DNA of 64,000 nucleotides from contig JAQTXB010000011.1 of the NCBI GenBank assembly GCA_028688995.1, forward strand, positions 1 through 64,000. The letters are read 5' to 3'. The notes beneath the pieces are model-generated. The model did not search any database. It was not told the DNA's origin and saw nothing but the letters and a program-made list of their open reading frames with translations. Position 1 is the first letter of the stretch, and every line of letters begins with the position of its first letter. Source of the DNA: Aliarcobacter sp. (lineage in GTDB: Bacteria > Campylobacterota > Campylobacteria > Campylobacterales > Arcobacteraceae). Below, one piece after another: positions 1 through 64,000 of this stretch. Made by a program: the position numbers and the translations under genes.

Positions 1-1
1 A

Positions 2-100
2 CCTCACTCTGTTTATAAAGATTTTGGTCTATGTAGAATTTGTTTAAGAAAAATGGCTAACGAAGGTTTATTACCTGGTGTTAGAAAAGCTAGTTGGTAG
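2..100 (+). CDS. rpsN: 30S ribosomal protein uS14 (rpsN), C-terminal part
   Basis: Only the last 32 codons lie in the window; the gene enters from the left edge. The visible tail contains CRICLRK, half of the CxxC pairs of the zinc-binding short form of S14, and ends in VRKASW, the usual S14 terminus. S14 binds 16S rRNA in the head of the small subunit. It is followed 13 bp later by rpsH, the normal order in the spc operon. The GGAG that serves rpsH overlaps the rpsN stop codon, so the two genes are probably translationally linked. Confidence 0.93.
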
Positions 101-113
101 GAGAATTTAAGCT

Positions 114-512
114 ATGATGAATGATATAATCGCAGATGCTTTAACTAGAATTAGAAATGCTGCAATGAGAAAATTAGAAGTTGCAACATTATTACACTCA
201 AATACTGTAGTAGGTGTTTTAAACGTTTTATTACAAAAAGAGTATATTGCTGGATTCAAAGTTATCGATGGAATAAACAATAAGAAAACAATTCAAGTTG
301 AATTAAAATATGATGATAATGAGAAATCAGTAATCAACGAAATCACTAGAGTTTCTAAACCAGGAAGAAGAGTTTATAAAAACGCTTCTGAAATTAAAAA
401 CTTTAAAAATGGGTACGGTACTATTATCGTTTCAACTAACAAAGGTGTAATTGCTAATGATGAAGCATATGCAGCTAATGTTGGTGGTGAAGTACTTTGT
501 ACTGTATGGTAG
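114..512 (+). CDS. rpsH: 30S ribosomal protein uS8
   Basis: A 132-residue S8, the usual length. The N-terminal [14 protein letters not shown] and the C-terminal [12 protein letters not shown] and GGEVLCTVW are family signatures. S8 binds helix 21 of 16S rRNA and organises the central domain of the small subunit. Two ATG codons are adjacent (114 and 117). The first gives the MxNDII start seen in related Campylobacterota as I recall them, so it is preferred. A GGAG ribosome-binding site sits at about 99-103. The gene is part of the spc operon between rpsN and rplF. Confidence 0.96.
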
Positions 513-521
513 GAGAGTGTA

Positions 522-1058
522 ATGTCTAGAATTGGAAAAAAACCTATCGCAATTCCTGCTGGAATTGAAGTAACAGCTAATGGTTCTTTAATTAGTGTTA
601 AAAAAGGGAACAAAGTTTCTACTGTAGAAACACATGGTAGAGTTGGTATTGAAATCGCTGATGGACAAGTTGTTTTAACTAGAAATGGTGAAACAAAAGA
701 GTCTTCTGCATTTTGGGGAACTTATAGAGCTTTAACTGCAAATGCTATTAATGGTTTAACTGAAGGTTTTACTAAATCTTTAGAAATCAATGGTGTTGGT
801 TACAGAGCTGCTGTAAAAGGTGAAGTATTAGAGTTACAATTAGGTTATTCTCACCCAATTAACTATGAAATTCCTGAGGGATTAGAAGTTACTGTTGAAA
901 AAAACATAATCCATGTAAAAGGTGCTGACAAACAACAAGTTGGTCAAGCTGCTGCAATTATTAGAGGCTTTAGAAAACCAGAACCGTACAAAGGTAAAGG
1001 TGTTAAATATACTGATGAGAAAATCATCAGAAAAGCCGGAAAAACTTCTAAGAAGTAA
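522..1058 (+). CDS. rplF: 50S ribosomal protein uL6
   Basis: A 178-residue L6, normal length. It begins [12 protein letters not shown] and has the second-domain signature [13 protein letters not shown] followed by the C-terminal [15 protein letters not shown], which contacts 23S rRNA near the sarcin-ricin loop. It has two repeated L6 folds. The start is supported by AGGAG just upstream (about 511-515), overlapping the rpsH stop. The gap to rpsH is 9 bp and to rplR 9 bp, as expected in a co-transcribed spc operon. Confidence 0.97.
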
Positions 1059-1067
1059 GGTGTAACT

Positions 1068-1427
1068 ATGAGTAGAATAAAAGATTTAGCTAAAAAAAAT
1101 GCTTTAAGAATCAAAAGAAAAAAAAGAGTTAGAGGTTCAATTTTTGGTACAGCTGAAAAGCCAAGAGTATCAATTTTCAAATCTAACAAATACGTTAGTG
1201 CACAAGCTATCAATGATGTTGAAGGTGTAACTTTAGCAGCAGTTAGCTCAAAAGCTATGGGTTTAAATGTGAATAAAGAAAATGCAGTAAAAGTAGCAGC
1301 ACAACTTGCTGAAAACTTAAAAGCAGCTGGAATTGAATCAGTTGTTTATGACAGAAATGGTTATCTTTATCATGGTGTTGTAGCAGCATTTGCTGACGCA
1401 TTAAGAGAAAACGGTATCAAATTATAA
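1068..1427 (+). CDS. rplR: 50S ribosomal protein uL18
   Basis: A 119-residue L18 with a lysine- and arginine-rich N-terminus ([10 protein letters not shown]) and the family motifs [14 protein letters not shown] and [10 protein letters not shown]. The C-terminus [11 protein letters not shown] is typical. L18 binds 5S rRNA and fixes it to the large subunit with L5. Spacing to rplF (9 bp) and rpsE (6 bp) fits one operon. Nothing is unusual in length or motifs. Confidence 0.97.
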
Positions 1428-1433
1428 GGGTTA

Positions 1434-1877
1434 ATGATGGCAGTAAATAGAGAAGACTTTCAAGAAGCAATCGTTAAAATCGGAAGAGTAACAAAAGTTG
1501 TAAAGGGTGGTAGAAGATTCAGATTTACAGCTTTAGTTGTTGTTGGTGATAAAAACGGTACAGTAGGATTTGGAACTGGTAAAGCTAAAGAGGTTCCTGA
1601 TGCAATTAAAAAAGCATTAGATGACGCATTCAAAAGCTTAGTTACTGTTTCTATTAAAGGAACTACAATCGCACATGATATTGAACATAAATATAATGCA
1701 AGTAAAATATTATTAAAACCAGCATCTGAGGGTACTGGGCTAATCGCTGGAGGAGCTGCAAGACCTGTTCTTGAGCTTTCTGGAGTTAAAGATATTATTG
1801 CTAAGTCATTAGGTTCAAATAATCCAAACAACCTTGTACAAGCTACTGTTGAAGCATTAGCTAAGATTAAAGGATAG
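1434..1877 (+). CDS. rpsE: 30S ribosomal protein uS5
   Basis: A 147-residue S5. The double-stranded-RNA-binding S5 domain begins at [19 protein letters not shown], and the C-terminal half has [19 protein letters not shown] and [11 protein letters not shown]5 sits at the mRNA entry of the small subunit and affects decoding accuracy. Two ATGs are adjacent (1434, 1437). The first gives 147 residues, the usual length in this phylum, and AAGGG lies just ahead of it. It lies in the spc operon between rplR and rplO. Confidence 0.96.
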
Positions 1878-1882
1878 AAATT

Positions 1883-2281
1883 ATGGAATTAAATAACTTA
1901 CAACCAGCTGCTGGTAGTACAAAAAATGTTAAAAGAATTGGTAGAGGTCAAGGTAGTGGTACTGGTAAAACTGCTGGAAAAGGTAACAAAGGTCAAAAAG
2001 CTAGATCTGGTTACAAAATGAAAAGAGGATTTGAAGGTGGTCAACAACCACTTTACAAAAGACTTCCTAAAGTTGGATTCTTTTCAAGAGTAGTTAAACC
2101 ATATTCTATCAATGTTGATAAAGTATCTCAAATTGCAACACTTGATGAAATTACATTAGATTCAATTAAATCTGTGTATAAATTATCAAAATCAGTTGAA
2201 AAAGTTAAATTAATTGGTTCAACTGCAAAAGATTTAGTAGCTAAGATTAAAGACGAAAACGTTACAACTACTGGAAAATAG
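1883..2281 (+). CDS. rplO: 50S ribosomal protein uL15
   Basis: A 132-residue L15. The N-terminus has the glycine- and lysine-rich extension characteristic of L15 ([17 protein letters not shown] and [15 protein letters not shown]), which reaches into the large subunit core. The C-terminal globular part is slightly shorter than the roughly 145 residues common in other bacteria and ends in a poorly conserved VTTTGK. It is separated from rpsE by 5 bp and from secY by 2 bp, so translation of all three is likely coupled. Confidence 0.95.
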
Positions 2282-2283
2282 CC

Positions 2284-3546
2284 ATGAGTAAAGATCTAAT
2301 AAATAAGATTCTTATTACATTAGGCTTTATTTTCCTTTACAGATTACTGGCATACGTGCCAGTACCTGGAGTTAATATTGACGTAGTTAAAGAATTTTTC
2401 GACTCAAATGCTAACAATGCATTAGGTCTTGTTAATATGTTTAGTGGAAATGCAGTTGAAAGACTAAGTATTATTTCACTAGGAATTATGCCTTACATTA
2501 CTGCTTCAATTATTATGGAGCTTCTAGCAGCAACTTTCCCAGCACTTGGTAAAATGAAAAAAGAGAGAGATGGGATGCAAAAATATATGCAAATCATCAG
2601 ATATACAACAATTGTTATTACATTAATTCAATCTATTGGTGTTTCAGTTGGTCTTAATTCATTAACTGGTCATAGTGGTCAAGGTGCTATTTCAATCGAT
2701 ATGAATACATTTATTGCTGTTTCTGCAATTTCAATGTTAACTGGTACTATGCTTTTAATGTGGATTGGTGAACAAATCACACAAAAAGGTATTGGAAATG
2801 GTATTTCATTAATTATTTTCGCTGGTATTGTTTCTGCAATCCCTAGTGCAATTGGTGGAACTATTGAGTTAGTTAATAATGGACAAATGAATTTTTTAAC
2901 TGTAATTGCTATATTAGTTATAATAATTGCAACTGTTGGAGCAATTATTTATGTTGAATTAGGTGAAAGAAGAGTTCCTGTTTCATATTCTAGAAAAGTA
3001 ATGATAGAGAATCAGAAAAAAAGAGTTATGAATTATATTCCAATTAAAGTAAATTTAAGTGGAGTTATTCCAGCAATTTTTGCAAGTGCTATTTTAATGT
3101 TCCCTGCAACTGTGTTACAAGGAAGTCAAAATAAGTATTTAGTAATGATTGCAGATTATTTAAGCCCTCAATCATATACATTTAATCTATTTATGTTTTT
3201 ATTTGTAGTTTTCTTTGCATTCTTTTATGCATCAATTACATTTAACGCAAAAGATATTTCAGAAAACTTAAAAAAACAAGGTGGATTTATTCCAGGTGTA
3301 AGACCAGGAGCAAGTACAGCTGAATTTTTAAATGAAGTAGCAAGTAGATTAACTTTCTGGGGAGCTATTTATATGGGATTAATTTCAACTTTACCTTGGC
3401 TTATCGTAAAAGCTATGGGAGTTCCTTTCTATTTTGGAGGGGTTGCTGTACTAATTGTTGTACAAGTTGCTATTGATACTATGAGAAAAATTGAAGCTCA
3501 ACAGTATATGAATAAATATCAAACACTAAGTGCGGTTGGATTATAA
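2284..3546 (+). CDS. secY: Preprotein translocase subunit SecY
   Basis: A 420-residue integral membrane protein with the ten hydrophobic segments of SecY. It forms the protein-conducting channel of the inner membrane with SecE and SecG and takes substrates from SecA. Recognisable stretches are the plug region near residues 45-65 and IMPYITASIIMELLA. Further on come the cytoplasmic loop GERRVPVSYSRKV and the C-terminal FIPGVRPG. Its place after rplO and before map is the classic spc arrangement. The start ATG is 2 bp after the rplO stop. Confidence 0.97.
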   Translation: MSKDLINKILITLGFIFLYRLLAYVPVPGVNIDVVKEFFDSNANNALGLVNMFSGNAVERLSIISLGIMPYITASIIMELLAATFPALGKMKKERDGMQKYMQIIRYTTIVITLIQSIGVSVGLNSLTGHSGQGAISIDMNTFIAVSAISMLTGTMLLMWIGEQITQKGIGNGISLIIFAGIVSAIPSAIGGTIELVNNGQMNFLTVIAILVIIIATVGAIIYVELGERRVPVSYSRKVMIENQKKRVMNYIPIKVNLSGVIPAIFASAILMFPATVLQGSQNKYLVMIADYLSPQSYTFNLFMFLFVVFFAFFYASITFNAKDISENLKKQGGFIPGVRPGASTAEFLNEVASRLTFWGAIYMGLISTLPWLIVKAMGVPFYFGGVAVLIVVQVAIDTMRKIEAQQYMNKYQTLSAVGL

Positions 3547-3548
3547 AA

Positions 3549-4313
3549 ATGGCAATCCCATTAAGAAAACCAAACGAAATAGAAAAACTTCGAACTGCAA
3601 ATATTGTAGTTGCGAAAACTTTAAACTTTTTAAGTAAATCAGTTAAAGCTGGTATGACTTTAAAAGAGGTTGATACAATGGGGGAAAAGTTCTTAAGAGA
3701 TTTAGGAGCTAGACCTTCATTTAAAGGCTTATATGGTTTTCCAGCTGCTATTTGTACCTCATTGAATGAAGTTATTATCCATGGAATTCCAAGTGATGTT
3801 GTTTTAAAAGAAGGTGACATCCTTGGTCTTGATATTGGTACTGAAATAGATGGGTGGTATGGTGATTCTGCAATTACTATGCCTATTGGAAAAATATCTA
3901 AAGAGGATGAAGATTTAATTGCTTGTGCAAAAGATTCTTTATATTACGCTATTGATATTATTCAAGAAGGTATGAGATTTAAAGAACTATCAAAAGCAAT
4001 CGAAGATTTTATTGTATCAAGAGGATACCAACCCCTTGTTAGATTTTGTGGGCATGGTATTGGACGAAGACCTCATGAAGAACCAGAAATTCCTAATTAC
4101 TTAGAAAATGGAAATACAAAATCTGGTCCAAAAATCAAAAATGGAATGGTATTTTGTATAGAACCTATGATTTGTTCTAAAGAGAGAAATCCCGTTATTT
4201 TAGATAATGGTTGGGATGTTGTGTCTACTGATAGATTAAGAGGTAGTCACTATGAACACACAGTTGCTGTAATCGATGGGAAAGCAGTTATTTTAAGTAA
4301 TTCGGAAGATTAA
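3549..4313 (+). CDS. map: Methionine aminopeptidase, type I
   Basis: A 254-residue type I enzyme that removes the initiator methionine from nascent proteins. Metal-binding residues are visible in order: D in LGLDIGTEIDGWYGDSA (two aspartates), H in CGHGIGRRPHEEPE, E in FCIEPM, and E in SHYEHTVAV. It has no N-terminal zinc-finger extension, so it belongs to class Ia. The start ATG is 2 bp after the secY stop. The secY-map-infA order is common in bacteria. Confidence 0.97.
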   Translation: MAIPLRKPNEIEKLRTANIVVAKTLNFLSKSVKAGMTLKEVDTMGEKFLRDLGARPSFKGLYGFPAAICTSLNEVIIHGIPSDVVLKEGDILGLDIGTEIDGWYGDSAITMPIGKISKEDEDLIACAKDSLYYAIDIIQEGMRFKELSKAIEDFIVSRGYQPLVRFCGHGIGRRPHEEPEIPNYLENGNTKSGPKIKNGMVFCIEPMICSKERNPVILDNGWDVVSTDRLRGSHYEHTVAVIDGKAVILSNSED

Positions 4314-4325
4314 GGGAGATAAAAA

Positions 4326-4544
4326 GTGGCAAAAGATGATGTAATAGTAATTGATGGAAAAGTAATTGAAGCTTTACCAAATGCTATGTTTAGAGTTGAA
4401 TTAGATAATGGACATGTAGTTTTATGTCATATCTCAGGAAAAATGAGAATGCACTATATTAAAATTTTACCTAATGATACTGTAAAAGTAGAAATAACGC
4501 CTTATTCGCTTGATAAAGGTAGAATCACTCATAGATATAAATAG
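4326..4544 (+). CDS. infA: Translation initiation factor IF-1
   Basis: A 72-residue S1-like OB-fold protein, the exact usual length. It contains [21 protein letters not shown] and the RNA-binding [16 protein letters not shown]-1 binds the A site of the small subunit during initiation. Translation starts at GTG (4326), supported by GGGAGA eight to twelve bases upstream and by the [11 protein letters not shown]-terminus. It is the last gene of the block. An inverted repeat follows, and no rpmJ or rpsM comes after it here. Confidence 0.96.
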
Positions 4545-4562
4545 TAATATTTATACTATATT

Positions 4563-4587
4563 AAATAAGGAATTTTTTTCCTTATTT
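4563..4587 (+). terminator. Candidate terminator after infA
   Basis: A perfect 8-bp inverted repeat, AAATAAGG at 4563-4570 and CCTTATTT at 4580-4587, encloses a loop of A and T. It lies 18 bp after the infA stop and would end the ribosomal operon. The trailing T-run is weak, so the call rests on the stem and position. The rest of 4588-4717 is AT-rich, and I see no gene in it. Confidence 0.55.
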
Positions 4588-4717
4588 ATTCTTCAAATAA
4601 TTTAAAAACTTTCATTTAAAATTTTCAAATATAAAAAACTATGAAGCCAAAACCTATAATATTTCGCGCACTTTAAAAAAGTTATATTATATATATTTAG
4701 CTCCATAACTTTGCATA

Positions 4718-4930
4718 CTAATTAACTCTATTTTTCGTTATATCAATCTCTTTTTCAATTAATTCTTTTTGTTCAATCAATAATTCTAAATGCTTTTTTA
4801 ATATCTCTCTATCCTTATAAGATTCAATAATAAACTCATAAAGTTTAGGTCTATTCTTTTTCCAATTATGCAAAGTTGTTTTATTTACATCTAAATCAAA
4901 TTCTAGTTTTCTTAAACTAGGTGCAGTCAT
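4718..4930 (-). CDS. Small helix-turn-helix protein, probable DNA-binding regulator
   Basis: A 70-residue protein. Its first half reads as a helix-turn-helix (residues about 2-32, SLRKLEFDLDVNKTTLHNWKK), and its second half is a charged, heptad-like helix rich in E, K and I (about 38-66) that could dimerise. The N-terminal part resembles the HTH of transposase or KilA-type small regulators. No catalytic domain is present, so it looks like a free-standing regulator. It is divergent from the UDG-like gene at 5058. The 127 bp between them holds an inverted repeat and a perfect palindrome, so autoregulation and control of the neighbour is a reasonable inference. I do not recognise a named family. 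Confidence 0.6.
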   Translation of the reverse strand: MTAPSLRKLEFDLDVNKTTLHNWKKNRPKLYEFIIESYKDREILKKHLELLIEQKELIEKEIDITKNRVN

Positions 4931-4953
4931 TTTAGTTCCTATTTTAAACTATA

Positions 4954-4987
4954 TTGACATTTTATAAAATATTGGAACAAATGTCAA
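4954..4987. promoter_or_regulatory. Inverted repeat in the divergent promoter region
   Basis: TTGACATTT (4954-4962) and AAATGTCAA (4979-4987) form a perfect 9-bp inverted repeat. Each arm contains TTGACA, the -35 consensus, one on each strand. For the minus-strand gene, TTGACA is followed after 15 bp by TATAAA (or after 17 bp by TAAAAT), a good promoter. The tight overlap of two opposite -35 elements would let one bound protein affect both genes. Confidence 0.5.
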
Positions 4988-5016
4988 GTAAAATTATAAA
5001 TTTGTATAAATTATTG

Positions 5017-5032
5017 GAACAAATATTTGTTC
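5017..5032. promoter_or_regulatory. Perfect 16-bp palindrome, candidate operator
   Basis: GAACAAATATTTGTTC is its own reverse complement. It lies 26 bp before the ATG of the UDG-like gene and 7 bp after a possible -10 TATAAA (5005-5010), so it would overlap the transcription start. The extended sequence TATTGGAACAAAT also occurs at about 4970-4982 as a second, half-palindromic copy. The likely binder is the divergently encoded HTH protein. Confidence 0.5.
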
Positions 5033-5057
5033 AAGAAAGATTTATGTACAATTTCAT

Positions 5058-5720
5058 ATGACAAATTTAGTAAAAAATCGTGTTTTAAAACATTTAAATT
5101 ATTTAAAATCATTTGGTTATGAATATCATGAACCTTTGGACTTCTTTTCAAATAATATTAAAAATGTAAAGTTACCAAACAATATAAATGACTTATCACT
5201 TAGTGTTAGTCATTGTTATTTATGTGAACTTTCAAAATGTCGTAAAAATGTATTATTTGGATATGGGAATTCAAATTCAGATATTATGTTTATAGGAGAT
5301 GAACCAAGTAATAGTGAAGATGAAATAGGCTCTTTTTATGTAGGGAAAAGTGGCGAATTACTTATTAAAATGATTGAAAATGTAATTAATGTTACTAAAG
5401 AAGAGGTTTATTACACCACTTTAGTAAAATGTAAAAGTTCAAATGGTTTAAATAATTCTAATATTGAAACTTGTCATGATTATTTACTAAAACAAATTGA
5501 GTTAATAAAACCCAAATTGATTGTTGCACTTGGTGAAAAAACTTATTCGTACTTATTAAAAAATAGTGATAATTTTTCTCAAATGAGAGGAAAAGAGTTG
5601 GTATTTAATGGAATTACATTAATAGCCACATTTTCACCAACTTTTTTATTAAGGAATCCATCTTCTAAAAAAGATGCATATTATGATATGCTAAAAATAA
5701 AAAATTACATGGAGAGTTAA
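5058..5720 (+). CDS. Family 4-like uracil-DNA glycosylase with altered motifs
   Basis: A 220-residue protein with the layout of iron-sulfur family 4 uracil-DNA glycosylases. Cysteines in CYLCELSKC and later in VKCK and ETC could bind a 4Fe-4S cluster. The sequence FYVGKSGELL matches the family GRPFVGxSGxLL, and LLRNPSSKKDAY matches the C-terminal DNA-contact motif. Two key sites differ from the family as I know it. Motif 1, usually GEAPG, is GDEPS (residues 80-84). The His of the usual HP motif is Ser193 (FSPTFLLRNP). The protein may have changed activity or be inactive. A TTG-start lipoprotein gene follows 1 bp after its stop, suggesting an operon. Confidence 0.75.
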   Translation: MTNLVKNRVLKHLNYLKSFGYEYHEPLDFFSNNIKNVKLPNNINDLSLSVSHCYLCELSKCRKNVLFGYGNSNSDIMFIGDEPSNSEDEIGSFYVGKSGELLIKMIENVINVTKEEVYYTTLVKCKSSNGLNNSNIETCHDYLLKQIELIKPKLIVALGEKTYSYLLKNSDNFSQMRGKELVFNGITLIATFSPTFLLRNPSSKKDAYYDMLKIKNYMES

Positions 5721-5721
5721 A

Positions 5722-6999
5722 TTGAAGCAAATAATAGCCCTAGTAGTACTTGTATTTCTATTTTTTGGTTGTACTCCTAAACAAACAGTACAGTTAAAAA
5801 TGCCAAATAAACAAAGTTATGTTGCAAAACCTGTAAAAAATACTGTTAAAGAAGATAAAACAACAGTAGTTGAAGAGTTAGCTCCAATTGATATTATTGA
5901 AACTGATAACAAAGGTAAATCAATTAAAAAAGAAGAGCCTGTTGAGTATGAAGTTGCACCAATTATAGAAGGTGATAAAATTGAAAGCCAACCTCAAACA
6001 AAACCTAAAGGTTCTAGTGAAAATCAAATTGAAAATGCAACAGAAAATAGAGTAGCAGATACTCAAATTGAGATTGATACAACAAAAGTAAAAATGAAAG
6101 TTGCTTTTTTGTATCCTTCAAATTTAGTTTCAAAATATGCTAAATCGTCGATAGGTACCGTTTCAGGGTATTTATCGCACCAAAATTCTGATTATGAACT
6201 AATGGTTATTGATACAGAAAGTGAAAGTTCTGCAAGTATTAGTTCAGCATTTGAAAAAGTAAGAAATGCAAATATAAAAAATGTAATTGCACTATTTACT
6301 CCTAATTCAATTGGTACATTAAATAATGTTGTTTCAAGTGATTTAAAAGTTTATTTACCATTAATTGAAAAACGAGATGTTTCTTCAAATAGTGATAGTT
6401 TGATTTTTGGTTCTATCTCTTATGAAGATCAAATTAGAAAATTAACTGATTATTCAAGTAGTAATAATGTAATGTTTTACCAAGATTCTTATTTAGGTTC
6501 TAAATTAAAAAGATCTTATGATTCTTTAGTTTCAGATGTTAGATATAGAAAAGAAATTAATAAAAATGAAAATAATTTCAAAGGTATAGTTTCAGGTGCT
6601 GGATTAAATAATTCTACACTATTTTTAAATACGGATATTGTAAAAACATCGATGATTTTATCTCAATTAAGAGCTTATGATGTTTATCCAAAAGTTGTTT
6701 TATCTACACAACTTAATTATGACCCTTTATTAATGACATTAACACAAAATCAAGATAGAGAAAAATTAATTGTGGCTAATTCAATTGATGTTGTTGATAA
6801 AGAGTTAAGGGATGAAATATCAACTTTTGGTGGGAATATTCAATACGAATGGGTTGATTATTCAACATTAGTTGGAATAAATTATTTATATTATGGAAAA
6901 AACTCAAGTTTAGTACCAACTAAAATTGAAAATAATCAGGCAATTTATAATCCACGGTTATTTAGTTGTACTGAATTTGGCTTTTCAGAAATTAAGTAA
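5722..6999 (+). CDS. Lipoprotein with periplasmic-binding-like domain
   Basis: A 425-residue protein. The N-terminus is a lipoprotein signal with lipobox FFGC near residue 17, so the mature protein should be anchored in a membrane. A low-complexity E/K/P/T linker (about 30-120) follows, and then a domain from about 125 that reads like a periplasmic binding fold (KVAFLYPSN, then VSGYLSH, NVIALFTPNS and a later GSISYEDQ). The plan, lipid anchor plus linker plus binding-protein fold, recalls LpoA-type penicillin-binding-protein activators, but the assignment is by architecture only. Translation starts at TTG (5722), one base after the UDG-like gene. The downstream gene is aspS. Confidence 0.65.
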   Translation: MKQIIALVVLVFLFFGCTPKQTVQLKMPNKQSYVAKPVKNTVKEDKTTVVEELAPIDIIETDNKGKSIKKEEPVEYEVAPIIEGDKIESQPQTKPKGSSENQIENATENRVADTQIEIDTTKVKMKVAFLYPSNLVSKYAKSSIGTVSGYLSHQNSDYELMVIDTESESSASISSAFEKVRNANIKNVIALFTPNSIGTLNNVVSSDLKVYLPLIEKRDVSSNSDSLIFGSISYEDQIRKLTDYSSSNNVMFYQDSYLGSKLKRSYDSLVSDVRYRKEINKNENNFKGIVSGAGLNNSTLFLNTDIVKTSMILSQLRAYDVYPKVVLSTQLNYDPLLMTLTQNQDREKLIVANSIDVVDKELRDEISTFGGNIQYEWVDYSTLVGINYLYYGKNSSLVPTKIENNQAIYNPRLFSCTEFGFSEIK

Positions 7000-7044
7000 G
7001 ATTTAGATAAAATCGCGAATATTTATGTGAATGGAGATTAGAAT

Positions 7045-8802
7045 TTGAGAACACATTATTGTACAGATGTAACTGAAGCAAAAATTGGTGAAACTGTAAC
7101 TGTTGCTGGTTGGGTAAACAGTAGACGTGACCACGGTGGAATTATATTTATAGATTTAAGAGATAAAAGTGGATTAGTTCAACTTGTAGCAGATCCAAGT
7201 GATAGTAAAGATGCATTAGCAATTGCTGAAACTGTAAGAGATGAGTTTGTTTTAATTGCAACTGGACTTGTAAGAGCAAGAGGTGAGGGACTTGAAAATC
7301 CAAATCTAAAAACTGGTAAAATCGAAATCGTATTAAAAGATTTAGTGATTGAAAATAGATCAAAACCAATGCCATTTGATATTAATGATGAAAAAGTTAA
7401 TGATGAAATCAAATTAAGAAATAGATTTTTAGAATTAAGAAGTAGAAAATCATTTGAAATCTTCCAATTAAGAAGTAAAGCAACTATCCAAGTTAGAAAT
7501 ACTTTAGATGAATTAGGTTTCTTAGATGTTGAAACACCTATTTTAACAAAATCAACTCCAGAAGGAGCACGAGATTATTTAGTTCCTTCAAGAGTTCATC
7601 CAGGTGAATTTTATGCATTACCACAATCTCCACAATTATTTAAACAACTTTTAATGGTTGCTGGATTTGATAAATATTTTCAAATTGCAAAATGTTTTAG
7701 AGATGAAGATTTAAGAGCTGATAGACAACCTGAGTTTACTCAAATCGACGTTGAAATGTCTTTTTGTACACAAGATGATGTAATTGCAGTTGCTGAAAGA
7801 TTAATCTATGATGTATTTACAAAATGTGGAAAAACAATTCCATCAACTTTTAGAAGAATGAAATACTCTGAAGCTATGGAAAAATACGGTTCTGATAAAC
7901 CTGATTTAAGAATTGATATGCCACTTGTTGATGTTATTGATATTTTTGCAAATTCTACAAATGAAATTTTTGCTGAAATTGCAAAAGACAAAAAAAATAA
8001 TAGAATCAAAGCTTTAAAATGTAAAAATGGAGATAACATCTTCTCTAAAAGACAAATGAAAGGTTTTGAAGATTATGTTAGAAAATTTGGAGCTAAAGGT
8101 TTAGGTTACTTCCAAATGAAAGAAGATGGATTAAAAGGTCCATTAACTAAATTCTTCTCAGATGCTGATTTAGAAGAAATTGTAAAAGTAACAGAGCTTG
8201 AAGTTGGTGACGTTGTATTCTTTGGAGCTGGAGCTAAAAAAGTAGTTTGGGATTATATGGGAAGATTTAGATTATTCCTAGCAGCTGAGATGGATATTGT
8301 TCCAGCTGATGCTTTAGAGTTCTTATGGGTTGTAGATTTCCCAATGTTTGAAGTTGAAGATGGAAGAACAAAAGCTTTACACCATCCATTTACAATGCCT
8401 AAATCACTTGATAATATTGATGATTTAGAAGAGATTGAATCAATTGCTTATGATATTGTTTTAAACGGTACAGAACTTGGTGGTGGAAGTATTAGAATTC
8501 ATAAAGAAGAGATTCAATCAAAAGTATTTAAACTTATGGGAATTTCTGACGAAGAGGCAAGAGAGAAATTTGGTTTCTTACTTGATGCACTTCAATATGG
8601 AGCTCCATCACACGGTGGATTTGCGATGGGACTTGATAGAATGATAATGTTATTAGCTGGAACTGATTCAATCAGAGATGTAATAGCATTCCCTAAAACG
8701 CAAAAAGCTCAATGTTTATTAACTCAAGCTCCATCAAGTGTTGATGAAGAGCAATTAAAAGAGTTAAGTATTAGATTAAGAAAAACTGTTACTGATTTAT
8801 AA
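7045..8802 (+). CDS. aspS: Aspartyl-tRNA synthetase
   Basis: A 585-residue class II synthetase. Seen in order are the OB-fold anticodon domain (about 1-110, [21 protein letters not shown]) and motif 2 in [21 protein letters not shown]. The bacterial GAD insertion follows (about 280-420), then motif 3 in [14 protein letters not shown] near the end. It charges tRNA-Asp, and in this phylum the enzyme is often non-discriminating and also loads tRNA-Asn. The start is TTG (7045) with GGAGA upstream, and RTHYCTDV is the expected N-terminus. Confidence 0.96.
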
Positions 8803-8832
8803 TAGTTTTGAATAAATTATGGAAGTAATAAA

Positions 8833-9612
8833 ATGCTAAGAATTTTTTTTATTTTATTGCTTCCACTTTTGCTTTTCTCTAAAACACAAGTACTTACTTA
8901 TTTCCCTTTAGAGACTCATCTTTTAAATAAAATAGCACAAAAAGAGATAAAAACAAGGGAAATAACAAGTAGATATTTGGAAACTTACACAGAATTACCT
9001 CCTTCAGAGATTTCAAGATTATCAAATTCTAGAATATTTTTTCATTTTGGTTTAGATGTTGAAAAAAAATATGCCAACGTTTTATTGGAACAAAATCCTA
9101 ATTTAATAGTTATAGATATTTCTTTAAATGTTAATAAGATAGATAACAATCCATATATTTGGACAGATCCATTAAATTTAAGAGTTGTTGCAAAAAATAT
9201 TTATGATGCTTTTGTAAAATATGACAAAAATAATGAAGCTTATTACAAAGAAAATTATGAAAAGTTTCTTGATGAAGTAGACCAAACATTTTTAAGAATT
9301 AAACAAAAATTAAATAGTTGTGATACTCAATATGTTTATGTATTTGATAACTATTGGGACTACTTTGCAAAAAGATTTGGAATAGTTACAAATAAAAGAG
9401 AAAAAAGAATTCTAAATATTTCAGAAATCCCACAATTGAATGCATTTACAAAAGATAAAAATATAAAGAAATTATTATTTTCTAGAAATAACAATCATGA
9501 GTATATACTTTCTTTAACAAACAATTTAAATATCACTGCAGTTGAAGATGATATTTTCAATAATACTTGGCAATTAAATCTTCTCAATTTAACTCAAAAT
9601 TTAGCTAATTAG
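8833..9612 (+). CDS. TroA/ZnuA-fold periplasmic protein lacking usual metal ligands
   Basis: A 259-residue protein with a cleaved-type signal peptide (about 1-17, ending LFSKT) and the sequence pattern of cluster A-I metal-binding proteins. These include YFPLETHLLNKI, SRIFFHFGLDVEKK, NPYIWTDPLN and the backbone-helix region after residue 120. In ZnuA or TroA the metal is held by three histidines plus an acidic residue. Here the usual His before IW is Tyr108, the FH of the third site is FDNYWDY, and there is no His-rich loop. It may bind something other than Zn or Mn, or serve a structural role. No ABC permease or ATPase gene is adjacent; aspS is upstream and the Cache-CheW gene downstream. 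Confidence 0.7.
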   Translation: MLRIFFILLLPLLLFSKTQVLTYFPLETHLLNKIAQKEIKTREITSRYLETYTELPPSEISRLSNSRIFFHFGLDVEKKYANVLLEQNPNLIVIDISLNVNKIDNNPYIWTDPLNLRVVAKNIYDAFVKYDKNNEAYYKENYEKFLDEVDQTFLRIKQKLNSCDTQYVYVFDNYWDYFAKRFGIVTNKREKRILNISEIPQLNAFTKDKNIKKLLFSRNNNHEYILSLTNNLNITAVEDDIFNNTWQLNLLNLTQNLAN

Positions 9613-9647
9613 TCTCCAAAAAAATTATATTTATTAAATGTATAATT

Positions 9648-9665
9648 TTTATACATCTGTATAAA
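9648..9665. promoter_or_regulatory. TTTATAC-N4-GTATAAA palindrome before Cache-CheW gene
   Basis: A perfect 7-bp inverted repeat with a 4-bp spacer (ATCT), 58 bp before the ATG at 9724. The same pattern with the same spacer length occurs at 26767-26784 and, with 5-bp arms, at 30118-30131, each time before a sensory gene. It could be an operator. As it also lies after the TroA-like gene, a weak terminator role cannot be excluded at this copy. Confidence 0.45.
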
Positions 9666-9723
9666 GATGATTTATTTTTTAAGCTATATAATTTTACTAA
9701 TATTAAAGGTTTAGGAAATAATT

Positions 9724-12309
9724 ATGTTAAAAGATATAGTAAATTATAAGGGTATAAATATTAAAAAAGAGCTATATCCCATTATTAAATATATTGAAGA
9801 TGTTGATAAATATAAAGATGAATTAGGAACATTAAACTCTTCATGGGATATGTTAGCATTGTTGGGACAACTTGGTGATATAAATATAGATATAGGAAAA
9901 ACAAAAGAGAATTTTTTAAATTTAACTTCAACTTTATTAAATCACTTAAGTGAACAACAAATAAAAAAAGTAACCCAAGAGATGAAATTTAAAGCTCAAG
10001 TTGCTATTGATGTACTAATTAGAAACCTTTTTGAAAGAACAGCTGATATTGGTTTTTTAGCAACGGATAATGATATTAGAACTTTTATACAAAGTTATGT
10101 TTCAAAATATAATGATGAAAGTTTAATCTTACGAGAAAATATTCAAAAAAGATTTAAAGAGTATGTTTCTAAATACTCTGTTTATTTTGATGTTGTTTTA
10201 CTTGATAATCATGGGAAAATTCTGGTTAGATTAAATGATGATATAAAAGTTGAAAAAGTTGATGTTTCATTTGTTCAAAAAGTATTAAATTCTAATGAAG
10301 ATTTTGTTGAAACATATAAATATCATGATTTTGTTCCTCAATATAAAAAATCATTAGTTTATTCTTATAAAGTTACAAAAACAAATGACTCAACTTCAGA
10401 TAATTTAGGAGTTTTAGCTCTTTGTTTTAGATTTACAGATGAGATGAATGGAATTTTTAATAATTTAGTCGATACAAAAAATAAAGAGTGTCTTACAATT
10501 TTAGATGAAGATGGTTTTGTAATAGCAAGTAGCGATAAAGACCATATAAATTTAGGGGTAAAATTACCAATAATTTTAAATGAGAATTATAAAATTATAT
10601 CATTTGCAGGTCGTGATTATTTAGCAAAAACTTGTAAAACAAATGGTTATCAAGGATTTCATGGACTTAAATGGTATGGACATATAATGATTCCTTTAGA
10701 TTATGCTTTTTTAAGTGATGAGTTAAATTCTTCAACTGTTGATTTTAATATTATTAATTCTATGATGGATAATGAACAACATTTTTCAAAAGAGTTAAAA
10801 GAAGTTTTTTATAAAAGTAAAACTATACAAGATAATTTAGGTCGAGTAATTTGGAATGGAAATATTGCTCAAAGTAAACTAAATTCTGTAAATAGAGAGT
10901 TCTCTAAATCTTTATTAAATGAGATTGGAGTTACTGGAAATAAAGCAAATTCATCACTTAGTAATCTTAATCAAACAATTATCTCTTCTATTTTAAAAGA
11001 TAGTGAATTTTTATCTTCACTTGCAATTGATATTATGGATAGAAATTTATATGAAAGAGCGAATGATTGTAGATGGTGGGCAATAACATCATATTTTAGA
11101 GAGGCTTTTGATGATTATAATAGCTTAGCATATAAAAAAGAAGAGATAAGAAGCATCTTACACTATATAAATGGTTTATATACAGTGTATACAAATATTT
11201 TAGTTTTTGATAAAAATGGAAAGGTAATAGAAGTATCAAATAGAAATTATGAATATTTAGTTGGAAAAATCCTAACACAAGAGTGGGTAGGAAAAACTTT
11301 AATGTTAAGTGATACTTCAAAATATTGTGTTTCAAAATTTGAAAAAACTCCATTGTATGACAATGAACCAACATATATTTATAGTAGTGCAATTAGATCT
11401 TTAAAAGATGAACGAGTTGTAACAGGTGGAATTGCAGTTATATTTGATTCAACTCCTCAATTTAATGCAATGCTTGATGAGAGTTTACCAAGAGATGTGG
11501 AAGGAAATAAAATACCTGGAATTTTTGCACTTTTTACAAATAAAGATAAACAAATTATTTCATCTACAGATGATAATTTTCCAGTAGATTCATATTTAAA
11601 TATTGATGATAAATTTTTTACTCTGAAAAATGCTCAACAAAAAAGCCAAATAATTGAGTTTAATAACAATTATTATGCTGTTGCTGTTAAATGTTCAAAT
11701 GGATATAGAGAGTATAAAAGTAGGGTAGATGATTATAAAAATGATGTTTTATGTTTTGTATTTATTTATATAGGTAAAAAAGATTGTAATGTCTTTTTAG
11801 ATAGTTCGAAATCTAAATTTTCTACAACAATAAAATCAAAATTCACTGATACAAGTGTAGAGTTAGCAACTTTCTATCTAGGTAAGAAGTTTTTAGCAGT
11901 AAATGCTAAAAATATAATCGAATCAATTGGAATTGAAGAGTTACAAGCATCTATCGATATGGATAAAAAGAATCATTTTAAAGGAATGGTTTTACATAAA
12001 GATAAATTAGTTGCAGTGTTAGATATTAGAGATTTTGTAAATGAAGAGATTACTGATGAAAAACTAACTAATATTATTTTAGTTGAATATGACAAAGACA
12101 ATATTGAACATTGTGTGGGAATTTTGGTCTCTTCTTTAGAAACTGTAAGTGTAGTAGAAGAAAAATCAATCCAACATATTCAAAATCATTTCTTAGGAAG
12201 TGGAACTTTAGTTGAAAGTATAGTTGATATAAATGATTTAGAAGTTTCAAAAGTTGCAATGGTTTTAGATATTAAAAAAATAGATGAGAATCTAACAAAA
12301 AGGATTTAA
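9724..12309 (+). CDS. Soluble protein with duplicated Cache-type module and CheW domain
   Basis: An 861-residue protein with no convincing membrane segment or signal peptide. It contains an internal duplication of about 340 residues: RNLFERTADIGFLA at 100-113 and RNLYERANDCRWWA at 440-453. Each is followed by a region that reads like a Cache ligand-binding fold (VVLLDNHGKILVRLN, then TILDEDGFVIASS in the first copy; ILVFDKNGKVIEVSN in the second). The last 160 residues resemble CheW (ATFYLGKKFLAVNAKNI, FKGMVLHKDKLVAVLDIR). CheW joins chemoreceptors to CheA, so this protein could feed a cytoplasmic signal directly into the array without being an MCP. It stands alone with its own RBS (AGGAAA) and a palindrome upstream. 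Confidence 0.75.
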   Translation: MLKDIVNYKGINIKKELYPIIKYIEDVDKYKDELGTLNSSWDMLALLGQLGDINIDIGKTKENFLNLTSTLLNHLSEQQIKKVTQEMKFKAQVAIDVLIRNLFERTADIGFLATDNDIRTFIQSYVSKYNDESLILRENIQKRFKEYVSKYSVYFDVVLLDNHGKILVRLNDDIKVEKVDVSFVQKVLNSNEDFVETYKYHDFVPQYKKSLVYSYKVTKTNDSTSDNLGVLALCFRFTDEMNGIFNNLVDTKNKECLTILDEDGFVIASSDKDHINLGVKLPIILNENYKIISFAGRDYLAKTCKTNGYQGFHGLKWYGHIMIPLDYAFLSDELNSSTVDFNIINSMMDNEQHFSKELKEVFYKSKTIQDNLGRVIWNGNIAQSKLNSVNREFSKSLLNEIGVTGNKANSSLSNLNQTIISSILKDSEFLSSLAIDIMDRNLYERANDCRWWAITSYFREAFDDYNSLAYKKEEIRSILHYINGLYTVYTNILVFDKNGKVIEVSNRNYEYLVGKILTQEWVGKTLMLSDTSKYCVSKFEKTPLYDNEPTYIYSSAIRSLKDERVVTGGIAVIFDSTPQFNAMLDESLPRDVEGNKIPGIFALFTNKDKQIISSTDDNFPVDSYLNIDDKFFTLKNAQQKSQIIEFNNNYYAVAVKCSNGYREYKSRVDDYKNDVLCFVFIYIGKKDCNVFLDSSKSKFSTTIKSKFTDTSVELATFYLGKKFLAVNAKNIIESIGIEELQASIDMDKKNHFKGMVLHKDKLVAVLDIRDFVNEEITDEKLTNIILVEYDKDNIEHCVGILVSSLETVSVVEEKSIQHIQNHFLGSGTLVESIVDINDLEVSKVAMVLDIKKIDENLTKRI

Positions 12310-12382
12310 TTTTTTCTAATAGTAGGGGTTAAAATATATTTGGGCACAATACGAAAAAACTAATATATTTTAAAGAAGAAAA

Positions 12383-14149
12383 ATGAGTAATATTAATAAA
12401 CCAAATAAATTTTTACCTACAACTAAAGAAGAGATGAAACAAAGAGGTTGGGATGAACTTGATGTTGTTCTTATAACGGGAGATGCTTATATAGATTCTC
12501 CATTTATGGGAATTGCAGTTGTTGGAAGAATCCTTGAAGATATAGGATTAAGGGTTGGAATAATCGGACAACCTGATGTTAATAGTGATATTGATATAAA
12601 AAGAATGGGTGAGCCTAAACTTTTTTGGGGAGTAAGTGGTGGAAGTATTGATTCAATGGTTTCAAACTACACAGCAACAAAAAAATTCAGAAACAGCGAT
12701 GATTACACGCCTGGTGGTCAAAATAACAAAAGACCAGATAGAGCAACTTTAGTTTATACAAATCTAATAAGAAGATACTTTAAAAATACAGTTCCTATTG
12801 TTCTTGGTGGAATTGAGGCAAGTTTAAGACGACTTACTCACTATGATTATTGGACAAATAAATTAAGAAAACCAATATTATTTGATACAAAAGCAGATTA
12901 TATGGTTTATGGAATGGGTGAACAAGCTATTATTGATTTGGGAAATTACCTAAAAGAGGGAAAAGACCCAAGAACTATACGAGGACTTTGTTATATTTCA
13001 AAGGAAGCTCCAACAGAAGAATCATTTTTAGAAATACCATCACATCAAGCATGTTTAGATGATAAAGAGAAATATATTGACCTTTTCAAAGCTTTTTATG
13101 ATAATAATGATCCTATTTATTCAAAAGGTTTATATCAAGAAGTTGATGGCAGATTTTTAATTCAAAATCCACCAAGCCGACATATGGAAGAGGAAGAGAT
13201 GGATAAAATTGCTTCTTTCCCATATCAAAGAGATGCTCACCCATATAATGCAAAAGATGGAAAAGTTAAATGTCTTGAAACTATTAAGTTTTCAATTATG
13301 ACACATCATGGATGTTGGGGAGAGTGTAATTTTTGCGCAATTGCAGCTCATCAAGGTCGAACTATTAGAACAAGAAGTGAAAAAAATATTTTAGCTGAAG
13401 CAAAACACTTTACAACAATGAAAGATTTTAAAGGAATTATTTCAGATGTTGGTGGACCAACAGCAAATATGTATGGTTATGAGTGTGTTAAAAAGATGAA
13501 TTTAGGAACTTGTATAGAAAACAAAAGATGTGTAGATGCCCATAGACTTTGTCGAACTATGAAAGTTGACCACAGTAGAAACATACAACTTTTAAAAGAT
13601 ATTAGAGCAGTTCCTGGTATTAAAAAAGCATTCGTGGCTTCTGGTGTTAGATATGATTTAATCACAGCAGATAAAAAACATGGATATGAGTATTTAAAAG
13701 AGATGGTAAATCATCATATTTCAGGTCAAATGAAAGTTGCTCCTGAACATACAAACGATGAAGTTTTACATCATATGGGAAAACCAGGGAAACAAACACT
13801 GATTGATTTTAAAGCTATGTATGACAGACTTAATAAAGAGTCAGGTAAACAACAGTTTTTAACATATTATTTGATTGCAGCCCATCCTGGATGCGAAGAA
13901 AAGCACATGCATGAGTTAAAACAATTTACAACCCATGAATTAAAAATGAATCCTGAACAAGCTCAGGTTTTTACACCAACTCCTGGGACTTATTCCGCGG
14001 TAATGTATTACACAGAACTTGACCCATTTACAAAAAAGAAAATATTTGTTGAAAAAGACCAAAGAAGAAAAGAGAAACAAAAAGAGATTGTTGTGGCAAA
14101 AACATTTTTTGGTGGGAAAAAGAAATCAGGTTCAGGAATGCAAGGCTAA
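12383..14149 (+). CDS. ygiQ: YgiQ-family radical SAM protein (UPF0313)
   Basis: A 588-residue protein with the YgiQ arrangement. The N-terminal domain (LITGDAYIDSPFMGIAVVGRILED) is followed by the central radical SAM core with CxxxCxxC in HHGCWGECNFCAIAAHQG. A cysteine-rich insert (GTCIENKRCVDAHRLC) and a lysine-rich C-terminal tail follow. The cluster cleaves S-adenosylmethionine to a 5'-deoxyadenosyl radical; the substrate of this family is not established. The length is slightly less than that of the E. coli protein. It is transcribed towards adk, with a strong bidirectional terminator between them. Confidence 0.88.
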   Translation: MSNINKPNKFLPTTKEEMKQRGWDELDVVLITGDAYIDSPFMGIAVVGRILEDIGLRVGIIGQPDVNSDIDIKRMGEPKLFWGVSGGSIDSMVSNYTATKKFRNSDDYTPGGQNNKRPDRATLVYTNLIRRYFKNTVPIVLGGIEASLRRLTHYDYWTNKLRKPILFDTKADYMVYGMGEQAIIDLGNYLKEGKDPRTIRGLCYISKEAPTEESFLEIPSHQACLDDKEKYIDLFKAFYDNNDPIYSKGLYQEVDGRFLIQNPPSRHMEEEEMDKIASFPYQRDAHPYNAKDGKVKCLETIKFSIMTHHGCWGECNFCAIAAHQGRTIRTRSEKNILAEAKHFTTMKDFKGIISDVGGPTANMYGYECVKKMNLGTCIENKRCVDAHRLCRTMKVDHSRNIQLLKDIRAVPGIKKAFVASGVRYDLITADKKHGYEYLKEMVNHHISGQMKVAPEHTNDEVLHHMGKPGKQTLIDFKAMYDRLNKESGKQQFLTYYLIAAHPGCEEKHMHELKQFTTHELKMNPEQAQVFTPTPGTYSAVMYYTELDPFTKKKIFVEKDQRRKEKQKEIVVAKTFFGGKKKSGSGMQG

Positions 14150-14170
14150 AGAGTTTTAGTAGTAGAGATA

Positions 14171-14206
14171 AAAAAAGGCAACTATTAAAAAATAGTTGCC
14201 TTTTTT
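14171..14206. terminator. Bidirectional intrinsic terminator between ygiQ and adk
   Basis: A perfect 16-bp stem (AAAAAAGGCAACTATT at 14171-14186, its complement at 14191-14206) with an AAAA loop. The GC-containing centre is flanked by A-runs on one side and T-runs on the other, so it can stop transcription from either side. It sits between two convergent genes, which fits. Confidence 0.9.
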
Positions 14207-14225
14207 ATTTTTGTAGAAATAGTTT

Positions 14226-14867
14226 TTATGCTAAAGCATTGAACATATCAGCTGTAACTTCTGAAACATCTTTTGTTCCATCAAGTTCCATAAATACACC
14301 CATTTTTGTATAAAAATCAATTAATGGTGCTGTTTGTGTGTGATAAGCATCAAGTCTGCTAATAACAGTTTCAGCGTTGTCATCTTTTCTGATAATTAAT
14401 TCACCACCACAGTAGTCACACTCATTTTCTTTTTTAGCTGGATTAAATTCAACATGGAAAGATGCTCCACATTTTGAACAAACTCTTCTTCCTGTAATTC
14501 TTCCAACGATTAATTCATCAGGAACATTTAAAGAGATTACTTTATCTAAAGAGATACCCATATTTTTCATTAGTTCATTTAAAGCCTCAGCTTGAGCTAA
14601 AGTTCTTGGAAAACCATCAAGAATGAAACCATCTTTACAGTCAGACTCAGCTAATCTATCTTTAATAATACCAATAATAGTTGAATCAGGAACTAATTTT
14701 CCCTCATCCATGAATTTTTTTGCTTCCATTCCCATATCTGTTTTATCAACAATAGCAGCTCTTAAAATATCACCAGTTGAAATTTGTGGAATGTTATATT
14801 TTTCAATTAAAAACTTTGCTTGTGTTCCTTTACCAGCACCAGGTGCTCCAAATAGCATTAAATTCAT
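14226..14867 (-). CDS. adk: Adenylate kinase, long form with zinc-type LID
   Basis: A 213-residue adenylate kinase that converts AMP and ATP to two ADP. It shows the P-loop GAPGAGKGTQ (residues 7-16), STGDILR, DGFPRTLAQAE, and a full LID (about 120-160) with four cysteines (CSKCG and CDYCG) that should hold a zinc ion. The zinc LID is common in Gram-positive and some other bacteria. Campylobacter has a shorter enzyme instead, which is present next door at 14999 on the other strand. This long copy may therefore be an acquisition. Its start is 131 bp from that of the neighbour, with divergent promoters between. Confidence 0.93.
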   Translation of the reverse strand: MNLMLFGAPGAGKGTQAKFLIEKYNIPQISTGDILRAAIVDKTDMGMEAKKFMDEGKLVPDSTIIGIIKDRLAESDCKDGFILDGFPRTLAQAEALNELMKNMGISLDKVISLNVPDELIVGRITGRRVCSKCGASFHVEFNPAKKENECDYCGGELIIRKDDNAETVISRLDAYHTQTAPLIDFYTKMGVFMELDGTKDVSEVTADMFNALA

Positions 14868-14998
14868 ATTTCGTTTCCTTAGTTTTTTGCGTATTGTATA
14901 TAAAAAGGTTTTAATAACACATAAGGTTCAAATACTACATAAAGAATTTAAATGATTTTTGATACAATTGCCCCTTGTAAATTCAACTAAGGGCATAA

Positions 14999-15568
14999 AT
15001 GAAAAAATTATTTCTAATTATTGGAGCACCTGGAAGCGGTAAAACCACGGATGCAGAATTAATTGCTGTAAGACATAATAATATTACTCACTATTCAACT
15101 GGAGATATGTTTAGAGCTGAAGTTTCAAGTGGAAGCCAAAGAGGTCAAATAATTGAAACCTTTATAAGTGCTGGTAATATCGTACCAATTGATATTGCAA
15201 TTGAGACAATTTTAGGAGCTATTAAAAGAGCTTCAACTGATATTGTAATTATTGATGGCTATCCAAGAAGTATTGAACAAATGGTTGAATTAGATAAATA
15301 TTTAGTAAATGAGAGTGAAGTAAAATTAATAAACTGTATTGAAGTTGTAGTTTCTGAAGAAGTTGCACGGGATAGAGTTTTAGGGCGAGCAAGAGGTACT
15401 GATGATAGTGTTGAAGTATTCAACAATAGAATGAGAGTTTATGCAGAACCATTGGCGCAAATTCAAGAGTTTTACACAGCAAAAAATTTATTAAAAAAAA
15501 TAGATGGTGAAAGAACAATTGAAAAAATTGTAACTGAAATGGATGAATATATCCAATCGAAAATCTAA
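14999..15568 (+). CDS. adk: Adenylate kinase, short Campylobacter-type form
   Basis: A 189-residue NMP kinase with P-loop GAPGSGKTT (about 8-16), [25 protein letters not shown] and a short lid ([11 protein letters not shown]). It is very close in pattern to the adenylate kinase annotated in Campylobacter jejuni, which likewise lacks a zinc LID. It is thus probably the ancestral housekeeping enzyme of this lineage. The RBS AAGGG (14989-14993) can pair with CCCCTT about 12 bp upstream, so start access may be modulated. The CinA-like gene follows after 3 bp. Confidence 0.85.
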
Positions 15569-15571
15569 GTT

Positions 15572-16333
15572 ATGTGTGAGAAAAAAGTAAATTTCTACTC
15601 AGTTATAATAGGAACTGAACTTTTAAATGGGCGTCGAAGTGACGCTCATTTTGCTTTTTTGAACCAACAACTTTTAAGTCGAGGTTGGGAACAAAAAGCC
15701 TCTTTTGTAATAGGTGATGACACCAAACTCATGTTAGATGTTTTTAATCTAATAAAATCTGACCCAAATTCTGTAATGTTTAGTTTTGGAGGAATTGGCG
15801 CAACTCCCGATGATTATACAAGAGAGGTTGCTGCAAAGGCTTTTACTAATGGTAACTTAGAGTTTCATAAAGAAGCAAAAAATAGAATCATAAATCAGTT
15901 TGGTTCTGAAGCTTATCCCCACAGAATAAATATGGCATATCTGCCAATAAACGCAAAACTTCTTAAAAATGTTGTAAATAATGTAGCAGGATTTTATCTA
16001 GAAGATAGATTTTTCTTTACACCAGGATTTCCATCAATGAGCCAAGCAATGGTTGTAGAAGCTTTAGATAAACATTATTCTAAATCAAATCTTGAAAAAT
16101 ATAGAAATACTATGACTATAGAAACAAGTGAAAATGATTTGATTGATACTATGAAAAAGATTCCTTCACATCTTGATTTTTCTTCATTACCTAAAATAAT
16201 AGGAGATAAAAGAAAAGTTGTAATTAGTCTTGCTGGATATAATAAAGATGAGGTTGATAAATATTTTCAACTATTTATTGAGTTTTGTGAAAAGAATAAA
16301 AAAGATTTTATTTTAAAAGATATAAGTAAATAA
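15572..16333 (+). CDS. Molybdopterin-binding / CinA N-terminal-like protein
   Basis: A 253-residue protein with the MoCF-like fold seen at the N-terminus of CinA. It has VIIGTELLNGRRSDAHFAFLNQQL near the start, MFSFGGIGATPDDYTREV at about 70-90, and FFTPGFPSM near 150. The typical C-terminal nicotinamide-mononucleotide deamidase domain of CinA is absent, so this is the stand-alone form, and its substrate is not known. It starts 3 bp after the short adk and probably shares its transcript. It ends 79 bp before the defence operon, where an AT-rich gap with no clear terminator lies. Confidence 0.8.
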   Translation: MCEKKVNFYSVIIGTELLNGRRSDAHFAFLNQQLLSRGWEQKASFVIGDDTKLMLDVFNLIKSDPNSVMFSFGGIGATPDDYTREVAAKAFTNGNLEFHKEAKNRIINQFGSEAYPHRINMAYLPINAKLLKNVVNNVAGFYLEDRFFFTPGFPSMSQAMVVEALDKHYSKSNLEKYRNTMTIETSENDLIDTMKKIPSHLDFSSLPKIIGDKRKVVISLAGYNKDEVDKYFQLFIEFCEKNKKDFILKDISK

Positions 16334-16412
16334 ATAATTTATCTTATTAAAAAATTATTATTTTATAAAGTTTTAAATTGTAGAATAATAATAATTTTTA
16401 ATAGGAATAAAT

Positions 16413-17114
16413 TTGGATAAAATTTTTCAAAATTTAGGTGAAAGATTCACTAATTTTTTTACTCGTTCTGTCGCTCCCTCTTCAATCTTTTTTGTATTAC
16501 TTTTTTTCAATGATAAATTTTATAATTGTAGTAATATTTATAATGAGTTCATTAAATGCATAACCCAAATAAAAGATATAAATCAAATATTTTTATATGT
16601 AGTATTGACTATCATATTTTTAGCTTATGGTTATACAAATCAAATATTTTCTCAAATATTAGATAATTTAATTAAGAAAAATTATGAGTTTGATTTATCA
16701 TCTAAAAGTCATAAACAATATAAATCTTTAAGAGAAAATGTTAAAGAAAAATTATCAACTTCTGAAAAAGAAATTTTTGAAGTTATTGATTTTCATGATT
16801 ATAATGCTTATCAAGTTTTAGGAAAAGTCTTAAACAATAATACCTCTTATGTTGATGATATAAAAAATATTCATACTTTATTTATTGCAATTTCTTTAAA
16901 TACAATTTTACTTTTTACATATTTTCATAATGAACTTTTACCTTTATTGATAATAGTGATTCCTATATTTTTGGGAATTGAACATCTTTATTCTAAAACT
17001 AGATATATGGCTAGAAATAAAAGAATGTATATAAATTATTTATTAACTAAAGATAAAAAGAAAAATGAAAAAGAGATAAAAATAAAATCAATAAAGGTAG
17101 AAGTAGATGAATAA
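16413..17114 (+). CDS. Membrane protein of the RADAR-type operon
   Basis: A 233-residue protein of no family I can name. Hydrophobic segments lie at about 22-32 (SSIFFVLLFF), 57-75 (FLYVVLTIIFLAYGY), and a paired stretch at 153-192 (LFIAISLNTILLF and LLIIVIPIFLGI). Between them is a charged cytoplasmic-looking region (about 85-135), and the tail is rich in lysine. The start is TTG (16413) preceded by AGGAAT. Its end overlaps the start of the ATPase gene by 8 bp, so the two should be translated together. Published RADAR loci sometimes carry a membrane protein (SLATT or Csx27 type). This one fits that place in the operon, but I cannot confirm it belongs to either type. Confidence 0.65.
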   Translation: MDKIFQNLGERFTNFFTRSVAPSSIFFVLLFFNDKFYNCSNIYNEFIKCITQIKDINQIFLYVVLTIIFLAYGYTNQIFSQILDNLIKKNYEFDLSSKSHKQYKSLRENVKEKLSTSEKEIFEVIDFHDYNAYQVLGKVLNNNTSYVDDIKNIHTLFIAISLNTILLFTYFHNELLPLLIIVIPIFLGIEHLYSKTRYMARNKRMYINYLLTKDKKKNEKEIKIKSIKVEVDE

Positions 17115-19731
17115 TGAAATTATTATAAATATAAATGAAGCAAATAAAGCACAAAAGTATCAAAAAAAAGAAGAGCTTTTTCAAATAGAAGCTTTTGAAA
17201 AAGTTTCTAAGATTTTGCATGAACATAATGTTGGCAATAATACAAATGATATAACAGATTGTAGATTTCATGATACTATTTTTATTGATGGTGATAGAGG
17301 TGTAGGAAAAACTGCTTTTATGATAAATATAGAAAACTATTATAAAAAATATTTTACAACTGAGACAGCGGAAAATAAAAATGAAAATAAAGGAAATTTT
17401 ATCTTTTTAAAACCAGTTGATCCAACACTTTTAGAACATACGGAAAAGTTTTTAGGAGTGGTTTTTGGAAAAATTGTAGAAATAGTATCAATGCGTTTGA
17501 AAAATAATAGTATAGATGAAAATAGTTATTATTTTGATGATGATTGTAATATAAAATCTAAATTTGAGAATCAAACAAAACATTGTATAGATAGTTATTA
17601 TAGAGCTCTTGAAAATCTATCAAAATCTCTTGGAGCAGTGTCATCTATTGAAAATAAACAGAGTGCTGGAATAGAAGAGATAGCTTCATATAAGTCAAGT
17701 TTAAAGTTAGAACAATATGCCCATGAATTTTTTCAAGTGGTTTGCAAGATGTTTGGTGTAAATGCTATTGTAATGCTCATAGATGATGTAGATATGGCAT
17801 TTGATAAAGGTTTTGATGTACTTGAAGTTGTGAGAAAATATTTAGCTTCACCTTATCTTATACCAATTGTTGCTGGAGATATGAAACTTTATAGAGAAAT
17901 AGTTGAAACAAAATTTATAGAAAAAATAAAGTTCTATGAAGATGTAAAATATATGAAAGATTTAGATTCAAAATTTATAGAAAGTAAAGAATATAAAGAT
18001 AAGTTACAACTTTTAAATAATCTTGTAAAACAATACTTGCATAAAATTTTTCCAAATGAATATAGAATAGAATTAAAAAATATTTTTAGAATTATTAGAG
18101 AAAATTTAGTAACAGTAAAATTAGGAAATTTGGATATTCCATTTACAGAAATAAAAGATTTTGAGATTCGACACTTAAATTTTGGCATCAATCAAAAACA
18201 GTTTACATTTAAAGTATTTGAAGATAATACAAGAAAAGTAATTCAATATTTAACTTCTAAAAAAGAAATATATAGTAATTTTTTTAGAAATATAGATTAT
18301 TCAAAAAATGCCAAATATGAATCATATCTACCACAAAAAGTAATGGTTAAATACGATGAATTTATAGTATCTTTCATACAAACAATTTATTATAAAAAAT
18401 CACTTGAAATAACATATAATATTTTACAAGATGAAAAAGATAATAAATTATCAGAATTTTTAGCAAATGATTTAAATTCTAAATATTTAATGTCTGATGA
18501 ATTAAGAAATATATTACAATATAAAGAAAAAGAAAGTAGAGATTTTGTAATTCAATATACTAATTTAAAAGATATTTTAAAAGTGGCATCTACTCATCAA
18601 GATTTAGAAAACTATATATTAAATCTTTTTATTTATAACGATTATATAAAAGGTAACCATCATCAAACTAAAAATTATATTTATTCTGGAAAATTTATAC
18701 AATGTATGATTTTCAGTTTATTTATAAAAGAAAAAATAGAGCTAAATACAGAAGAAATTCAATTAATACTAAATAAAATACAAAGTATAGATTTAGACTT
18801 TCTAATAAATAATGGAGATTATGAAATTTATTCAATGATTTTTAATGATGATTCTGAATATTTCAAAACGCAAAATATAGATATAGATTTTTTAGAATTG
18901 TCCTTTATTATAAATAGTGTTCCATTTAATTCTAGTAAAATTGATGATAAATCTGATAACAATAATGGAATTGAAGAAGAAGTAGTTGTTGATTATAAAA
19001 CATTTGATTTATCAAAAGATTTAATTTTATGGAAAAATATTTTTGCAAAGAATTTGATATTAAATAGTACAACTTTATATAGAATATTGGATAAGTTTTA
19101 TGAAAATTTGAGTTATATGAAAAATCAGAAATTAAATGATTCTCCTCTTGAATTTTTACAAAGAATAGTATTGATTTTTATAAATTCAGTTGCTTTTTTT
19201 GAAAGTACAAATCTTAAAATTGCAAATACAAATATTGCGATAGGAGATAAATTTGATTTGACAATAGCTTTAACAAAAACAAATGCAGCAACTTTAAATA
19301 TTAAACCTTTGATGAATAAAGAATTAACATTAACAAAAGCATTGTTTTTTCATCCAATTATTTCTCACATTTTATTTCCTAATAACGATTCAAAACTTAA
19401 ATCTTTAAGTTTTACTAATTTAATGAGTGATTTAAAAGATAAAAAAGATAATGAAGATAAAAAAGAATTATTTAATAATATATTTTATAAATATTGGCAA
19501 AAAATAGGTCATTACAAAAGAGGCTTACCTCAAATGATGAATCCAATTGATATTTGTAAAAATTATTTCAGAGAAATTAATAAAAATATTGATAATAATT
19601 CAAAAAAATTTTTAACAGTCCCTTCTAGTAAATATGTATTGACTTATAAATTTATAAAAGAAAATGTTTCAGATAAAGATAATGAATTAGAAACTTTAAT
19701 GAAAAAATATCAAGATTTAGTTACTAAATAA
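17107..19731 (+). CDS. rdrA: RADAR-type ATPase RdrA
   Basis: An 874-residue P-loop ATPase. Walker A is GDRGVGKT at residues 62-69 and Walker B is VMLIDDVD at 222-229; the remaining 640 residues are helical, charged and not like other common ATPases. The size, early Walker A site, and position immediately before a roughly 900-residue adenosine-deaminase-like gene are the defining features of RdrA. RdrA forms a large ring that works with RdrB in RADAR anti-phage defence. Its start overlaps the membrane protein gene by 8 bp and its stop overlaps the rdrB start by one base (TAATG). Assignment is by context and motifs, not alignment. Confidence 0.85.
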   Translation: MNNEIIININEANKAQKYQKKEELFQIEAFEKVSKILHEHNVGNNTNDITDCRFHDTIFIDGDRGVGKTAFMINIENYYKKYFTTETAENKNENKGNFIFLKPVDPTLLEHTEKFLGVVFGKIVEIVSMRLKNNSIDENSYYFDDDCNIKSKFENQTKHCIDSYYRALENLSKSLGAVSSIENKQSAGIEEIASYKSSLKLEQYAHEFFQVVCKMFGVNAIVMLIDDVDMAFDKGFDVLEVVRKYLASPYLIPIVAGDMKLYREIVETKFIEKIKFYEDVKYMKDLDSKFIESKEYKDKLQLLNNLVKQYLHKIFPNEYRIELKNIFRIIRENLVTVKLGNLDIPFTEIKDFEIRHLNFGINQKQFTFKVFEDNTRKVIQYLTSKKEIYSNFFRNIDYSKNAKYESYLPQKVMVKYDEFIVSFIQTIYYKKSLEITYNILQDEKDNKLSEFLANDLNSKYLMSDELRNILQYKEKESRDFVIQYTNLKDILKVASTHQDLENYILNLFIYNDYIKGNHHQTKNYIYSGKFIQCMIFSLFIKEKIELNTEEIQLILNKIQSIDLDFLINNGDYEIYSMIFNDDSEYFKTQNIDIDFLELSFIINSVPFNSSKIDDKSDNNNGIEEEVVVDYKTFDLSKDLILWKNIFAKNLILNSTTLYRILDKFYENLSYMKNQKLNDSPLEFLQRIVLIFINSVAFFESTNLKIANTNIAIGDKFDLTIALTKTNAATLNIKPLMNKELTLTKALFFHPIISHILFPNNDSKLKSLSFTNLMSDLKDKKDNEDKKELFNNIFYKYWQKIGHYKRGLPQMMNPIDICKNYFREINKNIDNNSKKFLTVPSSKYVLTYKFIKENVSDKDNELETLMKKYQDLVTK

Positions 19732-22454
19732 TGCTTAAAAATAACCTAAAAGACATTTCAAATATCGTACTTCTTAGAAGTGATAAGATATTGTATGAGT
19801 TATTGTCAAATGAGACCTTTATAGATAATAAAAGCAAGGCTTATGAGTATGGAGTGAGGGATTATTATCCAAATAGTTTTCGCAAAGGAACTATGGACGA
19901 TAGTATTAAATATACTTTGGATAAAAATCAAACTTCAAAATTTACATTGGATTATGAGTTTGATTTTTTGGATAGTTTATTTGATGAGTATTTGAAATTT
20001 GATGGCAATCATATCTATGCAAAAAGTGAAATATTAGATAAATATAGCTCTGTGATAAACAAAATTCACCCCTTTAATATTATTGGGTATAAATTAGCCT
20101 CAAAACTTAGACAAAATAGTGTAAATATACAGAATATCAAAGATTATGGCAAATATATCACTCCATTGGCTTTTAGTGTAAATAGAGAATTTAAAGAATA
20201 TGCTGAAAATCATATCCATTTAGGTGGGAGCAATACAGAATCACTTAGTTTCATAGCCTTACTTTCAAATTCAACTAATAAAGAGTTTTATAGCTATGAA
20301 ATATTAGATAAGCTTCCAAGAATCAATGAATTTTCATATATCAATAATGGTCATTATTCTTTTGGAGTTTTGATTGATATTGCTAAATATTGTATAAGTG
20401 TAATAAATAGTGAGTTTTTAGGATGGGAAAGAGATAAAAATATTTTAGATAATTTACAAAAATTGGCTTCTTTTGGAAGATTATCGATGATTGATACGGA
20501 TTTTGCTTCTATTTATATAATAGATAAAATGCAGATGAATATACAAAATGAACTTTTAAAAGAGGCATTTGTTTACAAAAAAGGTGGTTATGATAATAAG
20601 TTTTGGTTTATATATAACATTTTAATATTTGATTTATACTTAACTACAAATGATAAAGCCATAAGAGTAGCTATCAAAGTTTTTTTACATATTATAAATA
20701 TTTTGCGTTCATATATGTTGATGTCTCAAAATCTTGGGCTTAGTCATTTTTCTGAGTTTTCAAGTTCAAGTTTACGAAGACAAGAACAAAAAAGATTTCA
20801 AAATGTAGCTTCAAATATCATCTCAAATGGTACAACAAAAGTTGAAGCGAAGATAGCACCAAATGCAGTTTTTGATGGTGAAATTTTAGCTTATAAAGTA
20901 GCTTTTGATAAAGAGATAATCAAAAGAGAATCTGTAAATATAGAAAAATCTCATCATAAATATTTTTTAAATACCAATCACTCGAAACGAAATTATCATT
21001 TTTGTGTGCATTTTATAAGAAAAGATGAAAGAACAAAAAAAACTTGTTTAGGAATGAGTCTTTATCGATTTTATTATCTCAGAGAAGAGTTAAAAAAAGA
21101 AGCTATCAAAGTCAATAATTTTTTATATCAAGAATCTCATATCGTAAATAAATTTGATTTTTATAGGAAGTTTTATTATAACAAAACACGAGTATTAGAA
21201 CATCAAAAAGATTTAGAAAATGATTATATTGATTTAACAAAACTAATAACTACAATAGATATTGCAGGGGATGAAAATAGAACTCCTCCTGAAGTTTTTG
21301 CCCCTATTATTAAGTATTTACAAAGAGATATAAAAAAACTTGATGAGTTTAAAGCTGATTATATAAAATACCAAAGAGATGGACATGATTTTGTGGAAAA
21401 CTATAAATTAAGACTTTCAGTTCATGCAGGTGAAGATTTTAATCATATTGTTACAGGTATGAGAAAAGTTCATGAAACAGTTAAGTTTTATGGTATGGGT
21501 GATAAAGATAGATTAGGTCATGCACTGGCAATTGGTCTAAATCCTAAAAAATGGTGTGAACTAAATGGAGATATTTTTGTAACTAAACAAGAACATTTCG
21601 ATAATTTAGTGTGGCTTTATCATCAAAGTATAGAAGTTTTACCATATTATAAAAATGCGGATAAATTAAGAGAAAAATATGCACGAGTTATAAAAGAGCT
21701 TTACAAAGAGATATATTTATTAAAAAATGAAGAATTAAGTTGTGAAATAGAAGATATGTATAAGGCTTGGAAACTTAGAGAATTTTGTCCTATTGTAATG
21801 TTTTCACAAGATGAAATGTTAAATAAAGCAGATGAATATCTAAAAATTGCAAATTTTGACAATCAAAAATTATGTGAAGAAGAATATAAAAAAGCTAAAA
21901 AAATTTATCATAAATATCATACTTGTGAAACTGTTAGAAAAAAAGGCGATGAGGTTATAAAAATAGAGTATGAGGATACATATAGAAATTTATATAAATA
22001 TTTTATTACAGATGAAGATTTAGAACTTATAGAAGCCGTACAAGATAGACTTATCCAAAAGTTTTGTGATAACGGAATTATCATTGAAACAAATCCCTCT
22101 TCAAATGTTTATATTGCTCATATTCACTCTTATGATAAGCATCCAATATTTAGATGGAATCCTATTGAAGATGAAGATTTATTTATTGACTTAAAAAAAG
22201 AAAATGAAAAAGAAAAGCCAAAATTTAATAAATTTGGTATTAGAACATCAAGAATGAAAGTGTGTGTAAATACAGATGACCCTGCGATTATGCCAACAAC
22301 TCTACGAAATGAGTTTGATTTATTAACTAGAGTTGCTTCTGAAAAACATAGTAAAAATAGAGAAAATATTGAAAATTGGTGCGAAAATATTAGAAAATTA
22401 GGAATTGAAATATTTGATTATGACCATCAAAAAAGTGAGTTTAGAAGAGTTTAA
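19731..22454 (+). CDS. rdrB: RADAR-type adenosine deaminase RdrB
   Basis: A 907-residue protein carrying the adenosine-deaminase metal and catalytic motifs in order: HIHLGG at residues 161-166, HAGED at 565-569, RLGHAL at 594-599 and NTDDP at 847-851. Ordinary adenosine deaminase is about 350 residues. Here roughly 400 residues lie between the first and second motifs, the large insertion typical of RdrB. All metal ligands (two His of HxH, His of HAGE, Asp of DDP) are intact, so it should be active. RADAR was first reported to edit adenosine to inosine in RNA during infection; later work points to ATP and dATP deamination. The stop lies 2 bp from that of the convergent sel1 gene. Confidence 0.88.
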   Translation: MLKNNLKDISNIVLLRSDKILYELLSNETFIDNKSKAYEYGVRDYYPNSFRKGTMDDSIKYTLDKNQTSKFTLDYEFDFLDSLFDEYLKFDGNHIYAKSEILDKYSSVINKIHPFNIIGYKLASKLRQNSVNIQNIKDYGKYITPLAFSVNREFKEYAENHIHLGGSNTESLSFIALLSNSTNKEFYSYEILDKLPRINEFSYINNGHYSFGVLIDIAKYCISVINSEFLGWERDKNILDNLQKLASFGRLSMIDTDFASIYIIDKMQMNIQNELLKEAFVYKKGGYDNKFWFIYNILIFDLYLTTNDKAIRVAIKVFLHIINILRSYMLMSQNLGLSHFSEFSSSSLRRQEQKRFQNVASNIISNGTTKVEAKIAPNAVFDGEILAYKVAFDKEIIKRESVNIEKSHHKYFLNTNHSKRNYHFCVHFIRKDERTKKTCLGMSLYRFYYLREELKKEAIKVNNFLYQESHIVNKFDFYRKFYYNKTRVLEHQKDLENDYIDLTKLITTIDIAGDENRTPPEVFAPIIKYLQRDIKKLDEFKADYIKYQRDGHDFVENYKLRLSVHAGEDFNHIVTGMRKVHETVKFYGMGDKDRLGHALAIGLNPKKWCELNGDIFVTKQEHFDNLVWLYHQSIEVLPYYKNADKLREKYARVIKELYKEIYLLKNEELSCEIEDMYKAWKLREFCPIVMFSQDEMLNKADEYLKIANFDNQKLCEEEYKKAKKIYHKYHTCETVRKKGDEVIKIEYEDTYRNLYKYFITDEDLELIEAVQDRLIQKFCDNGIIIETNPSSNVYIAHIHSYDKHPIFRWNPIEDEDLFIDLKKENEKEKPKFNKFGIRTSRMKVCVNTDDPAIMPTTLRNEFDLLTRVASEKHSKNRENIENWCENIRKLGIEIFDYDHQKSEFRRV

Positions 22455-22456
22455 AT

Positions 22457-23125
22457 TCACTTAACCGGCACATTATAATCCCCAATTTTAAAACCTTCAT
22501 CTTTGGGATATTTAAATAAATTGTAGTCTTTCCATACTTTTACACAAAGTTTATTACCTTTTTCATATTCATCTTTCGCAAAGGCATTAGCTCTTCCAAA
22601 ATTTGGGAAAACTCCTGTTCCACTTGCATACATATAAGCAATATAACAGTTTGCATCATACTCTTTTTGTTTTGAAGCTAGTTTGAAATAGTATAAGGCT
22701 TTTTCATAATCTTTTGGAACTACTCCACCTAATAAAAAGAATTTAGCAAGCATAAGTTGTGCTTTTGCATTATTTTGATTTGCAGCATCTACAAAAGTGT
22801 TGTAAGCTTTTTTTTCATCGTAAAATATTGTTTTATTTGAAAGATATAATTTACCCAAAAGATAAGTAGATTCACTATTTCCTAAATCTGAGGCCTTTTG
22901 AAAAAGTTCTTGTGCTTTATTTACATTCCTAGCAATTCCATCACCATTTAGATAGATAAGTGCCAGTTCATGTATTGCTTTTGGGTTATTTTCATTTGCC
23001 AATTCTTTATAACCACTAAGGGCTTTCATACTTCCTTCAACCTTTTGAATAGTATTAACTTCCTCAAAAGTTAAGGCATTTAGAAAAGTTCCTAAGATGA
23101 TTAAAAAGAACAGGCTTTTTTTCAT
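22457..23125 (-). CDS. Sel1-repeat periplasmic protein
   Basis: A 222-residue protein with a Sec signal peptide ([17 protein letters not shown]) followed by about four Sel1-type TPR repeats. Examples are [39 protein letters not shown] and [14 protein letters not shown]. Such proteins act as protein-binding scaffolds in the periplasm, and many Campylobacterota have several. Its ATG overlaps the alr stop (ATGA, 4 bp), so it belongs to the uvrC-alr transcript. Its stop is only 2 bp from the rdrB stop. Confidence 0.85.
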
Positions 23126-24144
23126 ATTATCTCTTTTTTTATATTTGGACTTAGTGTTGTTGTAATTTCATAAGTTATTGTATCATGAATTTTTGCTAGT
23201 TCATTAACATCATCAAATATACAAACTTCTTCATCTTGAGTATTTAATGAAAGGTTATCCATAGAAACTCGACCAAGAACTTTATAACCTTTTGGTGTTG
23301 TATAAGGTTTTCTTTCATTTAATCTTAAAAAACCATCTCCATATCCAACATCATAAGTTGAAACATTCATATCTTCACTTGCTCTGTATGTTCCACCATA
23401 ACCAACAGTTTGTCCTTTTTTTAAAACCCTTGATGCTAATCTTGAAGCCCAAAGTGACATAACAGGTTTTAATTTTGGAAATTTAAAAATTCCAGCATTA
23501 TCTAAATATCCATAAGTTGCAATTCCAACTCTAGCAAAATCTTCATCGAAATTTGATGTTCTAAAAAGTGCAGCTGAGTTACAAGAATGGAAGGCTGGAA
23601 TTGGTAGTGAAAGTTTTTCACATATTTTTTTCACATCCTCTTTTACCCTAGAAAAAACGGCCTTTTGCCAGAAAAAATCAGTTGTTAATTCATCTGCACA
23701 TTTGTGATGTGTAAAGATTCCAGTCACTTGTATATTTCTTTTACAAAGCCCTAAAATAGCCTCTTCTAGCTCTTGGGGAGATACACCATTTCTATGCATA
23801 CCCGTATCTACCTTAATATGAACTTTTATATTTTCAGGTAAGTTTTTTATTGCATCTAAACTATTAACTGCTATGTGAAAAGTATGTGAATAAGTGTGAA
23901 CATCTTTTTGTGCAAGTATCAAAATATCGTCAAATAATTTTTCTATGATTAGTGCTTCTTCAATACTTTTTACTACTGCTTTTTTGATTCCAAACTCACG
24001 TGCAAGTGAGCCAATTTCATAAAGTCCATGACCATAAGCGTTATCTTTTAATACAACAGCGACTTTTTCAACTGAACCTGTTTGTTTTGAAATAACACCA
24101 AAATTGTAAAATAGATTTTCTTTATTTAATAAGATTTTTGCCAA
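23122..24144 (-). CDS. alr: Alanine racemase
   Basis: A 340-residue fold-type III pyridoxal-phosphate enzyme making D-alanine for peptidoglycan. The PLP lysine lies in [11 protein letters not shown] (near residue 33), and [13 protein letters not shown] and [10 protein letters not shown] carry the second half-site residues, including the catalytic tyrosine. It is a little shorter than the usual 360-370 residues at the C-terminus, which ends KKEII. It begins 2 bp after the uvrC stop and overlaps sel1, so uvrC-alr-sel1 forms a tight operon. Confidence 0.93.
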
Positions 24145-24146
24145 AA

Positions 24147-25997
24147 TTAATCCTTTGGTTGAATAAAATAATTTGATATGATAATTGCATCTTTTTCATT
24201 TAAAACATTTTTTAATTCTTCAACAGATGCATTTTTGATTTTCTCAAACTCACCAAAATATAAAAGAAGTTTTTTAATTTTTGCTTCTCCTATTCCTTTG
24301 ATTTGTAATAGTGAAATCTGTTTATCTTCCGCTCGTTTTTGTTTTTTGTGAAAATTGATTACAAATCGGTGAGCTTCATCTCTTTGTCTTTGTACGAATT
24401 GTAATCTTTTATCACTTGTCGATAACTTTAAATTTTTAAATTCACCATTTTTATCTTTATAGTGAATTATATCTTTTGCTGCACCTTTGGCTCTGTGAGC
24501 CTTTGCATCAACTTTCTCTTTTGCGACTGCAATTATATCAAGATTTACTCCAACTGATGAAACAATATCGTAGGCTAGTTTTAAAAGAGTTTCTCCTCCA
24601 TCAATAATCCATAAATCAGGTGCAGGATTTTTTTCAAAACTTTCAACTCTTCTTATTAACATCTCTCTCATTTGTGAATATTCATCTTTTGATTCAAGAT
24701 TGTAGTGCCTAAATGCTTTTTTATCAAATGTGTTTAACTCTTCACTCCAAACTACCATAGCTCCTACAGTTGCTTGTCCCATCATGTGTGAGTTATCATA
24801 ACTTTCAACTCTAAATGGAAGTGTTTGAAGTGTAAACAGATCTTTTAACTCTTCATAAATAGTTGTTTGATTTTTACTTGAATCAATTCGTAAAAGTTCT
24901 TCACAATTGCTAAGGGCAATTTGAACAATATCTTTTTTCTTATCTTTTTTAGGGTTTATGATTTTGATTTTTTTACCAAATTTGATTTGCAAAAACTCTT
25001 CAAGTTCAACTGTATCGCCTAGTTCAATTCCTACTAAAATCTCTTTTGGTAAAAGTGGAATTTCATTATCATAGTAGTTGATAATTGCTCTTTTATAAGC
25101 TTCTTCATAATCAAAATCAAAACTTTCATCAAAGGCATCAACCTTTAAGAAATCATGGCTTGAAGATGCAATTTTTCCATCTCTTATAAACATTCTCACA
25201 ATTACTGCTTTCTTGTTTGAGGCTGTGATTGCAAAAATATCTATATCTTCATGTGTTGTTAAATCAATTCCTGATTTTATTTGAGATTTTTCTATTGTTT
25301 TTATTCTATCTCTTATCATCATTGCATCTTCAAATCTAAAATCATTTGAGTATTGCAACATCTTTTCATTTAGTTTTGAGATTAATTTTGTTTTATTGTA
25401 GATAAATTCTAAGGCATTTTCTACAATTTTTGAATACTCTTCTTTTGAGATTTTATTTTCACATGGAGCAAAACATTTTTTTATTTGATGGAATAAACAA
25501 GCAGTTTTACCTTTAACACAAGATTTCTTTTGTACAAGAGGAACTATTTCATAGATACTATCAAGCATATCTTTTGCACCAGTTGAGTAAGGTCCAAAAT
25601 ATTTGATATTTTTGCCTTTGTGTATTTTTCTTGTGATTTCAAGTCGTGGAAAATCTTCACTATAATCTATCATAATATAAGGATAAGTTTTGTCATCACG
25701 AAGCAGAATATTGTATTTTGGTTTTAGTTGTTTGATTAAAGAATTTTCCAAAATCAAAGCATCATGTTCATTTGGAACAACAATCCACTCAAGAGTTTCA
25801 ACTTCACTAATCATTTTATAGATTCTTGGTCCCAATTTATCAGCAGGTAATAGTTTTGGAGTAAATTTGAAATATGATTTAACTCTGTTTTTTAGGATTT
25901 TTGCTTTTCCTATATAGAGTAAATGACCCTGTTTATCAAAGTATTGATAAACTCCAGCATCAGAGGGAAGTTGTTTGAGTTTGTCTTCTAGATTCAT
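24147..25997 (-). CDS. uvrC: UvrABC excinuclease subunit C
   Basis: A 616-residue UvrC, normal size. Domains in order are the GIY-YIG nuclease (about 10-95, [21 protein letters not shown]), which makes the 3' incision, and a cysteine-rich stretch ([20 protein letters not shown]) that can hold an iron-sulfur cluster. The UVR helix ([11 protein letters not shown]-like, about 205-235), the RNase H-like endonuclease ([20 protein letters not shown]) for the 5' incision, and a C-terminal helix-hairpin-helix pair follow. It acts in nucleotide excision repair with UvrAB. It is divergent from the GNAT-like gene, with 124 bp between. Confidence 0.96.
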
Positions 25998-26121
25998 GGT
26001 GAAATAATACCCGAAACTGTTTAAAATATTTTAAAATTTCTAATGGTTAGAATATAAACAGTAAAAATCAATTATTATTGAATAATAAGACTACAATGAA
26101 TCCAACGGCGAAGGATTAAAA

Positions 26122-26760
26122 ATGAAAGTGATTGAACTTAATAGAGATGAATATTTGATCTCAGTGAAAAAAATAGCAGATTTTAAAAGTTTATCATTTT
26201 CTAAAAATGCCTTAGAATGGTGGGATAATTACTACAGTTGGGAAAAATTTCCTCCTTTATGTTTAGTAAATGATAAAGGGAAACATGTTTGTTATCTATT
26301 TTATACTATCTCAAAAGATAATGAATATCTAACAATTCATAATCTTTTAACACCAAATAAACATAGAAGTTTTGGTTATGCCTACAAACTTTTAAAACAC
26401 CTTTTTTCACATTTATCAGGCAATAAAATAAAAAGATTTAAAATGAATTGTGTTAGTTCTTCTTTAGATTTTTATAATAAGTTAGGTTTAGAGTATTGGG
26501 GAATAAATGATTTATCTCAATATTATTGTGATTTTAAAATGCCTCTTTTAGATATTAGTGAAATTCCTCAAATTGTAAAAGATTCAAATTTGAGTGAAAT
26601 AAGTGATGAACGAATTATGCAAATTTATGAAAAACTTAAAAATAATGGCACACAATTAGAAGAAAAAATGATTAGTAAATTTGAAGATTCAAAGGAAAAA
26701 CTTGAAGGAAAATATCATTTTAATTTACTTCAAGAAAGAGTTGATGGGATTGAAAAATAG
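26122..26760 (+). CDS. GNAT-like acetyltransferase
   Basis: A 212-residue protein. The central section (about 55-125) has the pattern of a GNAT fold: LCLVNDKGKHVCYLFYTIS strands, LTIHNLLTPNKHRSFGYAYKLLKHLF where the acetyl-CoA loop and helix should be, and SSLDFYNKLGLEYWG as the last conserved segment. The usual Q/R-x-x-G-x-G/A loop is altered to KHRSFGYA, so activity is likely but not certain. The C-terminal 60 residues are helical and charged. The substrate is unknown. The start has AAGGA about 7 bp upstream. Confidence 0.65.
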   Translation: MKVIELNRDEYLISVKKIADFKSLSFSKNALEWWDNYYSWEKFPPLCLVNDKGKHVCYLFYTISKDNEYLTIHNLLTPNKHRSFGYAYKLLKHLFSHLSGNKIKRFKMNCVSSSLDFYNKLGLEYWGINDLSQYYCDFKMPLLDISEIPQIVKDSNLSEISDERIMQIYEKLKNNGTQLEEKMISKFEDSKEKLEGKYHFNLLQERVDGIEK

Positions 26761-27073
26761 TTTATATTTATACAAGTGTATAAAAATTATTTTTTAAAGA
26801 AATTATTTTTAGTAGATTCTTATCTGAAATTATTAATTAAACAAAAATCTAAGTAAATAATATTGTAATAAATATAATATTCACATCTTAATTATAAAAA
26901 ATACCTATTATTTGGTATTTTAATAGATAAATATACAAAAAATAATATTTAATAATAAAATAGTAATTTATTGTATCTTGTATAAAATTAGTAATTAAAT
27001 TATAAATATAGAATTTTCTAAGTTGTAATTAAATTATTTTTATATAGAATTTTATCAATGCAGGAGGTGTTAA
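26761..27073. other. Intergenic region of 313 bp, AT-rich
   Basis: No ORF or RNA gene is visible here. It holds the palindrome at 26767-26784, long A/T stretches with several TATAAT-like hexamers, and, just before the next gene, the strong ribosome-binding site AGGAGG (27063-27068). The length is unusual for this compact sequence and may allow complex regulation or a small RNA, which I cannot identify. Confidence 0.5.
26767..26784. promoter_or_regulatory. TTTATAC-N4-GTATAAA palindrome before REC-PAS gene
   Basis: A second copy of the perfect 7-bp inverted repeat with 4-bp spacer (AAGT). It lies 7 bp after the GNAT-like stop and 289 bp before the REC-PAS start, and it has the same arms as the copy at 9648. 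Confidence 0.4.
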
Positions 27074-28135
27074 ATGTCTCAATTATTAAAATGTAGCTTT
27101 GATAAGTCCTTTCTTGAAAGAGCAAAAATTCTATATATTGAAAGTGAAGATTTAACAAGAAATGAGGCTACTGAAATTTTTGCAGTCTTTTTCAAAAAAG
27201 TTTTGATTGCAAGAGATGCAAATGAAGGCCTTGATGTTTTTATTGAAAATAGGTCAGAAATTGATATTATTTTATTAGATATAAACATGCCAAACCAAAA
27301 AGGTATAGAGTTATTAGAAGAGATTAGAAAAATTGATTGGAATATTCCAATTTTAATAGTCGCCTCATTTACAGAAGTTGAAATTTTACTAAAATCTATA
27401 AAATACAATATTACAAACTATATTGTAAAACCTATGCAATTAAACACCACACTTAAAATTATTTCACAATTAATGGAAGTTAAAGAGCAAAAAAAAGAGA
27501 TAGCTAGAAAAGATAATGAATTAAAACAATTTATATCAATTTTAGACTCTTCGAATATTATATGTGAAATGGATTTAGAATTTAATATTTTGTCTGCAAA
27601 TGATTCTTTTTTAGTAAATTCTGGTTATGAATTGAGTGAAATAATTGGTAAAAAGATTAATGATAAGGCAATTTTATGTAACTATGAAACTAATGAGGAA
27701 AAAATCCAAGATAGTTTATTAAGGGGAAAAACTTGGATAGGACTTAGTAAAAGAGTTGCAAAAGATGGAACATTTTATTACACTCACTCAACTATATTAC
27801 CAATCTTTCAAAATGATGGAAAAATTAAAAAATTTATTGAATTTGCAACTTTAATCTCAAAATATGAGAATGAGATTTTAGCCTTGAAAAAACATATATT
27901 ATTACTAAAAACTGAAAATTTTAAAGTTAATAAAGATTTAAAGAAAGAGAATGAATTTTACATAGATTTATCTAAAACTTTACAAAAAAATATTGATGAA
28001 AGTGTTGCTACTACTCAAAAATATCTTTTAGAGTTATATCAGTTAAAAAAACAAAATACTTTGTTATATGAAAAATTACGTACCCAAGAAAAAAGATTTG
28101 AAGAGTTCCAATCAGCAGTATTTAGTGGTCAATAA
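27074..28135 (+). CDS. Response regulator with PAS domain and coiled coil
   Basis: A 353-residue protein. A REC domain (about 12-130) has the phosphoacceptor Asp in IILLDINMPNQKG and the Lys in YIVKPM; the N-terminal acidic pair is altered to ESED. A PAS domain follows (about 150-265, ILDSSNIICEMDLEFNILSANDSF, then FQNDGKIKKFIEFATLIS), and then a coiled coil to the end. There is no output enzyme or DNA-binding domain, so it probably signals by protein contacts, for example to a kinase or chemoreceptor array. The strong AGGAGG RBS suggests high expression. Its 3' end overlaps the convergent kinase gene by 7 bp. Confidence 0.85.
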   Translation: MSQLLKCSFDKSFLERAKILYIESEDLTRNEATEIFAVFFKKVLIARDANEGLDVFIENRSEIDIILLDINMPNQKGIELLEEIRKIDWNIPILIVASFTEVEILLKSIKYNITNYIVKPMQLNTTLKIISQLMEVKEQKKEIARKDNELKQFISILDSSNIICEMDLEFNILSANDSFLVNSGYELSEIIGKKINDKAILCNYETNEEKIQDSLLRGKTWIGLSKRVAKDGTFYYTHSTILPIFQNDGKIKKFIEFATLISKYENEILALKKHILLLKTENFKVNKDLKKENEFYIDLSKTLQKNIDESVATTQKYLLELYQLKKQNTLLYEKLRTQEKRFEEFQSAVFSGQ

Positions 28136-28911
28136 CATCTAAACCATAAAGTACAAAGATTTTTATATACGATTTTAAAATGATTTAATTTTTGTAAATG
28201 ATCTTTTTTATAGTGATTAAAATAGTTTCGTAATATTAATTTTTCATCTTTTTTATTTAATGAAAACTCCACACAAATTGAAGCTAAATCAAAAAATCTA
28301 TCATTTAATCCAGCATATTCCCAATCAATTATTTTAATAGAGTTATTTCTAAATATTATATTTTTAGGATTTAAATCATGGTGAGTTAGTACTAAATCTT
28401 GTTTATATCTTTTTAGTAAAAATAGGTTTCTAAAGGACTCTTTTATTAGTTTTTTACTTCTAAAATCATCTAAACTTTTATCATAATTTAGTAAATCTTT
28501 TTTTAAATTATAAGGTTTTTGATCTATTTTAAATTTATGAAACTTTTTTATTTTTAAAACTAAGTTTTTCAGTTCTAAAGTTGATAATTCAGTTTTATGA
28601 AGTCCTTTTTCATACTCATAAATCATAAAGTTTTCATTTAAAAATATAGGTTTTGAAGCTATATTTTTTTTATAAGCTTTTTTTTGAATTTCATATTCAA
28701 ACTTACGACTTATATTTACACTTTCATTTGATTTGAAAACTCTTATTACATAGGATTTTGATGATGTTTTTAGAAGATAACTTATGTTATTAAAACCTTG
28801 ATTTTTTAATAACTCAAGGTTTAATAACTCATCTTTAAATATATTGTAACTTCTAAGCAGTTCTAAGTTCAAGATTTTCGTACTCTTTTTTCCAGTTATT
28901 GTATGCAACAA
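28129..28911 (-). CDS. Choline/aminoglycoside-type phosphotransferase
   Basis: Up to 260 residues. The catalytic loop is LTHHDLNPKNII (Brenner motif, catalytic Asp) and the metal-binding segment is IKIIDWEYAG, as in choline, thiamine and aminoglycoside kinases. With the upstream gene being PnuC-like, a kinase that traps an imported vitamin or nucleoside (thiamine or nicotinamide riboside type) is a fair inference. Drug resistance is not suggested by context. The ATG at 28911 lies 59 bp inside pnuC, and a TTG at 28872 would shorten the overlap to 20 bp; the fold seems to start after residue 25, so either is possible. Confidence 0.75.
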   Translation of the reverse strand: MLHTITGKKSTKILNLELLRSYNIFKDELLNLELLKNQGFNNISYLLKTSSKSYVIRVFKSNESVNISRKFEYEIQKKAYKKNIASKPIFLNENFMIYEYEKGLHKTELSTLELKNLVLKIKKFHKFKIDQKPYNLKKDLLNYDKSLDDFRSKKLIKESFRNLFLLKRYKQDLVLTHHDLNPKNIIFRNNSIKIIDWEYAGLNDRFFDLASICVEFSLNKKDEKLILRNYFNHYKKDHLQKLNHFKIVYKNLCTLWFRCY

Positions 28912-29434
28912 AAGCTAAAATAGTATATAAAGCAAATAAAACAGCTGTTAAATAAAACCCTTTATTTATATAAATATAGATTGAAACGCTATCTATTACA
29001 ATCCAATAAAGCCAGTTTTCTAACACTTTTTTTGTAAGTGTATAAGTTGTAAATATTGCAAATACCGTTGTAAATGTATCCAAATAAGCATAATCAGCAC
29101 TTGTATAATTTGCCATTATGTAGCCTAAAACAAGTGATAAAACAATAAGTGCTAAAATAATTTGTATGTTTTTAGTCAAACCATAGGTTGATATTTCTAA
29201 TTCAATATTTTGATTTTTAATATTTCCATATTTCCATGAATACCAACCATAAACAGCCATTATTAAATAAAAAATATTTAAAGCACTATCCATTAAAAGT
29301 GAAGCATCAAAAAATAAAATACTATAAATCAAAGTACTTATAAATGCAGCAGGCCAACACCATAAGCTTTGTTTTATTGCTAATATAAGATATGAAACCG
29401 ATAAAAATACAGCTAACATTTCCCAAGAAGTCAT
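28853..29434 (-). CDS. pnuC: PnuC-family vitamin transporter
   Basis: A 193-residue membrane protein with about seven hydrophobic segments and the family signature WxxW in YGWYSWKYG. It also has WCWPAAFISTLIYSILFF and the C-terminal NWLYWIVIDSVSIYIYI, which holds polar residues of the substrate site. PnuC proteins move nicotinamide riboside, and relatives (PnuT, PnuX) move thiamine or riboflavin, by facilitated diffusion followed by phosphorylation. The overlapping kinase gene would do the trapping. The exact vitamin cannot be told from sequence. Confidence 0.85.
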   Translation of the reverse strand: MTSWEMLAVFLSVSYLILAIKQSLWCWPAAFISTLIYSILFFDASLLMDSALNIFYLIMAVYGWYSWKYGNIKNQNIELEISTYGLTKNIQIILALIVLSLVLGYIMANYTSADYAYLDTFTTVFAIFTTYTLTKKVLENWLYWIVIDSVSIYIYINKGFYLTAVLFALYTILAFVAYNNWKKEYENLELRTA

Positions 29435-29485
29435 GTATCCTATTGCTTCTTGGATGTTATTTATAAAATTTTCTATTGTTTATCC

Positions 29486-30031
29486 TTATTTTAAAAGTTT
29501 TTTGATGTCATCTTCAATTGATTCAGGACTTGATGCACTTCCATATCTATCTACAACAGTTCCATTTTTATCTACTAAAAACTTTGTAAAATTCCATTTT
29601 ATATTTTCAGTTCCTAAAATCCCTTTTTGATTTGATTTTAAAAAAGTATATAAAGGTGATTCATTTTCACCATTTACATCTATTTTTGCAAACATATCAA
29701 AGTTTACACCAAAGTTTATTGTACAAAAATCTTTGATTCTTTCATTTGATTCAGGTTCTTGATTTGCAAATTGATTTGAGGGAAATCCTAAAACCATAAA
29801 ATCATTATTTTTATATTTTTCAAAAAGATTTTCCAATCCTTCGTATTGACCTGTAAATCCACAACGACTCGCTACGTTTACTATTAAAAGAACTTTTCCT
29901 TTGTACTTTGACATTGAAATCTCTTGTCCATCTATTGTTTTTACGTTTATATCGTAAATACTCATTTTATTTTCCTTTGCATTTATCCAATTAAAAGCCA
30001 GTACAAAAGCTAATATTATTTTTAAAAACAT
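29486..30031 (-). CDS. Glutathione peroxidase-family protein, exported
   Basis: A 181-residue thiol peroxidase. A signal-like N-terminus (about 1-18, MFLKIILAFVLAFNW) is followed by the catalytic Cys in VNVASRCGFTGQYEGLE, the Gln in GFPSNQFANQEP and the Trp/Asn in IKWNFTKFLV. It has Cys rather than selenocysteine and probably uses thioredoxin, like bacterial BtuE or Gpx. It would remove hydrogen or lipid peroxides in the periplasm. Its start faces that of the MCP at 30241, with 209 bp between that contain a palindrome at 30118-30131. Confidence 0.9.
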   Translation of the reverse strand: MFLKIILAFVLAFNWINAKENKMSIYDINVKTIDGQEISMSKYKGKVLLIVNVASRCGFTGQYEGLENLFEKYKNNDFMVLGFPSNQFANQEPESNERIKDFCTINFGVNFDMFAKIDVNGENESPLYTFLKSNQKGILGTENIKWNFTKFLVDKNGTVVDRYGSASSPESIEDDIKKLLK

Positions 30032-30117
30032 ATTATTCCTTTATTTTGATTAATTTTAATTAAGACAAATTCTATCCAGTTTTATTTCTAGTTTAAATTA
30101 AATACTTTGTTTATATA

Positions 30118-30131
30118 TATACAATTGTATA
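30118..30131. promoter_or_regulatory. TATAC-AATT-GTATA palindrome before MCP
   Basis: A perfect 14-bp palindrome, 109 bp before the MCP ATG and 86 bp before the divergent peroxidase start. It is the third copy of the TATAC-N4-GTATA pattern. Because both flanking genes point away from it, it cannot be a terminator, which supports a regulatory role. Confidence 0.5.
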
Positions 30132-30240
30132 AAAAGTACTATATCTAGAAGCTATATTTTTTAATTTAATTGATATTATTTTATTACAAGAAAGAATTAT
30201 TTTTTATATAATTCAATATTTAAATATTCAAGGAACAGTA

Positions 30241-32535
30241 ATGAACAAATTAAATTTTGGAACAAAGTTATTATTGATTTTAGTTTCAATAAGTATAGTT
30301 TCTCTTAGTTTGATGATATATATCGTAACTTCATATTCTTATGAAAACTCAAGAGATGATGCTCAACATTATATAAATGAATTAGCTAAAAAAAATGCTT
30401 TAGATATTAGAAATACTTTAGATAAAGCTATTGTTATTTCAAATACAATTGCAAATAAATATGAAAGTACTATTTCTCACCATGAAAAACTATCTAAAGA
30501 AGGGACAATAAAATATTTTAAATCTCTTTTAGAACAAAATAAATTTATTTTAGGTGTTTGGTTTACTTTTGAAGATGGAACACTATTTTATGAAAAAAAT
30601 GATGGAACAGATAAAGAAAATTATTATACTAAAAAAGGTCAATTTCAACCTTATGTTGTAAGAAATTCAGATGGTTCTTTCACAATAGAGCCATCTGCGG
30701 ATTTTGATTTAAACTCTGAGTGGATAAATCGTCCATTTACAAACAAACAAGTTTCTATTACTGAACCATATAATTATGAGATAAATGGAAAAAAAGTTCT
30801 TTTAACTACAGTATCTTCTCCTGTATATTATCAAGGTAAATTTATAGGTGCTGTAGGAGTAGATTTCTCTTTAGAATCATTTAATAAAAAAGTTAATGAA
30901 ATTAAATTATTTGAAACAGGATACGGAACAATTATTGATTCTTATGGAAAAGTGATTAGTCATGCTAATTCTGAGAATTTAGGAAAAAGTTTAAAAGATT
31001 TAACTACAAATGAGAATATTTTAAAATCACTAGAAATGACTAAAAAAGGTGAAGATTATTCATATCTTGCAGAAAATTTAAAAAGTGGAGTATCTTCATA
31101 CTCTTATGCTTATCCTTTTGAATTTGGTGAAACAAAGAATTATTGGACATTTATAGCAACTGTACCTGAAATAGAGTATTTAGAAAAATCAAATTTTATT
31201 AGAAATTTTTCTATTATTTCAGGTTTGATAGTATTGTTAATTATTATTCTTGTATTAATTTATAGTATGAAAGTTTTAAATAAAAATTTAACAACTATAA
31301 AAGATGGATTATTAGATTTTTTCTCATATTTAAACAAAGAGACAAAAACTGCAAATTTGATAAAAGTAAATTCTGAAGATGAATTTGGTCAAATGGCAAA
31401 TATGATAAATGAAAATATTAAAAAAACTGAGAGTTTAATTATTCAAGATAATAATTTAATTGAAGATGTAAAAAGAGTTGTAAATGAAGTAAAAGATGGG
31501 AAATTTAGTAAAAGAATAGAAAAATCTACTGAAAATGAGAATCTTGAAGAGTTAAAAGATACATTTAATGAGATGTTAGAAACAACTAAAAATTCTGTTT
31601 GTGAAGATATAAATAAAGTAATAAAAGTTTTAAATAATTTTGCAAAACTTGACTTTAGCGGAAGAATTGAAGATAAAGGGAATATTGCAGTTGGTATAAA
31701 TAATTTAGCTGAAATAATCAATAAAATGCTAATAGAAAATAAATCAAATGGACTAACATTAGATGAAAGTTCTGATATTCTTTTAAAAAATGTAGATAAA
31801 TTAAATCTAAGCTCAAATGAAGCAGCTGCATCTTTAGAAGAAACGGCAGCAGCCTTAGAAGAGATTACATCAAATATAAGAAATAATACTCAAAATATAG
31901 CAAAAATGGCGAGTTATTCAAATAATGTAACAAAATCTGCAAATGATGGTGAAAAACTAGCAAATAAAACAACTCAGTCAATGGATGAGATAAATACTCA
32001 AGTAAATCTAATTAATGAAGCAATAACTGTTATTGATCAAATAGCATTTCAAACAAATATTCTTTCACTAAACGCAGCTGTTGAAGCAGCAACCGCAGGA
32101 GAAGCTGGTAAAGGATTTGCAGTTGTTGCAGCTGAAGTGAGAAACCTAGCTTCAAGAAGTGCAGAAGCAGCTAAAGAGATAAAAACTATAGTAGAAAATG
32201 CAACAAAAAAAGCGAATGAAGGAAAAGAGATAGCAAATCATATGATAGAGGGATATAAAGAGTTAAATCAAAATATTTCTCAAACAATAAATCTTATTTC
32301 AGATATAGAAATGTCAAGTAAAGAACAGTTAATGGGGATAGAGCAAATAAATGATGCAGTAACACAACTTGACCAACAAACACAACAAAATGCAGCAGTT
32401 GCAAGTCAAACACACGATGTAGCTGTAATAACAGATGAAATTGCAAAATTAATAGTAAGTGATGCAAATGCAAAAGAGTTTGTAGGTAAAAATGAAGTTA
32501 AAGCAAAAGATATAAAAGTTAATAAAAAATATTAA
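30241..32535 (+). CDS. Methyl-accepting chemotaxis protein with dCache sensor
   Basis: A 764-residue chemoreceptor. TM1 is at about 8-28 and the periplasmic part (about 30-315) is a double Cache: [18 protein letters not shown], then [19 protein letters not shown] and [14 protein letters not shown]2 is at about 323-343, then come a HAMP-like linker and the signalling hairpin with the conserved tip [20 protein letters not shown] and [15 protein letters not shown] near residues 600-640. dCache sensors usually bind amino acids or organic acids. There is no C-terminal CheR-binding pentapeptide. The signalling part is very similar to that of the MCP at 37429, so both likely join one array. Confidence 0.95.
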
Positions 32536-32613
32536 TTATCTTTATTTATACACTTTTTTGTAAAAGATTTTTTAATTATTAGCTAGAATAAAATAAAAAT
32601 AAAAAGGAATACT

Positions 32614-33309
32614 GTGTACAAAAAGTTAGAAGTATTAAATAAAATTGAACATAAAAATAAAGGTGTATTGGAAGTTACTGATTTTTTATATTCAAAAAAT
32701 CTAATAAATGCACCTATTGCAATATCTGAATTTTTTGAGGCTTGTAAAAATTATCCAATATTTTTTAGTAAAGATAAAGATGGAAAATGGTTTTCAACAG
32801 TTCTTTTAGGTTATAAAGAGAATGAAAATTTATTTGTAGATGAAAAAGGTGTTTGGAAAGAGTTACACTATATTCCAGCTTTTGTAAGAAGTTATCCATT
32901 TATTTTATCAAATAACACTGAAAGAAAAGAGTTGTTATTAGCTGTTGAAAAAGAGTCTTTAACTGAGAGTGAAACTTCGAAAAAACTGTTCGATGAAAAT
33001 GGGAATAATAGTGAGTTTTTAAATGGTGTTTTAGGTTTTTTAAATCAATTTTATAGCGATACTTTATCAACTTCTGAGTTTATAAAACAGTTAGAAGAGT
33101 GGGAATTATTAGAAGAAAAAGTTGCAAATGTTGTTAATAGTAAAAATGAAAAATTTAGTTTAAATGGCTTTTTTGTTGTAAATGAAGAGAAATTAAAACA
33201 TTTAAGTAAAAAGAAAAAAGATGATATTTGTGCAAAAAATGCTTATGCTTTAATCACAGCTCATTTAATTTCACTTTCAAATATTCATAAACTTGGAAGT
33301 ATCAAGTAA
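32614..33309 (+). CDS. SapC family protein
   Basis: A 231-residue protein with the SapC pattern: VTDFLYSKNLINAPIAISEF, VLLGYKENENLFVDEKGVWK, YIPAFVRSYPFILS and NGFFVVNEEKL. Named after an S-layer-associated gene of Campylobacter fetus, the family has no proven biochemical function. It has no signal peptide. The start is GTG (32614) with AAGGAA upstream. It lies between the MCP and the convergent response regulator. Confidence 0.85.
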   Translation: MYKKLEVLNKIEHKNKGVLEVTDFLYSKNLINAPIAISEFFEACKNYPIFFSKDKDGKWFSTVLLGYKENENLFVDEKGVWKELHYIPAFVRSYPFILSNNTERKELLLAVEKESLTESETSKKLFDENGNNSEFLNGVLGFLNQFYSDTLSTSEFIKQLEEWELLEEKVANVVNSKNEKFSLNGFFVVNEEKLKHLSKKKKDDICAKNAYALITAHLISLSNIHKLGSIK

Positions 33310-33317
33310 TTACTTTT

Positions 33318-33346
33318 GTTGGCTATTTAATTAATTTATAGCCAAC
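33318..33346. terminator. Inverted repeat at convergent gene ends
   Basis: GTTGGCTAT (33318-33326) and ATAGCCAAC (33338-33346) form a perfect 9-bp stem around an AT loop. It lies between the sapC-like stop (33309) and runs into the last codons of the minus-strand response regulator. The stem is good but no T-run follows on either strand, so the terminator call is tentative. Confidence 0.4.
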
Positions 33347-33985
33347 GCCCCTTAAATTTAAAATCATTCCATTTTTTAGTTTTTTCTTTAATTTATGAAC
33401 TATTGTTCTCATACTTACAGCTTCCATCTCTTTGCTATCCCAAACATATTCGTGAATCATCTCATTTGTAACTGTGTTATTTATATTTTTTACAAGAAGG
33501 CTTAAAAGTAGTTTTTCTTTACTTGTTAGTTCTATTTCATGGTTTGATTTATATAAAGTTTGCTCTAGCAGATTAAAAGAGAAGTCATAACCCAAATCTA
33601 TTAAAAAGTCACTATTTTCATCTTTTTTTATGTGACTTAAATGGTATTGGATTCGTAAAAACAACTCTTCAAAATCAAAGGGTTTTTTAATATAATCGTT
33701 ACATCCTAAAGTGTATGATTTTTTAATATTTTCTATGTCAATTTCTGCACTTATCATAATAATTGGGACATTTAAATCATCTTTTCTAATGAACTCTAAA
33801 ACTTTATGTCCATCAAATCCTAAAACATTTAAATCTAAAATATATAAATCATGTTTGCTATTTAATATAGCATCAACAGCTTTATAACCATCGGTGAAAC
33901 TATCCACAAAAAAACCTCTATTTTGTAAAGAGAGTTTTATGATTTTATTTAATGCAAAATCATCTTCAAGTAAAAATATTTTCAT
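33323..33985 (-). CDS. OmpR-family response regulator
   Basis: A 220-residue regulator. The REC domain (about 1-115) has the Asp in DLYILDLNVLGFDG and the Lys in NDYIKKPFDFEE. The winged-helix DNA-binding domain (about 125-220) has IELTSKEKLLLSLLV, the recognition helix SMRTIVHKLKKKL and the wing LRGVGYKLIK. Its start overlaps the stop of the soluble REC-kinase gene by 4 bp, so the two form a pair. The target genes are unknown; the nearby hybrid kinase at 35109 is a candidate. Confidence 0.93.
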   Translation of the reverse strand: MKIFLLEDDFALNKIIKLSLQNRGFFVDSFTDGYKAVDAILNSKHDLYILDLNVLGFDGHKVLEFIRKDDLNVPIIMISAEIDIENIKKSYTLGCNDYIKKPFDFEELFLRIQYHLSHIKKDENSDFLIDLGYDFSFNLLEQTLYKSNHEIELTSKEKLLLSLLVKNINNTVTNEMIHEYVWDSKEMEAVSMRTIVHKLKKKLKNGMILNLRGVGYKLIK

Positions 33986-35043
33986 CTATTCTCCTTGTAA
34001 ATTAGATTTTTTGGAAAAATATAGGTAAATGATGTTTGGTTGTTTTGTGAAGTTACAAGGATTTCTATTTCATATTTATCGCAAATCTCTTTTACGATAT
34101 TTAATCCTAATCCAAAACCTACATTTTTATCTTTTTGTTGATAATAGGCATTAAAAATCGCTTTTGTATCAGCGATTTGTATTCCTTCATTTTTTATTTC
34201 AAGTTTATAAATATCTTCTTTTTTTTCTAAAATAATATCTATATTTGAGTCTTCAAAAGAGTATTTTATAGCATTTGAAAGGGTGTTATCAATAACTCTT
34301 TCTAATTCATAAGAATCCATAAAAATATCAAACTCTTCATGAATATCTAAACTCATATCAATATTTTTTACATTTGCCATTTCATCAAAAAAAGCCAATC
34401 TTGAAGATAAAAATCGCATCAAATTAATATGTGACATTTGAGAAACTCTTTTCTCTTTTTTACTTAGATAATATAAATCATTGTAGATTGAAGATAGTGA
34501 TTTTGCAGAAGCTTTTATTGTTTCAAACTCCTCTTTATGTCCTAAGTTTGATTCTAAATTATCAATATTTAAACTTATGATACTAAGTGGTGTATTCATT
34601 TCATGGATGATTTTTTTTAGGAAAAAATCTTGTTGTTCCAAAAGTTTTGAAATAGTTCTTTTACTCTCAAAGATATTTAATTGGGTTTTTATTCGTGCTT
34701 TTACTTCCTCTTTTTCAAAGGGTTTAGTAATATAATCAACGCCACCTTCTTCAAAGGCTTTTACTTTACTTTGAATATCATCCAAGGCACTAATAAAAAT
34801 AATAGGAATATCTTTTAAATTTTCTTCTTTCTTCAATAGTTTACATACTTCAAATCCATCAAGATTTGGCATTTTTATATCCAAAAGTATTAGATGTGGC
34901 GGATTTAGTTTTGAAGAACTTAGAGCAAAACTTGAATCCGTAGTTGCTCGAACTAAATAATCTTCCTCTTTTAAAAGGGTGTTTAAGTAGTGCAGATTCT
35001 CAGTTTTATCATCTATTATTAGTATTGTGTACTTTTTATCCAT
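33982..35043 (-). CDS. Soluble REC-histidine kinase
   Basis: A 353-residue protein with no membrane segment. An N-terminal REC domain (about 5-120, LILLDIKMPNLDGFEVCK, then YITKPFEKEE) is followed by a HisKA helix with the phospho-His in IIHEMNTPLSII and a HATPase domain. The N box is DNTLSNAIKYSF, and the G box GFGLGLNIVKEI lies near the end. Such receiver-first kinases take a signal from another kinase and pass it on. It overlaps the OmpR-type regulator by 4 bp and is divergent from the membrane hybrid kinase at 35109, so the three probably form one phosphorelay. Confidence 0.92.
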   Translation of the reverse strand: MDKKYTILIIDDKTENLHYLNTLLKEEDYLVRATTDSSFALSSSKLNPPHLILLDIKMPNLDGFEVCKLLKKEENLKDIPIIFISALDDIQSKVKAFEEGGVDYITKPFEKEEVKARIKTQLNIFESKRTISKLLEQQDFFLKKIIHEMNTPLSIISLNIDNLESNLGHKEEFETIKASAKSLSSIYNDLYYLSKKEKRVSQMSHINLMRFLSSRLAFFDEMANVKNIDMSLDIHEEFDIFMDSYELERVIDNTLSNAIKYSFEDSNIDIILEKKEDIYKLEIKNEGIQIADTKAIFNAYYQQKDKNVGFGLGLNIVKEICDKYEIEILVTSQNNQTSFTYIFPKNLIYKENR

Positions 35044-35108
35044 ATAGTTATTCTTTTTACATAATGTAGTTTGTTAAGATTATAGATAAAAATTAATTAG
35101 GATTTAGT

Positions 35109-37400
35109 TTGAAATTAAAGAAACTTTTTATGTTACTGTTTATTTTAAATACAGTTTCCTTTATTAGCGTTGCCGTTGTCATAAACAAATACCAAAAAGC
35201 CACAATAAAACTTGACGATGCATACAATATGCAGTATAAATCACTCATACTTGCCGATGAACTGAGACAAAGTAGTGATGATTTAACAAGAATGGCACGA
35301 ACTTATGTAATAACTGGGAATCCTTTATTTGAAGAACAGTATAAAACTGTTTTAGCTATACGAAATGGAGAGCTTCCAAGACCTAAAAGATACAATGGGA
35401 TTTTTTGGGATTTTCTAACCCTAAAAGACAATAATCAACCTTTACTTGATGGAGAGAAAATACCTCTTAGAGAATTGATGATTCAAGCAAATTTCCCAGA
35501 ATCAGAGTTGAATCTACTTTTTACTTCACAAAATGAGTCTGATGATTTAACAAATCTTGAACACAAAGCTATGAATGCAATAAAAGGAATTTTCCAAGAC
35601 AGAGATGGAAACTATACAATAAAAGGTGAGCCAGATTTTGCAATGGCAAGAGAACTTATGCATTCAAGTGCTTATCATTTGGCAAAAATCAGAATCATGG
35701 AACCCCTTGATAGATTTTATAAAGCCTTTGAAAATAGAACAAAACAAAAAGTTATTGAAGCAAAACAGAGTCTAAAAGAACAAGAATTTACTGTAAATGT
35801 GATTGTATTACTCTCTATAATTTTATTTTTGATGTCATTTTTTATTATTCTTTTTAGAATTATTTATCCAATTGATTTTTTGCGAAAAGTAATGCTAAAA
35901 CTTTCTCAAAATAATATGGATATTGAACTTGAAAAGAATAAATTTGATGATGAAATGGGCGATATGATTGGAGCTGTTGAGATTTTTAAAGAAAATACAG
36001 AAAAGCTAATAAGTGGTGAACAGCAACTAAAACTTGCAATTGAAGATGCAAAAAATGCGAATAAAGCAAAATCAATTTTCCTTGCTCGAATGAGCCATGA
36101 GTTACGAACTCCATTAAATGCAATTTTAGGTTTTGCAAATATTCTAAAAAAATCAATGAACGCAACAATTCAAGAAAAAGATAATCTAAATATCATCAAA
36201 AAAAGTGGTGAACATCTTTTAAATATCATAAATGAGATTTTAGAACTTTCTAAAATAGAAGCAGGAAAAATTGAGATTTACTCAAAAAACTTTGATTTTT
36301 TTGGCTTAATAAAAGAGATAGAAGATACTTTTGCTTTTAGATGTGAAGGAAAAAATTTAAAGTTTAATATAAATTTAGCAAATAATTTACCAAATTTCAT
36401 AAAAGCAGATGAACAAAGGCTTCGACAAATTCTTATAAATTTATTAGGAAACTCTTTGAAGTTCACAAATGAAGGAGAACTTTCTTTATATATTTATGCT
36501 TTAAATAACAAGCTATTTTTTGAAGTAAAAGATACGGGAATTGGTATTGATATAAAAAATCAAGAGAAAGTTTTTAAACCATTTGAGCAAGTAAAACTTG
36601 ACAATTACAGCCAACAAGGAACAGGTTTAGGTCTTGCAATTACAAAAGAGTTAATCACTTTAATGGGCGGAACTATTTATTTAAAAAGTAAAATAAACGA
36701 AGGAAGTGAGTTTTATTTTAGTATAAATTATGAAAAAGCAAATCTAGAAGAGTTAGAGATAAAATCCCAAGAAAAAGAGATTATTGGAATAAAAAAATCC
36801 CAAGATGAAAAAACAATTTTAGTGGTTGATGATATAAAAGAGAATAGGGACTTAATAGTTCAGATTTTAAGTTTTTATGGATTTAAGACTCGTGAAGCAA
36901 ATAGTGGATTAGTTGCCCTTGAAATTTTTGATAATCAAGATGAAAAAATAGATTTGATTTTTATGGATATTTTGATGGAAGAGCTTGATGGTTTAGAAAC
37001 TATGAAAATCATTAGAAAAAAAGAGAATAATTCTCATATTCCAATCATTGCACTTTCTGCAAATGTTTTTGAAGAGGACAAAAATGAAGCAATAAATGCT
37101 GGTGCAAATGATTTTTTACCAAAACCAGTTGAAGAGAAAGATATTTTATTAATACTAAAAAAATATCTAAATATTGAGTTTGAATATGAAGAAAAAGAAG
37201 AGAAAAAAATTGATTTATCAAAGGAGTTAAAAAATCTTCCAAAAGAGTTTTTTGAAAAACTAAATGAAAAAGCTCTTCTCATGGATAATGAAGCTATTTT
37301 TGAACTTTTAAAAGATTATCAGGTATCTTTTGATTTAGAGATGTATATTAAAAGTTTGATAAATGAGTTTAAATATGAGAAATTGTTGAATTTAGTTTAA
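35109..37400 (+). CDS. Membrane hybrid sensor histidine kinase
   Basis: A 763-residue protein. TM1 is at about 5-24, a helical periplasmic sensor at 25-235 (no family recognised), TM2 at about 238-258, and a HAMP region follows. The HisKA phospho-His is His330 in ARMSHELRTPLNAI. The HATPase has the N box LINLLGNSLKFTN and G boxes DTGIGID and GTGLGLAITKEL. The receiver (about 570-690) has its Asp at residue 620 in IFMDILMEELDG. A short helical tail without a clear HPt histidine follows. The start is TTG (35109). The divergent REC-kinase and OmpR regulator are the likely partners. Confidence 0.92.
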   Translation: MKLKKLFMLLFILNTVSFISVAVVINKYQKATIKLDDAYNMQYKSLILADELRQSSDDLTRMARTYVITGNPLFEEQYKTVLAIRNGELPRPKRYNGIFWDFLTLKDNNQPLLDGEKIPLRELMIQANFPESELNLLFTSQNESDDLTNLEHKAMNAIKGIFQDRDGNYTIKGEPDFAMARELMHSSAYHLAKIRIMEPLDRFYKAFENRTKQKVIEAKQSLKEQEFTVNVIVLLSIILFLMSFFIILFRIIYPIDFLRKVMLKLSQNNMDIELEKNKFDDEMGDMIGAVEIFKENTEKLISGEQQLKLAIEDAKNANKAKSIFLARMSHELRTPLNAILGFANILKKSMNATIQEKDNLNIIKKSGEHLLNIINEILELSKIEAGKIEIYSKNFDFFGLIKEIEDTFAFRCEGKNLKFNINLANNLPNFIKADEQRLRQILINLLGNSLKFTNEGELSLYIYALNNKLFFEVKDTGIGIDIKNQEKVFKPFEQVKLDNYSQQGTGLGLAITKELITLMGGTIYLKSKINEGSEFYFSINYEKANLEELEIKSQEKEIIGIKKSQDEKTILVVDDIKENRDLIVQILSFYGFKTREANSGLVALEIFDNQDEKIDLIFMDILMEELDGLETMKIIRKKENNSHIPIIALSANVFEEDKNEAINAGANDFLPKPVEEKDILLILKKYLNIEFEYEEKEEKKIDLSKELKNLPKEFFEKLNEKALLMDNEAIFELLKDYQVSFDLEMYIKSLINEFKYEKLLNLV

Positions 37401-37428
37401 TTCAACATTCTCTTATTGTTTTTGTAGT

Positions 37429-39375
37429 TTAAATATTTTTTATCTTTTTAGCTTTAACATCATCTTTCCCATGGAATTCTTTGTTATTAGCATTTGTAAC
37501 AACTAATTTTGCAATTCTATCAGTTATTATTGAAACATCATGGGTTTGAGAAGCAACACTTGCATATTGTTGAGTTTGTTGGTCTAATTCTGTAACTGCA
37601 TCATTTATTTGTTCTATTCCACTAAGTTGCTCTTTGCTTGAAATCTCAATATTTGAAATTAGATTTATTGTTTGTTGGATATTTTCATTTAATTCTTTAT
37701 ATCCTTTTATCATATTATTGGCAATTTGTTTTCCATCATCGGCTTTTTTTCTTGCATTTTCAACTATTGTTTTTATCTCTCGAGCTGCATCAGCACTTCT
37801 ATTTGCAAGATTTCGAACTTCTGCTGCAACTACTGCAAAACCTTTGCCTGCTTCGCCAGCAGTTGCTGCTTCAACAGCTGCATTTAGACTTAGAATATTT
37901 GTTTGAAATGAAATTTGGTCAATTACAGTTATAGCTTCATTTATAGAATTAACTTGTTCATTTATCTCTTCCATAGCAAGAGTTGTTTGATTTGCTAGTT
38001 TCTCACCTTCATTTGCAGATATTGTTACACTGTTTGAATAACTTGCCATTTTTTCAATATTTTGCGTGTTGTTTCTTATATTTGAGGTAATTTGTTCTAA
38101 AGAAGCAGAAGTCTCTTCTAAAGATACAGCTGCTTTATTTGAGTTTATATTTAATTTATTTACATTTTCAATTAACATATTAGAACTTCTATCTAAAGTT
38201 AATCCATTTGATTTATTTTCAATTAACATCTCTGTAATTGAATCACCTAAATTATTTACACCAAAGGCTAATTTTAATAAATGTTCTTCCAAATTGTTTG
38301 AGTCTACTTTGTCTAAATAATCTAGTTTTGTATATTTTTCTAATACATGTAAAATATTATTGATATTTTCTTCTAGGGCATGACCCATATTATTAAATAC
38401 ACTTTTTAATTCATTAAGTGCTGGATTATTTGAATCTTTATTAATTCGTTGAGATAAATCACCATTTTTAAATTTATCTAAAATTTTTACAGTTTCAATA
38501 ATTAAAGCTTCATCTTTTTGTAGATTTTCTTGAATTAATTTAATACTTCCATTAACTACTTTTGACATTTCACCAAATTCATCTTTACTTTTATCATTGA
38601 GAAACTCAACTTCATCTTTTTCTTTATTTAAGTATGAGAAGAATGACAATAGACCATTTCTGAAATTGTTAAAAGATTTTATGATTACTCTTGAAATAAT
38701 AAATGAAATTAAACTAAATAATACTATAAAAATTATAGATAGAGTTATTAGTACTTTATCTTGATTATCTAAAGCCTCTTCTTTATATTTTAATGATTGA
38801 TTATGAATTTTATTTAAGCTTCTTTCTATAGCTTGTGTTGAATCCATCATTTGACCTAACATTGTTTCAATTTCATTTGTATCTTTATAAATTTTATTAC
38901 GAGAATTAGATATTTTTTGTTTTGAATATTTATCAAATAAATCTTGATACTCTTTTATATCTTTTAGTATTTCATTTATTGATTCGAAATTTTCTTGAAT
39001 AAACTCTAATTTTATATCTTTTAGTTTACTCACATCTGTATATAATCTTTTAAAGTCATCTTTTACTTTATCTGCTGTATCTTCGTCAATATTATTTGAA
39101 AACTCTTTTGCAGTAATTCTTGCATGTAAAGCTTTTATTATGTACTTATCAATTGTAATTGCTGTTTCAACTCCTAGTTTTGCCTTTGAAGTAAAGTAAC
39201 TATTTGTAAATCCAAAAATTAAAATAATAATTAAAAAAATTAATGGAAAGATTAAAAGTTTCATATTAATAGAAGACCTTTTTATCAAGAGTCTTTCAAA
39301 TGAGAATCTTTTTATTGAGAGTTTTAGCATATCTTTTTCATCCCTTATGATTGAATAATAATTATAATGTGACAT
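37429..39375 (-). CDS. Methyl-accepting chemotaxis protein with helical sensor
   Basis: As predicted, 648 residues; the true start may be one of the internal Met codons nearer TM1 (MLKLSIK near residue 16, or MKLLIFPL near 38). TM1 is about 40-57 and a 150-residue all-helical periplasmic region follows (four-helix-bundle type, [16 protein letters not shown]). TM2 is about 208-230, then come the linker and the signalling hairpin with tip [18 protein letters not shown]. The cytoplasmic half closely matches the MCP at 30241 (shared [24 protein letters not shown]), a paralogue with an exchanged sensor. The tail ends in VKAKKIKNI without a CheR pentapeptide. Confidence 0.92.
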
Positions 39376-39524
39376 ATGCTAGTTACAATATGATTACGAT
39401 TATTATAGTAATAAGTAATACAAATTAAGCAAATAAGGCATTTTATTAATAAATAATAGTGCAACCAATTTGTAATCAAGTGGGTTTACAATTAGCTTGA
39501 ACAAATTAACAAAGGTTATTCAAA

Positions 39525-40529
39525 ATGAAAAAAATTGCTTTATTAGCTCCGTTAGCTGCGCTTATGTTAAGTACATCAGTGTCTGCTGCAGATTTCAAAG
39601 GTAGTGGGGCATCATTCCCATTTAGTGTTTATCAATCATGGATTGGTGCTTACCATAAAGCAACAGGAATTGAGATTGATTATATTTCAAAAGGAAGTTC
39701 AGCAGGTATTAAAGATGCAGTTGAAAAAACTGTTGATTTTGCAGGTACTGATGCACCTTTAGATCCTTCTAAATTAGCAGAAGACAAATTATTACAATTT
39801 CCAGGTGTAGTTGGTGCAATTACTATGAGTTATAACATACCAAATACTCCTAAATTAAATTTAAGTAGAGCAGCTATTTCTGGTATTGCACTTGGTAATA
39901 TTGAATATTGGGATAATGATGTTATTGCATCTGCAAATAAAGGTGTAAAACTTCCACATGAAAAAATTACTTTTGTTCATAGAGCTGATGGTTCAGGAAC
40001 TACATTTAACTTTACTTACTTCTTAAGTAAAATTTCAAATGACTGGAAAGAACAATTTGGTGTAAAAAAAGATCTTAACTGGCCAGGTGATCACCATGTT
40101 GGTGGAAAAGGAAATACAGGAGTTGCAACTCTTATTAAACAAACTCCTTATTCTATTGGTTATGTTGATTATGCTGATGCTACAAGCAATCAACTTCAAA
40201 TGGCAATTATTGAAAATAAAGAAGGTTCATTTATTGCTCCTGAGTTAAAATCTTTCCAAGCTGCAGCTGCTAATGCTGATCTTGATCCTAAAAAAGATTT
40301 CTTTGCTGTAATTGCTGACCCAGCTGGAAAAGATGCATATCCAATCGTTGCTGCAACATTCATTTTAGTACCAAAAGAAAATATTGAAATGGACAAAAAA
40401 GTTACAGCATTTTATGACTGGTCATTTAAAAATGGTCAAGCATTGGCAACTGAGTTAGGATTCGTTCCACTTCCTGAAGCGTTAACTGCTAAAATTAGCC
40501 AATACTGGACTACAAACGGTATTAAATAA
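39525..40529 (+). CDS. pstS: Phosphate ABC transporter substrate-binding protein
   Basis: A 334-residue periplasmic protein with a signal peptide (about 1-21, ending SVSAA). Phosphate-binding motifs are visible: GSGASFPFSVYQSW, ISKGSSAGIKDA, FAGTDAPLD and HRADGSGTTFNFT. It binds phosphate with high affinity and delivers it to PstCA. About 33-55 bp before the ATG is an inverted TTGTAA (39470-39475) and TTACAA (39486-39491) that could be a regulator site; no clear match to a known Pho box was seen. A hairpin separates it from pstC. Confidence 0.95.
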   Translation: MKKIALLAPLAALMLSTSVSAADFKGSGASFPFSVYQSWIGAYHKATGIEIDYISKGSSAGIKDAVEKTVDFAGTDAPLDPSKLAEDKLLQFPGVVGAITMSYNIPNTPKLNLSRAAISGIALGNIEYWDNDVIASANKGVKLPHEKITFVHRADGSGTTFNFTYFLSKISNDWKEQFGVKKDLNWPGDHHVGGKGNTGVATLIKQTPYSIGYVDYADATSNQLQMAIIENKEGSFIAPELKSFQAAAANADLDPKKDFFAVIADPAGKDAYPIVAATFILVPKENIEMDKKVTAFYDWSFKNGQALATELGFVPLPEALTAKISQYWTTNGIK

Positions 40530-40545
40530 TATCTTTTTGATAAAG

Positions 40546-40575
40546 AAAGTAGTTAGGAATTTTCCTAGCTACTTT
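40546..40575 (+). terminator. Hairpin between pstS and pstC
   Basis: AAAGTAGTTAGGAA (40546-40559) pairs with TTCCTAGCTACTTT (40562-40575) with one G-T pair, followed by TATTTTTT. This is a good intrinsic terminator located 17 bp after the pstS stop and 79 bp before pstC. In a pst operon it would let most transcripts end after pstS, giving excess binding protein over permease. Confidence 0.8.
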
Positions 40576-40653
40576 TATTTTTTAAGAAAGAAGATAAGTT
40601 TTTAAAAGTGTATTTTATACATTTTTTAAAATTTATAAAGAATTGGTATCTGA

Positions 40654-41589
40654 ATGGAAAAAATCTTTAAAAATCTCTCTTTAATTAGTGCAAGTTTTGT
40701 TTTAATTGTATTGGTGGCTATTTTTATTAGTTTATTTAATTCTGCAAAACCTGCTATTAAAGAGTTTGGGCTAGGATTTGTAACTGAATCTGCTTGGGGA
40801 AAAGATGTTCCTGTTGAAAAGGGAGCTGCTGATGCTACAAAAGTAGCTAAGGAAAAACCTATAGTTTATGATGAGTTACTTATGGATAACGATGACACAA
40901 TAACTAAAACAATCTACGGTGGTTTAGTACCAATTATTGGTACTTTACTTTCAACATTGATTGCTATGGCTTTTGCTTTACCAATTGCTATGGGAATAGC
41001 TGTATTCTTAGCAGAAATTGCTCCTAAAAATATCTCAAATGTGGTTGGAATTGCAATTGAATTACTAGCTGCGATTCCAAGTATTATTTTTGGTATGTGG
41101 GGACTATTTTATTTTGCTCCTATAGTTCAAGATATTGTTGGAGGTTATCAAGTATCACTTCTAACTGCTGGACTTGTTCTTGGAGTTATGATTCTTCCAT
41201 TTATGGCAGCAATTACAAGAGATAGTATGCGAACAACTCCTGATGTATTAAAAGAGTCAGCTTATGCATTGGGAGCTACAAAATTTGAAGTTATCAAAGA
41301 TATTATCTTTCCTTATTCAAAAAAAGGAATTATAGGTTCAATTATCCTTGCCCTTGGTCGAGCTTTAGGTGAAACAATGGCAGTTGCTTTTTTAATTGGT
41401 TCAATATTTGTTTTACCTCAAAAATTAAATGACCCAACTGTATCAATTCCAGTTGCAATGGCAAATAATTTTGGTGAAGCTTCAGGTCTTGCTTTATCAT
41501 CACTATTTTATTTGGCATTTTTATTATTCATAATTAGCTTTTTAGTTATATCAATTGCTAAGTTCTATTTTTTAAGAAAGGCTAATTAA
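40654..41589 (+). CDS. pstC: Phosphate ABC transporter permease PstC
   Basis: A 311-residue permease with six main hydrophobic segments. The ABC-coupling loop EAA motif is seen as KESAYALGATKFEVIKDIIFPYSKKGI (given in part: ALGATKFEV), and GRALGETMAVAFLIG is the usual following helix. Between TM1 and TM2 is a roughly 50-residue periplasmic insert (EFGLGFVTESAWGKD, then KPIVYDELLMDND). It shares its stop/start junction with pstA (overlap of 1 bp) and works with PstA and PstB to import phosphate. Confidence 0.94.
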   Translation: MEKIFKNLSLISASFVLIVLVAIFISLFNSAKPAIKEFGLGFVTESAWGKDVPVEKGAADATKVAKEKPIVYDELLMDNDDTITKTIYGGLVPIIGTLLSTLIAMAFALPIAMGIAVFLAEIAPKNISNVVGIAIELLAAIPSIIFGMWGLFYFAPIVQDIVGGYQVSLLTAGLVLGVMILPFMAAITRDSMRTTPDVLKESAYALGATKFEVIKDIIFPYSKKGIIGSIILALGRALGETMAVAFLIGSIFVLPQKLNDPTVSIPVAMANNFGEASGLALSSLFYLAFLLFIISFLVISIAKFYFLRKAN

Positions 41590-42392
41590 TGAGATTACTT
41601 ACAAATAAAATTATTTTAATATTATCAACTCTTTCAGCAATAGTAGGGTTATCCTTTCTAGCTTGGATATTAATAACTTTAATGGCAAAAGGACTTTCGT
41701 CTTTTCATCTTTCACTATTTTTTACAGATTTAATTGATGGTGGGCTTAGAAATCTAATTATTGGTCAATTCATAATTGCTGGAATTGCTTCTTGTATTGG
41801 TATTCCAATTGGTATGTTAGCTGGAATTTATCTTCAAGAGTATGGAAATGGTAAGTTTGTTAGATTAATTAGAGACCTAAGTGATATTATGATGAGTGCT
41901 CCATCAATTGTTATTGGAGCATTCGTTTATGCAGTTGTTGTTGTTCCAACGGGAGGAACAAGTGGATTTGCTGGAAGTATTGCCCTTGCAGTTATGATGA
42001 TTCCAATTGTTATTAACACAACTGATAATATGTTATCACTTGTTCCAAAAGAGTTAAGAGAAGCAGGAATGGCATTGGGTGCAAGTAAATATAGAGTTAT
42101 CCTTGATATTATTATCAAAGCTGCAAAAGTTGGGATAATGACAGGTTTACTTTTATCATTTGCAAGAATCATTGGTGAAACTGCACCTTTACTTTTTACA
42201 AGTGAAACAAGTAACTTTTTTAGTTTAGATTTGAGTGAGGCTTACCCATCTTTGACGGTAAGTATTTATAACCTTGCAAATGACCCTACGGAAGCAAGTA
42301 GAGATTTAGCTTGGGCAGCATCATTTATACTTACAATTTTGGTTTTAGTTATAAACCTAATTGGAAGATTTATTACAAGACACAAAGGATAG
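41589..42392 (+). CDS. pstA: Phosphate ABC transporter permease PstA
   Basis: A 267-residue permease with six hydrophobic segments. The coupling loop is seen as [16 protein letters not shown], followed by the helix with [13 protein letters not shown], a strong PstA signature. It pairs with PstC in the inner membrane. The start overlaps the pstC stop by one base (TAATG). The pstB ATG follows after 4 bp. Confidence 0.94.
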
Positions 42393-42396
42393 AATA

Positions 42397-43179
42397 ATGC
42401 CAATTATGCGTATAGAAGATTTTAGTTTTACTTATGCTTCATCACAAACTAGATCGTTAAATAATATTAATTTAGAAATTAAAAAAAATACAATCACTGC
42501 TTTAATCGGACCTAGTGGATGCGGAAAGTCAACACTTCTTAGAGCTTTAAATAGAATTCATGATTTATATCCTGGTAATAAATACGAGGGTAAAGTAATG
42601 CTTTTAAATGAAGAAAAGCAAGAGATGGAAAATATCCTTGAAATAAAAAAAGAGAATGAATTTATTCAATTAAGACAACGAGTTGGTATGATATTTCAAA
42701 AACCAACACCATTTCCGATGAGTATTTTTGATAATGTTGCTTATGGTTTAAGAATATCAGGAATTAAAAATAAAAGTGAATTAGAAGGTCGAGTAGAAAT
42801 GGCTTTAAAAGGAAGTGCTTTATTCGGTGAAGTAAAAGACCGTATGAATAAAAGTGCTATGGGTTTAAGTGGAGGACAACAACAACGTTTATGTATTGCA
42901 AGAGCAGTTGCACTAAAACCTGAACTTTTACTTTTTGATGAACCAACATCTGCCCTTGACCCAATCTCAACTGCTGCTATTGAAGAGTTAATTGTTGAGT
43001 TAAAAAAAGATGTAAGTATTGCTATTGTTACACACAATATGCAACAAGCAAGTCGTATAAGTAATTATACAGCCTTTATGTATCTTGGTGATTTAGTAGA
43101 ATTTAATGACACAGATAAAATTTTTATTAATCCAGAAAAGAAAAAAACAGAAGATTATATTACGGGGAGATTTGGGTGA
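42397..43179 (+). CDS. pstB: Phosphate ABC transporter ATP-binding protein
   Basis: A 260-residue ABC ATPase. Walker A is GPSGCGKST, the Q loop follows in [20 protein letters not shown] (PstB-typical), the signature is LSGGQQQR, Walker B is [13 protein letters not shown] and the switch His is in VTHNM. The reading frame is open from 42361 inside pstA, but the ATG at 42397 has the RBS AAGGA and gives the normal length and N-terminus, so it is chosen. The phoU start overlaps the stop by 1 bp. Confidence 0.95.
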
Positions 43180-43844
43180 TGTTAAAAGATTATAGTGATA
43201 AATTAGACGAAATAAATGTTAAGATGTTGGCCATTACACAGGATATTCTAGAAGCAAATGAACATATACTTTCAGGCTTACAAGAGTGTAATAAAGAGTT
43301 ATTAGATAATGCAAAAAATAAGCTAAAAAATATGAGTGCAAGAACTACAGATATTGATAACTCAATAGTTAAAATATTAGCTCTTTATTCACCAGAAGCA
43401 AAAGATTTACGATTTGCAGTATCTTTTTTTAAAATGTCAAATGAACTTCTAAGAGCCTCTTCAAATACAAGAACTTTTATTTCAGGTTTAAGTAATTATT
43501 GTACAGAATTAGATGAAACAACAGTAAAAGATTTTGCAGTACCTATGCAAAAATCAACAATTGAGTGTTTATCTAATGTTGTAAAAATGATAAAAAGCAC
43601 TTCTAATGATGAGATACAAGAATTTTTTAATCAAATTGTTATTTCAGAAAATAAAACTGATGAATATTATGAACTTTTACAAGATAGTATTTATAAAAAA
43701 GCTCCAAATATTGATGATTTTGGTAAATTTACTAAAATATTAAGAGCACTAAGAAAAAGTGAAAAAATAGCTGATAGAGCTTTAGATGTAGGAACACTGA
43801 TACATTTTGCAAAAATTGGTGGTAAATTAGGTCCTTTAGAATAA
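43179..43844 (+). CDS. phoU: PhoU-like phosphate regulator
   Basis: About 221 residues, all-helical, with two PhoU-type three-helix bundles. These include the charged DIDNSIVKILALYSPEAKDLRFAV-type helix (seen in part as LYSPEAKDLRF, matching the usual QAPxARDLR) and ALRKSEKIADRALDVG in the second half. PhoU links Pst transport to the PhoR kinase and limits phosphate uptake. The ATG (43179) overlaps the pstB stop (TGATG). The GTG three bases earlier is also possible. It is the last gene of the pst operon. Confidence 0.88.
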   Translation: MLKDYSDKLDEINVKMLAITQDILEANEHILSGLQECNKELLDNAKNKLKNMSARTTDIDNSIVKILALYSPEAKDLRFAVSFFKMSNELLRASSNTRTFISGLSNYCTELDETTVKDFAVPMQKSTIECLSNVVKMIKSTSNDEIQEFFNQIVISENKTDEYYELLQDSIYKKAPNIDDFGKFTKILRALRKSEKIADRALDVGTLIHFAKIGGKLGPLE

Positions 43845-43977
43845 TTTGATAAATAATGAGTCCAAATATCACAAACTTTAAAATTAATCAAAAAATAAAA
43901 GACTAAAACAAACACTTTTTTCTAGAGGGAATTTTTCTTGCAAGTTTAATTCACCGTTAAATAGAAAAAGGAAACAG

Positions 43978-44583
43978 ATGGTTTTAGATATGAATATTGA
44001 GTTAGCAGGAATAGATGAAGAGTTTTTAGATAACTTTGCAGAATTAATTGAAGATACAAGAGTAGAGTATTTTATAATAAATCCAAGAAGCAAAGAGGAT
44101 TTAGAAAAAACTCAAGAGTTATGTGAAGAGTTTGAAAGATTTAAATACACACTTCCACTTGAATTTAAAAATCAAAAAGATAAAAACTGTGTAGCTATGA
44201 GAATCACAAAACCAGATGAGTTAAACTTGGTAGAAGATTTACCTTTAGTTATAGATTCAGATAACTTAGATGATGAATTTATAACTACTTTAAATAATTA
44301 TGCAATAAAAGGTGTAGTTTTAAATGCAAAAGAGAGTGATAATAGACTTTTTAATTTTGCATATTCTGTTTCCCATGATTCACTAAAAGATTGGACTAAA
44401 AAAGGAATAACTGATACAGATTACAATAAAATTGCACTTCAAAGTGATTATCCAAAATATAGCTATGATGAACTTTTTGATGTATTATTAAAAGACATTT
44501 CTGATTTAACTTTTAGAGCAGAACAAACAATTGCTGCTGGTGGAACAAGAACTGTATTAAAAACTTTTGGATTTTTTAAATAA
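43978..44583 (+). CDS. Conserved protein of unknown function
   Basis: A 201-residue soluble protein I do not recognise. It alternates short strands and helices (VEYFIINPRS, CVAMRITKPDEL, LPLVIDSDNL, IKGVVLNAKES, IALQSDYPKYSYDEL) in a way that recalls part of a TIM barrel, with a faint likeness to TatD-type hydrolases near QSDYP. The metal-binding HxH of that family is missing. The start has AAGGAAACAG just upstream. It stands alone between phoU and the DUF2721 gene. The 133 bp before it are AT-rich and show no feature other than this RBS. Confidence 0.5.
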   Translation: MVLDMNIELAGIDEEFLDNFAELIEDTRVEYFIINPRSKEDLEKTQELCEEFERFKYTLPLEFKNQKDKNCVAMRITKPDELNLVEDLPLVIDSDNLDDEFITTLNNYAIKGVVLNAKESDNRLFNFAYSVSHDSLKDWTKKGITDTDYNKIALQSDYPKYSYDELFDVLLKDISDLTFRAEQTIAAGGTRTVLKTFGFFK

Positions 44584-44661
44584 TAAAGGAAAAAAATAGA
44601 AGTTCTTTCTTCCCTTTTCCTCTTTTTTTGTTACAATGCCTAAAATTATTAAAGGCCTTAT

Positions 44662-45060
44662 ATGGAAATAGAAATTTCAACACCTGCACTATTATTCCCA
44701 GCTATTTCACTACTTCTTTTAGCATATACAAATCGTTTTTTAACAACTGGACAACTTATTCGCTCAATCAGTCATCAAGCACGAGAACATGGTGGACAAG
44801 AACTTGCAGGACAAATCGATAACTTAAAAAAAAGATTGGAACTTACAAAATGGATGCAATTTTTTGGAGTAGTTTCAATGCTAATGTGTACAATCTCAAT
44901 GTTTTCTCTTTTTCTAGGATTTCATGACATAGGTAAAAAGATATTTGGATTAAGTTTACTTACAATGTGTTTGTCTTTATGTATTTCATTATGGGAAGTT
45001 TATATCTCTTCAAATGCTTTGAATTTGGAGTTAAAAGATTTGCATGAGAAGTGTAAATAA
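44662..45060 (+). CDS. DUF2721 membrane protein
   Basis: A 132-residue protein with three hydrophobic segments (about 8-24, 66-85, 92-112) and the family pattern SLLLLAYTNRFLTTGQLIR, then RLELTKWMQFFGVVSMLMC and WEVYISSNAL. DUF2721 proteins are small inner-membrane proteins of unknown role. The start ATG at 44662 is the first in frame with this pattern. It is convergent with the esterase gene, with 8 bp between. Confidence 0.8.
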   Translation: MEIEISTPALLFPAISLLLLAYTNRFLTTGQLIRSISHQAREHGGQELAGQIDNLKKRLELTKWMQFFGVVSMLMCTISMFSLFLGFHDIGKKIFGLSLLTMCLSLCISLWEVYISSNALNLELKDLHEKCK

Positions 45061-45068
45061 AATATATT

Positions 45069-45965
45069 TTATTTCAACACAGATTTTAAAAAATCATCTA
45101 TAATTTTGCTATATGTAGGCTCTTTTCCCAATAATAAATTAATATCTTTGTGACTCATTGCTTCTGGAACTAGAAGTGTTTGAGTTCCAAAACTTTTTGC
45201 TTTATCTAAAAAACTTTTAGATTGAGGGCAAGCTTCATCTCTTTTTGTTGAGCAAACAGCAAGTAAAGGCATTCGTTTGTTTGTTAGTTGGTGAAGAGGT
45301 GAGAGACTTTGCCAATACTCTTTATTATCTCCAAATGCACGATCATATAAACGAAGATGTTTTTCATTCATCAATGTAGGAGTATCCATCACTGCACTAT
45401 CTAGAAAAATAGCAGCAATTGGTTGAATAATTCCATATTGTGAATATAATGATGAAGATGAAGCAATCATCGCAATTAAATGTGCTCCTGCTGAATGTCC
45501 CATTAAAATTACTCTATTTTTATCTCCACCCCATGATGCGCATTTTGATTGAATCACACCTAAGGCTTTGGCAACTTCTGTTAATTGATTACTTACAGGT
45601 GTTGATGATAACATTGGGTAATTAATAGAAACTAAAATATATCCACGTTCTTTTACCCAATAATTGACTTTATTTTCAACTACACTTTGATTTTTTTTAT
45701 CTCCAAACATCCAAGCTCCACCATGCACCATAAAAATAATAGGTGCATTTGTTGTTGTATGAATTGGTAGATAAACGTCAAATTTCTCTTTATTTTGGTT
45801 TCCATAGGAAATATTAGAAAGTAAACGAACATCTTGATTGATTATTGCATCTTTTTCTTCGCTTTCATTTTCTGTTATAAAATCTCTTAATATACCAGCA
45901 TTTAGTATTTGTACTACAAATCCAATACATAGGATTACTTTTATAAAATTTTTAATATTAGCCAT
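45069..45965 (-). CDS. Exported alpha/beta hydrolase (esterase/lipase type)
   Basis: A 298-residue protein with a signal peptide (about 1-23). The oxyanion-hole motif is MVHGGAWMFGD and the nucleophile elbow GHSAGAHL; the catalytic His is probably in EAMSHKDI, and the Asp in a preceding strand (CSTKRDEACP). This is the layout of the carboxylesterase/hormone-sensitive-lipase group. The substrate is unknown. It starts 30 bp from the Nudix gene stop, so they may be co-transcribed. Confidence 0.85.
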   Translation of the reverse strand: MANIKNFIKVILCIGFVVQILNAGILRDFITENESEEKDAIINQDVRLLSNISYGNQNKEKFDVYLPIHTTTNAPIIFMVHGGAWMFGDKKNQSVVENKVNYWVKERGYILVSINYPMLSSTPVSNQLTEVAKALGVIQSKCASWGGDKNRVILMGHSAGAHLIAMIASSSSLYSQYGIIQPIAAIFLDSAVMDTPTLMNEKHLRLYDRAFGDNKEYWQSLSPLHQLTNKRMPLLAVCSTKRDEACPQSKSFLDKAKSFGTQTLLVPEAMSHKDINLLLGKEPTYSKIIDDFLKSVLK

Positions 45966-45995
45966 CTAAAAATCCTTAAATAAAAATAGATTATA

Positions 45996-46406
45996 TTATT
46001 CGTTTTCTAAAAAATCCAAAATAATTTTCTTATGGTCAAAAACCAATTTCTCAAGTGGAATTTCATCTTTTTTATATACATAAACCTCTTTTGCATCATC
46101 TTGAGCAAGAGGTTCTCCATAAGCTTTACAAACATAAACAATAGATGCTGTATGAAATCTTTCATCTCTTGCGGGGTCTGAATAAACTCCAAGAAGTGAC
46201 TCAATTGTAACATCAAGTGAAGTTTCCTCTTTCATTTCTCGAACAACTGCATTTTCAACAGTTTCACCAATGTCAACAAATCCACCAGGAATTGCCATAC
46301 CAAGAGGTCTGTTTAGTCTTTCAATTAAAACAATACCTCTAAAATTTTCATTTTCATCATATAGTTTTATTATTCCATCAACTGCTAAAAATGGTGTTTT
46401 TATCAT
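45996..46406 (-). CDS. Nudix hydrolase
   Basis: A 136-residue protein with a full Nudix box, GGFVDIGETVENAVVREMKEE (seen as G-x5-E-x7-RE-x2-EE), which binds Mg and cleaves nucleoside-diphosphate-linked compounds. The rest has LIERLNRPLGMAIPGG at the start and SVYSDPARDERFHT-like residues after the box, as in ADP-ribose pyrophosphatases and NUDT-type sanitising enzymes. The specific substrate is not clear. It lies between the esterase and the CcdAB pair on the same strand. Confidence 0.9.
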   Translation of the reverse strand: MIKTPFLAVDGIIKLYDENENFRGIVLIERLNRPLGMAIPGGFVDIGETVENAVVREMKEETSLDVTIESLLGVYSDPARDERFHTASIVYVCKAYGEPLAQDDAKEVYVYKKDEIPLEKLVFDHKKIILDFLENE

Positions 46407-46426
46407 TTGTTTTTTCCTTTTTGTTT

Positions 46427-46732
46427 TTAAAATCCATAAATCAAAAAATCAATAGAGTTTTTAATCTCTTCTTTTTGATTATCTAAAGATGTAACTTTAT
46501 TCTTCAACTCATTTTTATGAACTGCACCCATTTGAGAAGTTGTCAAATAAACCTTTTGATTTTCTATAACAAACTCTTTTGTCAAACCTTTGAAATCATT
46601 TTTATCTTTTACAAGTGGAATTACAACTCTTGTGTTTATAGAATCTAAAATATCATTTTGAATATCCAAAAGATAAGGAACTTTTTCATTTGTAAGTTCA
46701 TTTTCATTTTTATATACATCAAATTGAGCCAT
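46427..46732 (-). CDS. ccdB: CcdB-family toxin
   Basis: A 101-residue protein aligned by eye with E. coli CcdB across its length: MAQFDVYKN, YLLDIQNDILDSINTRVVIPL, MGAVHKNELKN, and the C-terminal IKNSIDFLIYGF. That tail matches the gyrase-poisoning end of CcdB (IKNAINLMFWGI), although the final Trp-Gly-Ile is Tyr-Gly-Phe. CcdB traps DNA gyrase on cut DNA. Its start overlaps the antitoxin stop by one base (TAATG), the normal ccdAB layout with antitoxin first. Confidence 0.88.
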   Translation of the reverse strand: MAQFDVYKNENELTNEKVPYLLDIQNDILDSINTRVVIPLVKDKNDFKGLTKEFVIENQKVYLTTSQMGAVHKNELKNKVTSLDNQKEEIKNSIDFLIYGF

Positions 46733-46974
46733 TAAAATATCCTACTATGTTTTAAAATAAGCCCATCTTCATCTATTTTTTTATTATAAGATTCTATTGC
46801 TTCCTTATTCTCTTTTTCCCATTGCTTTTTTTTATCATTTTTTGAAGAGATATTTAGGTAATTTGTTAAGGCTTCTCTTATAATTTGAGTTTTCTTTTTT
46901 CCACTTTTTTGGGCAACTTCATCAAGATTTGTAAGTAGTTCGTCTTCTAAAGTAATAGTCATTTTTCTTGTCAT
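46732..46974 (-). CDS. ccdA: Ribbon-helix-helix antitoxin (CcdA-like)
   Basis: An 80-residue protein with an N-terminal ribbon-helix-helix (MTITLEDELLTNLDEVAQKSGKKKTQIIREAL, seen in part) and a charged C-terminal tail (about 50-80) that would wrap the toxin. An upstream in-frame ATG exists at 47001, but AAAGGAG lies 7 bp before the ATG at 46974, which gives the usual MTRKMTI start. It should neutralise the CcdB-type toxin and repress the operon. Its fold is closer to general RHH antitoxins than to F-plasmid CcdA. Confidence 0.8.
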   Translation of the reverse strand: MTRKMTITLEDELLTNLDEVAQKSGKKKTQIIREALTNYLNISSKNDKKKQWEKENKEAIESYNKKIDEDGLILKHSRIF

Positions 46975-47026
46975 AATAACTCCTTTACCATATTTTACCA
47001 TACTTTTTAAAACATTATTTCTATTG

Positions 47027-47893
47027 TTATTTTAGTTTTTCTAATAACTCTGATATTTCCAAATTTATCTTAGAAAAAGCAAACCATTTTTTACCCAAAT
47101 CCTTCAAACTAGCTCCAATATGATAAATCTCTTTTTTATCTAAAATTAAAAATCTATCATGAGAATCTTTGAATGTTTTTAGCGTGATATTATTGTATTG
47201 TTTTGAGTATTTTTCAAAATCAAGTTTGAGTTGTTTAGAAATAATATTTGTATAAATAGTTACTTTTATATTAGGTATTTTTGAAAATAGAGTTAAAACT
47301 GTATCATCTATATAGTTATCTATTAGAATAATTTCATTTTTTGCACTTCTTAATAAATCAGAAATAAAACTATAAGAGTCATAAATTTGACCATCAAAGA
47401 AAATGCCTTGAGTTGTTTCTAAAGTATTGTTTCTTATAAGTGATTTGACATCATTCATTTGAGATTTTAAAATATTTACATCATTTTCTAAATTTACAAA
47501 TCTTTCATTAGTGATTTTATCTGCATTTATTACATAGCCATTTTTAATGTAATTTTTTAAAATAGATGTTGCCCATTGACGGAATTTTGTAGCTGTAATT
47601 GAGTTTACTCTATATCCTATTGATATAATCATATCAAGATTATAGTGTTCAATATTTCTTTGAATCTCTCTATTTCCTTCTTTTTGAACTATCAAGAAAA
47701 ACTTGACAGTTGAATTTGTATTAAGTTCTTTATCTTTAAAAATATTGTTTATATGCAAACTTATATTTTGTTTGGTTACACCAAAAAGCTCCGACAGTTG
47801 CTTTTGAGTAAGCCAAATTGTTTCTTCATTTACAGAAACTTTTAGTTCTAATTCTCCATCATTGTAAAGTACAATATTTGAAATATTATCCAT
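47027..47893 (-). CDS. RhuM-type protein with phospholipase-D-like C-terminus
   Basis: A 288-residue protein. The N-terminal 120 residues are those of the RhuM family: VNEETIWLTQKQLSELFGVTKQN (HTH-like), then YNLDMIISIGYRVNS and TKFRQWATSILKNYI. A short coiled coil follows. The C-terminal 110 residues are not RhuM: ILIDNYIDDTVLTLF and HDRFLILDKKEIYHIGASLKDLG recall the HxK-x4-D half of a phospholipase-D-type domain, here HDR-x4-D-like. Such proteins are usually seen in accessory or defence regions. It sits next to CcdAB on the same strand, but with its own 53-bp gap. Function unknown. Confidence 0.75.
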   Translation of the reverse strand: MDNISNIVLYNDGELELKVSVNEETIWLTQKQLSELFGVTKQNISLHINNIFKDKELNTNSTVKFFLIVQKEGNREIQRNIEHYNLDMIISIGYRVNSITATKFRQWATSILKNYIKNGYVINADKITNERFVNLENDVNILKSQMNDVKSLIRNNTLETTQGIFFDGQIYDSYSFISDLLRSAKNEIILIDNYIDDTVLTLFSKIPNIKVTIYTNIISKQLKLDFEKYSKQYNNITLKTFKDSHDRFLILDKKEIYHIGASLKDLGKKWFAFSKINLEISELLEKLK

Positions 47894-48045
47894 AAAATCA
47901 CCTTTGAAAAGTTATTTTATAACTTTATCAAAAAAATTAGTTTTGCTTTAAAAATATTGCAGATTGTTATTTATTCTTGATTTCAAAAATAATAAATTTA
48001 GAGCTTAGAATAGAGGAATTTTATTTATTGGTATTAAAGTATTCA

Positions 48046-48071
48046 TTCCCAATTCAGATAGAAATTGGGAA
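48046..48071. repeat. Inverted repeat TTCCCAATT / AATTGGGAA
   Basis: A perfect 9-bp stem with an 8-nt loop lies in the 194-bp gap between the TPR gene (downstream end, 48088) and the RhuM-type gene. It lies 17 bp past the TPR gene stop, so a terminator role is possible, but there is no T-run. The rest of the gap is AT-rich without other features. Confidence 0.45.
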
Positions 48072-48087
48072 CGAAGAAAAGTTGATA

Positions 48088-49947
48088 CTAGTTATAAATA
48101 CTATGTATAATATTGTTTAATATCAATTGTATTTCTTCTTTAAAATTAGAATCTTTTATAAGTTTATTTGCTTTTTTTTCATATTCTTTATATATATTTG
48201 AATTGTATTTTTTATTATTTGCTAATGCAGATAAAAACATTAATACTTGTATAAGAGTTCTTTCTTCTAATAATGTAAAGTAAAGTATATTATCAAGAAT
48301 ATTTCGTTCTCCGTATAAAAAATTATCTGTATTTTCAATATTTGAAGCCATCAACAATGCTAAATTACTTTCACTAGCATAAATATAATCACTAAATATA
48401 TTACTTACTATTTCTGTGTTAAATAAAGGTTCAATTATATTTACAGAATATTCATTTTTTATAAAGTTAAATAATTCAGTATTTAATTCTTTCAGTTTAG
48501 CTGATTGATTATTCTCATTAAACTCTTTTGAAATCACTTTTGAATCTTCATCAGAGTTATAGTTGTAGATAAATAATTCTATAATCCATAAATCATTTTT
48601 TATAGATAGATGAGGAAATATAGCAATATCAGATGGGTGTATTTTTAAAAATCCATTGATTGTTTCTTTACTATATTTTTCTGAAAAAAGAGCAAATCCA
48701 TTATTTAGCATTGGAATAATTGTTATAGCTTTTATATCTGTTGAAAGATTTATTTTATCACAAATAGTTAAAGCTATCCCTCTACTTAATCTTCCAATTT
48801 TTATCATGATATTTTCATCATGATGACCTTCCTCGTTATTTATAGAAACATTTGCACTAAATACAAAAAGCTTTAAATCATTTTCTTTTTTCATGTGTAT
48901 AATTTCATTTTCTATTGGTATGTTGTATGACCATATTGGTTTATCTAAGCTAAAATGACTAATTGGTGATTCTGAATTATATATTGTTTTTTTTTTAGTT
49001 AATGATTCTAGTTCATTTTTCCAATAAGATAAGCTTTTTCTTATTGTTGGATTATTTAGTGCAAAATATTTTTCTATTATAATATTTGCTTTTTCATACT
49101 CTTTTGAATCTATGTATGCTTTTATTAGGTTGTTTCCTAGTCCAAATTCACGAATATTCTCATTAAATATAGGTTCAATAAATGTTATTAATTCCTCAAT
49201 GTAATTATTGAGTCCAAGTGAACTACTTATATGTATTAAACAATCAGATGGAGGATTAGGATTAATTGATAGTATTTTTTTATAATATGACATTGCCGTA
49301 TTAATATCTTTATTCTTAAGTGATATATCTGCAAGATAAAGTAATGGTCTCCATGCATCTTTAATTTTACTTAATTTTATTAAAGCCTTATGATAACCTT
49401 CTTCTCCATCTTTTCCTTTGTGCAAAGAAAGATACCAATCCATTCCATTATTTTGATTTGGATCTAATTCTAATCCCTCAAATAATATTTTTTCTACCAT
49501 CTCAAAATCATTCCAATCGGCATATACTTTTGCTAGATTTGTAAGTAATACTCCAGTTTTTCCAATTTCTTGTATAGTTTTTTCTAATACTAATTTAGCC
49601 TCATCTAATCTTTTATTTTTCATTAGTACAATTGCATAAATACATCCAGCTCTTTCTCTTTCTTTATCAATTTCATATAATTTGTAACTGGCATCAACAA
49701 CGAATTCATGAAGTCCATCATTTAATGCTGTAATAATTAATGTATATAGTTCATCAGGATTATCATAATTTTTTTCTAAATTAGGGATTAAAATATCTTT
49801 AATCCATACCCTTTTAGTTACATAATATTCTTTTCCCATTTCATCAAAAAAGCTAATCTTTTCATCATTATCATTCTCTTTTTCATCTTGAACAATAATT
49901 GGTTCCTTTTTATTTTTTATTCCAAATAGTTTTTTTAAAAATTGCAC
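48088..49947 (-). CDS. TPR-repeat protein of unknown function
   Basis: A 619-residue soluble protein. The N-terminal 300 residues hold TPR-type repeats, for example LYEIDKERERAGCIYAIVLMKN (in part), VLLTNLAKVYADWNDFEMVEKI, RPLLYLADISLKNKDINTAMSYYKKIL and NNLIKAYIDSKEYEKANIII. The C-terminal 300 residues form a separate domain I do not recognise, with beta-rich stretches (IKIGRLSRGIALTICDKI) and a helical end. Base composition is as in its neighbours. It lies alone between the RhuM-type gene and the urt operon, facing away from the latter. Confidence 0.65.
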   Translation of the reverse strand: MQFLKKLFGIKNKKEPIIVQDEKENDNDEKISFFDEMGKEYYVTKRVWIKDILIPNLEKNYDNPDELYTLIITALNDGLHEFVVDASYKLYEIDKERERAGCIYAIVLMKNKRLDEAKLVLEKTIQEIGKTGVLLTNLAKVYADWNDFEMVEKILFEGLELDPNQNNGMDWYLSLHKGKDGEEGYHKALIKLSKIKDAWRPLLYLADISLKNKDINTAMSYYKKILSINPNPPSDCLIHISSSLGLNNYIEELITFIEPIFNENIREFGLGNNLIKAYIDSKEYEKANIIIEKYFALNNPTIRKSLSYWKNELESLTKKKTIYNSESPISHFSLDKPIWSYNIPIENEIIHMKKENDLKLFVFSANVSINNEEGHHDENIMIKIGRLSRGIALTICDKINLSTDIKAITIIPMLNNGFALFSEKYSKETINGFLKIHPSDIAIFPHLSIKNDLWIIELFIYNYNSDEDSKVISKEFNENNQSAKLKELNTELFNFIKNEYSVNIIEPLFNTEIVSNIFSDYIYASESNLALLMASNIENTDNFLYGERNILDNILYFTLLEERTLIQVLMFLSALANNKKYNSNIYKEYEKKANKLIKDSNFKEEIQLILNNIIHSIYN

Positions 49948-50152
49948 ACTGTTCCTTTGAGAGTTAATAGACGTAAATAATAATATAATAACGCTGAAAA
50001 TAAATATTTTTTGTTAAAATTATAAAAAACTCCCTCTGTCTAAAATCTATACACCAACCATTCCCAACTAACACTAAAAGCAACACTTAAACAACACTTC
50101 TATTTTATACTTCTCTTAGAAGTCAAAAGGACTTAAACTAAAAGGAGATTTT

Positions 50153-51424
50153 ATGAAAAGATTATTTGCAAAAGCAATTGTTACTTCTGCGTTACTTGGT
50201 GGAATGTTAGTTCATGCTGCTGATACAATTAAAGTTGGGGTTTTACACTCTTTATCTGGAACTATGGCTATTTCTGAAACAACATTAAAAGATACAGTTT
50301 TAATGTTAATTGATGAGCAAAATAAAAAAGGTGGAATCTTAGGTAAAAAAATTGAACCTGTGGTTGTTGACCCAGCTTCAAACTGGCCACTTTTTGCTGA
50401 AAAAATGAGAGGACTTCTTACAAAAGATAAAGTTGATGTTACATTTGGTTGTTGGACATCGGTTTCAAGAAAATCTGTTCTTCCAGTTGTTGAAGAGTTA
50501 AATGGACTTTTATTTTACCCTGTTCAATATGAGGGTGAAGAGTCAAGCAAAAATGTATTTTATACAGGTGCTGCGCCAAACCAACAAGCAATTCCAGCTG
50601 TTGATTATCTGATGAAAGAGATGGGTGTAAAAAGATTTGTTTTAGCAGGAACTGACTATGTATATCCAAGAACTACAAACAAAATCTTGGAAGCTTATTT
50701 AATCTCTAAAGGTGTTAAAAAAGAAGATATTATGATTAATTATACGCCATTTGGTCACTCTGATTGGCAATCAATTGTATCTGATATTAAAAAATTTGGT
50801 TCAACTGGAGTTAAAACAGCAGTTGTTTCAACAATCAATGGAGATGCAAATATTCCATTTTATAAAGAGTTAGGAAACCAAGGTGTAAAAGCTGAAGATA
50901 TTCCAGTTATTGCATTCTCAGTTGGTGAAGAAGAACTTTCAGGAATTGATACAAAACCTTTAGTTGGACATTTAGCTGCATGGAATTATTTCGAAAGTGC
51001 TGATACACCAATCAATAAAGATTTTATCAAAACTTGGAAAACATTTATCAAAGATGACAAAAGAGTTACAAATGACCCAATGGAAGCTACATATATCGGA
51101 TTTAATCTATGGGTAAAAGCTGTTGAAAAAGCTGGAACTACAGATGTAAACAAAGTTAGTGATGCAATTATTGGTTTAAGTGTTCCAAACTTAACAGGTG
51201 GAACTGCAACTATGCTTAAAAATCACCACATTACAAAACCAGTTCTAATTGGTGAGATTCAAGAAGATGGACAATTTGAAACAGTTTCTTCTACAAAAGA
51301 AATCGAAGGTGATGCTTGGTCTGATTTCTTACCAGGAAGCAAAGATTTAATCGCTGATTGGACAAAACCAGTTAATTGTGGTTCATACAACACAGTTACT
51401 AAAAAATGTGTAGGTACTAAATAA
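50153..51424 (+). CDS. urtA: Urea ABC transporter substrate-binding protein
   Basis: A 423-residue periplasmic protein with a signal peptide (about 1-22, ending VHAA). The UrtA pattern is clear: IKVGVLHSLSGTMAISETTLKD, then VVVDPASNWPLFAEKMR, TFGCWTSVSRKSVLPVVEE and LFYPVQYEGEESS. It binds urea or short amides for import. The leader (49948-50152) carries a C-rich stretch with three ACACT units at 50069-50098, a small hairpin (50109-50123) and the RBS AAGGAG. A strong hairpin lies between it and urtB. Confidence 0.94.
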   Translation: MKRLFAKAIVTSALLGGMLVHAADTIKVGVLHSLSGTMAISETTLKDTVLMLIDEQNKKGGILGKKIEPVVVDPASNWPLFAEKMRGLLTKDKVDVTFGCWTSVSRKSVLPVVEELNGLLFYPVQYEGEESSKNVFYTGAAPNQQAIPAVDYLMKEMGVKRFVLAGTDYVYPRTTNKILEAYLISKGVKKEDIMINYTPFGHSDWQSIVSDIKKFGSTGVKTAVVSTINGDANIPFYKELGNQGVKAEDIPVIAFSVGEEELSGIDTKPLVGHLAAWNYFESADTPINKDFIKTWKTFIKDDKRVTNDPMEATYIGFNLWVKAVEKAGTTDVNKVSDAIIGLSVPNLTGGTATMLKNHHITKPVLIGEIQEDGQFETVSSTKEIEGDAWSDFLPGSKDLIADWTKPVNCGSYNTVTKKCVGTK

Positions 51425-51430
51425 AAACTA

Positions 51431-51459
51431 AAATATGGAAGAACTCTTCTTCCATATTT
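51431..51459 (+). terminator. Hairpin between urtA and urtB
   Basis: AAATATGGAAGA (51431-51442) and TCTTCCATATTT (51448-51459) form a perfect 12-bp stem with a 5-nt loop, followed by CTTTT. It lies 6 bp after the urtA stop and 18 bp before urtB. It could partly stop transcription or protect the urtA mRNA, giving more binding protein than permease, as with the pstS hairpin. Confidence 0.75.
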
Positions 51460-51477
51460 CTTTTAAGGAAATAACAG

Positions 51478-53058
51478 ATGAATATTTTAAAAATAATACT
51501 CCTTAATTTATTGATTTTCTCATTTTCATACTCTTCAACTTTTGAGGAGTTATCTAGCAAATTATCAGACAATAGTTTCAAAGTAAAAGAAGAAGTTTTA
51601 AATGAGTTAATAATAAATTATAAAGATGAAGAAAAATTAGAGATTTTATTACAAAGTATGCTTTTAGGAAATTTATATTTTCAAAATCAAACTAATGAAA
51701 TTTTACTTTTAGAAAAAGATAATAGTTTAAAATCTTTATTTACAAATAATTCTATTCAAAATGTAAATGAAAATGATTATTCAAAAATAAAGATAAATAA
51801 TAAATTAAGAAGTGTTATAAAATCAAGCTTAGCAAAAATAAATCTTTTCGCAAAAGATGAAAACAAAAGATTAAATGCTGCAAAAAATATTTTGGAAAAT
51901 CTAGAAGTTCAAGATAAAGAGATTATTTTAGAGGCTTTAAAAAGTGAAAAAAAATCTTCAATAAAAGAACTTTTACTTGAGGCAAATGCAAACTTAAAAG
52001 CAAAGTTTTTAACAGGTCAAGAGCAACTCGATGCAATAAGTGAACTTGGTGGTTTTTTGTCTTCTAAATCTTTAGAAACTCTAAATAGTCTAAGTGATTC
52101 AAGTGATGAAAAAGTAAAACTTGCTGTTAAAAATGCACTAGGTGAAATCGAATTTAGTAAAACTCTTTATTCATTTATTGAAACTGCATTTTTTGGACTT
52201 TCACAAGGTTCGGTTTTACTTTTAGCTGCTATTGGTTTAGCCATTACTTTTGGGGTTATGAAAGTAATAAATATGGCTCATGGTGAATTAATAATGATTG
52301 GAGCATATACAACTTATACTATTCAACAATTAATGCCAAATTTGATTGAATATTCGGTAATTATTGCAATTCCTGCTGCATTTATAGTAAGTGGCTTAGT
52401 AGGAATTGCTATAGAAAGATTAGTAATTCGTCACCTTTATGGAAGACCACTAGAAACACTATTAGCAACTTTTGGAATAAGTTTGATTTTACAACAAGTG
52501 GTGAGAACAATATTCTCTCCACTAAATCAAGAGGTAAAAACACCATCTTGGATGAGTGGAGCTTTGGAAATAAATGGAGCTTTATCATTAACTTACAATA
52601 GATTATATGTTGTGATTTTTGCTTTTATTGTCTTTTTTGCTATTTTATATGTGATGAAAAAAACAAGCTTAGGACTAAAAGTTCGAGCTGTTTCACAAAA
52701 TAGACCAATAGCAAGAGCTATGGGAATTCAATCAAGCAAAATTGATGCAATCACTTTTGGAATTGGTTCAGGAATCGCTGGAGTTGCAGGAGTTGCTTTA
52801 TCTCAGCTTACAAATGTGGGACCAAATCTTGGACAAGCTTATATAGTTGATTCATTTATGGTTGTTGTTTTTGGTGGAGTTGGAAATCTATGGGGAACTT
52901 TAATCGCTTCATTTACACTTGGGGAAATAAACAAATTTATCGAGCCACTTGCAGGTGCGATTTTGGCAAAAGTTATCATATTGGTATTTATTATCTTATT
53001 TATACAAAAAAGACCTAGAGGATTATTCCCTCAAAAAGGTCGAGATGCACAGGATTAA
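51478..53058 (+). CDS. urtB: Urea ABC transporter permease UrtB
   Basis: A 526-residue protein. Residues 1-20 are a signal-like segment, and residues 20-220 form a helical, HEAT-like periplasmic extension typical of UrtB and absent from other LivH-type permeases. The permease follows from about 235 with GLSQGSVLLLAAIGLAITFGVMKVINMAHGE and later VDSFMVVVFGGVGNLWGTL (given in part). It is the first permease of the urea importer. Start ATG at 51478 has AAGGAA upstream. Confidence 0.93.
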   Translation: MNILKIILLNLLIFSFSYSSTFEELSSKLSDNSFKVKEEVLNELIINYKDEEKLEILLQSMLLGNLYFQNQTNEILLLEKDNSLKSLFTNNSIQNVNENDYSKIKINNKLRSVIKSSLAKINLFAKDENKRLNAAKNILENLEVQDKEIILEALKSEKKSSIKELLLEANANLKAKFLTGQEQLDAISELGGFLSSKSLETLNSLSDSSDEKVKLAVKNALGEIEFSKTLYSFIETAFFGLSQGSVLLLAAIGLAITFGVMKVINMAHGELIMIGAYTTYTIQQLMPNLIEYSVIIAIPAAFIVSGLVGIAIERLVIRHLYGRPLETLLATFGISLILQQVVRTIFSPLNQEVKTPSWMSGALEINGALSLTYNRLYVVIFAFIVFFAILYVMKKTSLGLKVRAVSQNRPIARAMGIQSSKIDAITFGIGSGIAGVAGVALSQLTNVGPNLGQAYIVDSFMVVVFGGVGNLWGTLIASFTLGEINKFIEPLAGAILAKVIILVFIILFIQKRPRGLFPQKGRDAQD

Positions 53059-53061
53059 AAA

Positions 53062-54165
53062 ATGGAAAATAAATCAATAATTTTAAGAATCTTAGAAAAT
53101 GACAAAGGTGGAAAAATAGTTTTATCATCTTTATCAGTTGTGGTGTTTGTGGTTGCTTTTTGTAATTTGTTTATTCCTGAAAGCTCGATTTTTCATATCT
53201 CGACTTTTACAGTTACGATTTTGGGAAAATATTTAGCTTTTGCACTTTTGGCATTGGCACTTGATTTAGTTTGGGGATATTTAGGGATTTTAAGTTTAGG
53301 TCATGGGGCATTTTTTGCCCTTGGTGGATATGCCTTTGCCATGTATTTGATGCGTCAAATTGGCGATAGAGGAGTTTATGGAAATGCCGAACTTCCTGAT
53401 TTTATGGTATTTATGAATCTAAAAGAGCTTCCTTGGTTTTGGCTTGGATTTGATAATCCAGTATTTGCAATTTTGATGGTAATGATAGTTCCAGCTATTT
53501 TGGCTTTTGTATTTGGTTGGTTTGCTTTTAGAAGTAGGGTGACGGGAGTTTATTTATCTATTATAACTCAAGCTTTGACTTATGCACTTATGTTGGCATT
53601 TTTTAGAAATGATATGGGTTTTGGTGGAAACAATGGTTTGACAGATTTCAAAGATATTTTAGGCTTTGATTTATCAGCAGATACAACAAGGGTTGCTTTA
53701 TTGATAATCACTTTTTTTGCTTTGGTTTTAGGATATTTGGTTTGCAGATTTATCATAAATTCAAGACTTGGACGAGTTGTAATCTCTATAAGAGATGCTG
53801 AAAGTAGGGTTAGATTTTTGGGTTACAAAGTTGAGCAATATAAGCTTTTTATTTTTGTGGTTTCAGCTGTTTTAGCAGGAATTGCAGGAGCTTTATATGT
53901 GCCACAAGTTGCAATCATTAATCCAAATGTATTTAGTCCTTTATTTTCTATTGAGTTAGTAATTTGGGTAGCTATTGGAGGACGAGGAACTCTGTATGGA
54001 GCGATTATTGGAGCTATGATTGTTAGTTTTGCAAGTACATATTTTACTTCTGCACTTCCTGAAGTTTGGTTGTATGCTTTGGGTGGATTGTTTGTAGTAG
54101 TGACTTTATATCTTCCAACAGGTGTTGTTGGGCTTATTAGTAAAATCAAGATGAAAAAGGCTTAA
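53062..54165 (+). CDS. urtC: Urea ABC transporter permease UrtC
   Basis: A 367-residue LivM-type permease with about nine hydrophobic segments. Seen are ALALDLVWGYLGILSLGHGAFFALGGY, the conserved FGGNNGLTDF and the C-terminal LVIWVAIGGRGTLYGAIIGA (given in part). It forms the channel with UrtB. The gap to urtB is 3 bp and to urtD 2 bp, so the genes are translated together. Confidence 0.93.
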   Translation: MENKSIILRILENDKGGKIVLSSLSVVVFVVAFCNLFIPESSIFHISTFTVTILGKYLAFALLALALDLVWGYLGILSLGHGAFFALGGYAFAMYLMRQIGDRGVYGNAELPDFMVFMNLKELPWFWLGFDNPVFAILMVMIVPAILAFVFGWFAFRSRVTGVYLSIITQALTYALMLAFFRNDMGFGGNNGLTDFKDILGFDLSADTTRVALLIITFFALVLGYLVCRFIINSRLGRVVISIRDAESRVRFLGYKVEQYKLFIFVVSAVLAGIAGALYVPQVAIINPNVFSPLFSIELVIWVAIGGRGTLYGAIIGAMIVSFASTYFTSALPEVWLYALGGLFVVVTLYLPTGVVGLISKIKMKKA

Positions 54166-54167
54166 AA

Positions 54168-54956
54168 ATGGAAAGATTAAGAAGAGATAATGAAACTGAT
54201 ATTGGTGAGCTTAAAATTGGAAGCAGAATACTTCTTGTTGATGGTGTAAGTGTTAGTTTTGATGGATTTAAGGCTTTAAATAATCTTAGTTTTTCTATTG
54301 ATTATGGTGAATTAAGATGTGTTATTGGAGCAAATGGAGCTGGAAAATCTACAATGATGGATGTGGTAACTGGAAAAACAAGACCAGATTCAGGAACTGT
54401 GATTTTTGGACATTCAGTTGATTTATTAAGCATGGATGAACCAGCAATTGCCCAAATTGGAATAGGAAGAAAGTTTCAAAAACCAACAGTTTTTCAAAAT
54501 CACACAGTTTTTGAAAACCTAGAACTTGCCATGAAAGATGATAAAAGATTTTTCAAAACACTTTTTTCAAAGTTAAGTAGCGAGCAAAAAGACAAAATCG
54601 AAGAAACCATGAAACTAATTGGTCTAAAAGAGCTTTATAAACAAGAAGCAGGGATTTTATCACATGGTCAAAAACAATGGCTAGAAATTGGAATGTTAAT
54701 CATGCAAGAGCCAAAACTTCTTCTTGTAGATGAACCAGTTGCAGGTATGACTCCTCAAGAAGTGGAAAAAACAGCAGAGATTTTGACAAGTTTAGCAAAA
54801 GATAATGCAGTTGTAGTGGTAGAACATGATATGGAATTTATAAGAAGTATCGCAAAAAAAGTGACAGTTTTACATGAGGGTTCAGTTTTGGCTGAGGGTT
54901 CAATGGACGCAATACAAAACAATGAAAAAGTGCGAAAAGTATATCTAGGAGAATAA
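54168..54956 (+). CDS. urtD: Urea ABC transporter ATP-binding protein UrtD
   Basis: A 262-residue LivG-type ATPase: Walker A GANGAGKST, Q loop near GRKFQKPTVFQNHTVFENLEL, signature LSHGQKQWLEIGM, Walker B KLLLVDEPVAGMT, and switch His in VVEHDM. LSHGQKQ in place of LSGGQ is a hallmark of UrtD. It powers urea uptake together with UrtE. The gap to urtC is 2 bp and to urtE 1 bp. Confidence 0.94.
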   Translation: MERLRRDNETDIGELKIGSRILLVDGVSVSFDGFKALNNLSFSIDYGELRCVIGANGAGKSTMMDVVTGKTRPDSGTVIFGHSVDLLSMDEPAIAQIGIGRKFQKPTVFQNHTVFENLELAMKDDKRFFKTLFSKLSSEQKDKIEETMKLIGLKELYKQEAGILSHGQKQWLEIGMLIMQEPKLLLVDEPVAGMTPQEVEKTAEILTSLAKDNAVVVVEHDMEFIRSIAKKVTVLHEGSVLAEGSMDAIQNNEKVRKVYLGE

Positions 54957-54957
54957 A

Positions 54958-55653
54958 ATGTTAAAACTAGAAAAAATAAACCAATATTACGGACAAAGTC
55001 ACACTTTGTGGGATTTAGATTTAGAGATAAAAAAAGGAAGATGCACTTGTTTAATGGGAAGAAATGGAGTTGGCAAAACAACTATTAGTAAAGTAATCAT
55101 GGGATTACTTCCTATCAAAGATGGAAAACTAATCTATGAGGGAAATGATATTTCAAAACTTTCAGACTATCAAAGAGCAGGAATTGCAATAGGTTATGTT
55201 CCCCAAGGAAGAGAGATTTTTTCACAACTAACAGTTAAAGAAAATCTTGAAATTGGAGTGATGTCAAATAGAAATAAAATCACAAAAATTCCAGATAAAA
55301 TCTACGAGCTTTTCCCAGTTTTAAAAGATATGGCAAATAGAAAAGGTGGAGATTTAAGTGGAGGACAACAACAACAATTGGCAATAGGCAGAGCTTTATG
55401 TATCGACCCAAATTTTTTAATCCTAGATGAACCAAGTGAAGGAATCCAACCAAATATCGTAGCTCAAATTGGAGAAGTAATAGATTATCTTACACGTGAA
55501 GAACAAATCACAGTATTGCTAGTAGAGCAAAAACTACCATTTGCTAGAAGACACGGCGATGATTTTTATGTAATTGATAGGGGAAGTGTAGTTGCAAATG
55601 GGGAAATAGGGCAACTTAGTGATGAGATTATTAGGAAGTATATGTCGGTTTAG
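54958..55653 (+). CDS. urtE: Urea ABC transporter ATP-binding protein UrtE
   Basis: A 231-residue LivF-type ATPase: Walker A GRNGVGKTT, VPQGREIFSQLTVKENLEIG (family-typical), signature LSGGQQQQLAIGRAL, Walker B FLILDEPSEGIQP and the switch region LLVEQK. The five urt genes are in the usual order and closely packed, so the importer is complete. After it come 67 bp and the P-loop kinase gene. Confidence 0.94.
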   Translation: MLKLEKINQYYGQSHTLWDLDLEIKKGRCTCLMGRNGVGKTTISKVIMGLLPIKDGKLIYEGNDISKLSDYQRAGIAIGYVPQGREIFSQLTVKENLEIGVMSNRNKITKIPDKIYELFPVLKDMANRKGGDLSGGQQQQLAIGRALCIDPNFLILDEPSEGIQPNIVAQIGEVIDYLTREEQITVLLVEQKLPFARRHGDDFYVIDRGSVVANGEIGQLSDEIIRKYMSV

Positions 55654-55720
55654 TTATTAATTATCAGGCTAATTTGTATATAATTCATGTTGAATTAATA
55701 GTTATACAAAAAGGAATATT

Positions 55721-56206
55721 ATGATGCAAAAAGGAACGCTTACTTTTTTTTGTGGGAAGATGGGATCTGGAAAAAGCACAAAATCAAAAATTATATCAAT
55801 TGAAAAGAATGCAGTACTTTTGTCAGAAGATGATTGGCTTGCAGCCCATTATCCTAATCAAATAAGCTCTTTTGATGACTTCATAAAGTTTTCTGCACTT
55901 ATAAAGCCTTTTATAAAATTGCATGTGCAATTAATTTTAAATACGGGTACAAATGTAGTTATGGATTTTCCTGCAAATACAAAAAAGCAAAGAGAATGGT
56001 TTAATCAACTGTTTAATGAGATTAAATGTGATCATGAGCTTATTTTTATTGATTTAAGCGATGAACAATGTTTAGCTAATATTGCTAAACGAAGAAAGGA
56101 ACAACCACATAGAGCACAGTTTGACAATGAAGATGTATTTAATCATGTCACACAATATTTTGAATCTCCATTGTTGAGTGAAGGTTTTAACATATTAAAG
56201 GGGTAA
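55721..56206 (+). CDS. P-loop kinase-like ATPase
   Basis: A 161-residue protein with Walker A GKMGSGKST (near residues 12-20), followed by LLSEDDWLAAHYP, a pattern of AAA_33-type small-molecule kinases. A later NVVMDFPANTKKQREWF and a lid-like NIAKRRKEQPHRAQ (arginine-rich) also fit. The substrate is unknown; relatives act on sugars, nucleosides or drugs. It lies between urtE and an NTF2-like gene, and the latter starts 3 bp after it, so the two form a unit. Two ATGs are adjacent (55721, 55724). Confidence 0.75.
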   Translation: MMQKGTLTFFCGKMGSGKSTKSKIISIEKNAVLLSEDDWLAAHYPNQISSFDDFIKFSALIKPFIKLHVQLILNTGTNVVMDFPANTKKQREWFNQLFNEIKCDHELIFIDLSDEQCLANIAKRRKEQPHRAQFDNEDVFNHVTQYFESPLLSEGFNILKG

Positions 56207-56209
56207 ATT

Positions 56210-56599
56210 TTGAAACAGCATGCAGTAATTAAACAGATTGAAAAAGCAGATAGAGCAATTGTTGAAGAAGATTTTGATACTCTTCTTGACATATATACTG
56301 ATGATGCAGTGCTAGTTGTTGAACCAGGAAAAAATGCTGTAGGTAAAGATGCTATTAGAAAAGCATTTGAAGCCATCGCAGTTTATTTTAGAAATGGTTT
56401 ACATGTTAGTCAAAAAGGGATTGAGGTACTTGAAAGTGGGAATACAGCTTTAGTGCTAGCAAATACAGTAATATCTTCTCCAAACATGTCAGAAGTAACT
56501 CGTAAAGCTACTTACATTTTTAATAAGGATGAAGATGGTGTATGGTTATGCTCTATTGATAATTCATACGGTCATGAAATTATTGAAGTGGATGAATAA
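56210..56599 (+). CDS. NTF2-like / SnoaL-type small protein
   Basis: A 129-residue protein with the alpha-beta cone pattern of DUF4440 or SnoaL-like proteins: IEKADRAIVEEDFDTLLDIYTDDAVLVVEPG, then GKDAIRKAFEAIAVYF and the closing RKATYIFNKDEDGVWLCSIDNSY (given in part). Such folds can bind small ligands or catalyse isomerisation. The start is TTG (56210), 3 bp after the kinase gene, supported by the N-terminal helix. No direct tie to urea metabolism is visible. Confidence 0.75.
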   Translation: MKQHAVIKQIEKADRAIVEEDFDTLLDIYTDDAVLVVEPGKNAVGKDAIRKAFEAIAVYFRNGLHVSQKGIEVLESGNTALVLANTVISSPNMSEVTRKATYIFNKDEDGVWLCSIDNSYGHEIIEVDE

Positions 56600-56815
56600 T
56601 AAAACAAATTTTTCCTTGTTCCAAACCTCTCAGTTGGGGAGTATATAAAAAACCTAATAAAGATTTACTCAATTGTTGCCTAAGTGTTGTTTTTTCCATC
56701 TAAATTAAAAATCAAAAACTAAATTCTATATATAATTTATACAGGTGAAAAAAAAGTAATCTATGTTTTTTTGGATAAAATATTTATAGATTAAAGCATG
56801 ATTTATAGGAAAAAG

Positions 56816-57568
56816 ATGAGTATAAAGTTTAGTTTTAAAGATGAGGTTTTTTCATTAGATAGTTTGAAACTTCCTTCAAGACATTATCATTTTAATGAGC
56901 AAGAAAATTACATAAAGTTACTAAATATTGGTGAGGGAATTTTTCCAAAAGATAGACTTAGAACATCTGTAAAACTTGATAATTCAAACTTGATACTCAC
57001 AACCGAATCAGCTACAAAAATCTATCCATCAAAAAAAGAGTATGGAATAAATAAAATAGATGTTCAACTTTTTAACAATTCAAATTTAGAGTTTATAAAT
57101 GATGAGTTGATTTTGTATAAAGACTCAAAATATATTCAATTTTTTAATCTAAAAAGCGATGAAAGTTCAACTTTTTTTTATACAGATATTTTGAGTCGTG
57201 GAAGAAGTTTTGAGAATTTTGATTTTTCAAAAATGATGATTAAAAATAGATTTTATTGTGAAAATAGTTTAGAATATATAGAAAAGTTTGATATTTTAGG
57301 CGATGAACTAAAAGATTATATTATTAGAAAAAATAGTGAGAATTTTATTTTTGCTAAGTTTTATATAAAAACCAATAATAATGAAAAGTTTTTAAACAGC
57401 CTTTATCTGGAAAATTTTGAGAGTTTTTCATATAGTAGAAATAAAAAAATCATTTTGGGTTCTATTAGTTCAAATAATATGTTTGAACTAAAAACAAAAA
57501 TCTTTAAAGTTTGGGAACTTTATAGAAAAGAATTAAATAAAAAAAGTTTTAATTTAGGTAAACAATAA
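56816..57568 (+). CDS. ureD: Urease accessory protein UreD (UreH)
   Basis: About 250 residues with the UreD order of motifs: [11 protein letters not shown] near the start, the central [14 protein letters not shown] (matching the usual LTTQxxxKVY), and [11 protein letters not shown], equivalent to the usual DxxxPGR. UreD scaffolds nickel loading of apo-urease with UreF and UreG. An in-frame ATG at 56798 exists, but AGGAAAAAG sits directly before the ATG at 56816, which is preferred. The ureAB gene follows 14 bp later. Confidence 0.85.
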
Positions 57569-57582
57569 AAGGAGATAATAGA

Positions 57583-58260
57583 ATGTTTCTAACAAATCGT
57601 GAACAAGAAAAACTAATGCTTTATACAGCTTCAAAACTTGCCTTTGAGCGAAAAAATAGAGGTTTAAAACTAAACTTTCCAGAAGCAACTGCAATATTAA
57701 GTTCATACATAATTGAGGGTGCTAGAGATGGAAAAAGTGTTGCTCAACTTATGGTTGATGCTACAAAAGTTTTAAAAGAAGATGAGGTTATGGAGGGCGT
57801 TGCTTCTATGATGCATATGGTTCAAGTTGAAGCTACTTTTGATGATGGAACAAAACTTGTTACAGTTCATAATCCAATTCCTTATAAAAATAGTTCAGAT
57901 TTACCAGGTGCTTATTTAATAGATGAGGGTGAAATAGAACTAAATGCAAATAAACAAATTATTACTATTGAAGTTGAAAACAAAGGTGATAGACCAGTTC
58001 AAATAGGTTCACATTATCACTTCTTTGAAGTAAATAGTGCTTTAGCTTTTGATAGAAGCCAAGCTTATGGAAAAAGACTTGATGTTGCAGCTGGAACTTC
58101 TGTGAGATTTGAGCCAGGTTCTATAAAAAGTATTAACTTAATAGATTTTAGTGGACGAAGATATATGAGTGGATTTAATGGTTTGGTTGAGGGCTTTTTA
58201 GACGATGAGAATGTAAAAGCCAAAGCAATTGAAAATCTAAATAAGTTTTTAGGAGTATAA
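57583..58260 (+). CDS. ureAB: Urease gamma-beta fusion subunit
   Basis: A 225-residue protein in which the gamma chain (about 1-100, [28 protein letters not shown] in part, then [17 protein letters not shown]) is joined to the beta chain (about 130-225). The beta part shows [29 protein letters not shown] and [13 protein letters not shown]. The fused form is the one called UreA in Helicobacter and UreAB in Arcobacter. It makes the outer shell of the urease complex. The ureC gene follows after 1 bp. Confidence 0.94.
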
Positions 58261-58261
58261 G

Positions 58262-59965
58262 ATGAAGATGTCAAAAGAAAAATATGCTTCAATGTATGGA
58301 CCAACTGTTGGTGATAGATTTAGACTTGCCGATACTTCATTAATCGCTAAAATTGAAAAAGATTACACAACTTACGGTGAAGAGAGTAAATTTGGTGGTG
58401 GAAAAACTATCAGAGATGGAATGGCTCAAAGTCCAACGGCTGTTGAAGTAGCTGATTTGATTATTACAAATGCAATAATTATTGACTACACAGGTATTTA
58501 TAAAGCTGATATTGGAATCAAAGATGGAATTATAATTGCCATTGGAAAATCAGGAAATCCAAACTTATGTGATGGAATCACTCATGGTTTAGAAATTGGA
58601 GCAAATACTGAAATACTTTCAGCTGAGGGAAAAATCATCACAGCTGGAGCAATTGACACACATATCCACTTTATAAGTCCAGGTCAAATTGATGAAGCAC
58701 TCGCAAGTGGAGTTACTACCATGATTGGTGGAGGAACTGGTCCAAACACTGGAACAAATGCTACAACTTGTACACCAGGGGCTTGGAATATAGCAAAAAT
58801 GATTCAAAGTGTGGATGATTTACCTTTAAACTTTGGATTTATGGGAAAAGGAAATAGCTCATCAAAAGAGGCTTTGGAAGTTCAGATAAAAGCAGGAGCT
58901 ATGGGGCTAAAACTTCACGAGGATTGGGGAAGTACTCCAAATGCCATAGATACTTGTTTAAGTGTAGCAGATAAGTATGATGTACAAGTTGCAATTCATA
59001 CTGATACTCTTAATGAATCAGGATTTGTGGAAACTACGGTTGGCTCTTTTAAAGATAGAACAATTCATACTTTCCATAGTGAAGGAGCTGGTGGTGGGCA
59101 TGCCCCTGATATTATAAAAGTAGCAGGTATGGCAAATGTACTTCCATCAAGTACGAATCCCACATTACCATACACAAAAAATACAATAGAAGAACACCTT
59201 GATATGCTTATGGTTTGTCACCATTTAAGTCCAAAAATTCCAGAAGATGTAAGTTTCGCAGAATCAAGAATCAGAGGAAAAACAATAGCAGCTGAAGATG
59301 TACTGCATGATATGGGTGCAATTTCAATCACAAGTAGTGATTCACAAGCCATGGGAAGAGTTGGAGAAGTATTAATACGAACATGGCAAGTTGCAGATTC
59401 TATGAAACAACAACGAGGAATCTTAGCTGGTGATGATGAAAAAAGTGATAACAATAGAATCAAAAGATATATCGCTAAATATACAATAAACCCAGCCATT
59501 GCTTCAGGAATTGATGAATATGTGGGAAGTGTAGAAGTTGGAAAAATGGCCGATTTAGTTTTATGGAATAGGGCATTTTTTGGAGTGAAACCAGAAATCA
59601 TCATCAAAGGTGGATTTATCGCTCTTGCTTTAATGGGTGATTCAAATGCTTCTATTCCAACACCAGAACCAAGTATGTATAGAAAAATGTTTGGAAGTTT
59701 AGGAAAAGCAAGTGCAAAAACAAGTGTAATATTCACTTCAAAAGTAGCCCTTGAAGATGATTTGGATGTAAAACTAGGAATCAGCAAATCAATGTTAGCA
59801 GTTAAAAACACAAGAAATATAGGTAAAAAAGATATGAAGTTAAATGACTTTATAGGAGATATAAAAGTAGATCCAGAAACTTATGATGTAACAGTAAATG
59901 GTGAAGCAATAGAGTCAAACTATGTATCAGTAGTTCCAATGGCTAAAAAATATTTTATGTTTTAA
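58262..59965 (+). CDS. ureC: Urease catalytic alpha subunit
   Basis: A 567-residue amidohydrolase with the full nickel site. HIHFISPGQ gives two His, the carbamylated Lys is in GLKLHEDWG, a His follows in HTDTLNESG, another in [16 protein letters not shown], the catalytic His in MVCHHLSP and the Asp in [12 protein letters not shown]. It hydrolyses urea to ammonia and carbamate. Called UreB in Helicobacter. The length is normal and nothing is disrupted. It is followed, 48 bp later, by a toxin-antitoxin pair instead of ureE-ureF-ureG. Confidence 0.97.
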
Positions 59966-59982
59966 GATTATTGTTGTTATAA

Positions 59983-59999
59983 TTGACATAAGTTTGACA
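59983..59999 (+). promoter_or_regulatory. Direct repeat TTGACA, 11-bp period, before antitoxin
   Basis: TTGACA occurs at 59983-59988 and again at 59994-59999, one helical turn apart, next to a TATAAT-like TTATAATT (59978-59985) and 14 bp before the antitoxin ATG. A tandem site of this kind could be where the antitoxin complex represses its own promoter. Confidence 0.35.
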
Positions 60000-60013
60000 A
60001 TAAGGAAATATTC

Positions 60014-60265
60014 ATGACAAATGTATATGGTTCAAGGGATATTATAAGAAATCCCTCACTTCTTAGAATAGATGAAAATGACAGTTTTATAGTAGAAGAT
60101 AAAAAAGCCCATAAAACCTTGGGCGTTTATCTTGGAACTAAACTTGCTGAAGATTTTTTTAATTATACAAAAAAACAAGAACTTCTCAATTCCGCTCAAA
60201 AAATAAAAAATAGTGCAAATGAAGAGTTTAAAAATTTATCAGAAACGATAGATGATGGAATATAA
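60014..60265 (+). CDS. Antitoxin partner of MazF-type toxin
   Basis: An 83-residue protein encoded directly before, and overlapping by up to 14 bp, the MazF-like toxin. Residues about 1-45 (SRDIIRNPSLLRIDENDSFIVEDKKAHKTLGVYLG in part) could form the DNA-binding part, and the charged helical C-terminus (about 50-83) would bind the toxin. I do not recognise the antitoxin family, so the call rests on position, size and overlap. The RBS is AAGGAA. Confidence 0.7.
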   Translation: MTNVYGSRDIIRNPSLLRIDENDSFIVEDKKAHKTLGVYLGTKLAEDFFNYTKKQELLNSAQKIKNSANEEFKNLSETIDDGI

Positions 60266-60599
60266 AAGAGGAGATATAGTTTTAGTAAACTTCAATCCTC
60301 AAAAAAAACCTGAAGAAATATCTAAAATACGACCAGCAATCATAGTCTCAGATACACAACTTAATGAAATATTAGATTTAGTCAGTGTCATTGCATTAAC
60401 AACAAACTTAATAGATGATGCTTTGCCTTTAAGAGTGCGAATTGCAAAAAAAGATAATCTAAAAGAGAATAGCGATGCAATGATAGAGCAATTAAGAAGT
60501 GTATCAAAAAGCAGAATAGGTGAGAAATTAACTTCATTAAATGAAGAACAATTAAGTCAAATAGAGTATGGAATTAAAGCTATGTTGGCTTTGGTATGA
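60255..60599 (+). CDS. mazF: MazF/PemK-family mRNA interferase toxin
   Basis: A 114-residue toxin. The fold signature is YKRGDIVLVNFNPQKKPEEISKIRPAIIVS, given in part, with the catalytic Arg in KIRPAIIVS and the second active region in ITLTT-like VIALTTNLI. The C-terminal DAMIEQLRSVSKSRIGEKL is also typical. MazF-type enzymes cut single-stranded RNA at short sites. Two ATGs (60252, 60255) are adjacent; the second follows the antitoxin frame overlap and gives the usual MEYKRGDI start. It is probably coupled to the antitoxin. Confidence 0.9.
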   Translation: MEYKRGDIVLVNFNPQKKPEEISKIRPAIIVSDTQLNEILDLVSVIALTTNLIDDALPLRVRIAKKDNLKENSDAMIEQLRSVSKSRIGEKLTSLNEEQLSQIEYGIKAMLALV

Positions 60600-60624
60600 A
60601 AATAAATAAATTATAAGGTAAAAA

Positions 60625-62733
60625 ATGAGCGATTTATTAAAACTTGGCAAAGAAAAGAAAATATTTGATTTTATAGAAAATGATACATATATTCTTTATA
60701 ACACAAATCAAAAAAAGGGAAATAAACAACCTTGGAATGAGACAGAGGAAAAAGTAAGAGCAGAAGTTTTAACAAAATATGTTCTGGAGTATGAATATCC
60801 ACTTAAAAATATAAAAATAGAAGTACCAGTAAAAAGAGGTAGTGGAGATAAAGATAAAAATAGAGCTGATATTATTATTTACACAAATGAAAAACATACA
60901 AAAGATTATATTGTCATAGAAACAAAAACAAAAGAATTTAAAGATATAAAAGAGGCAAAAGACCAAGCTATAAGTTATGCAAGATATAGAAGTGCCGAAT
61001 ATGCAGTTGGTACTAATGGAAAAGATTTTATTACTGTACATTTAACACCAGAAGAAGATAGGACAATAGAGACTTTACCAAAATATGGTGGAGATGCTCC
61101 AAAATGGAAATATATTAGAGATGGTGAATTTAATGATATTAAACCAATGGATACAGATAAACTAAAGGCTCTTTTAAAAGAGATTCACGATTATCTTTGG
61201 AATGGTGGAAAGAGAAATCCAGCAGAAGCTTTTAATGAATTTAGCAAAATAGTATTTACTAAAATCATGGATGAAAAAGTTGATGAACTAAGTCCAAATT
61301 ATACAGAATATTATCAATTTCAAAAAGATAGAGATGAATCAATAGATGAATTAGAAATTAGAATAAAAGAGCTTTATAATCTTCATAAAGAAAAAGACAA
61401 AAATGTTTTTGATGACCAGTTAATCCTTGATGCAAATGAAATAAACTTTTTAGTTGGGAAACTTGAACAATACAATTTAAACGGTACAGATTTAGATATA
61501 AAAGGGAAAATTTTCCAAGACTTTTTTGCCAATTTTTTTAAAGGAGATGCAGGACAATATTTTACTCCTATGAATATTGTTAGATTTATAGTAAATCTTT
61601 TTGATTTACAAAGTACAGATTTAGTAATAGACCCCAGTTGTGGAAGCGGAGGATTTTTACTTCAATCATTAGCCCAAATGCAAGAAAAATCAAAAGTTCT
61701 AAAAGACTCAGTTAAAAGGCATAAATTTTGGCATAGTTTTGCAGAACACAATCTGTATGGTATAGAAATAAGTGGAGGCATCAGCCGAACAGCTAAAATG
61801 AATATGATTATTCATGATGATGGACATACAAATGTTATCACTCATGATGGACTTGATAGATTTGAAAATTTTCAAAGAAAAAATACAGAATTTAAAGAAA
61901 ATAGTTTTAATTATGTTTTTACAAATCCACCATTTGGTTCAAATATTAAAGATGAAAAACCATATTTTAGCACCTACGAAAGATTTGCAAACTCAAATGT
62001 AGATTTTATAGATGCTCTTATTGATAGAAAAACAAGTAGTGATTTAAAAAATCAAAAAAGTGAAATACTTTTTATAGAGAGATATTATCAGTTTCTAAAA
62101 CCTGAAAAAGGTATTGTAGCTATGGTTTTACCTGATGGGATACTTACAAACTCATCTATGCAATATGTAAGAGATTATATCATAGAGAAATTCAAAGTAT
62201 TAGCTTCTTTTTCTCTTCCTCAACATACTTTTTCAAACTATGGTGCAGGGGTAAAATCATCTATTTTAGTTCTACAAAAAAAATCAGCAGATGAAGAAAA
62301 GAAGTTTGTAGATACACAAGATAAAATCAGAAAAAAATATGTAGATTTACACAAACATGAAATTTTAGCTATTAGAGAAGAGTTAAAAATCAAATTAGTT
62401 CCATTAAATCAAAACATAAAATTTGAAAAGAAAAAAGACCCAATAGATGAAGCTTTAATTTTACAAATCCAAGATGAAATAACAGAGCTAAAAGAAGAGT
62501 ATAAACTTAAAGAAGAGATAGTAAAAGACAAAATTTACGAAGCTGTAAACACCGATATGAAAAAAATAGAAAAATATCCTATATTTATGGCAATTATTGA
62601 TGAAATTGGAGAAGATGCAAAGGGTAAAAAGACTTGTGATTATGAAAAAACTGAATTAGCAAGAGTAAGTGAAGAGTTTAAAATATTTTATAAAGAAGTT
62701 TATGGAGATAATAAAAATATAAATTTTCACTAA
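60625..62733 (+). CDS. Nuclease-methyltransferase restriction protein (HsdM-like with HSDR_N domain)
   Basis: A 702-residue protein. The N-terminal 190 residues have a PD-(D/E)xK-type nuclease site, Asp82 in NRADIIIY and Glu99-x-Lys101 in VIETKTK, like the HSDR_N domain of type I R subunits. From about 200 it is an N6-adenine methylase: an HsdM-type helical domain, the SAM site DPSCGSGG (336-343) and the catalytic NPPF (434-437). A coiled coil ends it (about 560-700). Nuclease and methylase in one chain recall BcgI-type enzymes, where a separate S subunit gives specificity. The following S-type frame has no ordinary start codon. Confidence 0.85.
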   Translation: MSDLLKLGKEKKIFDFIENDTYILYNTNQKKGNKQPWNETEEKVRAEVLTKYVLEYEYPLKNIKIEVPVKRGSGDKDKNRADIIIYTNEKHTKDYIVIETKTKEFKDIKEAKDQAISYARYRSAEYAVGTNGKDFITVHLTPEEDRTIETLPKYGGDAPKWKYIRDGEFNDIKPMDTDKLKALLKEIHDYLWNGGKRNPAEAFNEFSKIVFTKIMDEKVDELSPNYTEYYQFQKDRDESIDELEIRIKELYNLHKEKDKNVFDDQLILDANEINFLVGKLEQYNLNGTDLDIKGKIFQDFFANFFKGDAGQYFTPMNIVRFIVNLFDLQSTDLVIDPSCGSGGFLLQSLAQMQEKSKVLKDSVKRHKFWHSFAEHNLYGIEISGGISRTAKMNMIIHDDGHTNVITHDGLDRFENFQRKNTEFKENSFNYVFTNPPFGSNIKDEKPYFSTYERFANSNVDFIDALIDRKTSSDLKNQKSEILFIERYYQFLKPEKGIVAMVLPDGILTNSSMQYVRDYIIEKFKVLASFSLPQHTFSNYGAGVKSSILVLQKKSADEEKKFVDTQDKIRKKYVDLHKHEILAIREELKIKLVPLNQNIKFEKKKDPIDEALILQIQDEITELKEEYKLKEEIVKDKIYEAVNTDMKKIEKYPIFMAIIDEIGEDAKGKKTCDYEKTELARVSEEFKIFYKEVYGDNKNINFH

Positions 62734-64000
62734 GCCTCGATTTAGATAAAAATAAAATATTTTTAATAAATCGGGGCGAACTTAGCACACAATGGTCTCC
62801 AATATTTTACCATCCTGAACGATTAAAATATATAGATATTTTTTTAGATGAAAAATATGCTTACAATGTAAATAAACTAAAATATTTATTTAATCTAAGT
62901 AGTAAAAAGTCAGTAGCATCAGAAGTTAATACATACATAGGTATGGCAAATATAGAATCAAATACAGGAATTTATTTATCAAGTGAAAATGAAAAAGGGC
63001 AAGGTGATTGTTCAGTTTTTTCACAAGAGAATGTACTTTTTGGAAAATTAAGACCTTATCTAAATAAAGTATATTTTGCAGAATTTAATGGTGGTTGTAC
63101 AACTGAATTTATTGTGATGGATAGTTTAGATGAAACGATAATATCAAATAAGTTTTTATCAATTTTTCTATTATTGGATTGTGTAGTTAATCAAACAAAA
63201 TATATGATGACTGGTAACACATTACCAAGATTACAAACTTTTGATATAGAAAATTTTATTATTCCTATTCCATCAAAAGATATTCAACAAAATATTATTG
63301 ATATGATGGATAAGGCGTATAAAGTAAAAAAACAAAAAGAAAAAGAAGCTCAGAATTTATTAGATAGTATTGATGATTATCTGTTTGATAAATTAGAAAT
63401 AAAACTTCCTATTGAGCCCGAGAATAGTATAGAAAATAGAATTTTTAAAGTTGGATTTGATGATATTTTAGGAGATAGACTTGATGCTGATAGTTACACA
63501 AGTTATTATCAAAATATTTTTGAAATATTTGAAAAATCAGTTTGTAAATTTACAACTTTAAAAACAATTACTAAAAAAATAAAAACAGGAACGACACCAG
63601 AGCAAAAACTTGATGCTTTCACAACTGAAAAAGAGATACCATTTTTGAGAAATTCAGATATTCAAGATGGAGAGATAATTGATAGTAAGTTTAAATATAT
63701 TAAAAATGAGGTAGAAAAAAATCTTACTTTTAGTTATAAAAATGAGATTATTATTTGTATAGCTGGAACTATTGGCGTAAGTGCATTAAATAGATTTGAT
63801 AGATTAGCGATAAATCAAAATGTTTCATCTCTGATGATAGATGAAACACAAATTAATATAAACTTCTTAATTTATTGGTTAAATACAAAGGTGGCTATTA
63901 GTTTGCTTAAAAGATTAGCTTCAATAGCAACTATCGCTTATGTAAATAACCCAACACTTCTAAGATTACAAATCCCGTTACCTGATATAAATATCCAAAA
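62715..64000 (+). CDS. Type I-like specificity subunit (HsdS), partial, no start codon seen
   Basis: At least 428 codons run to the window end. The frame is open from 62715 and shows SLDLDKNKIFLINRGEL, the first target-recognition domain, then the conserved helix IPIPSKDIQQNIIDMMDKAY with a coiled spacer. A second recognition domain with FLRNSDIQDGEI and IAGTIGVSALN follows, two-part HsdS architecture. The first ATG in frame (about 62943) lies well inside the domain, and no ATG, GTG or TTG precedes it. It may therefore be reached by -1 frameshifting from the methylase frame, by an unusual start, or be an interrupted gene. The start coordinate given is only the opening of the frame. Confidence 0.75.
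62721..62776 (+). promoter_or_regulatory. Candidate -1 frameshift element at methylase/specificity junction
   Basis: In the methylase frame the sequence reads A AAT TTT (62721-62727), a slippery heptamer of the X XXY YYZ type. After a 7-nt spacer a hairpin starts: CCTCGATTTA (62735-62744) pairs with TAAATCGGGG (62767-62776), ten pairs with one G-U. An inner helix AAAAATA (62748-62754) with TATTTTT (62758-62764) continues the stem. Slipping back one base avoids the stop at 62731 and continues directly into the S-type frame. Confidence 0.55.

Follow-up and report, generated by a model that had tools for sequence, protein, structure and literature searches.

An apparently intact, divergent three-gene RADAR operon with a predicted anti-phage role in Aliarcobacter

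Is the pair formed by a very large ATPase and a deaminase in a genome of Aliarcobacter sp. a RADAR system, and is this pair the whole of it? The window, that is, the entire stretch of DNA analysed here, is 64,000 nucleotides long (contig JAQTXB010000011.1), and an earlier note, made from the letters alone, had placed a complete RADAR operon of two genes in the interval 16413-22454. Both rdrA and rdrB are indeed there, and intact. However, the map of open reading frames (ORFs) divides the interval into three overlapping plus-strand ORFs, M, rdrA and rdrB: position 16413 is the TTG start of M, a separate ORF of 233 amino acids, and not that of the ATPase, and "complete" turns out to be an understatement, since a third gene, coding for a membrane protein, belongs to the operon. 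The overlap between M and rdrA is 8 bp. The one between rdrA and rdrB, already seen in the note, is a single base, at 19731: the ORF of 907 residues at 19731-22454 starts at the last base of the rdrA stop codon. The genes rdrA and rdrB are thus adjacent and in tandem, in this order, likewise in the RADAR systems of Escherichia coli and Citrobacter rodentium (8fnt, 8fnw, 8hr7, 8hr8; PMC9994260) and in four relatives of the window, where RdrB identity is 65-75%. The nearest relatives (Arcobacter caeni, Arcobacteraceae) agree with the assignment of the genome to the Campylobacterota. We conclude, with little room for doubt, that the locus is an intact, divergent RADAR operon of three genes with a predicted anti-phage role. 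The RADAR system itself is already known; the additions are the membrane gene M and the exchanged C-terminal half of RdrA.

The identity of the pair was put to profile searches, which uphold it (E = 5e-69 for RdrA, 7e-164 for RdrB). The deaminase, encoded by rdrB (19731..22454, plus strand, 907 aa), matches the NCBIfam model NF041744 over residues 32-899 (E 7.3e-164) and the PADLOC model of RdrB (E 2.8e-92). The NCBIfam score is 547 bits, below the naming cut-off of 800 bits, which the RdrB of A. salmonicida passes; models of ordinary adenosine deaminases do not exceed 34 bits. When the protein is compared with the sequences of the PDB, the only strong matches are the RdrB chains of solved RADAR structures. 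An ordinary adenosine or AMP deaminase, or a Cad1-like CRISPR effector, sitting beside an unrelated ATPase would also produce the weak matches to adenosine deaminase and CARF-ADA models that are seen at the common active site, but the RdrB models are ahead by more than 500 bits and over the full length, there is no match to a CARF domain, and the neighbouring ATPase is an RdrA by profile and by fold. The probability left to this alternative is negligible, and ordinary adenosine or AMP deaminases and CARF-deaminases are ruled out by scores and coverage. Judged by its sequence, the deaminase is RdrB.

The four adenosine-deaminase motifs reported in the note are all present, on the plus strand: HIHLGG, starting at residue 161 (20211..20228), with the zinc ligands H161 and H163; HAGED, starting at residue 565 (21423..21437), with the zinc ligand H565 and the catalytic E568; RLGHAL, starting at residue 594 (21510..21527), with H597; and NTDDP, starting at residue 847 (22269..22283), with D849 and D850. 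They were compared in an alignment of 22 RdrB sequences, among them sequences from an E. coli chromosome and from plasmids of Vibrionaceae, Rhizobium and Fusobacteriota. The seven residues have counterparts in all, or almost all, of the 21 other proteins, H161 and H163 being invariant in the 22, which, together with the open frames, bears out the claim that the metal ligands are intact and no frame is broken. In the RdrB tree, the protein groups with Campylobacterota RdrBs in a clade of 5 rows with strong support (99/100). One claim has to be corrected, that of a single insertion of about 400 residues in the deaminase. The distance from HxH to HAGE is about 402 residues and the one from RLGH to DD about 252; the same spacings are about 197 and 57 in an ordinary adenosine deaminase (mouse ADA numbering). 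The extra length of RdrB would rather come from roughly two expansions of about 200 residues each.

The ATPase is encoded by rdrA (17107..19731, plus strand, 874 aa). Its Walker A motif, GDRGVGKT, is found at residues 62-69 (17290..17313, plus strand), where the note had put it, and is supported by the RdrA alignment. The Walker B residues D226-D227, in LIDDVD (17782..17787, plus strand), followed by a sensor-1-like D258 in VAGD, align with the RdrAs of E. coli/Salmonella and A. salmonicida. The protein matches the NCBIfam model NF041743 (E 5.4e-69) and the PADLOC model of RdrA (E 1.9e-40), mainly in its N-terminal half. Its 233 bits are below the curated NCBIfam cut-off of 600 bits, which is a naming threshold and not a defining trait. 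The RdrAs of A. salmonicida and Salmonella are above it, but A. caeni and L015, both close relatives, have RdrAs that miss it too, so that on sequence grounds the low score marks divergence, not non-membership.

Because the sequence match lies mainly in the N-half, the C-half was tested separately. In a profile-profile comparison (hhalign), the alignment with gammaproteobacterial RdrA has a probability of 99.9% and spans 630 columns, C-half included, up to column 739 of 884. An AlphaFold model built with 14 sequences is of moderate quality (pLDDT 70), with low confidence after about residue 770. The 20 best matches of this model in a Foldseek search of the PDB are all RdrAs, and the published RdrA ring, a comparison that the note had proposed, is matched over most of the length: the alignment with 8hr8 (VIA) gives Z 25.4 and rmsd 4.1 over 592 aligned residues, in the interval 4-771 of the model, and the one with 8fnt gives Z 23.0. 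The best structure other than RdrA is BrxC, with Z 12.6, and it covers the ATPase part only. The profiles and the predicted fold both identify the ATPase as RdrA, C-terminal helical lobe included. The other half of the profile check proposed in the note has the same outcome, with the deaminase falling in RdrB and not among ordinary adenosine or AMP deaminases.

The likeness to the systems of E. coli and C. rodentium extends to the AAA+ fold with its C-terminal helical lobe and to the zinc and catalytic residues of the deaminase. However, the proteins are distant: compared with the E. coli system L058, RdrB is about 24% identical, and the N and C halves of RdrA about 28% and 17%. In the RADAR systems compared by Duncan-Lowey et al. 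(PMC9994260), protein identities amount to only 22-28% and conservation is confined to the active domains, and the divergence of the pair in the window fits this pattern. Two further differences are the length of the crown stretch of RdrA, 115 residues in the window versus 93 in E. coli and C. rodentium at the same aligned positions, and the extra membrane-protein gene upstream.

This gene, M (16413..17114, plus strand), encodes 233 amino acids and is identified by its ORF and by conserved homologs at five loci (L015, L016, L033, L034 and L035). Its TTG start is plausible, because the remnant of the gene in A. caeni has the same TTG and the aligned codon is ATG in both L015 and L016. Three to four transmembrane helices are predicted, at about 21-38, 53-71, 153-171 and 175-193, in two pairs with a loop of about 70 residues in between, and the C-terminus carries the conserved motif RY.ARNKR.YINYLL. 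In a search of 399 genomes of the order with an M profile, strong matches occur in 6 of the 15 RADAR-positive genomes and in none of the 384 others, and all of these copies are located at rdrAB loci; the Fisher test of this association, which ignores the relatedness of genomes, yields p 9e-10. Weak matches elsewhere (E 1e-4 to 9e-4, partial or in broken frames) were treated as chance for some 400 genomes, and a search of the whole phylum is consistent with the order-level result. The gene is upstream of rdrA in the window, L015, L016 and L033, divergent in L034, and overlaps the end of rdrB in L035. At L033:2890-5010 (G041), the space between M and rdrA holds, on the opposite strand, the gene of a 706-residue protein with a C-terminal FGE-sulfatase domain. 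The genome G056, a MAG, contains three different RADAR-like loci; in one of them, at L016:8001-10703 (G056:C53), the RdrB frame is broken by one in-frame TAA, reflecting either a pseudogene or an assembly error.

Most RADAR loci are without M. In A. caeni, about residues 1-48 and 161-233 are left around an internal deletion, and in the genome of L017 only the last 30 residues or so; rdrAB is intact in both. Missing from most of these loci and decayed beside intact rdrAB genes, M is not essential, and its distribution points to a real but dispensable RADAR partner. The two decayed copies, together with the very high A+T content of the operon in the window (rdrA has a GC content of 21%), might be read as signs that the whole is a decayed or inactive remnant of RADAR. 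However, M, rdrA and rdrB all have open frames in the window, the catalytic residues are all intact, and third codon positions are the most changed in every gene compared, which makes a remnant very improbable and an intact operon the preferred reading. A scan for promoters and terminators gave no excess over shuffled sequences.

To which family, then, does M belong? Three RADAR subtypes, rdrAB, rdrABC with Csx27 and rdrABCD with SLATT, are named in a commentary on the discovery paper (PMC7699616) and in reviews (PMC7699616, PMC11676413). Csx27 has about 200 amino acids and transmembrane helices (PMC8209922), not far from the 233 amino acids and 3-4 helices of M, and the rdrABC systems resemble the operon studied here in joining a small membrane protein to RADAR. 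It is thus conceivable that M is a divergent Csx27-family protein, or RdrC, and the operon a member of the known rdrABC subtype, a question that concerns the identity of M only. Against this, neither M nor its five homologs have a match in Pfam, NCBIfam or PADLOC, libraries in which the presence of a Csx27 model is unconfirmed. Makarova et al. reportedly gave Csx27 four transmembrane helices in 2019. We regard the chances of a Csx27 identity as even.

SLATT, the other candidate, has in its favor the RADAR locus of the Aureibacter tunicatorum plasmid pAT1 (L054), where rdrB is directly followed by a SLATT gene, in the position occupied by M in L035; both systems combine RADAR with a small membrane protein. 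However, hhalign gives the M family and this SLATT protein a probability of 0.2%, Pfam has no SLATT match for M, and M, with its 3-4 transmembrane helices and the loop of about 70 residues between pairs, differs from the SLATT protein, which has two. That M is a SLATT-type accessory (RdrD) is thus highly unlikely; the profile comparison rules it out. Nor does M have a match in PHROGs or among PDB sequences, and searches of plasmids recovered no M. A more ambitious conjecture makes M the founder of an undescribed, RADAR-specific family of multi-pass membrane proteins, distinct from both SLATT and Csx27, that would give the system a membrane arm (a sensor, an anchor or a pore), with the C-half of RdrA as an exchangeable phage-recognition cassette. 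Taken as a whole, we consider this conjecture rather doubtful.

Another gene may also be associated with RADAR. In two sister RADAR loci belonging to distinct genera, a PAPS-reductase-domain gene (PF01507, about 490 aa) is directly beside rdrAB (L038:2850-4331 and L039:1631-3100), once overlapping the start of rdrA and once tail-to-tail with rdrB.

We now turn to the site of the operon in the chromosome. The whole insert, or cassette, covers 16334..22456, or 6.1 kb, and is flanked by two conserved genes, one MoCF/CinA-like (15572-16333) and one Sel1-repeat-like (22457-23125, minus strand). In the sister species G013, G004, G017 and G029, which lack RADAR, the site is empty, with the two flanking genes 10-13 bp apart, and in A. 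caeni (L014, NZ_MUXE01000001) it holds RADAR, as in the window. In G020 it is occupied by a GGDEF/EAL-type protein, and in another sister species, G014 (L081:957-2423), by a probable nucleotidyltransferase/HEPN toxin-antitoxin pair with an ORF of 266 amino acids, the protein and the pair being named from motifs by eye. Since G014 carries other cargo, the comparison of these sequences identifies the site as a variable cargo position. A search for tRNAs in the window was negative, and no convincing repeats flank the cassette. RADAR is present in 15 of the 399 genomes of the order, and it is described as rare, in less than 1% of genomes (PMC9994260). Neither RdrB nor M was found in IMG/VR contigs, nor RdrB in INPHARED phages. 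Two adenylate-kinase-like genes adjoin the site (14226-14867, minus strand, and 14999-15568, plus strand), with the same flank in A. caeni; their proximity to a cargo that would deaminate ATP is probably coincidental.

The comparison of the two occupied sites reveals a mosaic. The window and A. caeni have RdrBs that are 75% identical and RdrA N-halves that are 72% identical, but their RdrA C-halves (about residues 300-874; 18004..19728, plus strand) are only 25% identical and represent different modules; the drop in identity occurs between about residues 290 and 400. A. caeni and L015, on the other hand, are 67% identical in the C-half as in RdrB. The trees conflict accordingly: the RdrB tree pairs L015 with L017 (100/99), and the RdrA C-half tree pairs L015 with A. 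caeni (100/100). The downstream flanking genes are common to L015 and L017. There are thus two cases, L015 with L017 and the window with A. caeni, in which loci that share a site differ in their type of C-half. The simplest reading of these sequences is that the fast-diverging C-half is exchanged as a module by recombination. Duncan-Lowey et al. suggested the C-terminal lobe of RdrA as a possible phage sensor (PMC9994260). The exchange pattern fits sensing by the lobe and lends it independent evolutionary support, short of proof.

In E. coli, RdrA forms a heptameric ring whose crown docks on a dodecameric RdrB, and ATP and dATP are converted to inosine nucleotides (PMC9994260). Given the conserved residues of the pair and the fold of RdrA, the same mechanism is likely here, phage defence itself being carried over by analogy with E. 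coli. RdrA would assemble into an AAA+ ring of seven subunits, and RdrB into a large deaminase shell; a phage product might be detected by the C-terminal lobe of RdrA, upon which the ring would dock on RdrB; the deaminase would turn ATP and dATP into ITP and dITP, and these would poison the nucleotide pools until phage replication stops. As an optional partner, M might anchor the complex to the membrane, regulate it, or act as a second effector that disrupts the membrane, choices that amount to a guess because the model of the protein is poor (pLDDT 61); a Foldseek search with this model returned only noise (best E 0.99).

At the time the structures appeared, the phage trigger of RADAR had not yet been identified. 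The loci of the Arcobacter group offer a natural experiment in this respect, in which similar RdrBs and similar ATPase halves of RdrA, at one chromosomal site, go with different C-halves. The linked gene M raises the question of a membrane-bound branch of RADAR.

Two observations concern other parts of the window. A match to the Rfam 5' ureB sRNA (RF02514, 74.5 bits) at 58410-58692, on the minus strand, is antisense to the ORF 58262-59965, likely ureB itself, and may be due to conservation of the coding sequence and not to an sRNA. At 9724-12309, a protein of 861 amino acids has Cache-domain matches in each of its halves and a CheW domain at its C-terminus, an unusual chemosensory layout.

Follow-up and report, generated by a model that had tools for sequence, protein, structure and literature searches.

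How is a specificity subunit translated when its reading frame offers no start codon? The question is raised by a restriction-modification locus of an Aliarcobacter species (assembly GCA_028688995.1), which lies at the end of the 64,000-nucleotide stretch of contig JAQTXB010000011.1 analysed here (positions 1 to 64,000, referred to as the window). On the forward strand, an ORF at 60625-62733 encodes a 702-aa RM subunit, the product of normal termination, in which an HSDR_N_2 nuclease domain is joined to an N6-adenine methylase. The frame for the specificity (S) subunit, with two target-recognition domains (TRDs), occupies 62715-64000 of the same strand, runs to the window end in -1 relative to RM, and meets its stop outside the window (L087:8131). 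The first-pass annotation had claimed that this frame has no ATG, GTG or TTG before its conserved region, and this held: a scan of the frame from 62715 met none of these codons ahead of ATG 62943, and this earliest candidate sits well within the S protein.

The junction itself contains the elements of a -1 frameshift signal. The RM ORF ends ATA-AAT-TTT-CAC-TAA, with the stop codon at 62731-62733, and the slippery heptamer A_AAT_TTT lies in the RM frame at 62721-62727; the earlier claims that this motif is found in the last methylase codons and that a slip on it leads into the S frame both held. The spacer, previously given as 7 nt, is the 6-nt CACTAA (62728-62733), the last three bases of which are the RM stop codon. 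A two-part hairpin, the putative stimulator, follows directly after this stop; its two-part form was confirmed, while its limits, first placed at 62735-62776, are corrected to 62734-62777. Its outer stem has 11 bp (62734-62744 with 62767-62777) and its inner stem 8 bp (62747-62754 with 62758-62765), all on the forward strand. The hairpin folds at -19.5 kcal/mol, and for 62731-62780 the z-score is -6.0, none of 200 dinucleotide shuffles folding as well. An SD-like GGAG at 62704-62707 (+ strand), 5' of the heptamer, is a possible further stimulator. The criteria for a frameshift site are thus met: a heptamer in the zero frame, a covarying structure at 6-nt spacing, and a contiguous -1 ORF that is start-less in the window. 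Taken by itself, the window heptamer is weak evidence, because the window has a GC content of 28%, the RM frame contains 14 X_XXY_YYZ heptamers in its 688 codons, and A_AAT_TTT at the junction has a probability of 0.38 given the encoded amino acids. The case rests on the hairpin, the absent start codon and conservation rather than on the heptamer alone.

This conservation is wide. The first-pass annotation had proposed a comparison of homologous junctions, and heptamer and stem proved to be conserved in 24 distinct RM-S loci sharing a module made of the heptamer, a spacer ending in the RM stop, the hairpin and a -1 S frame. The four closest relatives, namely L002 (same genus as the window, RM 89% identical), L007 (a Campylobacteraceae MAG), L008 (Sulfurospirillum arcachonense) and L009 (a Sulfurimonas MAG), share AAATTTT, a stop ending 6 nt later, the hairpin and a -1 S frame. 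Beyond these, the module occurs in 18 more loci, nearly all labelled as other phyla, and in one viral contig. The sample was assembled from the best 80 of 398 relatives, which included 22 module loci; L085 was dropped as a duplicate of L083, and the window, L002 and the viral contig L092 complete the 24. The phylum labels comprise Campylobacterota, Pseudomonadota, Thermodesulfobacteriota, Bacteroidota, Planctomycetota, Bacillota and Mycoplasmatota, with L035 unplaced. Several module loci are MAGs, so these labels may be wrong, and the named isolates carrying the module include S. arcachonense DSM 9755 and Methylobacter tundripaludum. The window heptamer aligns with C_CCT_TTT, T_TTT_TTC and T_TTT_TTT in relatives, and all 24 sites fit H_HH.U_UU.Y, a U-type pattern among the most efficient frameshift heptamer classes in E. 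coli (PMC4066793); the Campylobacterota heptamers, with probabilities of 0.34-0.45 given the amino acids, are unsurprising. The RM stop ends 6 nt past the heptamer in 23 of the 24 loci, the exception being L039 (3 nt). An SD-like element, optional in frameshift sites of this kind, is found in only 12 of the 24, whereas 11% of positions in these genes show one.

Since the 24 loci were first chosen by eye, a separate sorting was run on 75 usable loci with the absence of ATG/GTG near the junction as its only criterion. A heptamer lies near the RM stop in 18/18 start-less loci and in 7/57 others (Fisher p 5e-12, not corrected for kinship), and of these seven, six belong to the module set as well. 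L064 is start-less and has AAATTTG, but without hairpin or S-like downstream frame, and stands outside the 24. The sorting left out L003 and L006 (M identity under 34%), the in-frame fusions L018, L024 and L045, L068, for which no S frame was found, and the duplicate L085; L004, L005, L013 and L034 never entered it, their retrieved sequence lacking a stop-terminated RM frame of 450 codons.

A possible S start at or before the RM stop exists in four of the 24 loci (L002, ATG at -31; L008, TTG at -4; L035, GTG at -4; L092, TTG at -31 and ATG at -4), and L072 has an ATG or GTG farther upstream in the S frame, so that at least five carry a candidate start. Relatives with an ordinary ATG for S, which the first-pass annotation had named as the outcome that would refute frameshifting, were met only among more distant loci, where heptamer and hairpin are absent or weak; an ATG overlap at the junction is seen, for instance, in the Helicobacter loci L010 and L011. 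Since an ATG start suffices for many homologues, the family does not depend on fusion. The viral contig L092 has heptamer and hairpin (L092:5229-5320) plus an ATG overlapping the RM stop, and may conceivably be an intermediate between frameshift and ATG start.

Wider searches added little. An RM match of any kind was obtained in only 5 of 31 genomes of the window's genus. Against Campylobacterota, model R1 matched 3 of 298 genomes and gave no clearly new member; these were the window's own genome and, judging by sequence, apparently those of L007 and L008. No new module locus was recognised in plasmids, phages or E. coli, where matches were not inspected at the junction and one of the searches gave no record covering 80% of the query. 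L092 was the sole module locus among 20 protein-matched loci on viral contigs. Among 27 pattern-matched viral loci, only L111, L119 and L128 scored with R1, all weakly, and L111 and L119 were on inspection unlike RM-S. An Rfam search of 62400-63200 gave no match at E up to 1.

The hairpin is selected at the RNA level, beyond its coding of peptide. Across 23 aligned junctions, 87% of cells pair, against 78% when shuffled; double-sided changes occur in 10 of 15 pairs, with 39 such cells against 15.3 in shuffled data, and sliding the structure along the alignment drops pairing to 36-57%. In 13 sequences excluding Campylobacterota, as well as L032, L037, L039, L072 and L075 (length differences or long branches), 94% of cells pair and the covariation is repeated. 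A codon control, consisting of 1000 synonymous recodings per locus that keep the peptide and the gene's own codon usage, gave a median z of -4.6, with at most 11 of 1000 recodings folding as well in 20 of the 24 loci; the hairpin was not clearly above this control in L035, L039, L070 and L083. The ATG-start homologues with related peptide are weaker or null (L029, z -1.9; L054, 0.8). Model R2, for which 13 loci in other phyla served as the training set, scores the window site at 44 bits (E 6e-8) and detects no second site on the + strand of the window up to E 1; it also recovers the five left-out rows and L092. The inner-stem register varies among lineages, which explains why the 15-pair model fits Campylobacterota less well.

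Nature has also made the predicted fusion. Single-ORF RM-S fusions are found in L018 (Chromatium okenii), L024 (a Bacteroidales MAG) and L045 (Planktothrix rubescens), and their junction peptide resembles that predicted for the slipped product, e.g. HPFTLSPDTDKNKIF. L018 (T_TTT_TTT) and L024 (C_CCT_TTT) retain heptamer and hairpin, with z of -3.5 and -4.5 respectively, and L024 has further in-frame heptamers near the junction; L045 has a T9 run (L045:6106-6115) and no hairpin. A -1 slip from these runs would meet a stop after 4 (L018), 7 (L024) or 1-2 (L045) codons and yield essentially RM alone. Because the fusions have slippery runs whose -1 slip would release RM, the making of both products seems to be conserved; this is only moderate evidence, early stops being common in AT-rich DNA. 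An AlphaFold model of the L045 protein (mean pLDDT 77, pTM 0.64) is confident for the RM part and low for residues 692-734 just after it; its best PDB match is BsaXI, and it is silent on stoichiometry.

The encoded proteins resemble those of Type IIB enzymes. RM matches HSDR_N_2 (8.5e-19) and N6_Mtase (1e-34) in Pfam, its nuclease motif D..ExK is invariant across 21 homologues, and the nearest PDB sequence is RM.BsaXI (5e-38); the Type IIB criterion of an RM chain with nuclease and N6-adenine methylase motifs is met. The S frame matches Methylase_S (1.5e-15) in two stretches, yet it is predicted to be part of a fusion, unlike a separate Type IIB S subunit. No HsdR gene was recognised in a 19-kb stretch around the locus, in which ORFs were judged by eye and only some were scanned.

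The neighbourhood offers some side observations. Just past the window and overlapping the end of S, L087:8115-9545 encodes a DndB-like protein with a C-terminal TIR-like stretch; according to an iterative HMM search, this family lies directly 3' of S in 10 module loci and four ATG-start loci, and could possibly be a third component of a defence system. Directly 5' of RM, 60014-60599 holds a small ORF and a PemK/MazF-like toxin gene, likely a toxin-antitoxin pair. The RM-S island apparently sits within a urease operon, flanked at 58262-59965 and L087:9569-11402 by what we take to be a ureC-like gene and ureE/F/G-like genes, from ORFs judged by eye.

We conclude that the junction is likely a programmed -1 ribosomal frameshift cassette yielding both RM and RM-S. 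The earlier interpretation, in which normal termination gives nuclease-methylase alone and slippage a nuclease-methylase-specificity fusion, is thus supported by comparison, without protein evidence; that slippage occurs, how efficiently, and why, as well as the fusion protein itself, remain inferences. On A_AAT_TTT, within the last RM codons, ribosomes would have the hairpin at their mRNA entry side. The majority would read CAC-TAA and release the RM subunit, and a minority would re-pair one base back (AAA TTT) and go on through TCA-CTA-AGC into S, the slipped product being a single RM-S chain (...NINF-SLSLDLDKNKIFLINRGE...). The likely purpose would be joint production of RM and RM-S. A single S, with its two target domains, would then be matched by two RM modules, as in the (RM)2S or A2B architecture of Type IIB enzymes, and no S would have to be initiated separately; stoichiometry and cleavage are again inferred.

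The rival that survives best, though we consider it unlikely, is translational coupling: ribosomes would re-initiate on a non-standard codon near the RM stop to make a separate S, the hairpin serving only to position them. Overlap-type coupling is usual for hsdM/hsdS (PMC3510504) and appears to be what most relatives here use, and an ATG, GTG or TTG overlaps the stop in L092, L035 and L008. However, in the -1 frame the stop is mostly overlapped by CTA or TTA, neither of them a start codon, whereas the ATG-type relatives have a proper ATG; the conserved -1-frame peptide is already coded 5' of the stop, and the natural fusions contain it. Coupling also leaves the heptamer without a reason.

Slippage during transcription rather than translation could also shift the frame. 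The sites are T-rich, and this is plausible at L045, given its T9 run and lack of hairpin. For the module loci it is very unlikely: the site is just AAATTTT in the window and CCCTTTT or T6C in most other loci, whereas transcriptional slippage is described for runs longer than about 7 A or 8 T (PMC5009743, PMC3711429), and a hairpin at fixed 6-nt spacing suits ribosomes better. Just as improbable is a hairpin unrelated to the frame, acting as a transcription attenuator or as a recombination site where S target domains are exchanged. In its favour, the S target domains of the window locus and L002 diverge sharply just 3' of an identical hairpin. Against it, no T-run follows the stem as in an intrinsic terminator, the distance between the heptamer and the start of the hairpin is constant, and the ATG-start homologues L029 and L054, with related peptide, lack a clear hairpin. 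Finally, a frameshift mutation or assembly error in a once-continuous RM-S or ATG-started S, for which the existence of relatives with in-frame fusions might speak, is all but excluded: 24 loci, named isolates among them, share the frame relation and the order of the elements, and their hairpins show compensatory changes.

The proposed frameshift is reminiscent of dnaX, which likewise combines a heptamer, a 3' stem-loop and some upstream SD-like elements and makes two products with a common N-terminus whose ratio matters (PMC5009743); both polarities occur among RM-S loci, as reported for dnaX. The RM-S cassette differs in its U-type heptamers, in a stop that, in its common form, always lies close behind the heptamer, and in an extension that is a DNA-recognition subunit. 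The Type IIB enzymes BsaXI, an (RM)2S complex (PMC11997821), and BcgI, described as A2B (PMC4027205), resemble this system in pairing an RM chain with a two-TRD S, but the window S has no start codon of its own, and cleavage and stoichiometry are only inferred here; the word 'frameshift' is absent from the text of PMC11997821 on BsaXI. In the engineered EcoKI hsdM-hsdS fusion (Type IMS), M and S are joined at the corresponding boundary, and DNA is cut in vitro only with added HsdM (PMC3510504). That fusion has no programmed source of free M, whereas frameshifting here could supply both forms. RM and S also show sequence similarity to MAD2/MAD5 of MADS, but with scores of 301 of 720 and 73 of 400, far below the NCBIfam equivalog cut-offs, membership was rejected.

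A bolder reading, which we hold only tentatively and judge a little less probable than its negation, is that the cassette is ancestral to the RM-S family and was later replaced in several lineages by ATG starts or in-frame fusions. The slip ratio would then set the RM:RM-S stoichiometry, one cistron giving (RM)2S, and in some lineages the polarity would be reversed, with the fusion as default and RM made by slip. A quick tree was built from 84 RM proteins. The module and slippery-fusion loci together require 7 changes on it, where shuffled labels require 22.9, and they are found on either side of the midpoint root. It is plausible, though not demonstrated, that the cassette arose early and was replaced several times; transfer between lineages is also likely.

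Outside mobile elements, few cases of conserved -1 frameshifting are well established for bacterial chromosomal genes, the classic one being dnaX, and no report of programmed frameshifting in restriction-modification was found in the open-access literature searched. S genes annotated from internal starts at such loci may be mis-annotated, a suggestion made without inspecting the annotations. If the proposed frameshift is real, it would constitute a wide, cross-phylum case in a defence enzyme and would explain how a fused S obtains its second RM, a question posed by the EcoKI fusion and by the single-chain Type IIB enzymes for which this stoichiometry problem was raised (PMC4027205). Should the bolder reading also be true, slip efficiency might control the balance of methylation versus restriction.
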